Under the pieces are notes generated by a model. That model had not been told where the DNA came from. It searched no databases and was given only the letters and a program-made list of their open reading frames with translations. From Luteolibacter luteus (GTDB lineage: Bacteria > Verrucomicrobiota > Verrucomicrobiia > Verrucomicrobiales > Akkermansiaceae), in the NCBI RefSeq assembly GCF_012913485.1, contig NZ_CP051774.1, positions 3,844,001-3,908,000 on the forward strand: DNA of 64,000 nt, given 5' to 3'. The translations under genes and the position numbers were made by a program. Shown here in pieces: positions 1 to 64,000 of this stretch (positions within the stretch are counted from its first letter, which is position 1; each line of letters opens with the position of its first letter).

Positions 1-2
1 GC

Positions 3-1448
3 TTTGAAGGCTTCGCGGACGTGTTTCCGACCACTCCGTCTACCGGTCCCCATATCGAACCGATCGCAGCGTACGCCCACCCGTCTACCGCGGATCCCGG
101 CGGCCTCCTAAAGATCGGATTGAGCGTTACCGGTGGATACGTTTATCGCGGAAGCGAAATCCCTGCGCTTCAGGGCAAATATGTCTTCGGCGATTGGTCG
201 ACGTCCTTCAGCGTTCCGGGAGGCACCTTGCTTGGTTTGGAAGAAACCGCTCCGGGATCATTTGCGCTTTCGAAGTTGGATGTAACCGGTGGCAATCCGA
301 TCGGGCGCTTCATTCCCACGTTCGGCGAAGATGAGGCAGGCGAACTCTATGTCGCCACGCGGACGATGGATGGGCCGTCCGAGCCGGAACCCGGCGGTCT
401 TCCTTCGGGACAACTCTACAAGATCGTGGCCACTGCGACGGAGCAGACGGCGAACCTCGTGGCAGATCGCGACAATGCAATCTTCTCTGATTTCCCGGGA
501 AACTCCAGTGGAGCCGGTGATCTCTACGCAGGGCAGATCGCCAACAGCCCGGCCTACCGTCGTGCGCTCATCCATTTCAATCTGTCGTCCATCCCTGCGG
601 GTGCGGATGTCACCTCGGCAGAGGTCACGCTACAGGTGACCAAGGTAGGTCCCAGCACCGGTGGCGATTTCACTTTCGGGCTTCACCGGTTGACCGCGGA
701 TTGGGGAGAAGGGACGAGCGTGAGCCTCGGCCAAGGAGCACCTGCCGACGAAGGTGAAGCGACTTGGGAAGACGCGAAGTTCAATCAGTTGTCATGGGAC
801 ACTCCAGGTGGTGACTTCGTCGCCGGAGACTCCGCGAGCAGGGTGGTGAGCAATCTGGGTACCTATACTTGGAGCGCTGCCGGCCTCGCCGCCGATGTGC
901 AGTCTTGGGTAGACCAACCCGCCTCCAATTTCGGCTGGATTTTGCGGGGGGACGAAACGACGGCTTCTGCGAAAGTTTTCGGTGCCAGGCATACCGCGGC
1001 GCCACCCCGGCTTACGGTGAAGTACTTGCCGGGTTCGGCGCAGACGCACCGCGAAATCTGGGAAAGCCAGTACTACCTGCCGGGCCAATATATCGATCCG
1101 GATGGAGATGCGGATTCCGACCAAATCAAGGAACTGCTTGAGTATGCTTGGGACCTCAATCCGCAGACAGTCCAGAAGCTGGAGGATTACTTCGGTGTGG
1201 AAATCGCCTCGCTTCCGCCTCGGTGGTTTTCCGCCGCGATCCGCGCGCGACCGATCTCGAGTATCATCTGGAAACGTCCGCCGACCTCACGATCTGGACT
1301 CCTGTGGTCAGCTCCGTCGCGGGTAATCCTCCGACTGGTTCCGCTTTCGTTTCCGAGACGACGGATTCCGCCAACACTGCCACGCGACGGGTCACGGCCA
1401 GTGTCCCTATCGACCATCAGGGCGATTCAAAGTTCTTCATCCGCCTGA
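3..1448 (+). CDS. Secreted sugar dehydrogenase-like / DNRLRE-domain protein, 5'-partial, frameshifted C-terminus
   Basis: The reading frame is open from base 3, so the gene starts upstream of the window. The first ~130 visible residues resemble the end of a PQQ-dependent glucose/sorbosone dehydrogenase propeller (GGYVYRGSEIPALQGKYVFG, then a GEDEAGELYV strand). A DNRLRE-type beta-sandwich follows, roughly residues 135-330 of the visible part (RALIHFNLSSIPAGADVTSA). The frame as read ends at 1448 in an arginine/serine-rich tail that does not look like protein. In the next frame, from about 1215 to the stop at 1463-1465, there is a sensible ending (LEYHLETSADLTIW ... FIRLSV) of the kind found at the C-termini of many verrucomicrobial exported proteins. 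The gene therefore appears to carry a one-base deletion or a sequencing error near 1205-1235. Probably extracellular; substrate unknown. Confidence 0.72.
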   Translation, partial: FEGFADVFPTTPSTGPHIEPIAAYAHPSTADPGGLLKIGLSVTGGYVYRGSEIPALQGKYVFGDWSTSFSVPGGTLLGLEETAPGSFALSKLDVTGGNPIGRFIPTFGEDEAGELYVATRTMDGPSEPEPGGLPSGQLYKIVATATEQTANLVADRDNAIFSDFPGNSSGAGDLYAGQIANSPAYRRALIHFNLSSIPAGADVTSAEVTLQVTKVGPSTGGDFTFGLHRLTADWGEGTSVSLGQGAPADEGEATWEDAKFNQLSWDTPGGDFVAGDSASRVVSNLGTYTWSAAGLAADVQSWVDQPASNFGWILRGDETTASAKVFGARHTAAPPRLTVKYLPGSAQTHREIWESQYYLPGQYIDPDGDADSDQIKELLEYAWDLNPQTVQKLEDYFGVEIASLPPRWFSAAIRARPISSIIWKRPPTSRSGLLWSAPSRVILRLVPLSFPRRRIPPTLPRDGSRPVSLSTIRAIQSSSSA

Positions 1449-1471
1449 GCGTGCGCAGACCCTGAACAATA

Positions 1472-2206
1472 TCACTTCCTGCCCATCGGTAGGCCACGAA
1501 TGATCAGCCCGGCGAGGATGCCGACTCCGATGACGGCCCAGAAGCCGGGCATCCGGATTACTTCCGCGGGCGGACTCATCCCGAAGATCGCGACGAGGGT
1601 GGCCAAGGGGAAGAAAAACGCAGCGAGTCGGTTCAGCTTCCTGGCCTCGATGGCGGCGTCGTGTGCGAAGCGGGACTGCTCTTCGGTGTTCTCGGCGAGG
1701 GAGAATTCCATTCCTGCCTTCGCATCCTCCGCTACCAGTTCGATCGCGCGCTCGAGTTCCACCGCGCGGTCTCGGAAGTTGATCAGTCGCCGTTCTTCCG
1801 GGCGGGCTTCACGGGCTTGCTGCATCACCGCCTGCATGTTGCGGGTGGCACGCAGGAGTGGTGTTACATGCTTCATCACGTCGAAGTACTGGCGCGGTGT
1901 ATTGGCCAACTCCACCGCTTCGTCCTGCGAGTGGATGTTCTTGTGATAGGTTTCGATGTGCGCATCCAGCGCTGCGAGTCCGCCGCCTTCCGGATAGCTT
2001 TTCCATTCACCGCCCGGCTGGTTCCAGAAGAGGGCCGGTTTGCGGATTTCCTGATCTTCGGGCTCGGGGGCTTGGTGGAGGATCAGGAGCAGGTGACCTT
2101 CCTCGTCCATCAGGCGTTGGCGGCCGGCAGCATCACCTAGCCGTTTGCGGATCGATTCGGGGAGATCCCAGGATTTCGGGAGGAACGTGGGTCGTTTTGT
2201 TTCCAC
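1472..2206 (-). CDS. CorA-like two-helix membrane protein lacking the GMN motif
   Basis: This is a 244-residue protein with a long soluble, helix-rich N-terminal part (residues ~80-190, charged and coiled-coil-like) and two membrane segments at the very C-terminus (about 191-209 and 221-238). That is the layout of CorA/MIT magnesium channels. At the end of the first helix, where CorA has GMN, this protein has GMS (residues 209-211) followed by PP, so the selectivity filter is altered. The start used is a GTG at 2206; I see no ribosome-binding site, and the only other early candidate is an ATG at residue 33. It runs convergently into the frameshifted gene upstream and divergently from the hydrolase. 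A role in ion transport is inference from topology only; it may be a non-transporting relative. Confidence 0.7.
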   Translation of the reverse strand: METKRPTFLPKSWDLPESIRKRLGDAAGRQRLMDEEGHLLLILHQAPEPEDQEIRKPALFWNQPGGEWKSYPEGGGLAALDAHIETYHKNIHSQDEAVELANTPRQYFDVMKHVTPLLRATRNMQAVMQQAREARPEERRLINFRDRAVELERAIELVAEDAKAGMEFSLAENTEEQSRFAHDAAIEARKLNRLAAFFFPLATLVAIFGMSPPAEVIRMPGFWAVIGVGILAGLIIRGLPMGRK

Positions 2207-2282
2207 GCGTTCGGTCTAACCAAGGTGCATGTCCCAAGCAAGCGCGCGACCTGTGGGAGATTCAGGTGTTTTTCCAATCGGA

Positions 2283-3119
2283 ATGAAGGCGTTCTTTCTG
2301 CTAATAGCATCGGTCACGCTCGCGAGTGCCGCTCCGGTGGTGCAACGCGACCTCCCGTATGCGGGAAAACAAAGCAATCCGCTGCAAGCGCTCGATCTCT
2401 ATCTTCCTGCGGAGAAGAGCCCCAAGCCACGACCCATCTTCATCCTGATCCATGGTGGCGGCTGGTCTGCAGGGGACAAGGCGAACTCCCACTTTGTCGA
2501 TCCCAAGACCTCATGGCTTGTCGATGGCGGCTATCTGGTTGCCTCGATCAACTACCGGCTCGCACCGGCGGTGAAACATCCGGGGCAGGTGGAAGATGTC
2601 TGCAGGGCGATCGCATGGATGCAGAAGCATGCTGCGAAATACGGCGGCGATCCGGAGCGCATTTATCTGCTGGGGCATTCCGCTGGCGCGCAGTTGGCTG
2701 CCCTTGCCGCGGTGGATGCGCCACGTCTGGAAGCCGCAGGTGTGGCCCCGAAGTCGATCCGGGGCGTCGTGTTGTTAGATGGGGCTGGTTACGACATTCC
2801 TCTCCAATACGCACCGATGCGTGAAGGCTCCCTGATGGAGAAGATGTACCGGCATGCTTTTACCGATGATCCGGAGAAGCAACGGGACGCCTCGCCAGTT
2901 CATCGCATCACGGACGATCCTCCGCCTTTCCTCATCCTTTTCGTAGCGCGCAGGCCTGATTCAAAACGTCAGTCCCATTTGCTGGCAGAGGCTCTCATCG
3001 CCAAAGGCGGCAAGGCCAAGGTTCTTCCCGTGGACAAGACTCACGGCACCATCAATGCCGACTGCGGTAAGCCGGACGATCCGGTGACAAAAGCAATTAA
3101 CGCCTTTCTCAGGCGCTAG
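2283..3119 (+). CDS. Secreted alpha/beta hydrolase (carboxylesterase/BD-FAE-like)
   Basis: I place the start at the ATG at 2283 because it opens a clear Sec signal peptide (MKAFFLLIASVTLASA, cut near residue 17). An upstream in-frame ATG at 2229 would bury that signal. The mature enzyme has the oxyanion motif HGGGW (residues 57-61), the nucleophile elbow GHSAG with Ser133, and a C-terminal catalytic His254 in KTHGT. These mark the esterase/lipase branch related to BD-FAE and acetyl xylan esterases. The length (278 residues) is normal. The stop lies 5 bases from the end of the convergent cupin gene. The substrate is probably an acyl ester on a carbohydrate or small molecule, which is inference. 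Confidence 0.88.
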   Translation: MKAFFLLIASVTLASAAPVVQRDLPYAGKQSNPLQALDLYLPAEKSPKPRPIFILIHGGGWSAGDKANSHFVDPKTSWLVDGGYLVASINYRLAPAVKHPGQVEDVCRAIAWMQKHAAKYGGDPERIYLLGHSAGAQLAALAAVDAPRLEAAGVAPKSIRGVVLLDGAGYDIPLQYAPMREGSLMEKMYRHAFTDDPEKQRDASPVHRITDDPPPFLILFVARRPDSKRQSHLLAEALIAKGGKAKVLPVDKTHGTINADCGKPDDPVTKAINAFLRR

Positions 3120-3124
3120 TCGGA

Positions 3125-3478
3125 TCACTCGAAATAGGTATCTTCATGCCGGTAAGGCGGCGCACAGCAGCACAGGAAGCGCAGCGTTTCCCTCGCCGTG
3201 ATCTGATGCCAGGCGCCGGCCGGAATCAGGATGGCGTCTCCAGGGCCGACACTCTTGGACTCTCCATCGATCTCCATGGTGCCATTGCCTTCGAGGATGA
3301 AATAGAACTCCTCGCTCTGCTGATGCCAGTGCCGTTGGGTAGAGCCACCCGCAGGGACGCTGGCTTCAGCCAAGCTCTGCTTCTCCACTGGGGCATTCGA
3401 AAGATCGAGAATGCTCCGGATCGTCGAGCCGTCCTTGGTGGTGAAAGGTTGCTGGGCCTCGAGCGCGCGGATTTCCAT
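3125..3478 (-). CDS. Cupin-domain protein
   Basis: A small single-domain cupin of 117 residues. The metal-binding residues of the two cupin motifs are visible: His50, His52 and Glu56/57 in RHWHQQSEEFYF, and His91 in the second motif (PAGAWHQI). Between them lies the usual G(x)5P-like turn (GPGDAILIP). Proteins of this size are often small-molecule binders, isomerases or dioxygenase-like enzymes, and the sequence does not decide between them. It follows the unknown gene at 3499-4170 on the same strand with a 20-base gap, so the two are probably co-transcribed. No signal peptide, so cytosolic. The CCC near the C-terminus (residues ~103-105) is unusual. Confidence 0.85.
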   Translation of the reverse strand: MEIRALEAQQPFTTKDGSTIRSILDLSNAPVEKQSLAEASVPAGGSTQRHWHQQSEEFYFILEGNGTMEIDGESKSVGPGDAILIPAGAWHQITARETLRFLCCCAPPYRHEDTYFE

Positions 3479-3498
3479 GCCCCCTCGCTAGCGGATAC

Positions 3499-4170
3499 TC
3501 AGTCGCCGAGAAATACGAATTCCTCCGCGAGCTTGTTCAGTGACTGCCGGGCGGTCGGCAGAACCAAAGCTAGATCTCCAAAAAGCCGGCGCGGCGCGTC
3601 TTGCGGTGCGCAGCGGTTGTCCGCGGCATCCCGGTAGGCCCGGCGGGCGAAGTCTTCGTAGAATTCCACTCCGGGTGCCCCGCGGCGCTGGCAGCGGCGG
3701 GTGATAAAGCCCGGAAACAGCCCTGTAAGGACTAGGAACTGATTTCCGGCCTCCAGCTGCAGGTGAAAGCGCATCCTGCCGTGAGCGGATTCGAGGATCG
3801 CCACGAAATCCGCCGCATGGGTAAGTCCGGCCGGCAGGCTGCGCAGAGGGTCACCCGTGTCGCTGGCCAGTCGCTGGACCATCACCCCTGCCACGTAGTC
3901 CGCCAGCCCCGGATCGGTGATATCCACCTCCAGGAAGGTATGGCGCACCAGTACGTAGAAGTAAAAGGCGGGGGAAACGCTCAGCGCCGATGTGGAATCG
4001 ATCAGCGCCCGGAGGACTTCCTTGAGGTCCAACATTTCCCGCAGCGCCTCGGGATCTTCCCACAGCGTCCACAGGTGCTTCCTCTCGCCAGCGGGCGAAA
4101 GCACGGAACTCAGGAAGGAGAAATCGGCCGGGGTGAAGCGGTCGCAACAGGAGGGGAGCCAGCTACTCAT
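3499..4170 (-). CDS. Hypothetical protein, soluble, possibly co-transcribed with the cupin
   Basis: A 223-residue protein that I do not recognise. It has no signal peptide or membrane segment. The sequence is a mix of helices with an aromatic-rich stretch near residue 68 (PAFYFYVLVRHTF) and a pair of cysteines at residues 8-9. Coding potential is supported by its length, normal amino-acid use, an ATG start and a 20-base spacing to the downstream cupin gene on the same strand. The region before it (4171-4370) separates it from the divergent rlpA gene and must hold both promoters. No function is proposed. Confidence 0.7.
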   Translation of the reverse strand: MSSWLPSCCDRFTPADFSFLSSVLSPAGERKHLWTLWEDPEALREMLDLKEVLRALIDSTSALSVSPAFYFYVLVRHTFLEVDITDPGLADYVAGVMVQRLASDTGDPLRSLPAGLTHAADFVAILESAHGRMRFHLQLEAGNQFLVLTGLFPGFITRRCQRRGAPGVEFYEDFARRAYRDAADNRCAPQDAPRRLFGDLALVLPTARQSLNKLAEEFVFLGD

Positions 4171-4370
4171 CCTGTCCCCCCAGATAGCAGATTCGGGCCC
4201 GAAATGGCGATAAAAAATTTAAGGCATCCTAATAACATCCTCGGAAATCCCCTGTTTTTAAGCAGAAACCTCTTGACAGAAAACTGCCGATTGGGCTTGC
4301 CGCCTGCTTCTTTCGTCCGTACACCCCTCGGCTCCGCGCCGTGCGTGGGGAAAACGACCGACAGTAAACC

Positions 4371-4799
4371 ATGACCCGGACCCTAAAATCCGTGGCCCTG
4401 GCCATAGCCGGAGCCCTTATACTGCCATCCTGTGCCACGCAGGCGACCGCTTCCAACCGGTTGTCCGTGGGCCAGACTGAGTGGGAAGTCTCTTCCGTAC
4501 AGCACGGGAAAGCTTCCTGGTATGGCATCAATTGCAATGGCGGGACCCGTACCGCCAGCGGAGAGCGCCTCACCAATGGTGGCGCAACCGCAGCTCACAA
4601 GACCCTGCCCATGGGAACCCAAGTTCGTGTGACGAACCTGGCCAACGGCAAGTCCGAAGTGGTGCGCATCAACGACCGTGGTCCCTACACCAAGGGCCGG
4701 GTCATCGATGTCACCCAAGGAGTCGCTGAACGGCTGGGATTCCGCGCACGCGGCATCGTTTCCGTGAAGGTGGAGGTCCTCAAGAAAACCGAGGAGTAG
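4371..4799 (+). CDS. rlpA: RlpA-family septal/cell-wall lipoprotein
   Basis: A 142-residue lipoprotein. The N-terminal signal ends in a lipobox (ILPSC, Cys21). The rest is one double-psi beta-barrel domain with the RlpA hallmarks: KASWYG at 47-52, the AHKTLPMGT stretch with His76, and RINDRGPY with Asp102. The His and Asp correspond to the catalytic pair in lytic RlpA enzymes that cut glycan strands lacking stem peptides. It lacks the SPOR domain of the E. coli and Pseudomonas proteins, so it is a short form of the kind common outside Proteobacteria. An intrinsic terminator follows at 4828-4866. It is expected to act at the outer membrane/periplasm on peptidoglycan. Confidence 0.92.
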   Translation: MTRTLKSVALAIAGALILPSCATQATASNRLSVGQTEWEVSSVQHGKASWYGINCNGGTRTASGERLTNGGATAAHKTLPMGTQVRVTNLANGKSEVVRINDRGPYTKGRVIDVTQGVAERLGFRARGIVSVKVEVLKKTEE

Positions 4800-4827
4800 T
4801 TCTCTCCCGGTTCGTTACCCTCCTAAG

Positions 4828-4866
4828 TAAAACGCCCTCTTCCGGCTTACGGGGGAGGGCGTTTTA
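4828..4866 (+). terminator. Intrinsic terminator after rlpA
   Basis: A perfect 12-bp stem (TAAAACGCCCTC at 4828-4839 with GAGGGCGTTTTA at 4855-4866) and a 15-base loop. The 3' arm ends in TTTTA and the stem begins 28 bases after the rlpA stop. Confidence 0.85.
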
Positions 4867-4880
4867 TCGTTTGAAAAGGT

Positions 4881-5047
4881 TCCAATACAACTCCCGACGG
4901 GGGAACCTCGTAGCGAGATCGCACGCCCGGCGGGAAGTTGTATTGGATAAGCGGGGTTTCTCAGGCCCCAATGTTCTCCCCCCAGAGAACAGCATTATAG
5001 TGGCATTGTTCATGCCAACTTTCTTCATGTGGAGGCTGTCATTTCGT
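4881..5047 (+). repeat. Structured ~160-bp repeat, copy A
   Basis: Copy A of an imperfect direct repeat whose other copy is at 5925-6078. From the shared 14-mer GCACGCCCGGCGGG (4921-4934) onward the two copies align with only small indels to the end of the element. It folds into several stems: a long outer stem (TCCAATACAACTCCCG at 4881-4896 with a near-perfect complement at 4931-4947), GGGG/CCCC (4953-4956 with 4966-4969), GTTCTC/GAGAAC (4973-4978 with 4985-4990) and GGCAT/ATGCC (5002-5006 with 5012-5016). No coding sequence fits. It lies downstream of rlpA's terminator. Confidence 0.75.
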
Positions 5048-5198
5048 TATGAGCGAGTTGTAGCCGGAAGATGGCATAATGCATTGGAAAAGTCTGAGGT
5101 AAATCCTGCAAAACCTTCAAGATTTCCTGAATTTAATGCAGGCATTTTCATGCAATTCCCTGCAGCCCTTACGCAAGGCCCAGCTTTTCTGGAGCATG

Positions 5199-5231
5199 AA
5201 AAAGCCGCTGATCCTGAGGCGGATCGGCGGC
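5199..5231 (-). terminator. Intrinsic terminator for the small membrane protein
   Basis: An 11-bp stem (5204-5214 with 5221-5231, one G-T wobble) with a short loop. On the minus strand it is followed by a run of five T, and it lies about 20 bases after the stop of the gene at 5253-5888. Confidence 0.75.
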
Positions 5232-5252
5232 TCGAAAGGGACCTAGCGAAAC

Positions 5253-5888
5253 TCAGGCGGAGGCCTTCAAAATCGCGCTGGCAACGAAATGCGGAATGCA
5301 GAGCAAGATGGTGGTGATCAGAAGGTTGCGGAATCCGCCTTTCACTTGAAGCGCTGGTTTCCCCCGCGCTCCGAAATAGAGCGAAGCCAAGTTCATCAGG
5401 AAGAGAACGATGTAGGCGGCCAGCACCCAGCTGGCTTCGATCGAGTGGATGAAATGGTGGGTGATCTGTCCTGCCATGAGGCCGCTGAATGCGACTGCGC
5501 CAGTAGAAATGCTTACCTCCGGCAAGTAGAGGCGGAACATATCGACGATGGAATGGATCGCCCAAGGATCGCGCGTGGTGCCGTAAACGTCCTGCTGCAA
5601 GGGTACGAAACGCGGAAGGTGGTTGAAGCGTGGCCCGTGGTCGAGCTGCGGCCGGCTGTCGGCCATGAAACTGTCGTCAAAGGGATCGTCGTCCCCGTTC
5701 AGGGATTTGGCGGTTAGCCGGGGAGCCGGAGTCGGCATGGCAATCATCTTCGATTCCTTGGGCGCAGGAGCCGAAACTCTTGTCGCTGCGGGAATACCAT
5801 AGTCCTCCTCGACGACCGTGAGGGTCGAGGCTGGAAGTCCGGGAGTTGGGAGCGGACCAGGCGTGGGGAAGGGGTGGATCCTTTGCAT
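5253..5888 (-). CDS. Hypothetical membrane protein with proline-rich N-terminus
   Basis: An unrecognised protein of 211 residues when started at the ATG at 5888. The frame stays open to 6116, but the extra 76 residues overlap copy B of the structured repeat and look non-coding, so I chose the downstream start. The N-terminal ~120 residues are proline-rich and disordered (PFPTPGPLPTPGLP). Three hydrophobic helices follow at about 130-150, 155-178 and 190-208. The layout suggests an inner-membrane protein with a cytoplasmic N-terminal tail. It stands alone, has its own terminator at 5199-5231, and lies between the two repeat copies. No Shine-Dalgarno site is visible. Confidence 0.6.
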   Translation of the reverse strand: MQRIHPFPTPGPLPTPGLPASTLTVVEEDYGIPAATRVSAPAPKESKMIAMPTPAPRLTAKSLNGDDDPFDDSFMADSRPQLDHGPRFNHLPRFVPLQQDVYGTTRDPWAIHSIVDMFRLYLPEVSISTGAVAFSGLMAGQITHHFIHSIEASWVLAAYIVLFLMNLASLYFGARGKPALQVKGGFRNLLITTILLCIPHFVASAILKASA

Positions 5889-5924
5889 GGGAGAGAGGGG
5901 TGTGACGTCCTTGAAGGGAAGCTC

Positions 5925-6078
5925 TCCCCAAGCCACCTCCCCGCCGGGGGAGCCTCCAGAGAGACAGCACGCCCGGCGGGTTGGTTGTATTGGATAGCGG
6001 AGCCTTTCGACTCCAAGTTCTCCCCCCAGAGAACAAGAAGCTTTGGCATCCGCCATGCCAACAATACTGACATTCCGT
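5925..6078 (+). repeat. Structured ~160-bp repeat, copy B
   Basis: Copy B of the element at 4881-5047. The GTTCTC/GAGAAC hairpin (6007-6012 with 6019-6024), the GCACGCCCGGCGGG core (5967-5980) and the TTGTATTGGATA segment are conserved. The third stem is GGAG/CTCC here and GGGG/CCCC in copy A, a base-pair-preserving change. The GGCAT/ATGCC stem is kept although its loop differs (CCGCC against TGTTC). The outer stem is weaker than in copy A but has a perfect inner part, CCGCCGGG/CCCGGCGG. It lies just upstream of the start of the gene at 5253-5888. Confidence 0.75.
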
Positions 6079-6283
6079 GAATCGCTTACGTTCAAGGGAA
6101 TGGAGCGGAATTGCACCTTTCTCTGCAGAGTTTGCAGACCCTTAATAATGCAAGTATTTCAGGAACCGCTGAAATTCATGCAGGCTTACCTACGCAAATT
6201 TGCGCATGCCTGCTGGCGATGAGCCGCTTCAAAATCGGCTTATAGGGGCGCTTTTTGACACAAGCCCAAGGCCTTGCGGGCCT
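6079..6283. other. Intergenic region after copy B
   Basis: About 200 bases with no gene. A weak 6-bp hairpin (AAGGCC/GGCCTT, 6268-6284) touches the stop codon of the response regulator and could help terminate it on the minus strand, but it lacks a good T-run. Nothing else is recognised. Confidence 0.4.
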
Positions 6284-7648
6284 TCATTTGAGACCGTGGC
6301 GCTCTAGCAAATTGTATACGGAGCGCTCCGAAATACCCAGTTCCCGGGCCGTTTTGGCCTTGTTCTTCCCGCTGCGATGATAGGTCTGGATGAACACGTC
6401 CCGCTCCATTTCCTGAAGCGTTAGAGGTCGGCCGGATGAGCCCAAGGGACCATCGCGGCGGGTCTCTAGCAGGGGTGCGAGATCTTTTTCTCCGAGCGCG
6501 GTGCCGTCCGTGAAGGCGGTCGCTCTCTCAAGGACGTTTTCGAGCTGGCGGACATTTCCCGGCCAATCGAAGGCGAGCAGCGCCGCACCGGCAGCCTCAG
6601 AAAGCTGCCAGCCTTCAACGCCGCGGCGTTGGGCAATCCGTTTCAAGATATCCCCGGCCAAGCCTTCGATGTCCTCCTTGCGCTCGCGCAACGGCGGAAT
6701 ATGGAGCTCTATGATATTCAGCCGGTAGTAAAGATCCTCGCGGAAGCCGCCAGCATTCACGCGGGCCCTCAGGTCCACGTTCGTTGCTGCGATCACCCGC
6801 GTGTCCGTTTTCAGAAGCTTGTTTCCTCCGACCCGGAAGAATTCCCGGTCTTGCAGGACGTTCAGCAGTTTCGGTTGCAGCTCGGCCGGGAGGTCCCCGA
6901 TCTCATCAAGGAAAAGCGTGCCCTTGGAGGCCTGTTCGAAGCGGCCGGCCCGGGAGGAAGTCGCTCCCGTGAAAGAGCCGCGTTCGTGTCCGAAGAGTTC
7001 GGATTCCAGCAATTCCCTCGGCAGGGCCGGGCAGCTGACCGTGATGAAATCTTCAGTAGAGCGCGGGCTCAGGCGGTGGATTTCCCGGGCGAAATAGGTC
7101 TTTCCCGTGCCGCTCTCCCCGGTCAGCAGGATGGTGCTGTTCAGCGCGGCCGCTTTTTCGAGACGTCGCAGCAGCTCGCGCACCTTGGGGCTGGCGCTGG
7201 TGAGCGCCTTCGTCGCCTTCACACTGCTGCCGGGAAGCGTCGATGTCGCTGCTGGGGCGGGAATCTCTTTTCGCTCCCGGCGAATTTCCCTGAGGATATC
7301 GAATAATCTCTTCAGCTCGAAGGGTTTTGTGAGGTAATCGGCGGCACCTGCCCGCAGCGCCTTCACCGCCGTCTCCGCATCGTTGAGACCTGTCAGCATG
7401 ATCACCGGCAGGTCAGGGAAGCGATCCCGGATGCGCGATAGAACCTCCATCCCCTCCACGTCTGGAAGACCATGGTCGAGAACCACCGCCTCGATCGCCT
7501 CGTCCAGCAGTTCGAGCGCGTGATTGCCGGTTCCGGCCGCGACCGGCCGCCAGCCATGATCCTTGGCCGCGAACTCCAACAACCGCTGGATCGTGGAGTC
7601 GTCATCCACGATGAGCAGGTTTGGGGCATCGGAGGGGTAGCGGGCCAT
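6284..7648 (-). CDS. Sigma-54-dependent response regulator (NtrC family)
   Basis: 454 residues in the standard NtrC order. The receiver domain (about 10-125) has phospho-acceptor Asp58 and Lys108 in LTKPF. The AAA+ sigma-54 activator domain has Walker A GESGTGKT (177-184), the L1 loop as GSFTGA (224-229) instead of the usual GAFTGA, Walker B GTLFLDEIGD (243-252) and the arginine finger region FREDLYYRL. A Fis-type helix-turn-helix lies near 420-454 (ARELGISERSVYNLL). It should activate sigma-54 promoters when phosphorylated. The hybrid kinase encoded 97 bases upstream on the same strand is the likely partner. The serine in the L1 loop is a natural variant and should not by itself abolish sigma-54 contact. 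Confidence 0.93.
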   Translation of the reverse strand: MARYPSDAPNLLIVDDDSTIQRLLEFAAKDHGWRPVAAGTGNHALELLDEAIEAVVLDHGLPDVEGMEVLSRIRDRFPDLPVIMLTGLNDAETAVKALRAGAADYLTKPFELKRLFDILREIRRERKEIPAPAATSTLPGSSVKATKALTSASPKVRELLRRLEKAAALNSTILLTGESGTGKTYFAREIHRLSPRSTEDFITVSCPALPRELLESELFGHERGSFTGATSSRAGRFEQASKGTLFLDEIGDLPAELQPKLLNVLQDREFFRVGGNKLLKTDTRVIAATNVDLRARVNAGGFREDLYYRLNIIELHIPPLRERKEDIEGLAGDILKRIAQRRGVEGWQLSEAAGAALLAFDWPGNVRQLENVLERATAFTDGTALGEKDLAPLLETRRDGPLGSSGRPLTLQEMERDVFIQTYHRSGKNKAKTARELGISERSVYNLLERHGLK

Positions 7649-7689
7649 CAGCGCTGGTGAAATTCAACTCTCTTGTGAAGGTGTCCAGT

Positions 7690-7701
7690 GTGAACGTTCA
7701 C
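7690..7701. promoter_or_regulatory. Perfect 12-bp palindrome between kinase and regulator
   Basis: GTGAACGTTCAC is a perfect palindrome 42 bases upstream of the response regulator start, in the 97-base gap below the kinase gene. Its position fits an operator, but no binding protein is implied by the sequence. Confidence 0.35.
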
Positions 7702-7745
7702 GTGAATACGTAATGTTACCATCAAGCTGGTCTTCTTTGATGCCT

Positions 7746-10700
7746 TCAGGAGTTGCGGGATAGGGCAATTTCCAATGCCCTCAGCAAGCTTTCGGAAGTA
7801 TAAGGCTTCGGCACGAAATATCGCACGCAGGGATTCTCTTCTTTCGCCATTCGCCCTTTGTCACTGATTCCGCTCGCGGCGATAATGCGCACCTCAGGGT
7901 CGATCATGGCCAACATGCGGATGGTTTGGGAGCCGTCCATTTCCGGCATCATCATGTCGGTGATTACGGCGGCGATTTCGCCGCAATGCTGTCGGTAGAT
8001 CTCGACCGCTTCCATGCCGTCGGAAGCCAGCAGTACCCGGTAGCCGTAGGCCTCCAGGATCTTGCGGGTGATCTGGCGGATAGACGGTTCATCGTCGGCC
8101 ACCAAGATCATCTCCCCCTCGCCGTGCGGAATGCAGCGGTCTTCTTCGCCGGGCGCGGCCTCCACCGGTGAAGGTCGCGCTGGCAGCAAGATCAAGAAAC
8201 AGGAACCGCGGCCAGGCGCGCTGGCAGCACGGATGAAGCCGCCATGGCTTTTGACGATGGCGAGCGAGGTGGAAAGTCCCAGGCCCGTTCCCTTACCCAC
8301 CTCCTTGGTGGTGAAGAAGGGCTCGAAGATTTTGTCGAGAAGCTTGGCAGGAATGCCGTGGCCTGTGTCTTCCACCCGGATCAAGACATGCGGTCCCGGC
8401 TTCGCATCCGGTTCAGACGTGGCGAAGCGTTCGTCCAGATCCACGTTCTCCGCCGTGATGACGATGTCTCCGCCTTCCGGCATGGCATCGCGCGCGTTCA
8501 CACAGAGATTCAGCAGCACCTGGTGGAGCTGGGTAGGGTCTCCGGTAAGGGTCCAGAGGGAGCGCGGCAGGTGGCTGCGGAGCGAGATGTTCTTCGGGAA
8601 GGTATCGCGGATGATTTTTTCAACATCGCCCACCAAGCTGCGCGGGCAGATTTCGAGGCGGCGCCCATCCATCCCCCGGGCGAAGGAAAGCACCTGATTC
8701 ACCATTTCGGCGCCGCGTTTGGCACTGGACGCGAGCGTCGCGAGAAGTTCGCGGCCCCGCTCGCTTGTGACGTCGGATTGCAGCAACTCGATGGACATGC
8801 TGATCGGCGAAAGCACGTTGTTCAGGTCGTGTGCAATGCCGCCGGCGAGCGTTCCGATGCTTTCAAGGCGCTGGGCCCGGAGGAATTGCTCCTCCAGTTT
8901 CTTGTGCTCCGTGATGTCGGTATGGATACAGAGGATATTTCTCGGCTGGTCGGCCGGATCCCGGAGCAGGGTCCAGCGTCCTTCGATGACAAGCTGGCGG
9001 CCATTGCGGTCCTGCTGGGTAAGTTCACCGGTCCACTCGCCATCACGAACCACTGCGGCGGTGGCCATGCGAAAGGCTTCCGGATCCGGGTGGAGCAGCT
9101 CATTGGCGGCTCTGCCGGACGCTTCCTCGGCGGTCCAGCCGTAGAGACGCTCGGCACTCTTGTTCCAATAGGTGATGTGGTGATCCAGATCGCTTACGAG
9201 GATCGCGTCCCGCGCGCGGTCGAGCAGGGATGCCTGTTCGCGGATGCGGATGTCCGATAGCTGCCGGTCCAGCTCCGCTGCGGCGCGGGCAGCGAAGATC
9301 TGGAGCGTGGACTGCACCAGACCTCTTTCCTCAAGCGGGGCGGAAAAGAAGACCACCATGATACCCGCGACCGAGCGGTCACGGTTGAAGAGGGGGATGC
9401 CCGCGTAAGCATGGATGCCGTAGAAGACGAGAAGATGGTCCTCCGGAAAAAGCTCCTGCACGCCGCGATCGAAGACACAGACATTTCCTTCGCTGACGTT
9501 CTCGCAGGGAGTGCCGTAGAGCCCGTAGGTGACGTTATCCATCAGCTTTCCTTCGAGGACGAAGGAAAGAGTCGTGATTTCGAGGGTCTCCGCATTCAGC
9601 CGCCCGATGAGGCCGCCGTGTGCGCCCAGGGCTTCGACCATGTTCAGCGTGAGCAGATCGAAGAATTCACTGCCGGTGCCGCTCGATACCGATTGTGCCA
9701 CCTTTAGTACGATGTCTTCCGTACGTTGGCGCTCGAGGCGGGCGCGAATGGTTCCAATCCCGAAGGCCAGGTCATCCGCCAGTTCCTGAAGCAGCTTGAT
9801 TTCGTCCTCCCCGACGCTCCGGACCTCCGAACCATAGAGTCCAAGCAAGCCGAAGACCCGCTCGCCGTCGCGAAGAGGGAGACAGATCACGCTTCGGTAG
9901 CCGCGTTCCCTCGCCTCTCCCAGATAGTGGAAGAAGGCGTTCTCCGCCTCCACATTCAGGCATACCACGGCCTCGCCGCTACGGATGGTCCGACCGCCAG
10001 GGCCTTGGCCGGTCGGCTTGTTTTCGTCCCAAGAGAGCTGAATCGTGGAAAGGTAGCCCTCTTCGATGCCGGCGAAGGCCATCGGTCGAATGAGTTTCTC
10101 CGGATTATCCTCGGCATAGCCCACCCATGCCATGCGGTAGCCGCCCGTTTTTACCGCCACCTGACAGATCTTCGTGAGCAGCTCTTCCTCGCCGATCGCG
10201 CGGGTCACTGCTTCGTTGCAGGCGCTGAGCATCTTCAAGGCGCGGTTTAAGCGCGCGAGAGTGAGTTCCGAATGCTTGCGCGACGTGATATCGCTCATCC
10301 CGCCCACCATCCGCAGGGCTCTGCCGGCACCATCACGAATCACGAAGCCACGGTCCAGGACGTAGGCATAGGTTCCATCCGCACGGAGGAAGCGGTATTC
10401 TCCGGACCAATTGTCATCGATGCCCTCGAACTTCTTGTGAATTTCTCCGAGAACCCGGTCCACGTCCTCCGGGTGAATGCGGCTCGACCATGAAACACTG
10501 GAGGGCTCCAACTGGCTTCGAGAATGCCCGAAAAGCTTCTCGAATCCCTCGCTCCACCAGATCTCGTCGTTATCGAGGTCCCAATCCCACACCGCATCGT
10601 TGGTGGCGCGGGCCACGATCTCGAAACGCTGCTGGATTTCCCGGACTGCATTTTCGGCTTTGCGGCGCTCGCAGCCTTCGAGCGCGAGCGATACCAGATT

Positions 10701-12872
10701 GGCAACAGCGGCGGTAAAGGTCTTTTCATCCCCGGTCCACTTCCGGGGCGGTCCCACGTGCTCGCTACATAGAACGCCCTCGACCACGCCGTCGCGGTGG
10801 ACGGGAGCATCCAGCATCGAAGTGATGCCGTGGACTTTCAGGTAGCTTTCCGTGAATTCCCGGGTTCGTGAGTCGCTGGCAGCATCCTCTGCAGAGATCA
10901 CGTCCATTTCCTCCATTGCGCGGAAATAGGCAGGGAAGCTGGAGGCAGGGAGCTCCATGCCGGAACTGTGCCGGTGGGCCTCCATCTCGTAGAGGTCCGC
11001 ACAGCGGATCGCGGTGCGGTCATGATTGTATCGCCAGATACTCACGCGTGCGACGCCGAGTGCCCGGGCATGCGCTTCGGTGATCCGGCGGAATGCCGAC
11101 TCTTCGTCATCCGACTCCAAGGGCTGGATGCCGGTGAGTGCGATGAGCGAATTTCGCTGCCGGACGTAGCGCTCTTCGCCGGCGCGGTTCCCATCTTCGG
11201 CCAGCTTGCGTTCGGTGATGTCGCGCTGCACGGCGACCACGTAGGCCGCTTTTCCAGTCGCCTCGGCCACGGGCACGAAGTCGATCTCCAGCCAGATCTC
11301 CCCGCCGTCCTTGCGGTAATTGATCACTTGGGTCCTGACCGGCTGGCCTTTCTTCAGGGCGATCCGCATGCGATCCAGTTCGGAGCTCTGCGTCTTCGGA
11401 CCTTGGAGCATGCGCGGGGATTTTCCGATGGCCTCCTCGCGGGTGTAGCCGGTGCAGCGGGTAAAGGCATCGTTCACGAAGACGATGCGCGGTCCCGGCT
11501 CATCGATCGGTGTGGCCTCCGTGATGATGACGATGTCATTGATCCGCGAAACGCAGGCTTCGAGGAGTCGGAGTTGTTCGCGCGATTGCCGGCGCGCCGT
11601 GATGCTCCGGAAATAGACTGCAATGCCTTCATCCGTGGGATACGCGCGGATCTCGTACCACTCGTTGTGGGGAGGATAGTAGAATTCTTCCAGCACCGTG
11701 GTCTGCTGGCGGCTCATCGCGCCCTCGTAGGCCTCCCTGAGTTCAGTCTGGATGATGCCGGGGAATTCCTCCCACAGGACCTTCCCGATCATCTGGGATT
11801 TCTCGGTGCGCAGCACCTTTTCCGCCTCCCGGTTCAGGTAAATGAACCGCCATTCCCGGTCCACCGTGAAGAAGGCATCCGTGATCTTGTCCAGCGTGTT
11901 GGTCAGCCGCTCGGACAGGCGGTGAGCGGATTGCTCCGCATTGATCTTCGCGGTGTTGTCCTGGAATGCTCCTTGGATCCGGATGACAGTGCCGTCGTCC
12001 GCTCTTACCGCTTCGCCCATGGCTCTCACCCAGACGCGACGTCCGGTGCCCGTGATGAGCTGGAGTTCATCGTCGAAAGCTACTCCCTCCTCCACGCAAC
12101 GTTGGAACAGCTCGTAAATGTGTTGCCGGTATTCGGGCGCGTAGAACTCGAAGGCCTCATGGATCGTCGGCGCATAGCCGGGCGGCATTTCGTGAATGGC
12201 CCGCACGTCATCGGACCAGGTGATCTTCAGTTCGGGAAGATCCACCGTCCAGCCGCCGAGCCGCGCGTTCCTGCCGGCAATCCGCAAAAGCGCCTCATCA
12301 TTCCTCTGCTTCTCAATTGCGCGGCAACGTTCGATGGCGAGCGAAATCAGGCGCGTCTCCGCTTCCGCGCGGGTCATGTCTTCATGGCCGGGCAGACGAT
12401 GCTGCCGGTGATAAATCCCGAGGGTGCCCAGCACCTTGCCCTCGCTGGAGAACACGGGTACGGACCAGCAGGCTTTCAATCCATGGAGCAGCACCAACTC
12501 ACGTGCTTTTTCCCAATCGCAGTGAGTGGTGATATCCGCGATGACAACCGGCTTTCCGGTTGCCGCAGCCGTGCCGCAGGAGCCCACCTGGGGTGCGATA
12601 GGCACGTGGCGGCCCGCATGGAGCAGATCTTGCGGCAGGCCGGGAGCCGCAGCCAAGGTGAGCAAGGTTCCTTCCGGATTGGCGAGGTAGATCGAACAAA
12701 TGGTCCCCGGACCGGACATCTCGCTGATGCGGCGCGCGATCCGATCTAACACATTCGTGAGCGGTAGACCCGCTAGAATCAGCTCCAGGACCTGCGTCTG
12801 TCCGGCCCAAAAAGCCTCCAGCCAGTGCCGTTGCCGATTTTCCGCCGTGTCTCGCGTACTCGCCTCGTTCAT
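7746..12872 (-). CDS. Large hybrid sensor histidine kinase with multiple GAF and PAS domains
   Basis: 1,708 residues from the ATG at 12872 (a GTG lies one codon before). Approximate domain order: GAF (30-185), PAS (195-310), PAS (320-430), PAS (435-555), GAF (575-730), PAS (745-870), GAF (885-1050), GAF (1060-1225), PAS (1230-1330), HisKA with the phospho-His near 1347 (GGIAHDLNN), HATPase with the G2 box GKGTGLGLS near 1528, and a C-terminal receiver with Asp near 1638 (VITDMMMPEMDG). No membrane helix is visible, so it is probably cytosolic and senses small molecules, redox or light. The third PAS resembles a LOV domain (SPRMLQGPKTQ near 488) but lacks the flavin-binding cysteine. It probably feeds the sigma-54 regulator encoded downstream. 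Confidence 0.92.
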   Translation of the reverse strand: MNEASTRDTAENRQRHWLEAFWAGQTQVLELILAGLPLTNVLDRIARRISEMSGPGTICSIYLANPEGTLLTLAAAPGLPQDLLHAGRHVPIAPQVGSCGTAAATGKPVVIADITTHCDWEKARELVLLHGLKACWSVPVFSSEGKVLGTLGIYHRQHRLPGHEDMTRAEAETRLISLAIERCRAIEKQRNDEALLRIAGRNARLGGWTVDLPELKITWSDDVRAIHEMPPGYAPTIHEAFEFYAPEYRQHIYELFQRCVEEGVAFDDELQLITGTGRRVWVRAMGEAVRADDGTVIRIQGAFQDNTAKINAEQSAHRLSERLTNTLDKITDAFFTVDREWRFIYLNREAEKVLRTEKSQMIGKVLWEEFPGIIQTELREAYEGAMSRQQTTVLEEFYYPPHNEWYEIRAYPTDEGIAVYFRSITARRQSREQLRLLEACVSRINDIVIITEATPIDEPGPRIVFVNDAFTRCTGYTREEAIGKSPRMLQGPKTQSSELDRMRIALKKGQPVRTQVINYRKDGGEIWLEIDFVPVAEATGKAAYVVAVQRDITERKLAEDGNRAGEERYVRQRNSLIALTGIQPLESDDEESAFRRITEAHARALGVARVSIWRYNHDRTAIRCADLYEMEAHRHSSGMELPASSFPAYFRAMEEMDVISAEDAASDSRTREFTESYLKVHGITSMLDAPVHRDGVVEGVLCSEHVGPPRKWTGDEKTFTAAVANLVSLALEGCERRKAENAVREIQQRFEIVARATNDAVWDWDLDNDEIWWSEGFEKLFGHSRSQLEPSSVSWSSRIHPEDVDRVLGEIHKKFEGIDDNWSGEYRFLRADGTYAYVLDRGFVIRDGAGRALRMVGGMSDITSRKHSELTLARLNRALKMLSACNEAVTRAIGEEELLTKICQVAVKTGGYRMAWVGYAEDNPEKLIRPMAFAGIEEGYLSTIQLSWDENKPTGQGPGGRTIRSGEAVVCLNVEAENAFFHYLGEARERGYRSVICLPLRDGERVFGLLGLYGSEVRSVGEDEIKLLQELADDLAFGIGTIRARLERQRTEDIVLKVAQSVSSGTGSEFFDLLTLNMVEALGAHGGLIGRLNAETLEITTLSFVLEGKLMDNVTYGLYGTPCENVSEGNVCVFDRGVQELFPEDHLLVFYGIHAYAGIPLFNRDRSVAGIMVVFFSAPLEERGLVQSTLQIFAARAAAELDRQLSDIRIREQASLLDRARDAILVSDLDHHITYWNKSAERLYGWTAEEASGRAANELLHPDPEAFRMATAAVVRDGEWTGELTQQDRNGRQLVIEGRWTLLRDPADQPRNILCIHTDITEHKKLEEQFLRAQRLESIGTLAGGIAHDLNNVLSPISMSIELLQSDVTSERGRELLATLASSAKRGAEMVNQVLSFARGMDGRRLEICPRSLVGDVEKIIRDTFPKNISLRSHLPRSLWTLTGDPTQLHQVLLNLCVNARDAMPEGGDIVITAENVDLDERFATSEPDAKPGPHVLIRVEDTGHGIPAKLLDKIFEPFFTTKEVGKGTGLGLSTSLAIVKSHGGFIRAASAPGRGSCFLILLPARPSPVEAAPGEEDRCIPHGEGEMILVADDEPSIRQITRKILEAYGYRVLLASDGMEAVEIYRQHCGEIAAVITDMMMPEMDGSQTIRMLAMIDPEVRIIAASGISDKGRMAKEENPCVRYFVPKPYTSESLLRALEIALSRNS

Positions 12873-12927
12873 CACAATTCCGGCCTGCCATTCCCCGTGG
12901 AAAGCAGGCCGTCCCGATCTCGGGATA

Positions 12928-14550
12928 TCAATAGTCCGGTTGGGCGGTTCTCGTCACCGACAATCTCGCGAAGCGCTTGGCCGTGTTTCCGGGTGCTTCC
13001 TGGGTCAAGACAGCGGTGAAAGTACGCCGCTGGTTGGGATTCTGACCGCCGTCGTTGGTAAAACTGTAAGTGACGCTCGCCTGGTTGCCGATCGTGGTCC
13101 AGTTCACCATGTCGGTGGAAACCTGCACTGCATATTTCAGGTTCTGCTCGCTGCTTGTCACCGTGGCGATGTTACTGCCCGTGGTTTGCGCCGCCGAGGA
13201 ACCAATCGTCGGGAAACGAAGCTTCATGCGCTTCTCCGTTGGATCGATGGGTAGGACCTCGAGGCCGGCGTTGGTGGAATTGAAGGCCACGTCAAGCAGG
13301 TCGGCCCGCTTGTTCCCATTAAAGTCAAAGGAGTCCTTGGGATAAGCCACGTAGCCGTCATTCAGCAGGCGACGATAAAGCAGGAAGGGCAGGCCGTTCG
13401 CACTGAAGTGGAAGCCGAGCAAGTTCGCATCCGTCAAGCCCAAGCCGTTGTTAGCGAGGGTGATCGGGGTGCCGGAGACGTAGGGGATCTCAGCGGCCGT
13501 GGTTTGGGGCTTGAGATAATGAATGCGGCGGTTGCGGCCTTCATACCACGCGATGCGTTGTTTCCCATCGGGTGCAGTGGCGGTGAAGATGCTCCGGGGT
13601 AAGGGGCCGCTCGCCGCATTGGTGCCGATCGTCACGGTTTGCAGTTCCGCCTTCGTTGTACCGACAAGTCGTTTGAGGACTCGTTGTGTAAGGGAAGTCA
13701 CGGCGAAGTAAAAAATGCGCTCCGTCCCGTTGAATCGCGAGGCTGTAACGCTGTTGTCGACGAAGTTCTCGATATTCTCGAGAGGGTAGTCCTGATGGAT
13801 AATGGTTAGCACCGATCCGATCTTCTTCGGGGTTGCCTTGAGCAGCGAGTTGGTCGTCGGCGTATCGTAGGTGAAGTACAGGCGAACATCGTCCAGCGAA
13901 CTCGCGATGACCGCGGTTCCCTTCACATAGCCGGGGCTGGTGCTACCCGTGAAGCTTACCCAAGTCATTTCCCACTCTCCACCTGCCGGATGGCGCGCAT
14001 AGCGAAGGCGTTCATTGGTGGTCCCTGCGTCGCTGACATAAGCGACGTGCAGGTTTCCAGAAGGATCACGAAAGGCACTGATGTTAGAGATCGTGCTAAT
14101 TGCCTCGTTGACCGGATCGATCCGTTCGCTGGCGGCAAAACCGTTAAGATAATTGGTGCAATACAGCTTCTGTTGGCCGCCCGAATTCTGATGGCCCGCG
14201 AACATGTCCCCGCCGTCCGATCCATTTGGCAGAAAAACCCCCTCTTTGTTCGGGTTTGCCATATCGAGAAGGTCGTTCCGCGTCCAAGATGGCGGTGTCA
14301 GGGTGACGGGGGCAGTCGTCTCCAGCAGCATGTGGCTCACCACGTCCTGGTTGGAGAGTTCTTTTGCTAAGATCCGGGCGTTGTTCTGCTGGTCCGGCCA
14401 GAAATGCCATGCAGTGTTCCCGGTCGGGCTGGCGGAATCTTCAACAACCACGCTCGTCCAGTTGTCGGGATTGAGGTCCGCTTTCGCTGGAGGAAGCATG
14501 AGCAAACCCGTTGCCGCGGCCAGGATCGTCCGAATCATGCGACCGCCCAT
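12928..14550 (-). CDS. Secreted protein of unknown function with verrucomicrobial C-terminal module
   Basis: The ATG at 14550 gives a 540-residue protein with a signal peptide (MIRTILAAATGLLMLPPAKA after four residues) and an AAAGG about 8 bases upstream. The frame is open to 14760, but the extra residues look non-coding. The mature part is rich in beta-strand and aromatic residues with recurring W/Y-containing strands (LHVAYVSDA, LYFTYDT, RIHYLK), which could be a beta-propeller. The last ~110 residues resemble a C-terminal module seen in other exported proteins of this phylum (KYAVQVSTDMVNWTT ... RFARLSV), comparable to the frameshifted end of the first gene. Probably extracellular or surface-bound. 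It is on the same strand as the sensor kinase, 55 bases upstream of it. Confidence 0.75.
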   Translation of the reverse strand: MGGRMIRTILAAATGLLMLPPAKADLNPDNWTSVVVEDSASPTGNTAWHFWPDQQNNARILAKELSNQDVVSHMLLETTAPVTLTPPSWTRNDLLDMANPNKEGVFLPNGSDGGDMFAGHQNSGGQQKLYCTNYLNGFAASERIDPVNEAISTISNISAFRDPSGNLHVAYVSDAGTTNERLRYARHPAGGEWEMTWVSFTGSTSPGYVKGTAVIASSLDDVRLYFTYDTPTTNSLLKATPKKIGSVLTIIHQDYPLENIENFVDNSVTASRFNGTERIFYFAVTSLTQRVLKRLVGTTKAELQTVTIGTNAASGPLPRSIFTATAPDGKQRIAWYEGRNRRIHYLKPQTTAAEIPYVSGTPITLANNGLGLTDANLLGFHFSANGLPFLLYRRLLNDGYVAYPKDSFDFNGNKRADLLDVAFNSTNAGLEVLPIDPTEKRMKLRFPTIGSSAAQTTGSNIATVTSSEQNLKYAVQVSTDMVNWTTIGNQASVTYSFTNDGGQNPNQRRTFTAVLTQEAPGNTAKRFARLSVTRTAQPDY

Positions 14551-15008
14551 GACATGCCTTTCGCCCTGATGCAAGGGCCGCGGCGTGAGGCGGGCTATAC
14601 CGCACCGATGCGAATGCGGAGCCTTGTTTCGCGCTTCCTTACTAACCCGCCATGGAGAGTCATGAGTTGTTAGGATCCGCTGCCGTTGGCGGGAGAAGGG
14701 TGCAGCGCGGTGACTAAGTAATTGTCCGTAAATGGACGGAGGGGATTGCTCGTAGGCCATCGAAAGGAATCCGCAGTGAATCCCCGGAGGGTTTCAGGTT
14801 TCTCCCGCAAGAACGATTCCGAAGTGTTTTATACGCACTGGTGCTATTCCCTCGCGATTCCTACACCGGCCCTTCATCTAACTTTCACAATTGATCTCTT
14901 GATGAAAGAAGCGTTCGACAAATGATGTCTATAGTCACCCCGGACGACCGAGCGGATATCCCCGGAACGAACGGACTAAAATTTTGTCCGCGCAGCCGCA
15001 CGGGCAAC
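14551..15008. other. Intergenic region upstream of the secreted protein
   Basis: About 460 bases without a convincing gene; short frames here have atypical composition. It contains a near-palindrome CGGAC-T-AAAATTTT-GTCCG at 14972-14990. Nothing else is recognised. Confidence 0.4.
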
Positions 15009-15042
15009 GAAATGGCGGAGGCGGGGAGGCCTCCGCCATTTC
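15009..15042 (-). terminator. Hairpin terminator after the sugar kinase
   Basis: A perfect 14-bp stem (GAAATGGCGGAGGC at 15009-15022 with its complement at 15029-15042) and a 6-base loop, 38 bases past the stop of the kinase gene. The T-run on the minus side is short (TTTC within the arm). Confidence 0.7.
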
Positions 15043-15079
15043 AACTTTTAAAAGCGGCGATACTTAAGGGAACCGGTGA

Positions 15080-16177
15080 TCAGCGATCGACGCGTGCCGA
15101 TCCGCCGCCGACGAGCTTCTTCACTTCATCCACCGTGGCCATGGTGGTATCCCCCGGAGTGGTCATTGCCAGCGCACCATGGGCAGCCCCGTATTCGACG
15201 GCCATCTTGGCATCGTTGAATTCCATGAAACCGTAGGCCAGACCGCTGGCAAAGGAATCTCCGCCGCCCACGCGGTCGTAAATCTCCAGCTTCGCGCGGT
15301 GGGTGGCTTCGTGGAATTCGCCGGCATGCCAGCAAATCGCTCCCCAGTCGTTGATCGTGGCGCTGTGGACGTCGCGCAGGGTAGTGGCGACCACTTGGAA
15401 GTTCGGGAAATCCTGCACCGCGCGCTCAATCATGGCCTTGAAGCTGTCCACCTCGAGTCCGGTGATGTGTTCGCTCACTCCCGCCACTTCAAAGCCGAGG
15501 GAAGCGGTGAAATCCTCCTCGTTTCCGATCATCACATCGACGTACTTTGCGATTTCGCGGTTCACTTCTTGGGCTTTTGCCTGGCCGCCGATCGATTTCC
15601 AAAGGCTCGGGCGGTAGTTGAGGTCGTAGGAAACGATCGTGCCGTATTCCTTCGCCTTTTTGCAGGCCTCGATGGTGAGTTCGGCAGTCGTTTCGGAGAG
15701 GGCCGCGAAAATGCCGCCGGTGTGGAACCAGCGTGCACCATGCTTGCCGAAGACATCATCCCAATCGACATCGCCGGGCTTCATCTGGCTGGCAGCGGTC
15801 AGGCCGCGGTCTGGCGTGCCCTTGGCACCTCTGATACCGAAGCCACGCTCGGTGAAGTTCAGGCCATTGCGGATCTGGCGACCGATGCCGTCGAACGGCT
15901 TCCACTGGACGAAGCGGGTGTCGACCCCTCCCTGCAGGATAAAGTCCTCAATCAACCGTCCGACGTCGTTCTCGGCGAAGGCGGTGACGACGGCGGCGCG
16001 CTTGCCGAAGCAGCGGCGCATGCCGCGGGCCACGTTGTACTCGCCTCCGCCTTCCCATGCCTGGAACTGGCGGGTCGTGCGCACCCGTCCGTCGCCGGGA
16101 TCGAGGCGCAGCATGATTTCACCGAGCGAGATGATGTCGAATTGGCAGGAAGCAGCAGTGCGTAGTGTCAGTGACAT
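15080..16177 (-). CDS. PfkB-family sugar kinase (2-keto-3-deoxygluconate kinase-like)
   Basis: 365 residues of the ribokinase/PfkB family. The N-terminal signature is present (SLGEIMLRLDPG, then WEGGGEYNVARGM), and the ATP-site motif with the catalytic Asp is GGGDSFASG near 303-311. It resembles 2-keto-3-deoxygluconate kinases, which phosphorylate KDG in pectin, alginate or glucuronate breakdown, but related fructo- and other sugar kinases cannot be excluded. The gene follows the 2-hydroxyacid dehydrogenase on the same strand after about 70 bases, and a hairpin terminator closes the pair at 15009-15042. A joint role in sugar-acid catabolism is inference from this pairing and from the glycan-degrading enzymes elsewhere in the window. 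Confidence 0.88.
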   Translation of the reverse strand: MSLTLRTAASCQFDIISLGEIMLRLDPGDGRVRTTRQFQAWEGGGEYNVARGMRRCFGKRAAVVTAFAENDVGRLIEDFILQGGVDTRFVQWKPFDGIGRQIRNGLNFTERGFGIRGAKGTPDRGLTAASQMKPGDVDWDDVFGKHGARWFHTGGIFAALSETTAELTIEACKKAKEYGTIVSYDLNYRPSLWKSIGGQAKAQEVNREIAKYVDVMIGNEEDFTASLGFEVAGVSEHITGLEVDSFKAMIERAVQDFPNFQVVATTLRDVHSATINDWGAICWHAGEFHEATHRAKLEIYDRVGGGDSFASGLAYGFMEFNDAKMAVEYGAAHGALAMTTPGDTTMATVDEVKKLVGGGSARVDR

Positions 16178-16245
16178 GAGGTAAGAGGATCGATGTTCGG
16201 AAAGGGTGGGAAGGGGAGGGCTGGATTTCCTTGGAAACGAATGGC

Positions 16246-17223
16246 TTACTCGTCGGAGGGAATGACCCCGTTCGCGCAGGCGATCGGGCCGCTTCCGGAA
16301 AGGAAATTCAACAGGTTGTCGAGAGACTTCTTGGCCTGCCGAGGAACGCTCTCAAAGGTCCGGGAGCCGATATGAGCGGTTACCAGCACCTTCGGGTGGG
16401 CGAGTAGCGGATCATCTTCCGCAGGAGGTTCCTGTTCCATGACGTCCGTGCCGTAGCCAGCAAGTCGGCCGGAATCGAGCGCCTCAAGGATGGCGGCGGG
16501 GTCGGCGAGCTCGCCACGGCCGGTATTCACCACGTACGCGCCTTCCGGCAGCAGTGCCAGGCGTTCGCGGTTGATGAGATGATATGTGTCCTTGGTCAGC
16601 TTCGTGTGCGGGCTAACAATATCCACTGACGAGAAGAGCGAATCGATGGATTCGTGACGAATGATGCCATATTGAGCGGCCACGTCGTCCGGCCAGAAAT
16701 TGCCGAAAGCATGGATTTCCATGTCGAAGCCACGGGCGCGGCGCGCCATCTCCTGCCCGATCCGGCCCATGCCAATCAGGCCGATCCGCTTGCGCCAGAG
16801 TTCATGTCCGGTGATCCGCAGCCATTTGCCCTGACGGGTGGCATTGGCGGTCTCCACCAGATTTTTCTGCATGGCGAGCAGTAAGCAGAAAGTGTGTTCA
16901 GCGACGGTGGTATGGTTGACGCCGGGAGTGAAAAGCACCGGGATTCCGAGCTCCTTGGTCGCGGAAATGTCGATCTTGTCCAAGCCAATGCCATATTTCG
17001 AAATGACCCGGAGTCGTGGCCGGCTTTTCTCAAGTACGGCCCGGGTGATCGTGTCATCGCCGCACAGGAATGCATCGAAGTCCCCGGCCAACTCCAACAT
17101 CCGGGCCTCGGTCAGCGGCCCGCGTTCGCGCACAATTTCGAATCCTTGGGACTCCAATTGGAGATGGTGAGGACCGGGGGTGTCTTGAAAGCTACAGGTG
17201 GTTAGAAGGACGCGGGTCGGCAT
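16246..17223 (-). CDS. D-2-hydroxyacid dehydrogenase (phosphoglycerate dehydrogenase-like)
   Basis: 325 residues from the ATG at 17223; the frame extends 14 codons upstream only through a TTG. The fold is that of NAD-dependent D-2-hydroxyacid dehydrogenases. The Rossmann motif is GMGRIG (near 150-155), the substrate-binding Arg is in NTGRGELAD (near 234), and the catalytic His is in AHIGSRT (near 283). It lacks the C-terminal ACT domain of long SerA proteins, so the name phosphoglycerate dehydrogenase is loose. Substrates could be glycerate, hydroxypyruvate or another sugar-derived acid. It is the first gene of a probable operon with the PfkB kinase. Confidence 0.88.
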   Translation of the reverse strand: MPTRVLLTTCSFQDTPGPHHLQLESQGFEIVRERGPLTEARMLELAGDFDAFLCGDDTITRAVLEKSRPRLRVISKYGIGLDKIDISATKELGIPVLFTPGVNHTTVAEHTFCLLLAMQKNLVETANATRQGKWLRITGHELWRKRIGLIGMGRIGQEMARRARGFDMEIHAFGNFWPDDVAAQYGIIRHESIDSLFSSVDIVSPHTKLTKDTYHLINRERLALLPEGAYVVNTGRGELADPAAILEALDSGRLAGYGTDVMEQEPPAEDDPLLAHPKVLVTAHIGSRTFESVPRQAKKSLDNLLNFLSGSGPIACANGVIPSDE

Positions 17224-17442
17224 GGTTGGCGAGACGGTTTTGGGATGGATGAATCTGTCATACAAGTCGGAATTGTTCCATCACCCGAAAAGGGGTGTAG
17301 AGCACGGCAGGTGCAGGGTCAATGGAGCTGCAAAAGGCTTCGGTGAAAAATCGGTGAAGCGCTAATCGGAACTGGAAAACACTTATGCCACATGAAAGGA
17401 TGAGCCTCGTAAGCCGTCTGGACTCCTGCAGAACTTAAACCA

Positions 17443-18453
17443 ATGAAGGCGTTAACTCCTCTCCGCCTGCTAGCTCTTCCTGCCGTGGTCCTCGCGGTGG
17501 CACCAAGCTGCAAAAATAATTCAGAAGCCCGCAAGGACCCCGAGTGGTGGCGTCTGGAAGGTGAGCGCGTGGAGTTGGCCCACAATGTCGATCTGCTGAA
17601 ACTCAAGTTGGCGAACAGTGCGGTCAATGGCACCGAATTCGCCGCCCGAGCCGAAGAGGTGAAACAAAATGCAGCCCGGATCGCCGAGCTGAAGCTTATC
17701 GCAGGAGATATCCGGGACGAGGTGGCCCAGCTCGCTTCCGCCGTTGACGAGCAGCACGAAAACTGGGTTCGCAGCACTCGTGCCGCGGCCGTGGGCAGGG
17801 AGTATGTCACTTTCACCGGCAGGGGCGGTCGCAGTTATGACCATGTCGTGATCAAGAAGGTCACCGATGTGGGCGTTGAAATCCGCCACGCCAACGGCAG
17901 CGCACGTCTTTCCGCCGCCGATCTGACCCCCGAGCAAAATGCCGAGTTCGGTCTCGACCCGCAGCTCGCTCATGTGGCCTTGGCGCAGGAAAAGCAGGAC
18001 GCCGCAGTTTACGAGGATTGGCTCGGAAGCCAGATCGCTTTGGCAAATGAGGCCAAGGTCGCGGCCGATGAGGCCGCCGCTGCCCGCAGGACGGAGGAGG
18101 TCCTGGTTGCCGCTCGCGCCCGCTCGGAGGCCATTAAGGCCAGCGCCGCCGCATACGAGGAGCGGGGAGGACGTCTCCGTGAACAACCCCGCAGCGTCGG
18201 TGGCACTTACTGGGGCGGCTACTATGGCCGCCGCTACTACAGCCCCTCCTACTATTATTATGGCGGTAGCAGGTGCTACAGCCGCGGCGTCGTGGGAGGC
18301 TTCGCCACGATCTATCGCGCGCGTTATGGGTCGGATACGGATTGCGGCTACAATCATCCGAGCCGGGTTTCGGCGGCCAGATCGGCCCCGGTTTCCCGAG
18401 GCACCGTGAGTGCCATCCAGACCATTTCGAAGGGCTCCACCGGTGTGCCTTGA
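17443..18453 (+). CDS. Envelope lipoprotein with coiled coil, beta module and Tyr/Gly-rich tail
   Basis: 336 residues. The N-terminus is a lipoprotein signal ending in APSC (Cys23). Residues ~30-110 are charged and heptad-like. A short beta-rich module follows at about 123-168 (GRSYDHVVIKKV, then VEIRHANG). It is shared with the proteins at 18867, 20136 and 45978 and has the shape GRxYxxVxIxxVxxxGxxI followed by a G..xLs/LP turn. Then come an alanine-rich helix (190-245) and a Tyr/Gly-rich low-complexity segment (about 252-283, with the run YGRRYYSPSYYYYGG). First gene of a three-gene run with gaps of 50 and 27 bases. Function unknown; an outer-membrane-anchored structural role is inference. 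Confidence 0.78.
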   Translation: MKALTPLRLLALPAVVLAVAPSCKNNSEARKDPEWWRLEGERVELAHNVDLLKLKLANSAVNGTEFAARAEEVKQNAARIAELKLIAGDIRDEVAQLASAVDEQHENWVRSTRAAAVGREYVTFTGRGGRSYDHVVIKKVTDVGVEIRHANGSARLSAADLTPEQNAEFGLDPQLAHVALAQEKQDAAVYEDWLGSQIALANEAKVAADEAAAARRTEEVLVAARARSEAIKASAAAYEERGGRLREQPRSVGGTYWGGYYGRRYYSPSYYYYGGSRCYSRGVVGGFATIYRARYGSDTDCGYNHPSRVSAARSAPVSRGTVSAIQTISKGSTGVP

Positions 18454-18503
18454 GTTTTCTCCCCGCCTGCCCTTCTCTCCCGTTACTTCTCTTCCAGTCA
18501 CCC

Positions 18504-18839
18504 ATGAATCCGATGCCCTCCCGCATGCTGCGACTCGCAGCTGCTTCTCTACTGTGCCTTTCTTTCAGCTCCTGCGGCGATGACCCTCAACTGGTCCAAA
18601 AGCGCGAGGAGCAAAAGGCCGAGATCCGCCGCCTTGATGGCGAACTGAAGGTCCTTCAGGAAAAAATTTCCCAGATCCCGGCCGACAAGACCTCCGAGCT
18701 CTCCAAGCTCAAGCAGGACTCCGACTTGCAGAAGCAGGAGATTGAAAACCTGGAGGAGGAAATCGCATCCCTGCAGTCCAAGAAGGCGGAAATCGAAAAG
18801 GCCCACGAAGCCTACAAGCGGAAGTACGTCATTCGTTGA
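18504..18839 (+). CDS. Small coiled-coil lipoprotein
   Basis: 111 residues from the ATG at 18504. An open frame begins earlier, but the earlier part overlaps the previous gene. The signal peptide ends in a lipobox FSSC (Cys24). Almost all of the mature part (30-105) is one coiled coil with heptads (EIENLEEEIASLQSKKAEI). It resembles Lpp- or Pal-like small lipoproteins in form only; I see no peptidoglycan-binding motif, and the C-terminus is KYVIR. It sits between two larger coiled-coil proteins, 50 bases after the first and 27 before the third, so a shared complex is a reasonable inference. Confidence 0.75.
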   Translation: MNPMPSRMLRLAAASLLCLSFSSCGDDPQLVQKREEQKAEIRRLDGELKVLQEKISQIPADKTSELSKLKQDSDLQKQEIENLEEEIASLQSKKAEIEKAHEAYKRKYVIR

Positions 18840-18866
18840 TCCAGCGCTCTATTCCCGGAAGTTACC

Positions 18867-19925
18867 ATGGGTTTTTCTGACCTCCTCACCAGTAGCCGCG
18901 GGCCTGGCGTCATCGGCACTCTGCTCGCCCTCCTCGTTCTCGTGGGCTTTGGCACCTTGTACATGTTTGTCTTCGACGAAGGCTTGCAGGGCGGAGGAAA
19001 GAGGATCGAGTCGGTGATCCGCGAAGACGCCCTCACGATTGAGAGCCACAAGCGCCAGATCGAAAGCCTGAAGAAGATGATCGATGAGGGCAATCGCTTG
19101 AAGGAGCAGGCCCTTGAGATGGAGCAGGTAAAGGTCCGCCTTGAAAGCGGCGCCAAGGCCAAGGCCGAGAAGGAAGCCTCCCGGGACGAAGCCATCGCGA
19201 TCAAGGAAGCCGCCGACAAGGCGTGGGAAGACTATAAGGATGCCTATCGCGCTTCGGAGTGGGCTGCCGCCCAAGGCGAGGAGCTTGGTGATATCCGCTC
19301 GCTCTCCGGGCGGAACTACAAGAACGTGGTGATTCGGAAGGTGGAGCACACCGGCATTCAGATCACGGACGAGACAGGCCCGAAGAGCATCGACAGCGAC
19401 GAGCTCCCGCTGGAGCTTCAGGATCGCTTCCAATTCAGCCAGGAGAAGAAGGCGGAGGTCGTTACCAAGCGCGATACCGAGTTCCAGAATCTCTCTGACA
19501 ATGTGGACATCGCCAACCTTGCCAAGAAGGGTCAGGACAAGCTGGAGCGTGTCCGAATCCTGAATCAAGGGATCGAGGATGCGAACAGCGGCATCCAGAC
19601 TTGCAAGGCGGCCGAGCCGATCCACCTCCGCAAGGTGGACTTCATCCGTGCGGAACTTGCGGAAGAACAGGAAAAGGCTTCCCGCCGTTCCAGCAGCCGG
19701 GCACAGGGCATCAACAAGACTCCTCAGATTCGCGAGCGTCTCCGCGTGGCCGAAAACAAGGTCGCGGCAAATCGGAAGCAAATCTCCGAACACGAGAGAA
19801 CCATCCGCGATAGCAAGCGCGAGATCACCCAGCTCGAGCGCGAGGTGGACTACATCAAAGCCGAAATCTCCAAGTTGAAGAAGGAGATGGAGGCGAAGCA
19901 GAGTGCGCAGCAGGACAAGCCCTAA
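18867..19925 (+). CDS. Single-pass membrane coiled-coil protein with beta module
   Basis: 352 residues. It begins MGFSDLLTSSRGPGVIGTL, followed by one transmembrane helix (about 15-36). Long coiled coils run over roughly 40-130 and 190-345. Between them is the beta module (about 146-190: GRNYKNVVIRKV, TGIQI, then a DELP turn and a helix). It is a clear paralog of the protein at 45978-47042, which begins almost identically and has the same layout and length. The third gene in the run that starts at 17443. The short N-terminus before the helix and the lysine-rich ends suggest an inner-membrane anchor with a long periplasmic or cytosolic coil. No known family is recognised with confidence. Confidence 0.8.
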   Translation: MGFSDLLTSSRGPGVIGTLLALLVLVGFGTLYMFVFDEGLQGGGKRIESVIREDALTIESHKRQIESLKKMIDEGNRLKEQALEMEQVKVRLESGAKAKAEKEASRDEAIAIKEAADKAWEDYKDAYRASEWAAAQGEELGDIRSLSGRNYKNVVIRKVEHTGIQITDETGPKSIDSDELPLELQDRFQFSQEKKAEVVTKRDTEFQNLSDNVDIANLAKKGQDKLERVRILNQGIEDANSGIQTCKAAEPIHLRKVDFIRAELAEEQEKASRRSSSRAQGINKTPQIRERLRVAENKVAANRKQISEHERTIRDSKREITQLEREVDYIKAEISKLKKEMEAKQSAQQDKP

Positions 19926-20135
19926 GGCGGCGAGCAGCAGCGGATTGACTGTTTATTATTCTTCCCCGATTTCTGCGGACAAAAGGCAGGAACGGCACAC
20001 TTATCAAAGATAGCGACGGGCTGCGGGCCAAGGCCTTTGCGTTCGGAACTTCAGACGGCACGGGCCTCGGAACCTCCCTTTCCCGGCGGCTTTCAGATTC
20101 GTTGCTCACCCTTCTCCTCACCACGTTTCGAGCCC

Positions 20136-21119
20136 ATGTTTAATAACGACGAACAGTCGGGAATGGTAGGCATGCTTGTCGGCATGATCGTCCTCGTGTT
20201 CGCGGGCGTCTTCTTCTCCTTGCTGGCAGACAAGCGCTTCAGCTTTTCCAAGAACCAGAGTTCGATCTCCCAAACGATCGAGGAAGAAAAGCTGGAGCTC
20301 GAAAACGTGAAACGCGAGCTGGAGGGCGCGCGCGCTGATTGGAAGCGTGAATATGAACCGCGCACGGGACAAGAGGAGCTTATTGCGACCATTACCCGCG
20401 ATTCGCAGGCCAGCCGTCGCCGCTTGGAAACCTTGGGCGAAGAGCGCGATGCCGCCGCGGAGGAGGCGAAACGGGTCGCCGATGCCTTCGCCGAATACCA
20501 AGGCCGCTATCGCCAGCAGGTCCGCGCGGAAGCAGCCGGCGAGAAGGTTGGCGAACTTACCACGCGCGGCGGTCGCACCTACCGCGACGTGACGATCTGG
20601 CGTGTGTCGGCCGCAGGTGCGGAAATCCGTCATTCCGAGGGCTCCACCCGTTTGTCGCCAAATGAATTGCCGGTGACTTGGAATGACCGCTTCCAGTGGG
20701 ACAAGGCCGAACTGGCCCAACATCTGGATGAGGAACGCGAGGCCGAGGAACAGCACAAGCAGTTCGTCGATAGTAAGAACAATCCTCCCGAGCCCCCTCA
20801 AAAGACTTCCGGCAAGAAGCCGAAGCCCGCCAAACCGGACGAGGATCCGGAGTATCTAGCCCGTGTAGAAGTTCTTCGGCAGGCGGTGATCGATACCCGG
20901 CTGAAGCTGAATCAGGCCAGGACGGAAGCCAACCGCGCGCGCTATGAAGCTGCCTCGGGAAAGGGTCGGTCGGTTCCCGGGAGCTTGGAGACCTGGGCGG
21001 AGCGGGCGCGGCGCATGGAGGCCTCCAGTGCGAAGTTCCATGCCCAGTACATGGCCGCACGCGGCAAGCTCGCCTCGGTGGCGCCGAATGACTATCAGCT
21101 TCAGGTCCAAGACCAGTAA
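20136..21119 (+). CDS. Single-pass membrane coiled-coil protein with beta module, third variant
   Basis: 327 residues from the ATG at 20136; an earlier in-frame ATG at 20037 would add residues before a clear membrane anchor. The transmembrane helix is at about 9-30. A coiled coil follows (45-125), then the beta module (about 143-187: GRTYRDVTIWRV, AEIRHSEG, ELPVTW). A Pro/Lys-rich linker comes near 210-235 (KTSGKKPKPAKPDEDP), and a final helical region ends the protein. The N-terminal sequence differs from the MGFSDLL type, but the module is closest to that of the lipoprotein at 17443. It lies 210 bases after the three-gene run and probably has its own promoter. A hairpin at 21160-21183 follows. 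Confidence 0.78.
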   Translation: MFNNDEQSGMVGMLVGMIVLVFAGVFFSLLADKRFSFSKNQSSISQTIEEEKLELENVKRELEGARADWKREYEPRTGQEELIATITRDSQASRRRLETLGEERDAAAEEAKRVADAFAEYQGRYRQQVRAEAAGEKVGELTTRGGRTYRDVTIWRVSAAGAEIRHSEGSTRLSPNELPVTWNDRFQWDKAELAQHLDEEREAEEQHKQFVDSKNNPPEPPQKTSGKKPKPAKPDEDPEYLARVEVLRQAVIDTRLKLNQARTEANRARYEAASGKGRSVPGSLETWAERARRMEASSAKFHAQYMAARGKLASVAPNDYQLQVQDQ

Positions 21120-21159
21120 GGAGCGGCGCCGTTTCGGCTAAGAGACCCCGCTAAAAGCA

Positions 21160-21183
21160 AATGGAGCACCGGAGTGCTCCATT
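21160..21183. terminator. Bidirectional terminator between convergent genes
   Basis: A perfect 10-bp stem (AATGGAGCAC at 21160-21169 with GTGCTCCATT at 21174-21183) and the 4-base loop CGGA, between the gene ending at 21119 and the convergent gene ending at 21221. T-rich sequence follows on both strands. Confidence 0.75.
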
Positions 21184-21220
21184 CTCATTTTGATTTCTCC
21201 GGTCTTTGCCGCTGCGGTCT

Positions 21221-21721
21221 TCAGGCCAAGGCCAGACGGGCATCGGAGGCCAGCTTGGCAGTAAGTGCCTCCCAGCCGCCCGGGGTCTGGAGGTTGAAGA
21301 CGTAGAGGTAAAGCGCCACAAGCTTCGGATCATAGGCGGCTACCAGCGCATCCACGGCTTCGTCCAGCTTGGCGGCGTCGATCGTCTCGGGCAGGTCACC
21401 GGTGACGGATCCCTTCCCATCGTGTTCGATGCCCATCACATCGCAGAACTTCGCCAGCATCTCCTGGTTTCCGGCCATGAACCATGCCTGGAGCAGGTGC
21501 TCGCCGATAGTGTCGGCGGCCTTGCCCTTCAGGGTCTTGAGCACCCAGGCATACTGCTCGGCTAGCGGCTTCTTCTGGACGAAGACGAGGCGCAGCTTCT
21601 TGGTCTGCGCGAGGGTGGCCACGGCCGACTTGTACACGTTGCGGTCGTTGTCCCGGAACCAGTCCAGCATTTGCGTGACGAGGGCGGGATCGACGGCGTT
21701 GTAGAGTTCGTGTGCTTTCAC
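21221..21721 (-). CDS. Hypothetical helical cytosolic protein
   Basis: 166 residues if started at the GTG at 21721 (product begins MKAHELYNAV when formylated). The open frame continues to 21880, but those 53 residues overlap the divergent DUF4230 gene region and look non-coding. The protein is helical, has no signal or membrane segment, and shows even, ordinary composition (TQMLDWFRDNDRNVYKSAV, then GGWEALTAKLASDARLALA). I do not recognise the family. It stands alone, convergent to the coiled-coil gene across a hairpin terminator. Confidence 0.65.
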   Translation of the reverse strand: MKAHELYNAVDPALVTQMLDWFRDNDRNVYKSAVATLAQTKKLRLVFVQKKPLAEQYAWVLKTLKGKAADTIGEHLLQAWFMAGNQEMLAKFCDVMGIEHDGKGSVTGDLPETIDAAKLDEAVDALVAAYDPKLVALYLYVFNLQTPGGWEALTAKLASDARLALA

Positions 21722-21883
21722 GGTTCGGAAAATTGGCGAACGCGACTCCAAGCGATGCCGCGGGAAATGCCAAACGCCAATTTGCGTCCACTGGATAAAT
21801 CCCCGCCATACGCACGGTAGGAATTGGAAATCCGGGTCTTGTCTCCACTTGTCCGGCCCTCGTTCCGCCTTATCCTGCATCCG

Positions 21884-22522
21884 ATGTCAGCCCATCCGGA
21901 ACTTTGGAAAACCGTCCGCTGGCTTGCCTTGCTGGCCGCAGTGCTCCTGTTGGCTTGGCTCGGCGTCCGCGTCGTGGAGCGCGGCATCGGCACCACTACC
22001 TCCGGTTTGGGAAAAGTTCTCGGAGCCATCACTCATTCCGACACCCGGATTGTCGAAGGCCGGGCCGAAATTACCGACACCGCGGAGATCGCCGAGCTTT
22101 CCCTGCTGGAGATGAAGATGACCGCCACGCGGAGTTTCGAGAACGAGACCTATGTGTTGCGTTACCTCCCCGCGGGCACGAAGAAGCTTATTGTTTCCGG
22201 ACAGTACCGGGTGACCGCCGGCTACAAATTGAAACCCGGGATTTCTCTTCGGATGGAGAATGGGGTGCCGGTTGCCCGGTTTCCTGACCCCGAAATTCTT
22301 TCCGTAGAGCTCATCGACTACAAGCCGCTCAGTGAGAAAGACGGTTGGGCGAATGGGGTGACCGCGGAAGATCGCGCGCAATTGTTGCGCGAGCTTCGCC
22401 AGCAGATGCGCCAGGAAGCTCAACGCAGTGGCATCCTCGATATGGTCGAAGCATCGCTGCGAACCCGCTTGCGAGACCTGCTCGGTAGCGGCGATGTGAA
22501 GGTTGAGCGCGAGGCAAAGTGA
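21884..22522 (+). CDS. DUF4230-like membrane-anchored protein
   Basis: 212 residues from the ATG at 21884. One N-terminal transmembrane helix (about 12-30: LALLAAVLLLAWLGVRVV) is followed by a periplasmic domain. That domain has the pattern of DUF4230 proteins: a start resembling (A)ELSLLEMK, then the strands VLRYLPAGTKKLIVSGQYRV and LRMENGVPVARFPDPEILSV. The last part is helical (RAQLLRELRQQMRQEAQ). Function of DUF4230 is unknown. Its stop overlaps an in-frame GTG of the next gene, and the chosen start of that gene lies 35 bases further on, so the two are probably co-transcribed. Confidence 0.78.
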   Translation: MSAHPELWKTVRWLALLAAVLLLAWLGVRVVERGIGTTTSGLGKVLGAITHSDTRIVEGRAEITDTAEIAELSLLEMKMTATRSFENETYVLRYLPAGTKKLIVSGQYRVTAGYKLKPGISLRMENGVPVARFPDPEILSVELIDYKPLSEKDGWANGVTAEDRAQLLRELRQQMRQEAQRSGILDMVEASLRTRLRDLLGSGDVKVEREAK

Positions 22523-22557
22523 CCCGCCCCTTCACGAATCTCTCTCACCCTTCCCAT

Positions 22558-23313
22558 ATGACAGAAAGCGGCCTCGGGCTGATCCAAGGCATAAAGTCGG
22601 TGCCTGAGGCTTGCGGCATTCTTTCCCGCAGGCCGAAGATCCTGTTCTGGCTGCTGCCGCCACTGCTTATCACTCTGCTGCTGGATCTGCTGGCCTTCTT
22701 CTTTGCCTTCGAATGGATGCGCGATGGGATCCACGGTTTCGTAGCAAGCCATGGCAATGCCACATGGTTGTCTTCGGCCATGAGCATGTTCGCCGCGATT
22801 GCCGTGGTGCTTCTGCTCGGCTGGTCGTTCACGTGGGTTTTTCTCACCTTGGCGAGTCCCTTCCAGGATTTCATCTCGGCCGCGGTTGAGCGGGAACGGA
22901 TGGGCGGAGCGACGCAAGAGCCGTCGGGATGGATGGGCTTTGCCAAGGGCACCGCGCGCAGCGCCATCCAATCCCTCGTGCTGTTGATGATCTCGATCCC
23001 GATGCTGCTGGTCGGCTTCCTTCCTGTCGTGGGTCCTCTCCTCGTCTTTGTCTGGAGTGCCTTTGCCTTGGGCTTCTCCTTCGCGTCGATCCCTGCGGGG
23101 CGGGTGGCGGGACGCTTGCGGGATAGGCTCAAGTTCGCGCGCCGGAATTGCGGCGCGGTCTTCGGGCTGGGAGCCCTGATTGCCTTGGTCGCGATGATTC
23201 CGATGGCGAGCTTGCTTTTCATGCCCGTCTTCGTGGTGGCGGGCACGCTTGTTCACCTGAAGGCAGGGGAGAATGGAGCAATCCGGAGGATCCAGCCTCC
23301 GGTGGAAGGATAG
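22558..23313 (+). CDS. EI24/CysZ-like multi-pass membrane protein
   Basis: 251 residues from the ATG at 22558; a GTG at 22519 is the only upstream alternative. The sequence has four to six hydrophobic segments (about 30-58, 78-105, 145-195 and 210-240). The N-terminal GLIQGIKSVPEACGIL and the mid-helix SPFQDFISAAVE pattern resemble the EI24/CysZ family (Pfam EI24), whose best-known member takes up sulfate in enterobacteria. No cysteine-biosynthesis genes are nearby, so sulfate transport is not supported here. It follows the DUF4230-like gene closely, and a terminator lies at 23318-23347. Confidence 0.78.
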   Translation: MTESGLGLIQGIKSVPEACGILSRRPKILFWLLPPLLITLLLDLLAFFFAFEWMRDGIHGFVASHGNATWLSSAMSMFAAIAVVLLLGWSFTWVFLTLASPFQDFISAAVERERMGGATQEPSGWMGFAKGTARSAIQSLVLLMISIPMLLVGFLPVVGPLLVFVWSAFALGFSFASIPAGRVAGRLRDRLKFARRNCGAVFGLGALIALVAMIPMASLLFMPVFVVAGTLVHLKAGENGAIRRIQPPVEG

Positions 23314-23317
23314 GAGA

Positions 23318-23347
23318 AGCCCGGAACCCTGCGAGGGATTCCGGGCT
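23318..23347 (+). terminator. Hairpin terminator after the EI24-like gene
   Basis: A perfect 9-bp stem (AGCCCGGAA at 23318-23326 with TTCCGGGCT at 23339-23347) and a 12-base loop, starting 5 bases after the stop at 23313. There is no long T-run, so it may be a weak or Rho-assisted terminator. Confidence 0.6.
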
Positions 23348-23409
23348 CTGCCATGTTCGTGAAGCCGCCTGACGGGTGTGGCGCGCTTCCTCTTTTCTCG
23401 GGGAATCTT

Positions 23410-23486
23410 GGAACTCCGGTCAGGCGGGAGAGGAGCCATGTACCGTCATGAAATTTCCTCTCCCGGGCGACACCTGCCGGAGTTCC
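23410..23486. repeat. Long imperfect inverted repeat
   Basis: GGAACTCCGG (23410-23419) pairs perfectly with CCGGAGTTCC (23477-23486), and an inner arm GGGAGAGGA/TCCTCTCCC also pairs, giving a ~77-base imperfect hairpin. It is followed on the plus strand by a run of seven A. It lies just past the end of the CotH gene on the opposite strand. Confidence 0.6.
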
Positions 23487-23496
23487 AAAAAAAGCG

Positions 23497-25203
23497 TTAG
23501 TGAGTTGCCTCAGGCTTCTCCTCGTAGGAGAGCAGGTAAGCCCGGCGCTGGTCGGCGAAGCTGCGGATCGGCATGCCCTCATGGCCGAAGCCACGGGGTG
23601 TGGCTTCTTCCTTTTCTTCCACAGGCTTGTCCGTGGTGAGCTTCTCGAAGTCTTCGCTATTGGAGAGCTTGCGCGTGTCCGCGGCGATTTCCTTGGAAGC
23701 GAGTTCCCGATATTGCGCGACCACCGGGCCGAGCTTTGCCCAGTCCAAGCCGTCTTCCGCGAGGGCCTTCACCTTGGCGAGATAGCGCTCGCGCAGGGCG
23801 GGTACGGCCAGCAGTTTTGAACGCAGCGGCTTCTTCGCATCATCCATTCCCGTCAACGGATCGAGTTTCAGGCCATCGCCCTTGGGCATGTTGGGCATCG
23901 CTGTAGGAGGGCGGGCATCGCGTTCGGGCGATCCCGCCGTCGCTTGATCTTCACCCCGGCGCTCTTGAGGTCCGTCGGGGCCTCTGCCACCGGGTCTGCC
24001 AAAGCCGCGGCCACCGAAGCCCGGTCCGCCCGCTGCACGGAAGGCTTCATTCATGTCGCCGGGGATCAGGTGGAACTTACCTTCCTTGTCGCGGTAGAGG
24101 CTGTAGTCGCTCGCGCGGATCCAATAGCCATCACCATTGATCAGTCCGCAATCGAGCGCGAGGAACCAGAGCGTGCTATCGATATCGAGCAGCGGTGCCA
24201 CTGCGGCTTCAAGTTGATCGGCAGGGGTCTCGCTCAAGGTCTTGCACAGCTTGATCAGCGCCTGCCAGTCCTCCTCCGTGCCATCCTTCATCTCATAGCG
24301 GCGCTTGTACTCGGCCAAGTCATCGCCCACGTAGTCGAGCCCGCTCTGGCCGTTCGGGGAGCCGCGCACTTTCCAGCGCGCGCCTTTGCTGGTGCGGAAA
24401 TTCTCCTGGATGAAGTCCTTGTTGAATTGCTGCTGGCTCACATAGACGCCCCAGTTCTCACCATTGATCACCACGCGCACGAGGTTCACCTTTGGGGCGG
24501 GGATATACTTCCGGGCGATGTGCGAATAGAGCACCGCGCTGAGGAAGCTGCCGTCGCCGTGGGAATTGAGCAGGTTGAGCGTCTTGTAGCCGTTCAGGCG
24601 TTGTTTCTTCTCGGTGAGATCCAGGGAGACGTTCAGCGATCTCTTCTGCCCCGCGCGGACCATCATGTAGCTGGACATGCCGCGGAAATGGATGCCCACC
24701 CCGGGATAGGTTTTGCCATCAACGGTCAGCGTGGCGGGCACCTCGACGTCGGTGCCATGAAAGGCTTCGAGCTCCGCCTCCCAGTCCTCGTTTTCGAAAT
24801 CGAGGAACAGCGTTCGCAGCGTATCAGCCGCATAGAGATCGCTCGACCCGGCCGGGGTCACATCTGCGGGAGAGATCTTGGCACCAGGCTCCGGGGTCTT
24901 GGTCTCTTCCTCGCCGAATGGCGGCGGACCTCCGGGGCCTCCCGGGCCGGGACCGCGACGTCCTCCTCCCGGCGGGCCGAAGCCACGTTGTGGTGCGGGA
25001 TTCTGTTTGAGGAATTCCCGGGCGGTAGCTCGCTCTTCTTTGCCGAGCCAGCCGTTCGAGTCCTTGTCGAATTGATCCACGAGCTTCCTGTCTTCCTGCG
25101 CCCCCATGGGAGGCGGGCCAGGAAAACCCCCAGGCGATTGCTGGGCGGAGAGGGGAGAAAAAAGGGAAGCGGTGAGTGCGAGGGAGATGACTGGGGATTT
25201 CAT
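23497..25203 (-). CDS. Secreted CotH kinase-family protein with EF-hand
   Basis: 568 residues from the ATG at 25203, which opens a Sec signal peptide (MKSPVISLALTASLFSPLSA). The open frame runs further up to 25833 but would overlap the divergent sulfatase. An EF-hand-like loop occupies residues 46-57 (DKDSNGWLGKEE). Next comes a Gly/Pro/Arg-rich linker (about 70-105) and then a CotH domain (about 120-480) with the strands LTVDGKTYPGVGIHFRG, RSLNVSLDL and GYKTLNLLNS, and YVSQQQFNKDFI. A second Gly/Arg-rich insert lies near 390-440, inside or just after the catalytic part. CotH proteins are atypical kinases that phosphorylate proteins such as CotB in Bacillus spores; the bacterial exported forms have unknown targets. 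Divergent from the sulfatase. Confidence 0.85.
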   Translation of the reverse strand: MKSPVISLALTASLFSPLSAQQSPGGFPGPPPMGAQEDRKLVDQFDKDSNGWLGKEERATAREFLKQNPAPQRGFGPPGGGRRGPGPGGPGGPPPFGEEETKTPEPGAKISPADVTPAGSSDLYAADTLRTLFLDFENEDWEAELEAFHGTDVEVPATLTVDGKTYPGVGIHFRGMSSYMMVRAGQKRSLNVSLDLTEKKQRLNGYKTLNLLNSHGDGSFLSAVLYSHIARKYIPAPKVNLVRVVINGENWGVYVSQQQFNKDFIQENFRTSKGARWKVRGSPNGQSGLDYVGDDLAEYKRRYEMKDGTEEDWQALIKLCKTLSETPADQLEAAVAPLLDIDSTLWFLALDCGLINGDGYWIRASDYSLYRDKEGKFHLIPGDMNEAFRAAGGPGFGGRGFGRPGGRGPDGPQERRGEDQATAGSPERDARPPTAMPNMPKGDGLKLDPLTGMDDAKKPLRSKLLAVPALRERYLAKVKALAEDGLDWAKLGPVVAQYRELASKEIAADTRKLSNSEDFEKLTTDKPVEEKEEATPRGFGHEGMPIRSFADQRRAYLLSYEEKPEATH

Positions 25204-25332
25204 GAGGCGCGGTGTGCGGCCTCGGAGGAGCGGAAGCTGATTCTTGAACCCTGCTTGTTCCGGGAAGTCGCGGGGATTTTTCAACCCGTTTTTGGCGTGA
25301 GAATCCTGCTGGCCACGCGGTAAAAGGCACCC

Positions 25333-26862
25333 ATGCGTTTTTCCGGAATCCTTGTAGGGCTGGCCCTTTGCGCGGCTGCTGCGCAGGCTGTCAGTCCGAA
25401 TATCGTCTACATCCTCGCGGATGACATGGGCTACGGAGATCCCCGTTACGCCGGGGGAAAGGTGCCGACGCCGAATCTGGATCGCCTCGCAGCGGAAGGC
25501 ATGCGCTTTACCGATGCGCATACGTCTTCTGCAGTCTGCACGCCGACGCGTTATAGCATTCTCACGGGTCGCTACAACTGGCGCTCCACGCTGAGGCAGG
25601 GCGTGCTTGGCGGCAATAGCCAGCCCCTGATTCCGGATGGGCGGCAGACGGTTGCCGACTTCCTTGCTATGGACGGCTACAAGACCGCGGTCATCGGCAA
25701 GTGGCATCTTGGTTTGGGTTGGAACAGGTTGCCGGAGGCGCGCAAGGCGGAGTCCGGGCCGACCGAGGGTCAGGGTTGGCAGCTCGATTACTCCCAAGCC
25801 GTGAAGCGGGGGCCGCTTGCACTCGGCTTCCATGAGGACTTCATCATCCCCGCGTCACTCGATATGGCTCCCTACGTTTACCTTCGGAATGACAAGCCCA
25901 CTGCCGTCCCGACGGTGACCAAGGCCTTTCATCGCCCCGGGCCGGCGGCAGCGGATTTCGAAGCGGAGAACTGTCTGCGTGATTTCACCCGCGAGGCTCG
26001 CTCGTTCATCCAGCGTTCTTCGAAGGAGAAGTTCTTCCTCTATCTGCCGCTTACCAGTCCGCATACGCCGGTGGTTCCCTCGAAGCAGTGGAAGGAAAAA
26101 TCGGGCATCGGCGATTATGGTGATTTCCTGATGGAGACGGATGCGGTGGTGGGCGAGATCCTGGCGGAGTTGGAGAGTGTGGGAGTGGAGAAGGATACCT
26201 TGCTGATCTTCACTTCCGACAATGGCTTCGCGCCGGCCGCGGGACTCGAGGAGCAACTGAAGCAAGGCCACAAGCCTCTCGGAGACTTGCGAGGGACGAA
26301 GAGCGATATCTGGGAAGGTGGCCATCGCGTGCCCTTCCTCGTTCGTTGGCCTGGTGTGGTGAAGGCGGGCAGCACCTGCGCCGCCACCATCTGCACCACG
26401 GACTTCTACGCTACCGCCGCGGACGCGACCGGAAAGCTTGGAGCACTTGGTCCCCAAGCTGCCGAGGATAGCTTCTCCATACTGCCGCTGCTGAAGGCCG
26501 AGGATGGCTTCAAGAGAGAGTTCACCATCCATCATTCGATCAATGGCTCCTTTGCGATCCGGAAGGGGGATTGGAAGCTTTGCTTGTGCCCTGATTCCGG
26601 CGGTTGGTCCGATCCCAAGCCCGGTTCGGAGGCTTCGAAGAGCAGCTATCCGGTACAGCTTTACAACCTCAAGGATGATCCCGCGGAATCGAAGAACCTG
26701 GCGGAGGAGCAAACCGATCTCGTGAAGGAACTCGCCGCGCTTCTGGCCAAGGCGATCAAGGATGGTCGCACCACCGCGGGGCCTGTCCAAAGCAACGACG
26801 GAAAGCCGATCGAGCTTCCAGTTCGGGTGAAGGAGTTGTTGCCGGTGTTGGGGGAGCTTTGA
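25333..26862 (+). CDS. Secreted formylglycine-dependent sulfatase
   Basis: 509 residues with a signal peptide (about 1-19). The sulfatase signature CTPTR lies at 69-73, with Cys69 as the residue converted to formylglycine, followed by YSILTGR. Metal-binding Asp30 and Asp31 are in ILADDMGYGD, and the second metal pair is in FTSDNGF. The Lys/His motif GKWHLGLGWN is present. The family is the type I arylsulfatase/glycan sulfatase group, which removes sulfate esters from polysaccharides such as carrageenan, fucoidan or host glycans in marine and animal-associated bacteria. The substrate is unknown. It is exported, so it needs a formylglycine-generating or anaerobic maturation enzyme, none of which is in this window. 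Confidence 0.93.
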   Translation: MRFSGILVGLALCAAAAQAVSPNIVYILADDMGYGDPRYAGGKVPTPNLDRLAAEGMRFTDAHTSSAVCTPTRYSILTGRYNWRSTLRQGVLGGNSQPLIPDGRQTVADFLAMDGYKTAVIGKWHLGLGWNRLPEARKAESGPTEGQGWQLDYSQAVKRGPLALGFHEDFIIPASLDMAPYVYLRNDKPTAVPTVTKAFHRPGPAAADFEAENCLRDFTREARSFIQRSSKEKFFLYLPLTSPHTPVVPSKQWKEKSGIGDYGDFLMETDAVVGEILAELESVGVEKDTLLIFTSDNGFAPAAGLEEQLKQGHKPLGDLRGTKSDIWEGGHRVPFLVRWPGVVKAGSTCAATICTTDFYATAADATGKLGALGPQAAEDSFSILPLLKAEDGFKREFTIHHSINGSFAIRKGDWKLCLCPDSGGWSDPKPGSEASKSSYPVQLYNLKDDPAESKNLAEEQTDLVKELAALLAKAIKDGRTTAGPVQSNDGKPIELPVRVKELLPVLGEL

Positions 26863-27253
26863 CCCGCCGGGAATCGCCGGGCATGTTCGATCTGAGGCGG
26901 GCGAGGCATGCTCGGGCGGATCGCTCAAGGACAAGCGACAGGGGGAGCCTTGGGTTACGGGCTTTGAGCGGTTTTTCGAGCCTGTTTCGCCTGTTATAAC
27001 TGGAAAATTAACAGGTGGCGATGGAGGGAAATGCGAACTTCGAACGCCAAACATGGAACGTCGAAGGCAAGGGTTTGGAGAGAGATAGAGTGGCGTGCAG
27101 GGGTCATGTTGCCGTCAAGATTCGCACGCGCGGGCTCTGGGTTTCTACTGCCACGCGGAGGTGAAATCCGGAGTGGGCTGGCGATGAGTCGTCCTTGCCG
27201 ATCGGATCCGCGAGTGATGGCGTCTGCGAGACGGGATGAAACGTATCTGCACG
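26863..27253. other. Intergenic region between sulfatase and ppdK
   Basis: About 390 bases with no credible gene. It contains copy 1 of the CCTGTTA/TAACAGG repeat (26971-27020). Nothing else is recognised. Confidence 0.45.
26971..27020 (+). repeat. CCTGTTA/TAACAGG hairpin repeat, copy 1
   Basis: A perfect 7-bp inverted repeat CCTGTTA (26990-26996) and TAACAGG (27009-27015) with a 12-base loop, preceded by a half-copy (CCTGTTTCG). The same arrangement occurs on the minus strand at 56699-56750. Confidence 0.6.
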
Positions 27254-27284
27254 AAAAAGCCGCTCCGGTTTGCCGGAGCGGCTT
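27254..27284 (-). terminator. Intrinsic terminator for ppdK
   Basis: A 12-bp perfect stem (AAGCCGCTCCGG at 27257-27268 with CCGGAGCGGCTT at 27273-27284), a 4-base loop, then a run of five T on the minus strand. It lies 34 bases past the ppdK stop. Confidence 0.85.
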
Positions 27285-27317
27285 CGATATCTAGCGGAAG
27301 CTAGCGGGCCTTACGGC

Positions 27318-30164
<2,847 letters not shown>

Positions 30165-30500
30165 CTGTAGTTCGTGGTGGGTTGACTGTAGGAAAGGCGC
30201 GTGAGGACGGCGAAAACTCGCCGGGCCCCCGGGGCGCGGACGCGCGAGGCTAGCGGTCGAAAAACCCGTGTCAATGAACCAGTTCCGTCAGTGGAACCTG
30301 TTGCGGCCCGCGCCACTCATGGGATCGCGGACGTCAAGCGCTCAGGATCGAGGCTGCATGCGGCTTTCCGGGCCCCGTGCCCGCGAGGTTTCGTGCAATG
30401 GCGCGTGATCGTTATCCCATCCGCGAAGACGCGCTTTTTCATGCTGGAGACGATTTTGTCATAAGCCTCTTTCACGTCCGCGAGATCTCCATCCGTGTGC
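30165..30500. other. Intergenic region upstream of ppdK
   Basis: About 335 bases upstream of ppdK, including its likely promoter, with no gene I trust. A short minus-strand frame near 30317-30475 was considered and rejected. No clear promoter box is assigned. Confidence 0.4.
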
Positions 30501-30536
30501 AAAAAAGAAGCCCGCTTCCTTTCGAAAGCGGGCTTC
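30501..30536 (-). terminator. Intrinsic terminator after the first TPR/low-complexity protein
   Basis: An 11-bp perfect stem (GAAGCCCGCTT at 30507-30517 with AAGCGGGCTTC at 30526-30536), then a run of six T on the minus strand, about 22 bases past the stop of the gene at 30559-32607. Confidence 0.85.
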
Positions 30537-30558
30537 TTCCACAACCACCAAAGGTCTC

Positions 30559-32607
30559 TCAAGGTGTCTGGACGAAGCTGATTCCCGGGTCTCCCTCAGG
30601 TCCTCCTTCCAGCACGAAAGTCAGCTTCTTCGCTTCGGGCAAGGTGGCCCGGCCAACCATCTGTGCGTCCTCGGAACTCAGGACCAGGAGGCCGCGGTCA
30701 TCGATCTCGTAGGTCCCGCTCAAGTCGGTCTTCTTCTCGCCGTGAGTGTAGATCCAGCTGAAGCTGCCATCCTCACGCAGGCTCAGCACCACGGTGCCAT
30801 TTTCGCCGCGGTTGCTGGTCCAGGTTCCCACCAGCTGTCCCGCTGAAAGCGATTCCACCGCCGGGCTGTCCGCGGCTTCGGGCGCGGTTCCGTCCACCTG
30901 CTTCTCGACATCCTCCGTCGTCGAGCTCTTCGCGAGATCCCGCAATTGCCGCGCGATGCTATCGGATGGCTGCAGGCGGGTCACCTCGCCGAACTCCCGC
31001 TCCGCGTCGGAAAGACGGCCGTTCACGAGATAGTGGTAGCCGAGCAGGAAGCGCGGTGCCGGGCGGCCCGGGCTGGCCTGCACGTAGGCTTCCAGCTTCG
31101 CGAGTTGATCGAGATAGGCGCCCTCCGTCCGGTAGAGGCCGATCATCGTGCGCCGGTCCCAACCGGGTCCCGAGGCAAGGATCGGGTTCAGTACTCCCGC
31201 CGCATCGTCATATTTCCCGAGCGCGAAAAGAACCAGCGCCCGGTACTCATGCTGGGCACTGTCGCCCGGCTGGTAGGAGATGGCTTCGTCCACTTCCTTC
31301 AGTGCGGCCAGATAGTCCTCGCGGAGGAAAGAGTCGCGCGAACGATCCAGCGCTTCCGCCGAGCGGGTGGCTGCCAGATCGCTGGCAGCTTCGTCGCCGG
31401 TCGGATATTCCGCGGCAGTCACCGACATCGGCTGCTCGTAACGAATCACCGTATCGCCGTAGGTGTAGGGTTCGGGCGTATAAGGATTTTCGTAAGTGTA
31501 GTAGCCGCTGTCGTAGGCCAAGCTGCCGAGGCCCCAGCACACCAGACCCCAGGAAACCGGACGGTAATAGTAGGTCGAATAGCCGGGCCAAGGACGCGGA
31601 TAGTACCAGCAATTGTTGCGGTACCAGTACGGCGTCCAGCAATAGTTCCAAGATCCGTAGTGCCAGCTGTGGCAGGCCGTGGAAGCCCACCATGGGCGGC
31701 AGCCCCAGTAATTCGGACGATAGCTCCAGTTCAGGCAGCGCCGGTAATTCCTCCCGATCGAGGTCGCATCAAAGCCTCGTGTCGTGGCGACTCCGGCCAT
31801 CATGCGCCGTGAAGGCCAGTTACCCCAGTTTCCCCACTGGTTGCGCCAACCGGGACGGGAGCGGATATTCGCAGCGGTTCCGGGCAGGAATCTCTCCGTC
31901 GGGCGTCGCATGATCGGCCGGGAAATTTTCGCGATGCCGCCGCCCGGACGCAGGGTGTTCCGTTGGAATTGTCGCTGGCGGTTTACCACATTCTCGGCCC
32001 GACCTCCGTTGCTTGGATTGACTGGCGTCAGATTGAAGGGGCGTCCGCCGGTACCGGTGCCGATGCCGGGACGCGTGACTGGATTCGGGTTGATGCCCGG
32101 GGTGAGCCTCGGTCTGTTGACGATGTCCGGTCGCGATGTCGGCCCCGGCCGCGAGTTCGGCATTACCGGCCGGATGTTATTCCCGCCTGCATTTGGGGTC
32201 GGGCGGGTGGATGGTGTTCTTGGTGGTGAGCTCGGCCGGGCTTGCGGTGCCCGCTGAGGAGTCGGCCGTATCGAGGGACGCGTTGTTGCGGATGGGCGCT
32301 GGGTTGGACGAGCCGTCGGCCGGTATTGAGGCGCCGGCCTGACTTGCGAGGGCCGCGAGACCTGTGGACGCTGAGCTGGGCGATACTGCTGCGGAGCGGG
32401 GCGTTGAATCTGCCGCTGGGGAGCCGGGCGAAATTGCGCGGCGGGGCGTGATGGTGCCGATGGACGTGATGCGACGGAGGGCCGTTGCGCCATGGAAGGC
32501 CGACCGCCCCCTTGGCCGCGATTCTGGCCCCTTGATTGTGCCGCGGCCAAGTCGCTCCCGAACAGGGAGAGGATCGCCAGATGGACGATCAAGAGCTTCG
32601 TTTTCAT
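30559..32607 (-). CDS. Exported Pro/Arg-rich TPR protein with Cys-rich aromatic domain (paralog 1)
   Basis: 682 residues with a signal peptide (1-23). Residues ~25-215 are a proline/arginine-rich, low-complexity stretch with RP-rich repeats. A Trp/Tyr/Asn-rich domain follows (about 240-360: NYWGCRPWW, WHYGSWNYCW, YYPRPWPGY) with six cysteines. Then comes a TPR region (about 405-560: EYRALVLFALGKYDDAAGVL and FLLGYHYLVNGRL). A C-terminal beta domain starts LVGTWTSNRGENG and looks like a lipocalin-type barrel. The paralog at 34038-36233 has the same architecture but glycine-rich repeats and no cysteines in the aromatic domain. Function unknown; surface or cell-wall structural role inferred. Terminator at 30501-30536. 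Confidence 0.8.
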   Translation of the reverse strand: MKTKLLIVHLAILSLFGSDLAAAQSRGQNRGQGGGRPSMAQRPSVASRPSAPSRPAAQFRPAPQRQIQRPAPQQYRPAQRPQVSRPSQVRPAPQYRPTARPTQRPSATTRPSIRPTPQRAPQARPSSPPRTPSTRPTPNAGGNNIRPVMPNSRPGPTSRPDIVNRPRLTPGINPNPVTRPGIGTGTGGRPFNLTPVNPSNGGRAENVVNRQRQFQRNTLRPGGGIAKISRPIMRRPTERFLPGTAANIRSRPGWRNQWGNWGNWPSRRMMAGVATTRGFDATSIGRNYRRCLNWSYRPNYWGCRPWWASTACHSWHYGSWNYCWTPYWYRNNCWYYPRPWPGYSTYYYRPVSWGLVCWGLGSLAYDSGYYTYENPYTPEPYTYGDTVIRYEQPMSVTAAEYPTGDEAASDLAATRSAEALDRSRDSFLREDYLAALKEVDEAISYQPGDSAQHEYRALVLFALGKYDDAAGVLNPILASGPGWDRRTMIGLYRTEGAYLDQLAKLEAYVQASPGRPAPRFLLGYHYLVNGRLSDAEREFGEVTRLQPSDSIARQLRDLAKSSTTEDVEKQVDGTAPEAADSPAVESLSAGQLVGTWTSNRGENGTVVLSLREDGSFSWIYTHGEKKTDLSGTYEIDDRGLLVLSSEDAQMVGRATLPEAKKLTFVLEGGPEGDPGISFVQTP

Positions 32608-32876
32608 CGTACGGAGGGTTTGATGACTCGGTCGGAAAAGCAGGCCATCTTGCCCGCCTTCTTCTCTTCGAGATAAGATGCGGGAGCGGCAGTGGATATT
32701 CAGGTAGTTTCTTTCTTGAGTTCGCTTTTTTCACCTCCGCGGGCATGGCCGGGTGTTTCAATCATCGGGAGGGTGAGGCGATAATGATGGTCTTCTGCCG
32801 CCGGGCTTTCTGCACGGCTTAAGCAAAATGGGAATTTGCAATGTCCGACACCTCCATCTAACGTGTCAGGTTGCCT

Positions 32877-33470
32877 ATGAAAACACAACTGACCTTGATA
32901 GCGCGTCTATCCATCCTCGCAGCGGCAGGTGCTCTCCTGAGCAATTGCGCGCACGAACCCGTGACCCAAACAAATGCGGCCAATGCCAGTGCGAGCCAGA
33001 TCAGCTCGGATTCGCGTACCGCGCTGAACCGTCTCTATGCCTCGAACCCCTCCGCAAAGCGGCTGGGCCAGAAGGCCTCCGGGATTCTTGTCTTTCCCCA
33101 CATCATGAAGGGCGGCTTCGTGATCGGGGCTGAGGGAGGAAACGGTGCCCTTTTTGGAAAAGGCGGCGGCTCCGTGAAGGGCTACTACCAGACGGCCGGT
33201 GCCTCGTGGGGCCTGCAGGCTGGCGTGCAGAAGTACGGCTATGCGCTGTTCCTGATGAGCCCAAGCGATGTCGCGAATCTGGACCGGGCCGCCGGTTGGG
33301 AAGTGGGTAGCAGCCCGAGCCTCGTCGTCGTGGACAAAGGTGCTGCAACCAATCTGACCACCACCACCGTCAACAAAGGCGTGTATGCCTATGTCTTCGA
33401 CCAAAAAGGCCTGATGGGCGGCCTCGGCCTGAAAGGCACGAAGATCACCCGCATTCATCCCGGACGTTGA
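32877..33470 (+). CDS. SYLF/Ysc84-domain lipoprotein
   Basis: 197 residues from the ATG at 32877 (a TTG two codons earlier is an unlikely start). The lipobox LLSNC is near residue 24. The mature part is a SYLF domain (about 55-195), recognisable by ASGILVFPHIMKGGFVIG, then GSVKGYYQTAGASWGLQAG and a KGVYAYVFDQKGLMGGLGL end. In eukaryotes the SYLF domain binds phosphoinositide lipids; in bacteria it is often an outer-membrane lipoprotein of unknown role. It stands between the two low-complexity TPR paralogs but on the opposite strand. Confidence 0.9.
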   Translation: MKTQLTLIARLSILAAAGALLSNCAHEPVTQTNAANASASQISSDSRTALNRLYASNPSAKRLGQKASGILVFPHIMKGGFVIGAEGGNGALFGKGGGSVKGYYQTAGASWGLQAGVQKYGYALFLMSPSDVANLDRAAGWEVGSSPSLVVVDKGAATNLTTTTVNKGVYAYVFDQKGLMGGLGLKGTKITRIHPGR

Positions 33471-33599
33471 TCCGGCCCTCCCGCTCTCCCCGGTGTCGAG
33501 CTGATCGGCGCCGGGGCGCGGATCTGGGGCCTTCGAAAAAAAGGGGATCGCTGAAAAGGGTCTCGTTCACCCTTATGCCGCCGCTTCAGTTTCTGGGGA

Positions 33600-33977
33600 A
33601 TGAAGCGCCGCTACGATCATATCGATTTGCGGGTCCGCAGCCTTGCCGAGGCGCGGCCTTTTTATGAAGCGCTGCTTCCCGTCCTCGGGTTCCGCCGTGA
33701 AGATAGCAGCGAGAAGTGGCTCGAGTTCGAGTTCGAGGGAGAAGGAGTGACCGACTATTTCGCGGTGACGGAATCTGCCACTCATCAACCCGGGGAAAGC
33801 CGCATCGCTTTTTGGGCAGAATCAGCGGCGGAGGTGGATCGTGTGGGCGACTTGTTGAGGCGGATCGGGGCGCGGAATATCGAGGGGCCGGGCTACGAGG
33901 CGGAGCACTATTACGCGGTCTTCTTTGAGGACCCCTGTGGCAACCGGTTCGAGCTTTGCCACCGCTCGAGAAACTAA
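33600..33977 (+). CDS. VOC-family (glyoxalase-like) protein
   Basis: 125 residues forming a single vicinal-oxygen-chelate unit (beta-alpha-beta-beta-beta twice). It opens YDHIDLRVRSLAEARPFYE with the conserved first metal His in DHIDLRV and ends in FFEDPCGNRFELCH, the usual last motif with its Glu. Such proteins act as glyoxalases, dioxygenases or antibiotic-binding proteins; this one is too small and generic to assign. It follows the SYLF gene after 129 bases and shares a hairpin (33991-34018) with the convergent gene. Confidence 0.88.
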   Translation: MKRRYDHIDLRVRSLAEARPFYEALLPVLGFRREDSSEKWLEFEFEGEGVTDYFAVTESATHQPGESRIAFWAESAAEVDRVGDLLRRIGARNIEGPGYEAEHYYAVFFEDPCGNRFELCHRSRN

Positions 33978-33990
33978 GCTTCGACAAAGA

Positions 33991-34018
33991 AGCGGGCCCC
34001 CCTTGCGAGAGGCCCGCT
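33991..34018. terminator. Bidirectional hairpin between convergent genes
   Basis: AGCGGGCC (33991-33998) pairs with GGCCCGCT (34011-34018) across a 12-base loop. It lies between the VOC gene stop and the stop of the gene at 34038, with TTCTTT following on the minus strand. Confidence 0.65.
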
Positions 34019-34037
34019 CTGACTTCGCGGTATCGCT

Positions 34038-36233
34038 TCAGGAGGACTTGTCGAAGTTCAGTCCGGGGTCGCCTTGCGGTCCCCCGGCCAGAACGAAATT
34101 CAGCTTGTTGTCCGCAGGCAGCTTGACCTCTCCGATCATCTGCGAGTCATCGGAGTTGAGAACCAGCAGTCCCTTCTCATCGATGGTGAAGGTGCCGGTG
34201 AGGTCATTGTTTTGATCTCCCTTGTTGAAAGCCCAGATGAACTTGCCGTCTTCGCCGAGCTTCAGGGTGACCTTGCCCTGATCGCCGCGGTCGCTGACCC
34301 AAGTGCCCACCAGCTTGCCGGCTTCGACCGGCGGCGGTGCCTCTTTGTCCGCTTCCACCGGTGGCGCTTCCTCGCTGGTATCGCCATCATCCGGCGTTAC
34401 CGAGGATTTGCAGAGATCCCGCAACTGGGCGGAGACGGTATCGGCCGGTTGGAGCTTCGCGGCTTGGTCGAATTGCGCGTAGGCCTGATCGAGATGACCG
34501 CAAACCAGATAGTGGTAGCCCAGCAGGAACCGAACCGAGGCATCCTCCGGCTTTGCGCGGGAGAAGTCCTCGAGCTTGCGGAGTTGGTCGGTATAGACGC
34601 TCTGCGAAGCATAGAGGCCGGTCATGGTCGTCCAGTCCCAGCCGGGGCCGGAAGCCAGCACCGGATTCAGCACGCCGGCGGCGTCGCCGTACTTTCCGAG
34701 CGCGAAGAGGATGAGTGCCCGATATTCGTGAATCGCGGTATCGCCGGGCATGGCGACGAGGGATTCATCGGCCGACTTGAGTGCGGCGAGGTAGTCGCCC
34801 TGCTTGAAGGCGGTGCGGGAGGCTTCCAGCGCGGCGCTGGATTTTTCCTGGGCCGTGTCTTCCGCCTTCTCGTCGCCCGGGGGCAACTTGCCGGCGCTCA
34901 CGCTGAGCGGCTCGCTGTAATTGATGATGGTGGTGGATCCGCTCTGCACCGGCGGTGCGGGGTATGGATTGTGATAGCTCTGGTAGCCGATGTTGTAGAT
35001 CAGATTCCCCAGTCCCCACGCGGCCAGCCCCCATGCCATGCCTTCGGCAAAGTCGTTGTGATGATCCACGACAACGTATCCCGGCCATGGGCGCGGGCGA
35101 TAGTAGCCGTAGTGGCCATACCAGCGCTTGTTCCAGCCGTAGTTCCAGGATCCGTGATGCCAGCCGTGGTAGTTGTTGGCATTCCACCAAGGCCGGTTGC
35201 CCCAGTAGTTGGGCCGGTAACCCCAGTTCACGTTCTTCCGGAAGTTGTTGTTAACGTTGATATTGACGTTGTTGCCGATGTTCACGTTGCCACCGGGGCG
35301 GCCCGGGCGGTTCCAGTTGCCCCAGCTTCCCCAGTTGTTGCCCCAATTCGGCGGGCGGTTCCCCGGGCGGTTGTTGATATTGATGTTCGGCCGGTTGATC
35401 ACCGGGCGGTTGTTGATGATCGTATTGCCGCCGCCGGGACGAATCACCGTATTGCCGCCGCCCGGACGGATGACGGTGTTATTGTTATTGTTGCCCCAGT
35501 TCGGCCGGGTGCCCGGCTTCGGGTAGTTCACATGGCCGGGCTTCGTGTTCGGCCGTTCGGGAAGGGGCATCGGGCGCACGTTGTTTCCAGGGCGTCCATC
35601 GCCACCACCCGGGCGATTGTTGCCACCACCGCCAGGCCTGAAGTTATTGCCTCCGCCGCCACCGGGTGGGCGTCCTTCACCTCCACCGCCGGGGCGGACA
35701 TTGCCGCCGCCGCCGGGGCGATTTCCACCACCGCCGGGCCTGTTGTCGCCGCCACCACCTGGCAGGATGTTGTTTCCTCCTCCTCCGCCTGCTGGCCGGC
35801 CACTACCGCCGCCACCGGGGCGAACGTTGGCACCGCCTCCTCCGGCTCCCGGCCGGCCACCACCACCGCCACCGGGGCGAACGTTGGCACCGCCTCCTCC
35901 TCCAGCTCCCGGCCTACCGCCACCACCTCCACCGGGTCGAACATTGGCACCACCACCAGCGCCGGGCGGCCTGCCTCCTCCGCCCGCTCCCGGGCGTGTG
36001 GCCGGTCTTTGTTGAGGACGCTGGGCGGGCCTTGCCTGGGGTTGTTGGGCAGGGCGGCTCATTTTCGAACCGGTCATCGGGCTGCGATTGGCCTGTCGAC
36101 CGCCACCGCCACCGCCGCCGCGTTGTCCATGTCCTCCACCTCCGCGGCCTTCAGCGCCTCCTCGAGCTTGGACGTCGTTTAGAAAGAAGGAGGAGACGAG
36201 GATCGTGACGACCCATGGTGCGAGCTTTTTCAT
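34038..36233 (-). CDS. Exported Gly-rich TPR protein with aromatic domain (paralog 2)
   Basis: 731 residues from the ATG at 36233, which begins a signal peptide (MKKLAPWVVTILVSSFFLND). The longer frame to 36485 overlaps the upstream gene. Residues ~25-220 are a low-complexity region of RPGGGGG and NVRPGGGG units, encoded by tandem DNA repeats at about 35575-36000. An Asn/Trp-rich domain follows (RPNYWGNRPWW, HHGSWNYGW, YYRPRPWPGY) with no cysteines, then TPR repeats (EYRALILFALGKYGDAAGVL) and the same C-terminal beta domain starting LVGTWVSDRGDQG. It is a paralog of the protein at 30559. It follows the NTF2-like gene by 25 bases, so they form an operon. Function unknown. Confidence 0.8.
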   Translation of the reverse strand: MKKLAPWVVTILVSSFFLNDVQARGGAEGRGGGGHGQRGGGGGGGRQANRSPMTGSKMSRPAQQPQARPAQRPQQRPATRPGAGGGGRPPGAGGGANVRPGGGGGGRPGAGGGGGANVRPGGGGGGRPGAGGGGANVRPGGGGSGRPAGGGGGNNILPGGGGDNRPGGGGNRPGGGGNVRPGGGGEGRPPGGGGGNNFRPGGGGNNRPGGGDGRPGNNVRPMPLPERPNTKPGHVNYPKPGTRPNWGNNNNNTVIRPGGGNTVIRPGGGNTIINNRPVINRPNININNRPGNRPPNWGNNWGSWGNWNRPGRPGGNVNIGNNVNINVNNNFRKNVNWGYRPNYWGNRPWWNANNYHGWHHGSWNYGWNKRWYGHYGYYRPRPWPGYVVVDHHNDFAEGMAWGLAAWGLGNLIYNIGYQSYHNPYPAPPVQSGSTTIINYSEPLSVSAGKLPPGDEKAEDTAQEKSSAALEASRTAFKQGDYLAALKSADESLVAMPGDTAIHEYRALILFALGKYGDAAGVLNPVLASGPGWDWTTMTGLYASQSVYTDQLRKLEDFSRAKPEDASVRFLLGYHYLVCGHLDQAYAQFDQAAKLQPADTVSAQLRDLCKSSVTPDDGDTSEEAPPVEADKEAPPPVEAGKLVGTWVSDRGDQGKVTLKLGEDGKFIWAFNKGDQNNDLTGTFTIDEKGLLVLNSDDSQMIGEVKLPADNKLNFVLAGGPQGDPGLNFDKSS
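35575..36000. repeat. Tandem Gly-coding repeats within paralog 2
   Basis: Degenerate tandem units, closest around 35810-35990 where units of about 55 bases recur, encode Gly-rich NVRPGGGG-type segments. Length variation between strains is likely for such arrays. Confidence 0.7.
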
Positions 36234-36258
36234 GGCTGGGAAGAGTTCGGGTTGAAGT

Positions 36259-37284
36259 TCATTCGCCTTCGGGGGCTTCGTTTTCAGGGGCAGCCTCCTC
36301 AGCGTCCCCATTGTCGTCAGGGGCTGCCGCCACCGGATCCGGGTCCGCATCCGGCGCACGCCGCACGAAGCGGATCGAGATGTCCGGCTGGGCATCGCCA
36401 CCCATCGTCCGGTCCGTGGAATTCCACACGATGGTATCGTCTCCATCCCGGCTGAGTTTCTGGCTGGCGGAGTTCGTTTCCGCATCCGCCGTCACACCGG
36501 TGGTGCGGATCGACCAGCCGTTTGCCGTGCGGGTCCAAGGGCCCGAGGCATTGCCTCCGGCGCTGTCGAAGGTCCACCAATAGACGGATGAGGTGGCGGG
36601 ATTCCAGCCGATGCGGATGCTGGTATTCTGGCTATCGCCATCGGTGTCGGTGGTCACCGCCTCGCCGAGCAAGTAGTTGCCGCTCTCATCCAGATCCATA
36701 ACCAAGGCCATGGTCACCCCATCGTCGCCTTCGTAGGTCCATTCTCCCTCCATCCATGCCAGCGGCTTGATGTATTCCGAGGGCGGCGTGACTTCGAGTT
36801 GGTCGCGGGTGCTGGCGATCAGCCAGGAGCCGTCCGCTTGTTTCACTTGGGTAGCGGAATAGCTGATCGATTTCACCGGCTCATCTTCCTTGGTGGTGAA
36901 ATGGATCACGCCATCCTCGATCGCCACGCCCGGCGCGACCATTCGCACGGAAGATGCTTCGAGCGCGATTTGCGGAACTTCGTCCTCGGCGAAGATTTCC
37001 TTGTAGCGTGCCTCGATGTCCTCGCGCCCGTGGATGGTGTCGCCATCGCGGGTGACGATCTCCCCGGTTTCCACGAAGAGGGCGGCGATTGCGGCGGCGT
37101 CCTTCTGGTTGAAGGCGGCGACGAAACGGGTGGCGGCCTTGCCGAGCGACTCGACATCCGCGTCCATGGTTTCCTCCGGGACCGCCGGAGCGGTGGCTTC
37201 CTGAGCGCAGAGGGAGGAGAGAGGCGCTGCGGACAACAGCAGGCAAAGGGGCAGCACGCGCCCGGCGACGGAACTCGTTTTCAT
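36259..37284 (-). CDS. Exported NTF2-like (SgcJ/DUF4440-type) protein
   Basis: 341 residues with a signal peptide (about 1-26). The N-terminal domain (about 40-170) has the NTF2-like/SgcJ pattern: FVAAFNQKDAAAIAALFVETGEIVT, the GREDIEARY helix, and the strands that follow. A second beta-rich domain (about 175-310: AWMEGEWTYEGDDG, then IRIGWNPATSSVYWWTFD) looks like a DUF1579-type or lipocalin fold. The tail is acidic and alanine/proline-rich (DDNGDAEEAAPENEAPEGE). Proteins of this make-up are common in Planctomycetes and Verrucomicrobia, with no established role. It precedes paralog 2 by 25 bases, on the same strand. Confidence 0.8.
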   Translation of the reverse strand: MKTSSVAGRVLPLCLLLSAAPLSSLCAQEATAPAVPEETMDADVESLGKAATRFVAAFNQKDAAAIAALFVETGEIVTRDGDTIHGREDIEARYKEIFAEDEVPQIALEASSVRMVAPGVAIEDGVIHFTTKEDEPVKSISYSATQVKQADGSWLIASTRDQLEVTPPSEYIKPLAWMEGEWTYEGDDGVTMALVMDLDESGNYLLGEAVTTDTDGDSQNTSIRIGWNPATSSVYWWTFDSAGGNASGPWTRTANGWSIRTTGVTADAETNSASQKLSRDGDDTIVWNSTDRTMGGDAQPDISIRFVRRAPDADPDPVAAAPDDNGDAEEAAPENEAPEGE

Positions 37285-37500
37285 GATACGATGGATCGGT
37301 CAAACGCCTGCAAAAAGCAGTTGTCCTCGGATCCTCACCGTATCGGGCGGGGAAGACGTGACATCCCTTTTCCGGCGAAAAAAGCAACGTAGTTGTTAGC
37401 TCGCTTGCTGCCGGATGCTACATCTTTTTTCTGCCCTTTGGTGCAACTCCGCTGCCGGGAAGCGATCGGGACGGCCCCGGTTTTGCGGCTCAGCGAGACG

Positions 37501-38391
37501 TCACTTCTCCTTCGCCAGCATCGCCAGATAGGCTTTGGCGGCGGTGCCGAGTTCCGATTTCGGGTCCAGCTTCTCGATCTCCTTCAGAACCCCGGATAGT
37601 TCGTTTTTCTTCTCCGGCCAGCGCTGGTAGAGCGCGAACTTCGCTGCCAAGGCTTCCTGCCGTTGATCCTTGGTCAGCTGGGGTTTCTTCAACCAGCCCC
37701 CGATCTCGGTGTCCGCATCGGCGAACTTCTTCTCGTTGCCCTCCGCGACGGCCTTTTCCAGAAGTTTCCGGCCGGGGAAGGTGTAGCGGGCCACGGTGCC
37801 ACTGCGGTCCTCCGGATCCGCCTTCTTCATTTCCTCCACCACCGGCTTGTAGACTTCCTTCGGACCGGTTCCCAAGCCCAGCAGGTCGAGGCCGCTGGCG
37901 AGCAGGCCCGCCTTCTGGGGGCCGCGGGCACCTTCCGCCTTTTTCCAAAAGTCGTCCCGCTTCTTCCGGACCTCCACGGCGCGCTGGATTGCCTGCTCCG
38001 GCTTGCCGAGCGAATCGAGCTCCGGGGTTCCCTCGCGCAGGGCCACGAGGCGGCCTTCGCGGTCGAAGAGGGCGATTGCCGGCAGGCTGCGCGGCTTGAT
38101 CTGGCAGGCCTCGTTGCGCTTCGCCGTGGCTTCGTCTTCCGCCGTCGGGCTCTCCTTCCGGTCGATGTCGAGGATGAGGAGGTCGTCTCCGGCGAACTTC
38201 GCGAAGTTCTCGCTTTTCCAGTAGTCGCCCAGCTTCTTGCCGGGCAGGCACCAGTCGGAGCCATGGAAGAGAACGGCGATGTCCTGGCCGCCGGATTTCG
38301 CCTTCTCAAGGGCGGCAGGGTAGTCGGCCATCCGCTCTGCCGCGGAGACGAAGGTGACGGAGGCGAAGAAGAAGATCGGGAAAAGTTTCAC
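37501..38391 (-). CDS. Exported thioredoxin-fold protein with one cysteine in the active-site motif
   Basis: 296 residues from a GTG start, with a signal peptide (about 1-18). Residues 20-150 are a thioredoxin-like domain (AVLFHGSDWCLPGKKLGDYW). The usual CxxC is CLPG here (Cys48, Gly51), so it cannot form the normal disulfide. Two motifs of the fold follow: LLILDIDRKE and the cis-Pro loop SLPAIALFDREGRLVALREG. The C-terminal half is helical (FWKKAEGARGPQKAGLLAS to the end) and of unknown fold. It is the last gene of a three-gene run (gap 36 bases after the gene at 38428). A chaperone, monothiol reductase or non-catalytic partner role is possible; the periplasm is likely. Confidence 0.78.
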   Translation of the reverse strand: MKLFPIFFFASVTFVSAAERMADYPAALEKAKSGGQDIAVLFHGSDWCLPGKKLGDYWKSENFAKFAGDDLLILDIDRKESPTAEDEATAKRNEACQIKPRSLPAIALFDREGRLVALREGTPELDSLGKPEQAIQRAVEVRKKRDDFWKKAEGARGPQKAGLLASGLDLLGLGTGPKEVYKPVVEEMKKADPEDRSGTVARYTFPGRKLLEKAVAEGNEKKFADADTEIGGWLKKPQLTKDQRQEALAAKFALYQRWPEKKNELSGVLKEIEKLDPKSELGTAAKAYLAMLAKEK

Positions 38392-38427
38392 GAGCGGAGA
38401 TCGGAATGGGGATCAAAGGGCCGGGGT

Positions 38428-40485
38428 TCACTGCAAGCGGCGGCCGTAGACATGGATCGCGGAGAGGTGGAAGACTTCCTTGCGGTCGTCATCCCGCTCC
38501 ACCTTTACCCACGCGACGCGAGGTGCCTTGCCTACGAGGTCGACGCGCCATGGCTCGCCGGGTTTCTCGGAGCGGAAGACTTCCTGCCACGATTGGCCGT
38601 CCTCGGAGATCGAGATCTTGATCGGGACGAGGCGGCTGGCGTTGTAGCCAGCCGATGCATCCGCCACCACGATGCCGGAGAGTTCTCCCAGCTTCGCCAG
38701 GCGCACGACCACGTGCGGCTTTACTTCGGCGGCGGTGTGAAGGCGGCCGCCCTTGGCCTCCAGCACGGCGGCATGGCTTTCCGGCGCATCCCAGTCTGAG
38801 GTGGTGGACAAGCGAATGAGGCCACCCGCGGAAAGCAGTTCTCCCGGAAACGGTGGAAGGGGAGGGAGTTTCGGGGCGTCGCCGGTTGTGACGACTTTTG
38901 CGAGTGCTTGGAAGGCATCGACATTGCCCGTTTCCGCGGCGGCGAGGATTGCAGGGCGCAGGGCCTTGCGCGTTGCTTCCCCGGCTTCGCCACCGCTGCC
39001 CGTTGCCAAGCCGCGGCCGAGTGCTTCGAACCAAGTGGTGCTGCCGCCCTTGCCGAAGCGCTGGCTGCCCCATTCCACCACCGGTGCGAGCCAGCTTTCC
39101 GACTTCGCCTGCAAGGTGACGACCTGCTCGAAGAACTCGAGCTCCTGGGATGGATTGCCCAGCAGCTTGGCCTGCTCGTCGAGGGCCTTCGGCATGTCCC
39201 ACATCACCGGTCCGTTCTCGGAGGCGATGCCGTTATGAAAGGTCAGGAGGAAGGGGATGCGTTCGTCGGCCGGCACATCTTTGATCATCGCGGCTTCGAC
39301 CAATTGCACGACTCCCCAGGCTGCTTCGGGATACTTCGCCAGGGCAGCGAGGGCATCGTCATGGACCTTCTTCCACTGGAGCGGCTCCAGTTTCCGGGAT
39401 TCCTGCAGCCATTTCACATACTCGATCCACGCGGGTTGATCGAGTGGCTGGGCTTCCAGCGCCTTGCGATAAGCCTTGTCGGCGAGGTCTGGGTTCTTGC
39501 CCTTGAGCGCGCGGGCCTGCCACAGGTGCATGGAACTACGATCGGTGGCGTACTTCTCGCCGAGCACCTTTTCTTGAAGGACGAGCTGGGTCCAAGTCCG
39601 GCCCCACAACGAGGTGTGGAGGCCCCGTTCCCAGGAGAGCGAGTAAGCAGGCGTCCATTCTCCCGGTGCGGTGCGGACCGCATAGGCGCAGTGGCCGGGC
39701 TCACCCATGGTGATGGCGGGGATACCGTTCGCGCGGGCGGCCGTGGCTCCGTAGTGGGAAAGCGAGCCGCAGACACCGCCGACATCCCGCACCCGCTCGG
39801 CGTGGATCATCTCGAAGGGAGCATAGTACTTCGGGCCATGGATCGAGTCACCGAAGACGTTCTCAAGGTGGTAGGGAGCTTGCCAGCAAGCGCCCGTGTA
39901 ATCCTTGATCGGGAGCTTCACATGGTCGCGCAGCCACACCAGAGACTGCTCGCCCCAGCCGTCATTGCCGGCCCATTTGCCATTGCCGCCGGCGGAGACG
40001 ACGAAGCGCTTCTCCCAAGTCGCCAGCGTTTCGAAAACCGGGTGCAGCTTTCCCGCCTTCCGTGAATCGCGGAAATACTGGTAGCGCGCCAAGGCTTGAT
40101 CTTCCGGCCAATCTTTCTCGGCATACATCAGCGCGATAGCTGCGGCGGTGGTCAGTTCCTGGCGGTTCGCCATTCCGGAGCGATCGGCTTTCCAGAGGCT
40201 CTCGGCGATCCGCATCATCTTGCCCGCGTCTTCGGGCAGGGGGCCGGAAAACATCAGCTCTTCCAGCAGTTTGCCCTGCATCTCCCGGAAGAAGGCGGAG
40301 CGGGGGCCATTGGTGAGGTTGTTCCACTCGCGCTCGCCGACGGCACGTTCGAGTTCAGCCAAGGCCCACTCGCGGCGGGTGGCTGCATCCTCGGCCTTCA
40401 ATTCAAGGCCCGCTTCATTCGAGGGCAGGCTGATGGCCCCGAAGGCAGGAGCCGTGGCGAGGATCAGGGGCAGTAGATGACGCAT
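38428..40485 (-). CDS. Exported transglutaminase-like protein with helical repeats and discoidin-like end
   Basis: 685 residues with a short signal peptide (about 1-16). Residues ~180-275 resemble a transglutaminase-like core: the candidate nucleophile Cys239 in DVGGVCGSLSHYG, with candidate His265 in GEPGHCAYAV. A following Asp/Asn is not obvious. Next are helical repeats (about 330-480), and the last ~130 residues are a beta-sandwich of the F5/8 discoidin type (GELSGIVVADASAGYNASR, SEDGQSWQEVF, VAWVKVERDD). Transglutaminase-like folds cross-link or cut peptides. It lies between the DUF6288-like protein (33-base gap) and the thioredoxin-like protein. Assignment rests on the Cys/His pair and is moderate. 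Confidence 0.68.
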   Translation of the reverse strand: MRHLLPLILATAPAFGAISLPSNEAGLELKAEDAATRREWALAELERAVGEREWNNLTNGPRSAFFREMQGKLLEELMFSGPLPEDAGKMMRIAESLWKADRSGMANRQELTTAAAIALMYAEKDWPEDQALARYQYFRDSRKAGKLHPVFETLATWEKRFVVSAGGNGKWAGNDGWGEQSLVWLRDHVKLPIKDYTGACWQAPYHLENVFGDSIHGPKYYAPFEMIHAERVRDVGGVCGSLSHYGATAARANGIPAITMGEPGHCAYAVRTAPGEWTPAYSLSWERGLHTSLWGRTWTQLVLQEKVLGEKYATDRSSMHLWQARALKGKNPDLADKAYRKALEAQPLDQPAWIEYVKWLQESRKLEPLQWKKVHDDALAALAKYPEAAWGVVQLVEAAMIKDVPADERIPFLLTFHNGIASENGPVMWDMPKALDEQAKLLGNPSQELEFFEQVVTLQAKSESWLAPVVEWGSQRFGKGGSTTWFEALGRGLATGSGGEAGEATRKALRPAILAAAETGNVDAFQALAKVVTTGDAPKLPPLPPFPGELLSAGGLIRLSTTSDWDAPESHAAVLEAKGGRLHTAAEVKPHVVVRLAKLGELSGIVVADASAGYNASRLVPIKISISEDGQSWQEVFRSEKPGEPWRVDLVGKAPRVAWVKVERDDDRKEVFHLSAIHVYGRRLQ

Positions 40486-40518
40486 GGTCGTGGAGAAGGG
40501 ACGAAGGGTGGGAAAAGA

Positions 40519-42798
40519 TCAGCGGCCGCTGAAGTGGGCACCGGTGATGTGGAGATTCCGCTTCGGTGCCTGGAGCACCAAGGCATAGGTTGCATTGATC
40601 AAATCTTCCTCGCCCATGTAAGGGGCGCCCATGTGCGGCTGGGTGAAGTGCAAGCCGTAGCCCGGTTCCCATGCCAGGGAGAACCACCAGGTGTATTCCG
40701 ACATCACGCTCTTGAAGGCTTCGGGCTTGGTCAGGTTCAGGGCCAGCAAGCCCCAGGAGCCGCCGGGCTCCCCGTAGGCGTGGCTATTTCGCAGCCAGGG
40801 ATGATGCTTCTCCATGAAGCCGATCATCGCATCCCGCATGTCCAGGCGATCGCCGCGGAGATGCGCGGTCATCGCGAAGAGGCCGCTGCGGGACCAGAAC
40901 TCCTCGGTATCCTTGTAGGAGCGGTTGTAGCCCAGTGCTCCGTGACCGCCTTCCTTTGGATTCGACCATGCCATTTCCATGTAGGGCATCATCATCTCCC
41001 AGATGCCGGACTTCATCCCGCAACGCTCGGCCAGCGCTTCGTAGAGCAGGAGGTGGCAGGCGGGTGCGACGAGCGCCTTGTTCTCATACGGCAGGCCACT
41101 CGGGCCGTGGCCGAGAGCGGGCACATTCCAGATCGAGTTATGCTTTCCGGCGATCGCCCAATCGCGCAGCGCATCCAGGTGGCGCAGCACCTCTCGGTCG
41201 TTCGTCTGCAAATACCATTCGCTGTAGAGGATGCCCGCGTAGGCTCCGGCCCAGAAGCCGAGGTTCCCGTAGTCGTCCGGCTTCGGATATTTGGCCAGGG
41301 ACCAATCGACCGCCTTCTTCACCCGGCTGCGGTATTTCTTCTCTCCCGTGGCCAGCAGGGCGAGCGAGGAGAAGGTGGTGCGGATGATATCGCCGGACCA
41401 TGAACCATCCTCGCGCTGGGTGTTTTCGAGAAAGGCGATCATGTCCTTCAGCAGCAGCGCTGCCTCCGGATCGTTCGCCGGATTCATCGTCGTGAAGGTC
41501 TTCGCACGCGGAAGCTCGACATTGAGGACGGTCGGGACCCCTTCACGCATGACGGTGAGCGGCAGCATGCGCTTGCCTGCCTTTAGCGCCGCCTCGGTCT
41601 GGCGGCCCAGCGTTGCCTCGTGGCTGATCTTCAGCCAGCCCCAACCGGGATCCAGATCATTGACCGGCAGAGGCAGATTCCCTGCGGAAAGAATCACATC
41701 GCCTTCCTTGAGCTTCGCCTTTGCCGCCGGGCTGCCCTTGCGGACTTCCATCACGGTGAGCACCGACTGCTTGTGCTCGGTCAAGGCATCGAAGCCCAGC
41801 AGTCCCGCGCCCAAGAGATCCGGCCCGCTGCCTCCGTTCGAGCGACCGAAGAGTTGCTCGGTCGGGCGTTCATTCACCCGGCTAAAATGGGGCAGCCCCA
41901 CGATCGCGGGAGCTCCTTGGCCGGCACGCGCCCGGAGGCCGAAGGTCTTGTCCACCAGCTGCGCCATCATTTCCGGAGGCAACTGCAGCCAGACACGCTG
42001 GCGAGCCAGAGCAGCCTCGCTCTTCTTTGGTAATTGGATCCCTACCGGCGTGACTTCACCGGCAGTGCCGAAACCGCCGCCGCTCCAATCACTCTCGATG
42101 ACGAACCGGAAGGCCTCGATCTCGGTTGGCGCGGCGAGCTTCAGGACCAGCGGCATCCGCTGGTCCGGCACTTCCTTCGCCGTTTCTCCCTTCGCGGCGA
42201 TTTCCCAGTCTTTACCCGGGCGACGGATCTCGAGGCGGTAGTCCTTGGCGACGCCATTCGCATAGCCACCTTGGCGCGGGAGGTAGCGAATCCCCTCCAA
42301 AGCTTGGGGTGCTGAAAATTCCAAGCCGATCCAGTGTGGCGGGGTAGGCTGGGCACTGCCGTGTTGGGTATGCCAGTCGGTCGCAGGATTACCGTCGAAG
42401 GCTCGTTCGGCTTCGGCACCCGCTTGCCAGGACGAGGCGATCACTGCCCAGGAATCCTTCGGAGCCAGACCGGATACCACTGCCTCGCCTTTCGCGAAGA
42501 CCTGGCCGCTGCGGGGATCCAGTGCTTCAAGGATCACCGCGCCCTTGGCTCCGGTCGTCGTGCCGTAGGCATCCACGGAGAGGACCCCCTGCCATTTCCC
42601 CGGGGCATCCTTCTCCTTGTCAGTCAGTTGGGGAACGGTGACGGAAGCCGAGGCGGTCTTCCCCTTTTCCAGCACAAGGCCGCGCCTACCTCCCGGAAGG
42701 ACCCAAGACCCTTGGTCCCCGAAAGCTTCCATTTCCACCGGTGCCGCCCCTAGGGGAAGTCCGATGCTCAAGAGGAGTGAGGGGAACAACAAACGCAT
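40519..42798 (-). CDS. Exported DUF6288-like protein with discoidin and PDZ domains
   Basis: 759 residues from the ATG at 42798; six codons upstream begin at a TTG. The signal peptide is about 1-18. An N-terminal beta-domain is followed by an F5/8 discoidin-type domain (about 110-250: SWQAGAEAERAFDGNPATDW). Then comes a PDZ domain near 300-400 (RKGSPAAKAKLKEGDVILSA) and a C-terminal alpha/alpha-toroid region (about 470-755: RVKKAVDWSLAKYP, SGLPYENKALVAPACHLLL) that I match to DUF6288-like toroids. It is the first gene of the operon with the transglutaminase-like and thioredoxin-like proteins. A carbohydrate- or protein-processing enzyme at the surface is plausible but unproven. The family name is by eye. 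Confidence 0.7.
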   Translation of the reverse strand: MRLLFPSLLLSIGLPLGAAPVEMEAFGDQGSWVLPGGRRGLVLEKGKTASASVTVPQLTDKEKDAPGKWQGVLSVDAYGTTTGAKGAVILEALDPRSGQVFAKGEAVVSGLAPKDSWAVIASSWQAGAEAERAFDGNPATDWHTQHGSAQPTPPHWIGLEFSAPQALEGIRYLPRQGGYANGVAKDYRLEIRRPGKDWEIAAKGETAKEVPDQRMPLVLKLAAPTEIEAFRFVIESDWSGGGFGTAGEVTPVGIQLPKKSEAALARQRVWLQLPPEMMAQLVDKTFGLRARAGQGAPAIVGLPHFSRVNERPTEQLFGRSNGGSGPDLLGAGLLGFDALTEHKQSVLTVMEVRKGSPAAKAKLKEGDVILSAGNLPLPVNDLDPGWGWLKISHEATLGRQTEAALKAGKRMLPLTVMREGVPTVLNVELPRAKTFTTMNPANDPEAALLLKDMIAFLENTQREDGSWSGDIIRTTFSSLALLATGEKKYRSRVKKAVDWSLAKYPKPDDYGNLGFWAGAYAGILYSEWYLQTNDREVLRHLDALRDWAIAGKHNSIWNVPALGHGPSGLPYENKALVAPACHLLLYEALAERCGMKSGIWEMMMPYMEMAWSNPKEGGHGALGYNRSYKDTEEFWSRSGLFAMTAHLRGDRLDMRDAMIGFMEKHHPWLRNSHAYGEPGGSWGLLALNLTKPEAFKSVMSEYTWWFSLAWEPGYGLHFTQPHMGAPYMGEEDLINATYALVLQAPKRNLHITGAHFSGR

Positions 42799-42902
42799 GG
42801 TGCAGAAACGCACCAATAGTCGTTTTTGTTTCGTTTTCCAGAGTTAAAAAGACGCTCTCGCCCTCTGGGTGGGCATTCTCAACGCCTTCTGGGGCCAATG
42901 CC

Positions 42903-43376
42903 TCAGAATTTGGCCGGAACCGGCCCTGCATCCTGCGCTTCGGGCGGTGCCATGAGGCGTTGCACGTCCTCCATCAGCCGCTGTGAAAGTTTGACCAGAT
43001 CATCGTGCTCCGAAACCTTGCCCTTGAAGCCAATGTTCAGGGTCTGGGTCGGGATTCCTTTGAGCTTGGTCTCGCCAGCCTCGAAAATCAGGCGCCGCTT
43101 TACCTCCTCCACGGCGGCTTGCTCGGAAGCCAGGCCCCACGTGGTGGTGATATTGCAGTCCCGCACGATCTGGGTGAGGGTTTCCTGAGTTACCAGCTTC
43201 TCCTTCATCCCGGTAACCGTCTGTTGTCTTTGCTCCTCAGTGGCGTCCGGATGGAAGGGCAGGGGAACATAGGTGAAGTCAGGGGCGTTTTGCTTGCTCT
43301 TCCAATAGGCAAAAGCACCCCCTCCCATCAGAAGACAGAGAACGAACACACCCGCTACGACGATCCACCGTTGCAT
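42903..43376 (-). CDS. Small membrane-anchored protein, Wzz-like pattern
   Basis: 157 residues from the ATG at 43376; the longer frame has no better start. It has one N-terminal membrane helix (about 4-24: WIVVAGVFVLCLLMGGGAF) and a soluble remainder. That part contains TLTQIVRDCNITTTWGL, then EEVKRRLIFEAGETKLKGIP and TLNIGFKGK. This sequence pattern recalls the periplasmic part of Wzz/GumC-type polysaccharide co-polymerases, but the protein lacks the second membrane helix and is far shorter. The similarity is weak inference. It is divergent from the M16 protease gene 47 bases away. Confidence 0.6.
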   Translation of the reverse strand: MQRWIVVAGVFVLCLLMGGGAFAYWKSKQNAPDFTYVPLPFHPDATEEQRQQTVTGMKEKLVTQETLTQIVRDCNITTTWGLASEQAAVEEVKRRLIFEAGETKLKGIPTQTLNIGFKGKVSEHDDLVKLSQRLMEDVQRLMAPPEAQDAGPVPAKF

Positions 43377-43423
43377 GTCAGGGGTGTATCCTCTCCATTT
43401 CTGTCCGTCCAAGCCGGAAATTC

Positions 43424-45934
43424 ATGGATTACCCCGCCACCGCCGCCACGCTCGATTCGCTCCCCAACGGTCTCACGTTGATTCTCGATCCCGATCCGGC
43501 GGCTCCGGTGGTCAGCTCCCAACTCTGGGTGGAGACCGGCAGCCTACATGAAGGGTCTCTTCTAGGCTCCGGCATTTCTCATTTCTTGGAGCACATGGTC
43601 TTCAAGGGCGGCGGAAGATTCGGCGCCGACGAATTGGCGACAACGGTCCAAGGGGCGGGCGGTCATTGGAATGCCTACACCACTTTCGACCGCACGGTTT
43701 ATTACATCGATGGTCCTGCGAGCGGGCTGGAAACCTTTCTCGAAGTGCAGGCGGCCATGATCTTCGCCCCGCTGATCCCCGAGGAAGAATTCGAGAAGGA
43801 AAAGGATGTGATCCGCCGGGAAATCGACATGGGGCTGGACGATCCGGACGACGTGGCCAGCCGCCTGATGTTCTCCACCGCCTTCACCGCGGATCCGCGC
43901 CGGCATCCCGTGATCGGACACCGCGGTCTCTTCGATGCGATCACTTATGCCGATCTCACCGGTTACCACCGCCGCCGCTACACGCCGGACCGCTGCTGCC
44001 TGTGCATTTCCGGTGACTTCGATGCCGCAGAGGTGCGGGAAAAGATCGAAGCTCTTTTCGGCGGCTTTGTGCGTGGCAGTGGTGCCGAGCCGGTGGTGCC
44101 GGAGGATGGGGTCCAGCTTGGGCCGCGCCGTGGGCGTGCGACCTTTGCGGTGCCAGCCAGCCGGGTCACCCTGGCGTGGAAGATCCCGCCGCTGGGCCAT
44201 CCGGATGTGCCCGCCTACGAACTTGCCGCTGCCGTGCTTGGCCGCGGCCGCTCGGCACGCCTTTACCGCAGGCTGCGGGAGGAGCGGGAGCTCGCCTTGG
44301 AGATCTCCGCATGGTCGTGGAGCCAGGCGGGACGTGATGGAATCTTCGCCGTGTCCGCGGAAGCGGAGCCGGAGAAGCGCGATGAACTGATTGCAGCGAT
44401 CCTCGCGGAACTCGAGGAGCTGCCTTCCAGCGCCATCGATGACGAGTTGGCCAAGGCCCGCCGCCAGATCGCGGCGAGCCAGTTCAAGACGCTCACCAGT
44501 GCTTCCGGCCGCGCCTCTGACTTGGCCTCGAATTGGCACGAAGCCCGTGACCTCGATTTCACCCGCCGTTATCTGGCAGCGCTGAATGCGACCACTGCAG
44601 CGGATGTCCGCCGCGCGGTCGGGAAACTTACCGAGGATCAACTGACGATTTCCATTCTCGATCCCGAGGAGGCGCCTGCTCCGGCGGCGCTGAAGCCCGC
44701 CAGCCGCCATCGCCCGGAGCCGGAATGCATCACCCTGCCGAATGGCGCGACTCTGGCGCTGCTGCCGGATCCGCGGGTGCCGATCCTCACGGCGCAGGTC
44801 GCGGTGCGGGCGGGTCTGGTCTCGGAAACGGAAGCGACCTCGGGCCTCAACACGCTTCTTGCCTCGACCTTGCCGCAAGGGACGATCCGCCACAGCGCGG
44901 CCGAGCTGGCCGGACGTCTGGAATCGCTCGGGGCGACCTTGGGCGCGGCCACGGGCAACAATGCGCTGCTGGTCCAGCTTTCGGGCCTTTCCCCGGATGT
45001 ACCGGTGCTTCTTCCTCTGCTGGCAGAGGTGCTCGCCGAGCCTGCCTTCCATGGCGATTCGATCGAGCGGGAAAAGGCCAGCCAGCTCGCCTCCTTGCGC
45101 GAGTCGCTCGAGGATCCGCTTTCCACGGCCTTCCGCTTGGCGCGCCATCACCTCTTCAAAGGCCAAGGCTATGGCCTCCCCGCTCTGGGAACCGAGGAGT
45201 CGCTGGCGAATCTCAACCGTCTCGCGCTCTCCGCGCATCACTCGCGCCACTTCCAAGGCAGGAATCTGGTGATCGCGCTGGCCGGGGATTTTGATATCTC
45301 TGAAGCGAAGGACCTGCTTGCCGAGGGCATCGGACGTCTGCCCGAAGGTTCGCCATGGCTGCCACCGGCGGCGACTACCGCCTCCGACTTCGAAATCGAA
45401 GCCTACCTTCCGAAGAAGCAGGCTGTGCTCGCCCTGGCCTATCCGGGCTGCTCAGCGCTGGCTCCGGAGCGCTTTGCGCTGCGGATGATTCAGGAGTGGT
45501 GCAGTGATATGGCCGGGCCGCTTTTCACCCGTATCCGGGAAGACCTCGGTTTGGCCTATCAGGTCGGCGCGACCCAGTTCCATGGCCATGACACGGGTCT
45601 CTTCGGCTTCTACATGGCTACCGATCCGTCACAGGTGGAGCTGGCGCAGGCCGAGCTTTCCTCGGAAATCGCCAAGATTGCCAACAACGGGATTCCGGAG
45701 GAGGCCTTCGAGCGGGTCCGCGCTACGGTGCTTTCCAGCTTGGCCCTCGGCATGCAGGCACCGGCTTCGATTGCGCGTCTGGCGGCCATCGACGTGTTGT
45801 TCGGCCTGCCGGTAACGCATCACCGCGAGGCTGCCGGGATCTTCCAAAAGCTAAGCCCCGGCGACGTGAAATCCGCGGCCGGGGCTCTGCTGGAAAAGGC
45901 ACCGGTGACGGTGCGGGTCCTCCCGCGGGAATAG
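43424..45934 (+). CDS. M16-family zinc metallopeptidase (two-domain)
   Basis: 836 residues. The first half has the inverted zinc motif HFLEH (His53, Glu56, His57) with the third ligand Glu133 (in KDVIRREIDMG), so it is catalytic. The second half (about 430-836) repeats the M16 fold (TLALLPDPRVPILTAQVAVR, TSGLNTLLASTLPQGT, AVLALAYPGCSAL) without the zinc motif, as in processing peptidases with a fused partner. No signal peptide is visible, so the site of action is probably cytosolic or a non-classical location. Members include pitrilysin-type and mitochondrial-processing-like peptidases; substrate unknown. The start ATG at 43424 follows a weak GGAA. Confidence 0.9.
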   Translation: MDYPATAATLDSLPNGLTLILDPDPAAPVVSSQLWVETGSLHEGSLLGSGISHFLEHMVFKGGGRFGADELATTVQGAGGHWNAYTTFDRTVYYIDGPASGLETFLEVQAAMIFAPLIPEEEFEKEKDVIRREIDMGLDDPDDVASRLMFSTAFTADPRRHPVIGHRGLFDAITYADLTGYHRRRYTPDRCCLCISGDFDAAEVREKIEALFGGFVRGSGAEPVVPEDGVQLGPRRGRATFAVPASRVTLAWKIPPLGHPDVPAYELAAAVLGRGRSARLYRRLREERELALEISAWSWSQAGRDGIFAVSAEAEPEKRDELIAAILAELEELPSSAIDDELAKARRQIAASQFKTLTSASGRASDLASNWHEARDLDFTRRYLAALNATTAADVRRAVGKLTEDQLTISILDPEEAPAPAALKPASRHRPEPECITLPNGATLALLPDPRVPILTAQVAVRAGLVSETEATSGLNTLLASTLPQGTIRHSAAELAGRLESLGATLGAATGNNALLVQLSGLSPDVPVLLPLLAEVLAEPAFHGDSIEREKASQLASLRESLEDPLSTAFRLARHHLFKGQGYGLPALGTEESLANLNRLALSAHHSRHFQGRNLVIALAGDFDISEAKDLLAEGIGRLPEGSPWLPPAATTASDFEIEAYLPKKQAVLALAYPGCSALAPERFALRMIQEWCSDMAGPLFTRIREDLGLAYQVGATQFHGHDTGLFGFYMATDPSQVELAQAELSSEIAKIANNGIPEEAFERVRATVLSSLALGMQAPASIARLAAIDVLFGLPVTHHREAAGIFQKLSPGDVKSAAGALLEKAPVTVRVLPRE

Positions 45935-45977
45935 TCCCGGCAGGGGAAGAGGGAACCTCTTGGTCCCGGGGGTGGCC

Positions 45978-47042
45978 TCACTGGGCCGCTGCCGGGGCCG
46001 CGGCTCCCGCGGCGGCTTCCTCCGCGGCCTTTTTCTCGATGATCTCCTTGCGACGCTTGATGAAGGCTTCCTCCTGCTCGCGGATCGTGTCGCGCAGCTT
46101 GTTGGCCTCGGCGCGCGCGTCTTGCGCGGCCCGCTGGTTGGTGCTGATGGCCGCTTCGTTTGCCTGCTCCTGATTCTGCAACTGGCGAAGTTCCGCTTCC
46201 ATCTGAGGCGCGCGGCTGATGCCTCCGCTCTTGGACTTCTCGGACCGGACTTCGCCTTTCTTCCGGTTGATCGCGGTGTGGAACTTGCCTTGGTTCTCCT
46301 TGCCCGTGCGGACCTTGCCATCCAACTCCTTGGCCTTGGCATCCAGCTGGGCGAGCTTCTGCTTCGCAAAGACAAGCTGCTCGTTCATTTGCGACAGCTC
46401 GGTGCTTTCGAAGTGCTCCGTCGCAGCCTTGGTCGTGGCGACGTTGATTTCATCCGCGCCTTGCTTGGTCAGCTGATACTGGTCCTGGAGATCATCCGGA
46501 ATATCATCCAGCGGGATGGTCTTGATACCGGTGGAATCGATGGTGCGGATGCCGGTGTGGTCCACCGAACGGATGGTGCCCTTTGGATAGACCTTGCCGC
46601 TTGCGATGCCCTTGATCTCGCGGATCTCCTGGCCTTCGGCCTGCTTCCAGACATGGCTGCGATAGGCGACCTTGTAGTCTTCCCAATCCTTGGTCTCGGC
46701 GTCGATGGCGGCACTGCCTTCCGCGATCTTGGCCTTGAGTTCCTCGATCTGGGTGGCGTTGGTCTGGGTGGCGGAGGTGAGCTCGCGGATCTTGGAGTCC
46801 TGGCCCTTCAGGGGCTCGGCTTCCGCGATCAATTTTTCGAAGGAGGCCTTCTGGGTCTTCTTGCCATCAAGTTCGAGGCCCAGGTCGCGGACGACAGCTT
46901 CGATCTTCTTGCCGCCGGCTTTTTCCATATCCTTGTCGAAGACAAAGAAGAGGGCGCCGAAGCCGCCCAAGACGAGGAGTGCGATAAGGGTGCCAATGAC
47001 ACCAGGGCCGCGGCCGCTGGAGAGGAGGTCGGAGAATCCCAT
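45978..47042 (-). CDS. Single-pass membrane coiled-coil protein with beta module (dispersed paralog)
   Basis: 354 residues, a paralog of the protein at 18867-19925. It shares the N-terminus MGFSDLLSSGRGPGVIGTL, the transmembrane helix (about 15-36) and the position and shape of the beta module (about 150-190: GKVYPKGTIRSV, TGIRTI, DDIPDDL), flanked by two coiled coils. The C-terminus is alanine-rich (EEAAAGAAAPAAAQ). It stands alone, 27 kb from the other members and on the opposite strand. The two copies of the MGFSDLL type differ in most coil positions, so the conserved N-terminus and module are likely the functional parts. Function unknown. Confidence 0.8.
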   Translation of the reverse strand: MGFSDLLSSGRGPGVIGTLIALLVLGGFGALFFVFDKDMEKAGGKKIEAVVRDLGLELDGKKTQKASFEKLIAEAEPLKGQDSKIRELTSATQTNATQIEELKAKIAEGSAAIDAETKDWEDYKVAYRSHVWKQAEGQEIREIKGIASGKVYPKGTIRSVDHTGIRTIDSTGIKTIPLDDIPDDLQDQYQLTKQGADEINVATTKAATEHFESTELSQMNEQLVFAKQKLAQLDAKAKELDGKVRTGKENQGKFHTAINRKKGEVRSEKSKSGGISRAPQMEAELRQLQNQEQANEAAISTNQRAAQDARAEANKLRDTIREQEEAFIKRRKEIIEKKAAEEAAAGAAAPAAAQ

Positions 47043-47285
47043 GAATGGAAGGATGAAAGATTAAGCGGAGAGGTGGGCAGCGTTCCGCATCCCCGCTAGG
47101 ACAGCAAGCTGGCCGGGGTCAGGGAAGGGACGGCGTAGTGCATCAAGAGTTGATATAAATCTCAAGACAGACTGTCGCATTTCACACAGATTTCACGAAA
47201 GCAGAAGAGGGGCGGCGCGAATCCCACATGGAGGCGGGAAACTTTGGGATTTGGAATTTTCCGATCCCGGCTCCACCCTCCGGCC

Positions 47286-47537
47286 ATGCCTTCCGCCGAT
47301 CCGCGTTTCAATGAGTTCGTCATCCTGCAGGCGCAGAATGCCGGGCTTTTCCTCGGCCAGATTCCCCATCCCGCCACCGGGGAAAAGACCCTCAATCTCC
47401 GGGCCGCAAAATCGGTCATCGACTCGCTGGAGATGTTGGCGGCCAAAACTCATGGGAATTTGACCGAGACGGAGGAAAAACTGCTTGGGACGGCCCTTGC
47501 CAACCTGCTTCCGCTATACGAAAAAGCGGCAGGCTAA
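47286..47537 (+). CDS. DUF1844-like small protein
   Basis: 83 residues from the ATG at 47286. It has the compact helical pattern of DUF1844: DPRFNEFVILQAQNAGLFLGQ, PATGEKTLNLRAAKSVIDSL, then KTHGNLTETEEKLLGTALAN and a short end. DUF1844 proteins are widespread, small and of unknown function, and are often found next to LPS or cell-wall genes. It lies 45 bases before kdsA, on the same strand. Confidence 0.82.
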   Translation: MPSADPRFNEFVILQAQNAGLFLGQIPHPATGEKTLNLRAAKSVIDSLEMLAAKTHGNLTETEEKLLGTALANLLPLYEKAAG

Positions 47538-47582
47538 ACGGTCGTTTCGCTCTTCTCCCCGATTTCCGCGAATTTTTTCATC

Positions 47583-48407
47583 ATGTCGTTCGAACCGTTC
47601 CAAATCGGCAGCGTCCCTGTGGGCGGCCCTGTCCCTTTCTTCATCCTCGGCCCCTGCGCCCTCGAATCGGAAGCCTTCGCTTGGGAGATGGCCCGCTCGA
47701 TCGATGAGATCGCGAAGCGCACCGGCATCCACTATCTTTTCAAAGCCTCCTACGACAAAGCCAACCGCACCTCCGTGAAGTCCTTCCGCGGCCCCGGGGT
47801 GGAGGAGGGCTGCCGGATCCTCGGTGAGATCGGCAAGGAGTTGGGCGTGCCCGTCACGACAGATATCCACAGCCCGCAAGACGCGGAGATCGCGGCCGAG
47901 CATATCGATCTGCTGCAGATCCCTGCCTTCCTCTGCCGCCAGACCGACCTGCTGGAAGCCGCGGCGAAGACCGGCCGGGCCGTGAATGTAAAAAAGGGCC
48001 AGTTCCTCGCTCCATGGGACACGGTGAACATCGCCGAAAAGCTGCGTGCCTTCGAATGCCGCAACTTCGTCCTGACCGAGCGCGGCACCACTTTCGGCTA
48101 CAACAACCTCGTCGCCGACATGCGCTCCCTTTACTGGATGCGGAAGGAAGGCCTGCCGGTGGTTTTCGATGCCACCCACTCCGTGCAGCGTCCCGGCGGA
48201 CTTGGCGGCACCACCGGTGGTGATGGCGAGTTGGCTCCGGTGTTGGCCCGGGCCGCGATCGCCACGGGTGTCGATGGGATCTTCCTGGAAACCCATTCCG
48301 ACCCGGAGAACGCGTTTTCCGATGGACCGAATCAAATTCCTCTCGAATTTCTGGAAGATTTGCTCGTCCGACTGGTGGCCATTCATCACGCCGCTCACGG
48401 CGCCTGA
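47583..48407 (+). CDS. kdsA: 3-deoxy-8-phosphooctulonate synthase
   Basis: 274 residues. KdsA condenses arabinose-5-phosphate with phosphoenolpyruvate to make KDO-8-phosphate, the first committed sugar of the LPS inner core. The metal-type marker Cys25 is in GPCALES, and KASYDKANRTS is the substrate loop; VTTDIHSP, IPAFLCRQTDL, KKGQFLAPWD, ERGTTFGYNNL and FDATHSVQRPGG follow in the standard order. It is followed by an LptC/LptA-like gene and lptB, the usual LPS grouping. Confirms an LPS-making Gram-negative envelope in this organism. Confidence 0.95.
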   Translation: MSFEPFQIGSVPVGGPVPFFILGPCALESEAFAWEMARSIDEIAKRTGIHYLFKASYDKANRTSVKSFRGPGVEEGCRILGEIGKELGVPVTTDIHSPQDAEIAAEHIDLLQIPAFLCRQTDLLEAAAKTGRAVNVKKGQFLAPWDTVNIAEKLRAFECRNFVLTERGTTFGYNNLVADMRSLYWMRKEGLPVVFDATHSVQRPGGLGGTTGGDGELAPVLARAAIATGVDGIFLETHSDPENAFSDGPNQIPLEFLEDLLVRLVAIHHAAHGA

Positions 48408-48425
48408 TCCTTCCCCAAACTCTCC

Positions 48426-50057
48426 GTGCACCCTCTCCGCCACGCTCCCAGCCCGTTCTCCGCAGGTAAGATTGCCCGCGGCTTGCTCTGCGCGGCGCTG
48501 GGGTTTGCAGCGGCGGAGGCCCAGAACCCATCGCCGGTCGAAGAGCCCGCGGCAGGGGAGCCGGAAGAAGAGCTCGGCTTTCTCCAGAGCAACTTGCTTC
48601 CGGATGGCAGCATTCTGAAAGGGGTGACCCTGCCCAGCTACAGTAGGAACCTGAAGCTCACCTCCGAGGTGAAGGCGGACGAGTTGGTGATCGTCAGTGA
48701 GGACCGGATCAACGCGAAGAACCTTCTCATCGAAATGTACGATGCCAAGGAGGTCCAGAGTGCCCGGGTCGCGATGAGGAAGGCACGCTTTCTTCCGGCG
48801 AAGAAGATGCTCATCTCCGATGAGCCTGTTTCGATTATTTCCAACAAGCTCACGGCGGACGGCAGCGCGCTTGTTTTTGATACTGCAAAGAGACGGGGCT
48901 TTCTCCACGGCCCCGTCAAAGCCGTCACCGAACTCGATCTTAAAACTTCGATGAACGCCCAACCCGTTCGCACCGCCTTTGCTACTGGTGCCCTCCTCAT
49001 GGCCGGTGCCCATCCGCTGCCGGCGCAAGCGCCGAAGGAGCCTACCGCGGCGGAGCGCTTCGCCGAGCTGCGCCTGAAGCCGGAGGAGCTCGCGAAGATT
49101 TCCGAAGAGTCCGCGAGCAAGAAGGAGCAGCTCTCCGCACATGACGAAGCGGCCGAGAAGGCCTTCGGTCAGGCGCAGGAGCAGGCCGAGGGAGCCCGGG
49201 TGACGATGAACGATTTCTTCCGTACCGCTTCTCTCACCGCGTTGATGGCGGAGCCCGCGCCCGCGCCCGCGACCGGCGATGTGCCGGCACCGGACCTGCC
49301 GGACAATCCGCTGAAGACGACGATCACCGCGAAGGATGGTGCCTACTTTGACTCGATTGCGGGTCTGGCGATTTTCCTGAAACAAGTGGAGGTGAAGAAT
49401 CCGGAGCTTCAACTTTCCGGCGCAGACGAGCTGAAGGTCTTCATGGAGCCGAAGTCGGCGGACGAAGACCGCTCGAAGGAGAAGGCGAAGGGCTCACCGG
49501 AAAGCAAGATCCCTGATCCGAATGCCCCCGAAGGGAGCAAGCCGAAGCCGCAGGAGTCCGAAGCCAAGCCGGTCGTCGAGAAGACTCCTCCGACGCCCGA
49601 AATGCTGGAGCAGATGCGGGCTGCGAAGGAGAAGGCGAAGCAACTCGGACAGGAAAAGAAGGGCGATTTCGGCTCCGCCAAGCGACTCGTCGCGACCGGA
49701 CCTGCGGTGCGGATCAATTACAAGTCCGCCAGCAAGACGAAGGACGGCAAGGAGCAGGAGATGATCATGGCTTCTGGCCGCACCTTGATTTACGACATCG
49801 AGAAGGAGCAGATCATCTTGCGGGGCGGGTCACCGTGGGTGATGAAGGGCGACCAAATGCAACGGGTCGTGGGGGAGGATGCCTACATCCTCATCTACAC
49901 TCAGAATGGCGAGCCGACCAAGATCGTGACGGGGAACCAGGAACTCTTCGAGGGGGAGTTCTCCACGCCTCCGAAGGCGGATGACAAGAAGGCGAAGAAC
50001 CAGACCCCGCCGAAAAACCAGAGCAACCCAAAGCCCCAGAACCCGAAGAATCGCTGA
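48426..50057 (+). CDS. LptC-LptA-like fusion protein for LPS transport
   Basis: 543 residues from a GTG. An N-terminal signal/anchor segment (about 14-32) is followed by an LptC-like beta region (about 55-172: FLQSNLLPDGSILKGVTLP, LVIVSEDRINAKNLLIEMY). At 176 there is an internal Met starting a second signal-like stretch (MNAQPVRTAFATGALLMAGA) in the same frame. Next come a helical linker, then an OstA/LptA-like beta region (about 285-345: NPLKTTITAKDGAYF, IFLKQVEVKNPELQLSG, and again near 430: RLVATGPAVRINY). A Pro/Glu/Lys-rich insert lies at about 350-410. Its place between kdsA and lptB supports an LPS bridge function. Whether one protein or two (a second start at 48951) is made is unknown. 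Confidence 0.68.
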   Translation: MHPLRHAPSPFSAGKIARGLLCAALGFAAAEAQNPSPVEEPAAGEPEEELGFLQSNLLPDGSILKGVTLPSYSRNLKLTSEVKADELVIVSEDRINAKNLLIEMYDAKEVQSARVAMRKARFLPAKKMLISDEPVSIISNKLTADGSALVFDTAKRRGFLHGPVKAVTELDLKTSMNAQPVRTAFATGALLMAGAHPLPAQAPKEPTAAERFAELRLKPEELAKISEESASKKEQLSAHDEAAEKAFGQAQEQAEGARVTMNDFFRTASLTALMAEPAPAPATGDVPAPDLPDNPLKTTITAKDGAYFDSIAGLAIFLKQVEVKNPELQLSGADELKVFMEPKSADEDRSKEKAKGSPESKIPDPNAPEGSKPKPQESEAKPVVEKTPPTPEMLEQMRAAKEKAKQLGQEKKGDFGSAKRLVATGPAVRINYKSASKTKDGKEQEMIMASGRTLIYDIEKEQIILRGGSPWVMKGDQMQRVVGEDAYILIYTQNGEPTKIVTGNQELFEGEFSTPPKADDKKAKNQTPPKNQSNPKPQNPKNR

Positions 50058-50060
50058 CCG

Positions 50061-50816
50061 ATGTCGTCTCCTTCCTCCTCAAACGGACACGCTATCCTCT
50101 CCGCCAAAGGTCTCCGCAAATGCTACGGCGGTCGCGCCGTGGTGGACGGCGTCAGCCTTGGGGTTTCACCGGGTGAAATCGTCGGCCTGCTAGGCCCGAA
50201 CGGTGCCGGCAAGACGACCTCCTTCTACATGATCGCCGGGCTCGTGCCGCCGGATGCCGGTAGCGTGCAGTTCAACGGGAATGATATTTCGCGGATGCCC
50301 ATGCATCGCCGCGCTCGCCTGGGGCTCGGCTACCTGCCTCAGGAAGAGTCGGTCTTCCGGAAGCTGACCGCTTTCGAGAACCTGCTGGCCGTGCTTGAGA
50401 CGCGCCCCGGGCTCGGAAAGAAAGAGCGCATTGCCCGCGCGGAGAATCTGCTGGAACGCTTTAAGATCACCAAGGTCCGGAACTCGGAGGCGATCGCGCT
50501 TTCCGGGGGTGAGAAGCGCCGCCTCGCGATCGCCCGCGCCTTGTGCACGGATCCGCGTCTGCTGATGCTGGACGAGCCCTTCGCGGGCATCGATCCGATC
50601 GCAGTGGAAGACATCAAGGCGATCGTCCGGGAACTCCGCGAGCGCGATGGCCTGGCGATTCTGATCACCGACCACTCGGTTCGGGAAACCCTCTCGATCG
50701 TGGACCGCGCGTTCTTGATCCACGATGGCCGCGTGATCTTGGAAGGAGCGTCCGAGGTACTGGTCAATGATCCTACCGCGCGGAAGCATTACCTCGGCGA
50801 GGACTTCAAGATGTAA
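50061..50816 (+). CDS. lptB: LPS-export ABC transporter ATPase
   Basis: 251 residues of an ABC-ATPase in the LptB pattern. Walker A is GPNGAGKT (45-52), the signature is LSGGEKRR (147-154), Walker B is LLMLDEP (167-173) and the switch His lies in ILITDHSVRET. The extra GYLPQEESVFRKLT Q-loop region is typical of LptB and the related YhbG group. LptB powers LptFG to pull LPS from the inner membrane onto the LptC/LptA bridge. The start is 4 bases after the stop of the LptC/LptA-like gene, so the genes are co-transcribed. lptF/G are not in the window. Confidence 0.95.
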   Translation: MSSPSSSNGHAILSAKGLRKCYGGRAVVDGVSLGVSPGEIVGLLGPNGAGKTTSFYMIAGLVPPDAGSVQFNGNDISRMPMHRRARLGLGYLPQEESVFRKLTAFENLLAVLETRPGLGKKERIARAENLLERFKITKVRNSEAIALSGGEKRRLAIARALCTDPRLLMLDEPFAGIDPIAVEDIKAIVRELRERDGLAILITDHSVRETLSIVDRAFLIHDGRVILEGASEVLVNDPTARKHYLGEDFKM

Positions 50817-50973
50817 CCCGCTTGGAGGTAGGGCTCTGGGCCGCTTCTTTCATACTCCGGATAAGAAACTCGAGCGTTGGCGATTACCATCTCAAGCGAG
50901 CCTTATCGGCTCAAGAGAAGTTGGTGAAACGAATCGCTTGCGGCATCTCATCTCATCCGGTCTGTTGAAGCAC

Positions 50974-53652
50974 ATGTGGCTCCCCCGCGTGGCTGGATTA
51001 TTCGTTTGTAGCTTTGCTTGTGCGTTCTCTCAGAGCTCTCCGAAGCTTTTGAAGGATATCAAGCGAGGGAAGGATTCGGGTTCCCGTCGGGTGGAGGGAA
51101 TCACTGTCCTCGGTTCACGCGTGGTTTTTTCCGCTTGGTCGGAGAGCCAAGGGCAGGAGCTGTGGATAAGCGATGGAACAACGAAGGGCACCCGGATGAT
51201 AAAGGACATCCGACCCGGTCACGAATCATCCTCTCCTTCCAGGTTCCATACGATTGGGAATAAGGTCTACTTCTCCGCGGACGACGGTTCGAACGGAATC
51301 GAATTGTGGTGCTCAGATGGCACCGAAGCGGGAACGTATCTCGTGAAGGACTTCGTTTCCTACTTCGACGGAAGTCCCGTTCCCCTTGCTGCTTCGTCGT
51401 CAAAACTCTGGCTTATGGCACTCGGGCCGGGATTCGGTTGGTCTTGGGATCGGCCTAGCTTGTGGGTCACCGATGGGACTGAGGAGGGTACCTCGGAATT
51501 GAATCCTCTGATCTGGCCGCAAGACGAAACGTTCCCTTACCGGGAATTTGAAGGTGTTGAGCACCCTGCGATGCTTGGTGAGACACTGTTGTTCGTGGTG
51601 AACCAGCGGAATATCTGGAAATCCGATGGGACTATTGCCGGGACAGTTCCAGTGGTCGAATTGTCCTCGGAGTCGAACTCTCGAGTGACTTCTTTGGTCG
51701 TTGATGGTGACCACTGGTTTGCTGGTTTTCGCGATGGGCTCGGCAACGGCTCCCTTTGGCGTGGGAATGACCAGCTAGGGATCGCGGAGGCTCTTGTTCC
51801 GCCTTCCATTCCTTCCGGATGGAGCAGTGCGGGAGAATTCACACCTTTCGGGGGCCGCTTGGCCTTCAATCTTTCGGGCGTAGATAGCCAGTCCTGGCTC
51901 TGCTTTCGAGACCATGCTTCTGGGGAATTCTCCCAAATTCCCGTGGGATCGGACCCTGCTTATGACTTCATGGTTTCAGGGAACTTGCTGTTCTTCACCA
52001 CCGGAAAGGGTGTTGCGGGGGGGAAGTTGTGGCGATCGGATGGCACGAGTTCCGGGACCTATCCTCTGAAGGGCTTTCGCCAAGGGTATAGCGGCCCGAT
52101 CCTCCACGACCTGACTCCCGCGGCGAACGGGATCTACTTTCGGGCGAACGACGGACAGCATGGCGCGGAACTATGGTTCAGCGATGGAAGCGTGGCGGGC
52201 ACCAGGCTTGTGGCGGATCTTGGGCCCGGTGCGGATTCCAGCTCTCCGAGCTTCTTGGAAGTCGCGGGAGAACGTCTCTTCTTCAGCAGCTACTTCGCCT
52301 TGCCGGCGGGTAGCCTTTGGCAGACAAATGGCACCTCAGAGGGGACACGACCACTGATGAAGCCGCAAAAGCTGAATGGCTCGTCCATCTCACTGGAATG
52401 GTATGAGCGCACTGCCGCCGGTTCGGGTAAAAAAGTCTTCTTCCGGGCGAATGATGGCCGACATGGCGAAGAGTTGTGGGTCACCAACGGGACCCGGGTC
52501 GGAACCAAGATGATCCGAGACATCATGTCCGGTGAGGAGAATTCCGATCCCGTGACCGTCACTCCTTTCGGCAAGGGGGTGCTGTTTCGGGCGCGGAACA
52601 AGGATCACGGTTGGGACGTCTGGTTCAGCGATGGAAGTCGCAAGGGAACCCGGCCGTTGACAAGCAATGGAGGGTCGGAAGGGCTTACGGATCCTTTTGC
52701 GGTTGTGGGAAAGACTGCCTACTTCGAGTTCGACGAAGCAGGCGAGGACGGGCTTCTTTGGCAAACGGATGGATCGCCCGAGGGAACCTTTCCCGTGACG
52801 GTTGCGGATGGTCTTATGCTTTCTCCCTATCATCGTTCTCCGATGGCGCAGGTCGGGGAGACTCTCTACCTCGGGGCGGATGATGGGATCCACGGTGCGG
52901 AGCTTTGGGCTTTGATCCAAGGGACGCCGCGTCTGGTGAAAGACCTCCGCCCCGGTGCCAGCGGTTCGTCGCTGAGCCTGTTCACCGCTGTTGGCCGGAG
53001 GCTGGCGTTCTTCGTCGGCAGCAGAAGTAGCCGGGGTTCCGAGCTTTGGACCAGCGATGGCACCGAGGCTGGAACAGTGAAAGTGGCGGAGGGTTTCTCG
53101 GAGGTGTCGGCCTCGACCGGCCTCGGTGACATCCATTTGTTCCTGGCCGATGACAAGCAACACGGAAACGAATGGTGGCGGAGTGACGGGACGCCGGAGG
53201 GAACCTTTATCCTGAAAGACATCGCGGAAGGCTCCGGTCAGCGCAGTTTGGAATACACCTCCGCGATGTATGCGGTCGGTGACGACGCCATGTATTTTGT
53301 CGCCGATGACGGCGCGGCCTACGGGGAGGAGCTGTGGAAAACCGACGGCACGCCGGAAGGCACCACGATTGTTGCGGATTTGAAAGCCGGGTTCGGCAGC
53401 TCGTCTCCGGCAGAGCTTTTGTTCTTTAACCGACGGCTTTTCTTTGCCGCCGATGATGGGGTAAACGGGAGGAACATCTGGTCCACCACCGGGACTGCGG
53501 AAAGCTGCTTCATGCACGCCGCGCGAAATGGAACGGATGCCGATCCGCTGATGATCACCCCGCTGGGGGACCGGCTGTTCTTCTTCGCTCGCTCGGTTGG
53601 GAAGGGCATCGAGCCGCATGCCTTGAGGCCATCTCCGGAGAATGCGCGCTGA
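50974..53652 (+). CDS. Secreted ELWxxDGTxxGT-repeat protein
   Basis: 892 residues from the ATG at 50974, with a signal peptide (about 1-19). Earlier in-frame residues overlap lptB. The mature protein consists of about 15 units of roughly 55-60 residues, each with a core such as ELWISDGTTKGT or ELWTSDGTEAGT and a flanking strand like KVYFSADDGSNGIELW. The repeat type is known from large surface proteins of Myxococcales and PVC bacteria and probably forms a propeller. The fifteen cores include degenerate ones (NIWSTTGTAES). Probably surface-exposed; role unknown. A terminator at 53659-53690 follows. Confidence 0.85.
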   Translation: MWLPRVAGLFVCSFACAFSQSSPKLLKDIKRGKDSGSRRVEGITVLGSRVVFSAWSESQGQELWISDGTTKGTRMIKDIRPGHESSSPSRFHTIGNKVYFSADDGSNGIELWCSDGTEAGTYLVKDFVSYFDGSPVPLAASSSKLWLMALGPGFGWSWDRPSLWVTDGTEEGTSELNPLIWPQDETFPYREFEGVEHPAMLGETLLFVVNQRNIWKSDGTIAGTVPVVELSSESNSRVTSLVVDGDHWFAGFRDGLGNGSLWRGNDQLGIAEALVPPSIPSGWSSAGEFTPFGGRLAFNLSGVDSQSWLCFRDHASGEFSQIPVGSDPAYDFMVSGNLLFFTTGKGVAGGKLWRSDGTSSGTYPLKGFRQGYSGPILHDLTPAANGIYFRANDGQHGAELWFSDGSVAGTRLVADLGPGADSSSPSFLEVAGERLFFSSYFALPAGSLWQTNGTSEGTRPLMKPQKLNGSSISLEWYERTAAGSGKKVFFRANDGRHGEELWVTNGTRVGTKMIRDIMSGEENSDPVTVTPFGKGVLFRARNKDHGWDVWFSDGSRKGTRPLTSNGGSEGLTDPFAVVGKTAYFEFDEAGEDGLLWQTDGSPEGTFPVTVADGLMLSPYHRSPMAQVGETLYLGADDGIHGAELWALIQGTPRLVKDLRPGASGSSLSLFTAVGRRLAFFVGSRSSRGSELWTSDGTEAGTVKVAEGFSEVSASTGLGDIHLFLADDKQHGNEWWRSDGTPEGTFILKDIAEGSGQRSLEYTSAMYAVGDDAMYFVADDGAAYGEELWKTDGTPEGTTIVADLKAGFGSSSPAELLFFNRRLFFAADDGVNGRNIWSTTGTAESCFMHAARNGTDADPLMITPLGDRLFFFARSVGKGIEPHALRPSPENAR

Positions 53653-53658
53653 TCGGGG

Positions 53659-53690
53659 AAAAGAAACAGCCGCGGGTTGCCCCGCGGCTG
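53659..53690. terminator. Bidirectional terminator between the repeat protein and the sigma factor
   Basis: A 10-bp perfect stem (CAGCCGCGGG at 53667-53676 with CCCGCGGCTG at 53681-53690) and the 4-base loop TTGC. On the minus strand it is followed by TTTCTTTT, after the sigma-factor stop. Confidence 0.82.
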
Positions 53691-53720
53691 CATCAAACAA
53701 TCCACCGTAGTAGAGCTTTC

Positions 53721-54581
53721 TCAGGTCGCTTGCAGGCCGCCGTCCACCGGCTTCGGCAGCGGCTTGTCCTTGCGGCGAAGAGCCTTGCGCATCTTGGTCA
53801 GCGCCACGTTCTGGAGCTGGCGGATGCGTTCGCGGGTCACACCGAATTCGCGGCCGACTTCTTCCAGCGTCATCGGCGTCTTGCCGGTGAGACCGAAGCG
53901 TTCGTCGATAATCCGGCGCTCGCGCTTGTCGAGGACGTCAAGCAGGCCGCTCAGCTCGCCGTGAAGATTCTTCTCGGACAGGCTTTCGAGCGGGTCTTCC
54001 GCGCGATCGTCGCCGATGATTTCACCATACTCGGTCGCTTCGCCTTCATTGATCGGCGCGTCGAGCGAGGTTGGGCGCTGCGAAGCCTGCTTCAGCATGG
54101 CCAGCTTGCGGCGCGGCAGACCCACTTCTTCGGCCAATTCCTCATCGGTCGGTTCGCGACCGAGGGCTTCGGCGAGAAGCGTGGAGATGCGGCGCATCTT
54201 GGCGATCTTGTCCACCATGTGGACGGGCAGGCGGATCGTCTTGCTCTGGTTGGCCAGAGCGCGCTTGATCGACTGCTTGATCCACCAGGCGGCGTAGGTC
54301 GAAAGCTTGCCACCCTTCTTGGGGTCGAAGCGCTCCACCGCCTTCATGAGGCCGATGTTGCCTTCGGAAATCAGGTCGGAAATCGGAAGTCCGTATCCGG
54401 AGTAGTCCTGCGCGATCTTTACGACGAGGCGAAGGTTCGCCTTGATCATGTGGGTGCGAGCGTCCTTGTCGCCCTTTTTGATCCTCTTGGCGAGCTTCAC
54501 TTCCTCTTCAGGGGTAAGCAGGGGAGTCCGCGAGATCTCCCGAAGGTAGACCTTCAAACTGGAATCGGAATCGTATGACAT
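53721..54581 (-). CDS. RpoD/SigA-type RNA polymerase sigma factor
   Basis: 286 residues with the order of a group 1/2 sigma-70 factor. Region 1.2 is SLKVYLREISRTPLLTPEEE. Region 2 spans ARTHMIKANLRLVVKIAQDY and ISDLISEGNIGLMKAVERFD to TYAAWWIKQSI. Region 3 is KMRRISTLLAEALGREPTDE, and region 4 has the DNA-binding helix TLEEVGREFGVTRERIRQLQ. The long acidic region 1.1 of RpoD is missing, so it may be an RpoS-like or alternative housekeeping-type sigma; the standard RpoD may lie elsewhere. It stands alone and reads toward the terminator at 53659-53690. Confidence 0.93.
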   Translation of the reverse strand: MSYDSDSSLKVYLREISRTPLLTPEEEVKLAKRIKKGDKDARTHMIKANLRLVVKIAQDYSGYGLPISDLISEGNIGLMKAVERFDPKKGGKLSTYAAWWIKQSIKRALANQSKTIRLPVHMVDKIAKMRRISTLLAEALGREPTDEELAEEVGLPRRKLAMLKQASQRPTSLDAPINEGEATEYGEIIGDDRAEDPLESLSEKNLHGELSGLLDVLDKRERRIIDERFGLTGKTPMTLEEVGREFGVTRERIRQLQNVALTKMRKALRRKDKPLPKPVDGGLQAT

Positions 54582-54997
54582 GGCAGGGTCCCGGTGCTCC
54601 CGGGTTCTAAGGATTTAACGCCGTAGCGCCTTCTTTTATTCCTAAAATCAGCCCCAAATTTGTAATTACGTAGTAGTTACGCAGAGGGGTTGATTCCGTT
54701 GATACCTTCTAGCAAAGCTCATGCCCCGGTTGCGCAGTTGCGGGCCAGCCATTGGCTTTCAAACAATTGCATGAAGAGGTGCGACAACTACCCCGTTCAA
54801 AGAGGGGCCTCTAGGTGTCAAATTGCCACGCCCACTGTGACACATCGGTCATTATGCAACGCAATCCTGTCGCAGGTGCGCGGCCATACCATCTCCCGGT
54901 TTTCTCCGGGGCAGCCAACTTTGTCACATTTTACCACGGATTCGTGAGCGTGCCGCTAAAAGATGAGCGGCAAGGTATTTTGATCGTGCAGGTTTGA
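54582..54997. other. Intergenic region upstream of the sigma factor
   Basis: About 415 bases without a gene, holding the sigma-factor promoter region on the minus strand. A small hairpin GCCGCT/AGCGGC (54952-54957 with 54966-54971) lies next to the stop of the GH30 gene, followed by weak T-rich sequence. Nothing else is recognised. Confidence 0.4.
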
Positions 54998-56464
54998 TCA
55001 CTGCCTCTCCGGTCGCGCTTCCAAGACGAAGGACCGGACCGACTTCTTTGGCAGCTTCTGATCAAGGAGCTTGCCGCTAAGGGGAAGCTTTTCGTGCAGT
55101 TCGTAACGCGAGCGCTCCCGAGGTTCGGTGAGCCAAGAGCTGGCGGTGGAGGCGGTGGAGGCGAAGCCGGAGAGGTCGATCTGGAACTCCCGTTCTTTCT
55201 CGCTGTCGTTCAGACAAATGATGGCCAGTTTCCCGCTGCGTTCGTCATAGGCCGCGATCACGGACTCTTCCTTCGTGGTCAGCATTATCGCGCCACGAGG
55301 GATGTGGCGGGTGTAGTGCGCGAGTACGAACCACTTCGGATTGATGCGTTGCATCCGCCCCTCCCGCATATCACCGGCGATGAGTCCCCAGCCCCCTCCG
55401 TCGACGGGCTGCCAGTAGGACCATGAGGTGGGACACAGTGCGGCGAGGTCGCGATGAAGATTGCGGGCCATGTTCAGTCCGGAGGGATCGCCATCGCCAT
55501 ACTCGGAGTTCCATAGTGGTTTGCCGCCCTCGAGGTGCACGAGTTTGTGGAGCTTCGCGCGATTGCCTTTTGCTTCCTGATAGCCGTGTACGTTGACCTG
55601 GCCGATGAGGGCGCGCGTCTTTTCATCGAGGCGCTCCCAAGTGCCGATCGCGTGGTCGTAGTAGGTTTCCTCGGAGGCTGCGATCGGGAGTTTCTGCAGA
55701 CCGCGCTTGTCGAGTTCCTCGCGCAGGAGGGGCAGCGATCTTGCCTGGGCTTCTACGGAAAAGTGGCAGCCTTCCTGTTTGCAGTCGGCGAACCACCAGT
55801 CCGAGCGGGGCTCGTTGAAAGGGGATACGGTCGTGAAGTGGATGCCCCATTGGTCCGCGGCGCGCCGTGCGATGGTGGCGAGGTAGATCGCGTGATTGCG
55901 CTCATGCTCCGGAGCGAGGTTGTCATCGCTTGGCTTCGGGCCGCCGGATGGATTGCTGTTGCGGGTCATCCACCACATCGGCGAGTTCGAGAAGAGCTCG
56001 AAGTGGGTCGCACCCCGGTCCCGGGCCAGGGCAAGCATGTTCCGTTGCTTGGCATCGACCGACCAATCCCAGCTGTCGGATCCGGGATCACTGCTGCGGG
56101 CATCGAGCCAGAATCCTTCCATCTGGCGATAGCGGTGGATGATCTTCGAGACCGCCATCGAACGCCCGTTGACCTCGCGCCAACCACAGGCGCCGGCATT
56201 GTAGCGGACGATGTTCATTCCGAGTCCGGGCAGGAGCGTGTTGTTGATGCGGACTGCCTTGGTTGTGAAGAGGGCATCTGCCAGCTCCTTGTCATCGCCG
56301 AAGACCGCGGCCCACCATGCGAGGGATGTTCCCCAGCCTTCCCATGTGCCTTGCCGTGCTCCGGGATCGATGGCGACCCGCGTTGTTTCGATCTCCGCAG
56401 CCCTTGTGATCCGCCCGCTGAGGGTGAGAAAGACGATGAAGAGGAGGGTGCGGGAGCATCGCAT
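54998..56464 (-). CDS. Secreted glycoside hydrolase, GH30-like
   Basis: About 488 residues from the ATG at 56464 (alternatives at 56473 and 56536). The signal peptide is MRCSRTLLFIVFLTLSGRITRA. The fold matches GH30 endo-beta-1,6-galactanase/glucuronoxylanase-type enzymes: GWGTSLAWWA at the barrel start, the acid/base Glu in PFNEP (about 216) and the nucleophile Glu in WNSEYGDGD (about 320). A C-terminal beta-sandwich follows (ITLTTKEES-like strand, then YDERSGKLAIICL and FVLEARPERQ). Divergent from the sialidase-like gene, with the CCTGTTA repeat (56699-56750) in between. Cleaves internal beta-linkages of a galactan or xylan-like polymer; exact substrate unknown. Confidence 0.87.
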   Translation of the reverse strand: MRCSRTLLFIVFLTLSGRITRAAEIETTRVAIDPGARQGTWEGWGTSLAWWAAVFGDDKELADALFTTKAVRINNTLLPGLGMNIVRYNAGACGWREVNGRSMAVSKIIHRYRQMEGFWLDARSSDPGSDSWDWSVDAKQRNMLALARDRGATHFELFSNSPMWWMTRNSNPSGGPKPSDDNLAPEHERNHAIYLATIARRAADQWGIHFTTVSPFNEPRSDWWFADCKQEGCHFSVEAQARSLPLLREELDKRGLQKLPIAASEETYYDHAIGTWERLDEKTRALIGQVNVHGYQEAKGNRAKLHKLVHLEGGKPLWNSEYGDGDPSGLNMARNLHRDLAALCPTSWSYWQPVDGGGWGLIAGDMREGRMQRINPKWFVLAHYTRHIPRGAIMLTTKEESVIAAYDERSGKLAIICLNDSEKEREFQIDLSGFASTASTASSWLTEPRERSRYELHEKLPLSGKLLDQKLPKKSVRSFVLEARPERQ

Positions 56465-56870
56465 GGCATCCATGCAACCGTGGAGCGCGGAGGAAGTCTT
56501 GTTGAAAACGCGAGGAGCTTCGAGGGATTCGGCCATGCTTCGATGGCAGTAGTCGGAACTGGCAGTAGAAAGCCATCACCGCGATCTGCGAAGCTTGGCG
56601 CCAACATGCACTGCATCTGCGGATCGAAGTTCCTGAGAATTCACCGGCTGAAATACCGGCCGGAAAGATTTCAACTGCCAATTTCTCACACTTGGGAACG
56701 ACGCCTGTTATTTTCCCACTTTTAACAGGCGGAACAGGGCGGAAAAAAACAGAGGTCCCCGGAGCGGAACCAGGACCAAGAGCTCCTTGTCTGTCGGTAT
56801 TGTGACCGGGCAAGGTTGTCGGGGCTGAAAGCACCGGCGGAAAGGTAGGCGTATCCGGCTCTTTCGATCC
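56465..56870. other. Intergenic region between two divergent hydrolase genes
   Basis: About 400 bases between the GH30-like gene and the sialidase-like gene. It holds copy 2 of the CCTGTTA/TAACAGG repeat (56699-56750) and must contain both promoters. No other structure is recognised. Confidence 0.45.
56699..56750 (-). repeat. CCTGTTA/TAACAGG hairpin repeat, copy 2
   Basis: On the minus strand this reads like 26971-27020: a T-rich lead, a half-copy CCTGTTCCG, then CCTGTTA, a 12-base loop and TAACAGG. The arms are identical in the two copies while the loops differ (AAAGTGGGAAAA here). Confidence 0.6.
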
Positions 56871-58472
56871 ATGATCCGATCCCTTCATTTCCTGCGTCTG
56901 CTGGCCTTCCTTCCCGTCAGCCTCACGCTTTGTAGTGCCTTGGCTGCGTCGCCCCCGCCACCCGGGATCGTGATCCATCATTCGCATGCCTCCAGCGGGC
57001 TCTATATCGGGTCGCCTTCTCTGTGTGTGTTGCCAGACGGTACTTACCTGGCGAGCCACGATCTCTTCGGCCCGGCGAGCAAGGAACACGAGCTGGCGAA
57101 AGGCAGGCTGTATCGTTCCACGGATCGCGGAGCGAGTTGGAGCCATGTGCGGGACTTCGAGGGCTTCTTCTGGCAGGGCCTCTTCGTTCATCGGGATGCC
57201 GTTTATGTGCTCGGTACCGACAAGCATCACGGCCGGGTGGTGATTCGTCGCTCCGCAGATGGCGGGAAGACCTGGAGCGATCCCTTGACTACTGCGGATG
57301 GCGTACTTGCGGAGGGTCAGTGGCACACAGCACCGATGCCGGTGATCGAACATGACGGGCGGCTCTGGCGGGCAATTGAGGATGCGGAGGGCGGCACCAA
57401 GTGGGGCGAGCGTTATCGCGCACGCATGATGTCGGCGCCCGTGGATGCCGATCTTTTGGACTCGAAGAGCTGGACCTTTAGCAATCCCCTCCCGCGCGAT
57501 CCATCATGGCTGGAAGGAGATTTCCGCGCGTGGCTGGAGGGCAATGCGGTGGCGGGCCCGGATGGCGGGATGCTGGATGTCCTGCGTGTGGACAATTCCA
57601 AGGTGCCGGAGAAAGCAGCGCTGGTGAGGATTTCGAAGGATGGCAGCACGGCCAGTTTCGACCCATCGGAAGGCTTCATCGATTTCCCCGGCGGCGCGAA
57701 GAAATTCACCATCCGCAAGGATCCGCAGGGTGACGGCTATTGGTCGCTTGCTACGATCATTCCGGAACGCCACGCGGATGCTTCGCTCGGCAGGCCAAGC
57801 GGCGTGCGGAATTCGCTGGCACTTGTCCACAGCGAGGACCTGCGGACATGGGAGACGCGGAGCTTGCTCCTCTATCATCCGGACGTCTCGAAGCACGGCT
57901 TCCAGTATGTCGACTGGCAGTTCGATGGCGATGACCTTGTCGCTGCCTGCCGCACCGCTTGGGACGATGAAGAAGGTGGAGCGCATAACAACCACGATGC
58001 GAATTTCCTGACCTTCCACCGCTGGGAAAAATTCCGCGAGCTGAGTCGCAAGGACGACGTGCCGATGCCAGAGCTCGCGGTGATGGTGCATGAAGCGTCG
58101 GGGCTTTCCATCAAAGGGACGGCCTTCGAGATCGGTACTCTTCGGGATGGCGAGAAAGCGTTCTCGAATCGTGGCTACGTATGGGATGATGTTCCCGAGG
58201 CGCTGGCCGGGAGTTCCTTCGTGCGTCTCGCCGGAGGGGAGAAGGGTCTGGTCGAAGTCATTGCCAAGGAGGCGACGATCCTGACGATTGCCACCATGCC
58301 TTCGGAACTGGCGGTGGATCTGAGCTCATGGGCCGAAACCGGAAAAGGGATCCGCTACAGCGACGCGAAGGAGACGGTTCTAAAGGTCTATACGAGGCAG
58401 GTGGGGAAGGGGGAATCGGTCAAGCTGCCGCGGGGAAATTGGAGCGGCAGCGTGCTGGTTTTCGGGCGGTGA
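56871..58472 (+). CDS. Secreted sialidase-like (BNR repeat) protein
   Basis: 533 residues with a signal peptide (about 1-25). Two Asp-box motifs are clear, STDRGASW (83-90) and SADGGKTW (128-135), with further strand repeats (ALVRISKDGSTASFD). This is the sialidase/neuraminidase six-bladed propeller pattern. The Arg triad of true sialidases is not clearly placed, so it may act on other sugars, as many PVC proteins annotated exo-alpha-sialidase do. The C-terminus is a short beta-domain. It is divergent from the GH30 gene, and the heme-binding protein follows. Confidence 0.8.
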   Translation: MIRSLHFLRLLAFLPVSLTLCSALAASPPPPGIVIHHSHASSGLYIGSPSLCVLPDGTYLASHDLFGPASKEHELAKGRLYRSTDRGASWSHVRDFEGFFWQGLFVHRDAVYVLGTDKHHGRVVIRRSADGGKTWSDPLTTADGVLAEGQWHTAPMPVIEHDGRLWRAIEDAEGGTKWGERYRARMMSAPVDADLLDSKSWTFSNPLPRDPSWLEGDFRAWLEGNAVAGPDGGMLDVLRVDNSKVPEKAALVRISKDGSTASFDPSEGFIDFPGGAKKFTIRKDPQGDGYWSLATIIPERHADASLGRPSGVRNSLALVHSEDLRTWETRSLLLYHPDVSKHGFQYVDWQFDGDDLVAACRTAWDDEEGGAHNNHDANFLTFHRWEKFRELSRKDDVPMPELAVMVHEASGLSIKGTAFEIGTLRDGEKAFSNRGYVWDDVPEALAGSSFVRLAGGEKGLVEVIAKEATILTIATMPSELAVDLSSWAETGKGIRYSDAKETVLKVYTRQVGKGESVKLPRGNWSGSVLVFGR

Positions 58473-58630
58473 CGGAGAATGGTCAAGCGGGCTACGCTGT
58501 TCAAGTGAGCCGTGCCGCCCCGGCTCTCCCCCGCGAAACCCGGGGCGGGTGTCCCCGTTCTGAGGACTATGCCGTTTTTTGAAGTCGTGGAATGATCCGC
58601 CTTACTGCGCTCACGTCCTATACCCAAGCG

Positions 58631-61177
58631 ATGAAACCCCAGATCCTTTTGCTTTCACTGGCGTCGGTCACGGCGATGCATGCCGAAGAAGTCCAGCCGG
58701 TCAAAGCTTTGACGCCCGAACAGGCGGCGAAGAGCTTCGAGCTGCCGCCAGGCTACCGCATGGACCTCGTCCTCAGCGAACCGGTGATCGAAGAGCCGGT
58801 GGTGACCGTGTTCGATGGCAATGGCCGGATGTTTGTCGCCGAGATGCGGACTTACATGCAGGACATCGATGGCAAGGATCAGCGGAAGCCGACCAGCCGG
58901 ATCTCCATGCATACGGATGCCGACGGTGATGGAACCTACGAAAAGCACACCGTCTTCGTCGACAATCTGGTGCTGCCCCGGATGATCCTGCCGCTTGGCA
59001 AGGGGCAGATCGTAGTCAATGAGACCGATACCCTCGACCTCTACCTCTACACCGACACCAACGACGACGGCGTCTCCGACAAGAAGGAGCTCTGGTGGGA
59101 AGGCGGTCCGCGCGGGGGAAACCTTGAGCACCAGCCGAGCGGCTTGGTGTGGGCGATCGATAACGCGATTTACACGACCTATAACAGCTTCCGCCTGCGC
59201 TGGACGCCGAAGGGAATCAAGAAGGAGGAGACGAAGGCCAACGACGGCCAGTGGGGTCTGGGCCACGATGACCAGGGTAGCCTCTACTACGTCAATGCCG
59301 GCGGCGAGAAGGGCCCGCTGAGCTTCCAAGCTCCGGTCGTCTACGGGATGTTCAATCCCCAGGACCAGTTTGCGGATGGCTTCAAAACCCTCTACCCTGC
59401 GGTGGGGGCTCGGGATTTCCAAGGCGGCCTGGGCAAGGTGCGGGAGCCGGATGGAACGCTCAACAGTTTCAGTTCGGGAGCCGGTATCGATGTGTTCCGC
59501 GGGGACCAGCTTCCGAAGGAACTGCTCGGCGACGTGTTCTTCGGCGAGCCAGTGGGACGTTTGGTCCGCCGGTCGAAAGTCACCAATAACGGCGGGCTCA
59601 AGGTCTTGAGCAATCCTTATCAGGACCAGAAATCCGAGTTCCTCCGCTCTACGGACCTTTGTTTCCGTCCGGTCAACGTTAGCAATGCTCCCGATGGCAC
59701 GCTCTACATCACGGACATGTACCGCGGTATCATCCAGGAGTCCGCTTGGGTGAATCCTGGCAGCTATCTCCGGAAGGTGGTGGAGCAGTATCAATTCGAC
59801 AAGGTGATCGGTCACGGCCGCGTCTGGCGTCTGGTGCACAACACGACCCAGAAGGTGAAGCAGCCGCGGATGTATGAAGAAACGACGGCGCAACTTGCAG
59901 CCCATCTCGCGAGCCCGAACGGATGGTGGCGTGATACGGCCCAGCGCTTGATCGTGCTGCGCCAGGACAAGTCCGTGGTGCCGCTTCTGGAGCGCGTCGT
60001 TAAGCAGCATAAGAGCCCGCTGACCCGCTTGCATGCGCTGTGGACCTTGCAGGGTCTGGACGCTGCCACACCCGAGATCGTTCGTAGCGCGATGGCAGAC
60101 GCCGATCCACAGGTCCGGGCCGGTGCCATCCGGGTGAGCGAGACGCTTTTCCGCCAAGGCGATGCTTCATTCCAGGTGGACATCGAAAAACTCGCCAAGG
60201 ACGCGGATCCGAACGTGGCCCTGCAGGCCTGCATGAGCGCGAAGTATCTGGCATGGCCTGATTCCAAGAAAGTGATCTCGGACACGGTGCTGAGTTCTTC
60301 GGCCAAGGGGATCAAGGAGATCGGAGCTTACCTCATGCTCTCGCCGGGACAGCAGCTTGCCGAGTATTCGGACAGGGAACGTGCCGTCTTGAAGAAGGGT
60401 GAGGAGATCTACGCCACGCTTTGCGCCAGTTGCCACGGAGCGACGGGGATGGGGCTTCAAGTTGCCGGGTCGGAGCATATGCTGGCTCCTCCGCTCGGGG
60501 GATCGAAGACCATCAACGGTAATCCGAATGGCGGAATCTATGTGCTGCTGAAGGGAATGCAGGGCGACATCGATGGCAAGAAATACGAGGGGCTGATGAT
60601 CCCCATGGACAGCAACGACGACGCGTGGATCGCTTCGGTCCTGAGCTACGTCCGCAACAATTTCGGTAATCACGGCAGCTTTGTGAATCCCTCCGACGTG
60701 GCCCAGGCCCGCAAGGATATCTCCAGCCGCACCCAGCCGTGGACCTATCAAGAACTCCATGACCAGTTGCCGCAGGTCATCCCGAGCAACAAACTGAAGG
60801 TCACTGCCAGCGCCAACGGCGGGGAAGCAAGACGGGCCATTGATGGAAGTGCCGAGTCCCGCTATTCGACCAACAAATTCATGGAGCCCGGAATGTGGTT
60901 CCAGATCGAGCTTGAGAAAGAGACGCCGGTGACCGGCCTGCAATTGGACACCCGTGCATCCGCCAACGACTATCCGCGCGGCTATGAAGTCACGGTCTCC
61001 AAGGATGGCAACGAATGGAGCCAGCCGATTGCGAAGGGAAATGGTAAGAACGCTCTAACCGAGATCCTCTTCGCCGCGACGCCTGCCAAATTCATCCGGA
61101 TCAAACAGCTCGGAAACGCCCCGGGGAATTTCTGGTCGATCCACGAGCTTCAAGTCTTCGCCGATTCGAAAAAATGA
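58631..61177 (+). CDS. PVC-type heme-binding CxxCH protein with propeller, HEAT-like and discoidin regions
   Basis: 848 residues from the ATG at 58631, opening a signal peptide. The first ~400 residues are a membrane-bound-dehydrogenase-type beta-propeller (FDGNGRMFVAEMRTYMQDID, NLEHQPSGLVWAIDNAIYTT, FVVNVSNAPDGTLYITDMYRG-like strand). Next are HEAT-like repeats (about 430-590) and a cytochrome c domain with the heme site CASCH (598-602) and GLMIPMDSN for the axial Met. The C-terminus is an F5/8 discoidin-type domain (about 715-848). The combination is a hallmark of Planctomycetes and Verrucomicrobia. It overlaps the ThuA gene by 4 bases, so they form an operon. Likely oxidises a sugar-type substrate in the periplasm or extracellularly. 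Confidence 0.9.
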   Translation: MKPQILLLSLASVTAMHAEEVQPVKALTPEQAAKSFELPPGYRMDLVLSEPVIEEPVVTVFDGNGRMFVAEMRTYMQDIDGKDQRKPTSRISMHTDADGDGTYEKHTVFVDNLVLPRMILPLGKGQIVVNETDTLDLYLYTDTNDDGVSDKKELWWEGGPRGGNLEHQPSGLVWAIDNAIYTTYNSFRLRWTPKGIKKEETKANDGQWGLGHDDQGSLYYVNAGGEKGPLSFQAPVVYGMFNPQDQFADGFKTLYPAVGARDFQGGLGKVREPDGTLNSFSSGAGIDVFRGDQLPKELLGDVFFGEPVGRLVRRSKVTNNGGLKVLSNPYQDQKSEFLRSTDLCFRPVNVSNAPDGTLYITDMYRGIIQESAWVNPGSYLRKVVEQYQFDKVIGHGRVWRLVHNTTQKVKQPRMYEETTAQLAAHLASPNGWWRDTAQRLIVLRQDKSVVPLLERVVKQHKSPLTRLHALWTLQGLDAATPEIVRSAMADADPQVRAGAIRVSETLFRQGDASFQVDIEKLAKDADPNVALQACMSAKYLAWPDSKKVISDTVLSSSAKGIKEIGAYLMLSPGQQLAEYSDRERAVLKKGEEIYATLCASCHGATGMGLQVAGSEHMLAPPLGGSKTINGNPNGGIYVLLKGMQGDIDGKKYEGLMIPMDSNDDAWIASVLSYVRNNFGNHGSFVNPSDVAQARKDISSRTQPWTYQELHDQLPQVIPSNKLKVTASANGGEARRAIDGSAESRYSTNKFMEPGMWFQIELEKETPVTGLQLDTRASANDYPRGYEVTVSKDGNEWSQPIAKGNGKNALTEILFAATPAKFIRIKQLGNAPGNFWSIHELQVFADSKK

Positions 61178-62094
61178 GCCTCATCCCATCCATCATCGCA
61201 GCGTCCGCCCTTACCTTGGTTGGTGTAGGCGCGGCGATCTCCACCGGGCAGAAGAAAGTCACGGTGCTGATCGTTACCGGACAGAATAATCACGACTGGG
61301 TGCGCAGCACTCCGATCATCAAGGATCTGCTCGATGAAACCGGCCGCTTTGACGTAAGCGTCAGCACCACCCCGACGCAGGACGCGCCGGATGACGCTTG
61401 GAACGACTGGTCGCCGAAGTTCGAGAAGTACGATGTCGTGCTGAGCGACTACAACGGCAAGATGTGGCCCGAGCCGGTGAAAGCGGAATTTGTCCGCTAT
61501 GTGAATGACGGCGGTCACGTGGTGCTCGTCCACGCGGCGAACAATGCGTTTACGGGGTGGAAGGAGTTCGAAAGAATGGCCGGCCTTCTGTGGCGTGATG
61601 CCAACTACGGCGACCGGCTTTATCTCGATGAGAACCTGAAGCAGGTCCGCCAGCCGAAAGGCCAGGGGCCTGGTGGCGGCCACGGTGCGGGGCATGCCTA
61701 CACCATCGAAACCCGCGACGAAAAGAATCCGATCTTCAAGGATCTTCCGGAAGTCTGGATGCACGGGAGCGACGAGCTTTATCACGCCCAGCGTGGCCCG
61801 GCTGAAGATGTCCATGTTCTGGCCACCGCGTTTTCCTCCAAGGAAAGCGGCGGCACCGGCGTCCATGAACCGATGGTTTGGTGGATTCCTTATGGCAAAG
61901 GAAAGGTGATCACTTTGGTTCCCGGTCACCTTGGAACGAACGACAAGTATCCCACGACCTACGATTGCGTCGGCTTCCGTACCGTGTTGCAGCGGTCCGT
62001 GGAATGGGTGGCGACGGACGCGGTGACGATTCCTCGTCCAAAGACCTTCCCCGGAGCCGATAAGGTCAGCGTTGTTCCGAAACCGGCCGAGTAG
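61174..62094 (+). CDS. ThuA-domain protein
   Basis: 306 residues with an N-terminal signal or membrane segment (about 1-24). The rest is a ThuA-like domain (glutamine-amidotransferase fold): VTVLIVTGQNNHDW, EKYDVVLSDYNGKMW, FVRYVNDGGHVVLVHAANNAF, GGGHGAGHAY and GKGKVITLVPGHLG. ThuA domains bind or process trehalose-like sugars in rhizobia; in PVC bacteria they occur in many secreted proteins with heme-binding partners. The ATGA overlap with the previous gene supports translational coupling. The pair probably handles a sugar derivative. Confidence 0.88.
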   Translation: MSLIPSIIAASALTLVGVGAAISTGQKKVTVLIVTGQNNHDWVRSTPIIKDLLDETGRFDVSVSTTPTQDAPDDAWNDWSPKFEKYDVVLSDYNGKMWPEPVKAEFVRYVNDGGHVVLVHAANNAFTGWKEFERMAGLLWRDANYGDRLYLDENLKQVRQPKGQGPGGGHGAGHAYTIETRDEKNPIFKDLPEVWMHGSDELYHAQRGPAEDVHVLATAFSSKESGGTGVHEPMVWWIPYGKGKVITLVPGHLGTNDKYPTTYDCVGFRTVLQRSVEWVATDAVTIPRPKTFPGADKVSVVPKPAE

Positions 62095-62191
62095 AACGAC
62101 AGCTTGCTGCGATTGTCCGCATCATCGGCTGGCTAGCTTTCCGGAAGCGTATCACCGGAGCTAGTCCAGCCGCGCAGGCAGGCCGTAGCCT

Positions 62192-63727
62192 CTAATTGAA
62201 AAGCTTCCGGTCGAGGCTGCGATATTGGATGGCCTCAAGCACGTCGTCCGGCCTGACGATGTCGCTTCCGCCGAGGTCCGCGATGGTGCGTGCCACTTTC
62301 AGAATGCGGTCGTGGGCCCGGGCGGAGAAGTTCATCTGCTCCATCGCATGCTCCATGTAGCCGGCCCCTGTACTGTCGAGCTTGCAATGGTCGCGGACTA
62401 GGCGCGGCGACATGACGGAGTTGGTAGCGCCTCCCTTGCCCTTGAAGCGGCGTTGCTGGATTGCGCGCGCCTCGCTGACCCGTTCCCGGATGACCGAGGA
62501 AGGAGTGCCGCCGGTGCTTTCGGAGGCGAGGTCCTTGTACTCGACCAAGGGGACATCCACGTGGAGATCGATGCGGTCCAACAACGGGCCACTAATGCGC
62601 TGCCGGTAGGACTCGATCTGGCGGCTACTACAGCGGCAGGCCCGGCGGAGGTCTCCGTAGAAACCACAAGGACAAGGATTCAGGGCGCAAACCAGGACGA
62701 AGCGAGCCGGGAAGGTAAGAGACCCCGCGGCGCGAGAGATGGTTACCGTCCCGTCTTCCAAGGGCTGGCGCATGACCTCCAGGGTGCTGCGGCGAAACTC
62801 GGGAAGTTCATCGAGGAAGAGGACCCCGTTGTGAGCGAGAGAGACTTCGCCGGGACCCGGATTGGTTCCGCCCCCGAGCAGGCCGGCGTCCGAGATCGTG
62901 TGGTGGGGAGAGCGGAAGGGACGCGTGGAAAGCATTGCGCGCTTCGGGTCGAGCATGCCGGTGATCGAGTGGATCTTGGTGGTCTCGATCGCTTCGTCTT
63001 CGCTCATGTCGGGCATGATGGTGGCCATGCGCTTCGCGAGCATGGACTTGCCGGTGCCGGGCGGGCCGACCATCAGGAGATTGTGATTTCCAGCCGCAGC
63101 GATCTCCAGTGCCCGCTTCACATGGTGCTGGCCTTTCACTTCGTCGAAGTCCACCTCGTAGCGGCGGTGTGCTTCGAAGAAGGCGCGGCGGTTCAGGGTA
63201 AAAGGTGCGATCTCTTCTTCCCCGCGTAGGAATTTCCAAGCCTGATAGAGCGAGCGGATGGCGAAGACCTGGATGCCTTCCACGATAGCGGCCTCCGCGG
63301 CGTTTGCTTCAGGCACGAGGACTCGCAAGCGCCCGCGAATTTTGGCCTCCAGCGCGATGGCGAGGACGCCTTTTACCGGACGCACTTCCCCATCGAGCGC
63401 GAGCTCACCCACGATGCAGCAGTCGTCAGCCGGGAGGATCACGTCTTCGCTCGCGGATGCCATGGCCAGCGCGATCGGTAGGTCAAAGGAAGGTCCTTCC
63501 TTCTTCAGATCGGCGGGCGCGAGGTTGACCGTCTTGATGCCCTCGGCCAATCGCAGGGCGGACACGCTAATAGCGGAGATGACTCGTTGGGACGATTCTC
63601 TCACCGCGGCATCCGGGAGGCCGACGATGATCACTTGCGGCTTCTCCGCGCCGCGGACGTTGACCTCGACTTCGACCTCTTGGGCATCGACGCCCCGGAG
63701 AGCCGCGGAAAAAAGACGGGTAATCAT
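62192..63727 (-). CDS. comM: ComM/YifB-family AAA+ protein (magnesium-chelatase-like)
   Basis: 511 residues from the ATG at 63727; the frame extends upstream, but that part has non-coding composition. The N-terminal fold-S5-like domain has [20 protein letters not shown] and [12 protein letters not shown]. The AAA+ core has Walker A GPPGTGKS (near 220), Walker [11 protein letters not shown], and NPCPCG with [19 protein letters not shown]. The C-terminal Mg-chelatase domain ([20 protein letters not shown]) follows. ComM aids branch migration in natural transformation in Vibrio and Haemophilus; competence in this organism is unknown. It stands alone. Confidence 0.93.
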
Positions 63728-63962
63728 GCGAACACCTAAAGCCTGCGACAGCTGACCCCCAACTGGCAAGCGGGAATCGACTTTCAGCTTGTTTGCTAGA
63801 CCGAAGATAGATATGTGCGCAGGCGTGGCGCAATTTCCCGGGTGCTGTGGAGTCCCGGCACCCCGTTTGCGTTGCTGCCCTCCTTTTCCTCTCGCTTTCC
63901 CCTTGTGGGTCTCTTGAGGCCTGCCTGCTGTTTGTCCCTGTCCCCTCCAGCCTCCCGACAGC

Positions 63963-64000
63963 ATGAGATATCGTGTCGTTTTCCTATCGGCCTTCGGGGC
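63963..64000 (+). CDS. Start of a gene running off the window
   Basis: An ATG at 63963 opens 12 codons of hydrophobic, signal-peptide-like sequence ([12 protein letters not shown]) to the end of the window. The length is too short to identify a family, and the start itself is not supported by other evidence. Confidence 0.35.

Follow-up and report, generated by a model that had tools for sequence, protein, structure and literature searches.

Genes A to D constitute a conserved, undescribed operon of paralogous, membrane-anchored coiled-coil proteins, three of which carry a small, predicted beta-barrel that occurs phylum-wide. The four genes lie on the same strand in one operon-like block (17443-21119) of the window, i.e., the whole stretch of 64,000 nucleotides from the 6.41-Mb genome of Luteolibacter luteus that was analysed. 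The envelope of the Verrucomicrobiota is poorly understood, and two elements of it are defined here: an exported domain that occurs in much of the phylum but is missing from the family libraries searched, and a conserved gene block that obeys a strict rule of structure, by which the barrel is placed at a set distance from its anchor. A counterpart of two of the genes is found in Akkermansia, which makes the block relevant also to a gut bacterium that is studied in medicine.

Organization of the Gene Block

Gene A (17443..18453, + strand), the first in the orthologous A-B-C-D order, encodes a lipoprotein of 336 aa with the lipobox APSC and the lipid Cys at Cys23, followed by a coil of about 80 residues, the module (17806..17970, + strand; residues 122-176) and a Tyr/Gly-rich tail. 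Gene B (18504..18839, + strand) encodes a small lipoprotein with the lipobox SFSSC, 111 aa long when read from ATG 18504, although ATG 18525 is also a possible start. It consists of a coil only, which ends at a YxxxY motif, and it lacks the module, as had been noted in the first-pass annotation. Gene C (18867..19925, + strand; 352 aa) has a membrane helix, a long helix, the module (19281..19430, + strand; residues 139-188, as delimited by AlphaFold2) and an antiparallel helical hairpin. Gene D (20136..21119, + strand; 327 aa) has an N-terminal membrane helix, a coil, the module (20544..20714, + strand; residues 137-193) and a C-terminal helical part with the motif SVPGSLETW; its start is likely ATG 20136 rather than the TTG 20037 of the ORF list. 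The gap between C and D is 210 nt here, compared with -1 to 143 nt among relatives, and D is followed by a terminator-like hairpin (21160..21183, + strand) with ten pairs and a T-rich tail, which is a match to the consensus only. The first-pass annotation had placed three coiled-coil genes in a row and a fourth nearby; all four are present and have heptad coils, but the fourth, D, follows C directly within the block.

The window also contains a solitary paralogue of C, gene E (45978..47042, - strand), which encodes 354 aa with a module, has no B partner, shares 35% identity with C over 341 aa and is the second match in the DNA search. Single-copy relatives in other families, like gene E, occur outside any operon.

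Homology among the Four Proteins

By sequence comparison, A, C and D, and most simply also B, are paralogues of each other. The module is shared by A, C and D, as had been claimed, and its similarity is far beyond chance (BLASTP E-values of 3e-16 for C-D, 3e-12 for A-D and 2e-07 for A-C). The homology is wider than the module: it takes in the coil as well and, in C and D, also the membrane anchor. In profile-profile comparison the alignment of C and D starts at the membrane helix and covers 209 columns up to and including the module (E 4e-37), and A and C align over coil and module with E 1.7e-17. The coils have a heptad period of 3.44-3.52.

B aligns end to end with coil residues 44-128 of C, with the same polarity relative to the anchor, and ends where the module would start, its terminal YxxxY coinciding with Y123-x3-Y127 of C. 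Because coils easily match coils, the heptads of B were shuffled as a control. The score of B against the C coil is 47.4, to be compared with a mean of 22.4 (sd 4.1, max 38.4) in 150 shuffles. Most of this excess is supplied by the last two heptads of B: when its last 14 residues are removed, the score is 29.6 and the shuffled mean 20.4 (sd 3.9, max 33.1). The trimmed B is 2.4-3.4 sd above the shuffles, with the best shuffle scoring higher in the case of C. The correlation between the hydrophobic profiles of the coils shows no preference for the in-register offset and does not settle the register. Most simply, B would be a paralogue that has no module, the coil by itself being insufficient as proof.

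Conservation of the Block

Among named relatives, Luteolibacter marinus, Haloferula sp. and Akkermansiaceae/Verrucomicrobiaceae MAGs are closest at this locus. The order A-B-C-D is found in most relatives within the genus, and in L. marinus and Akkermansiaceae MAGs. In most genus members the block lies next to a divergent pair of genes, a PfkB-like kinase and a 2-hydroxyacid dehydrogenase, as named from a reading of their sequences. In other Akkermansiaceae genera all four genes occur at one locus (L126) and B-C-D at three (L123-L125), with flanks that include a tRNA methyltransferase, a type II secretion F protein, aminopeptidase P, a xylose-isomerase-like protein and a CAAX protease. None of the flanking genes checked, which are metabolic or otherwise unrelated and differ between genera, stands out as a functional partner. 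At most loci the intergenic gaps within the block are short. The gene order and the adjacency of B and C are kept at 24-62% identity in spite of the changing neighbours.

In six-frame profile searches, B lies immediately 5' of C at every four-gene locus and at the paralogous loci L056, L058 and L059, the first of which is a duplicated B-C-B-C locus. Loci of the E type (gene E itself, L046, L055 and L073) have no B, and at L057 a six-frame profile search found no C between B and D. Of 145 genomes sampled from the family, 60 contain a match to B and 104 a C-like match. For 50 of the 60 strong B matches (in 44 genomes), B is directly followed by C, the start of which lies 10-136 nt downstream; a further eight, in eight genomes, have their nearest C-like match on the contig and strand of B, but upstream by about 1.7-2.9 kb rather than directly after B. 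In Akkermansia-like genomes, the assignment of which is inferred, a small coil lipoprotein lies directly 5' of a gene for a protein with membrane helix, coil and module; this lipoprotein is B-like by its layout, its profile score against B not being significant. No plasmid homologue of C was found.

The Shared Module

The module comprises about 55 residues and is predicted, when modelled alone, to form a helix, four strands and helices (pLDDT 89.8, pTM 0.75). In the model of C the strands are 139-144, 150-160, 163-168 and 171-176, with a helix at 182-188. This would be a small beta-barrel that resembles Hfq/Sm and SH3-like folds. The top Foldseek match is Methanocaldococcus Hfq (probability 1.00, target TM up to 0.70, about 1.5 A over 48 residues); the Hfq-like matches together have target TM 0.66-0.70 and 1.5-1.7 A over about 48 residues, and behind them come a designed SH3 barrel and Tudor domains. 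These best matches have E 0.02 or worse, and none passes E 0.001. Sub-threshold sequence matches to ProQ and to the KDM4B Tudor domain point in the same direction. The module has no sequence match in Pfam, NCBIfam or the PDB; in the PDB profile search the best E was 0.56 or worse, and none of the hits was Hfq. Profile and structure searches with the module alone, which the first-pass annotation had proposed as a check, give a predicted Hfq/SH3-like fold and no known domain with a significant match.

The positions that are conserved among 127 modules are mainly turn glycines (G19 94%, G30 94%, G53 100%), together with L62 (88%), H50 (77%) and Y33 (74%). The module is present in 124 of the 142 Verrucomicrobiales genomes sampled and, for the phylum, in 78 of 195 genomes and 39 of 107 genera, and it is also fused to Trypsin_2, Peptidase_C1 and superinfection-immunity domains. 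It is thus a general exported domain, widespread in Verrucomicrobiota among exported proteins that are otherwise unrelated, and not, as had been supposed, only loosely similar to sequences from this group of bacteria. From this follows that the module is no mark of a new system, and that what is specific is the operon. The earlier proposal of a candidate new system loses the module as its support and has to rest instead on the conserved A-B-C-D operon and the B-C pair.

Structure and Topology

The AlphaFold2 model of C has a mean pLDDT of 83.4 and a pTM of 0.46, at which the relative placing of its parts is unreliable. It has the membrane helix at 15-36, a helix at 47-135, the barrel, and long helices at 192-274 and 285-349. 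The latter two are joined by a turn (residues 275-284 in the model) at the sequence G-I-S/N-x-x-P-Q, here GINKTPQ (19707..19727, + strand), a motif that is kept in most C orthologues. The conservation of the tip of the hairpin suggests that it may be a contact site.

As predicted lipoproteins, A and B would be located outside the cytoplasm. In C, the N-terminal flank of the membrane helix is more positively charged than the C-terminal flank in 31 of 32 proteins, which fits a topology with the N-terminus inside and the coil in the periplasm. From the lipoprotein prediction for A and B together with the charges of C, a shared compartment for these three proteins is reasonable. The charges of D point the other way: the C-terminal flank is the more positive in 15 of 22 proteins, with an average of 3.4 Lys/Arg following the helix and 0.4 preceding it, and the coil of D could accordingly face the cytoplasm.

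Spacing between Anchor and Module

The distance from the lipid Cys to the start of the module in A is 92.4 residues (sd 2.3, n = 18), the distance from the lipid Cys to YxxxY in B is 80.1 residues (sd 0.8, n = 32), and the distance from the pre-membrane G-P-G motif to the module in C is 124.1 residues (sd 1.3, n = 32); downstream of the module the length of C is variable (sd 18.5). Because YxxxY sits 14 residues before the position where the module of C starts, the arms of A and B have almost the same length. In a wider set of relatives, for which anchors were detected automatically and some were missed or mistyped, the distance from the end of the membrane helix to the module is 96-105 residues in most membrane-anchored proteins, including those of Akkermansia, and 81-116 residues in most lipid-anchored proteins; in a separate group the module follows the signal peptide directly. 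The near-constant spacing is the strongest clue to the mechanism and hints at a set height above the membrane, although the constancy of the coil length could in part come from common descent.

A Proposed Scaffold of Set Height and Its Alternatives

The best explanation, which we hold with slightly less than even confidence, is that A-D arose by tandem duplication and encodes, as one operon, a heteromeric coiled-coil scaffold that is anchored in the membrane and carries the module at a fixed height above it. It builds on the genes, their homology and order, the near-strict adjacency of B and C and the near-constant spacing, all of which are observed, and on a fold that is predicted. Each protein would have an anchor (a lipid in A and B, a membrane helix in C and D) and a heptad coil of about 80 residues (about 12 nm), followed, except in B, by the small SH3/Sm-like beta-barrel, and C would in addition have the long antiparallel helical hairpin with its conserved tip. 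B could then be a module-free partner that pairs with the coil of C, as the gene order and the coil similarity suggest. The coils would act as a ruler, by which the barrels are kept at one height above the membrane, and the barrels and the hairpin tip may attach to a partner in the envelope, be it peptidoglycan, another protein located there or one another. In that case the complex would be structural rather than catalytic; no enzyme domain was found in A-D with Pfam or NCBIfam.

The anchors can also be read in another way, in which A and B reach out from the outer membrane and C (and D) from the inner membrane, so that the modules meet in the middle of the periplasm and join or space the two membranes. 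The presence of two lipid and two helix anchors and of equal arms of about 12 nm speaks for this, as does residue +2 after the lipid Cys, which is mostly K/R in A and mostly G/K in B. According to the sorting rule of Escherichia coli, such residues would direct both A and B to the outer membrane, but the rule may not apply in Verrucomicrobiota. That coil length can matter in this way is known from E. coli, where the lengths of Lpp and RcsF set envelope spacing and signalling (PMC5736177). Equal arm lengths are, however, fitted as well by side-by-side packing in one membrane as by arms from two, the B and C coils are similar when both are read outwards from the anchor, which is better fitted by parallel packing in one membrane, and the topology of D is uncertain. 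A bridge between the membranes is rather unlikely.

If the flanking charges are taken at face value for D as well as for C (15 of 22 and 31 of 32 proteins, with opposite sign), D would be cytoplasmic and A, B and C periplasmic, and the block would couple the two sides of the inner membrane. From the membrane helix to the end of the module, however, D is homologous to C; paralogues are as a rule found in one compartment, and the charge rule alone can mislead, so that we consider such coupling unlikely. A hitherto undescribed verrucomicrobial envelope machine, with a hetero-oligomeric coiled-coil stalk of set length, the Sm/SH3-like barrels as a ring or collar at fixed height and the hairpin tip of C touching a partner across the envelope, has a similarly low probability; if it were true, the two-gene B-C form that has a counterpart in Akkermansia would be its core.

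Relation to Known Systems

The block has no described counterpart, in accordance with the first-pass annotation: in Pfam, NCBIfam, PADLOC and PHROGs the four proteins have no match beyond generic coiled coils (in the latter two, for B only and none for A, C and D), the papers searched contain no description of it, and the main text of a study of essential genes in V. spinosum mentions neither coiled-coil proteins nor lipoproteins (PMC12283558).

The Hfq/Sm and SH3/Tudor small beta-barrels resemble the module in predicted fold, with sequence likeness below threshold. Hfq/Sm proteins have a five-strand barrel after an N-terminal helix; the model of the module, predicted as a monomer only, has a helix and four strands. 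The module belongs to exported, coil-tethered proteins, and no Hfq/Sm family in Pfam matches over the module. The periplasmic adaptors of the HlyD/AcrA/EmrA type share with C an inner-membrane helix, a beta domain and a long helical hairpin, but in the model of C the order of these elements differs. Foldseek with full-length C gave helical or coil matches only, none at E <= 1e-3, with EmrA among the weak ones (E 0.04). C has no Pfam match to lipoyl or HlyD families, the lipoyl and barrel domains that flank the hairpin of adaptors were not found, and there is no transporter among the flanking genes tested, which vary between loci, although a partner transporter might be encoded at a distance.

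A verrucomicrobial lipoprotein, WP_009060351, likewise carries a phylum-restricted domain, of 53 residues, for which linkage to the wall has been proposed (PMC10260701). Its probable homologues were recovered from Methylacidiphilum-like genomes by means of the published signal peptide, and since no model of A-D or of the module matches them, identity of the two domains was rejected.

B resembles Lpp of E. coli in being a small, lipid-anchored heptad coil, and the length of Lpp matters for envelope spacing (PMC5736177), but B is longer and lies nearly always beside a membrane-anchored coil-barrel protein. The coils might present the SH3-like module to peptidoglycan as a tether to the wall, with B acting like Lpp, Braun's lipoprotein. 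Such a role would suit the Tyr/Lys/Arg-rich C-terminus of B, the SH3-like fold and the fusion of the module to exported proteases. It is nevertheless quite unlikely: the wall-linking C-terminal Lys of Lpp has no conserved counterpart in B (of 22 proteins, 13 end in R, 3 in K and 6 in other residues), B scores 12.9 bits against the NCBIfam Lpp/OprI model with its cut-off of 43, and Pfam LPP is not among the best 25 of 49 generic coil matches. Neither SH3b nor other peptidoglycan-binding families match; the SH3b/SHD1 models of Pfam give nothing up to E 1 in A, C and D and nothing up to 0.1 in nine other proteins with the module. That the four genes encode generic exported proteins which were duplicated but do not work together, as the phylum-wide spread of the module and stand-alone paralogues such as E might imply, is improbable, as their order and the B-C adjacency persist at 24-62% identity while the neighbours change.

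Fusions of the module to proteases, and genes neighbouring its relatives

In four loci, the module (the predicted small beta-barrel of about 55 residues found in A, C and D of the coiled-coil envelope block) is followed in the same protein by a trypsin-like protease domain: L061 5911-7182, L063 5293-6906, L066 5407-6996 and L067 5425-6786. Trypsin_2 was confirmed in the first two of these four proteins. The L063, L066 and L067 proteins begin with a lipoprotein-like signal and a coil, and the long coil is missing from the L061 protein, the gene of which lies at about 3.633 Mb in the window's own genome.

In three loci from other members of the class (L094, L099, L107), a signal peptide and the module are joined to a papain-like protease; of the three, L099 alone has a Pfam match that confirms Peptidase_C1. 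One open frame carries three tandem module copies (G242:C5:22168-22725).

Genome G000 has a second B-C pair, without A or D (G000:C1:4507104-4508162, in L059). In an Akkermansia-like pair (L127 4970-6471, minus strand), a small coil lipoprotein gene stands directly 5' of a membrane-helix/coil/module gene, which is followed by a thioredoxin-like gene. Directly upstream of two relatives of gene E, the C paralogue, lies not B but a short gene that, as we read its sequence, is probably MerR-like (L046 6723-7049; L055 7083-7412). Downstream of the A-B-C-D block, a gene for a DUF4230 protein (window 21824-22522) still adjoins the block in several relatives within the genus.
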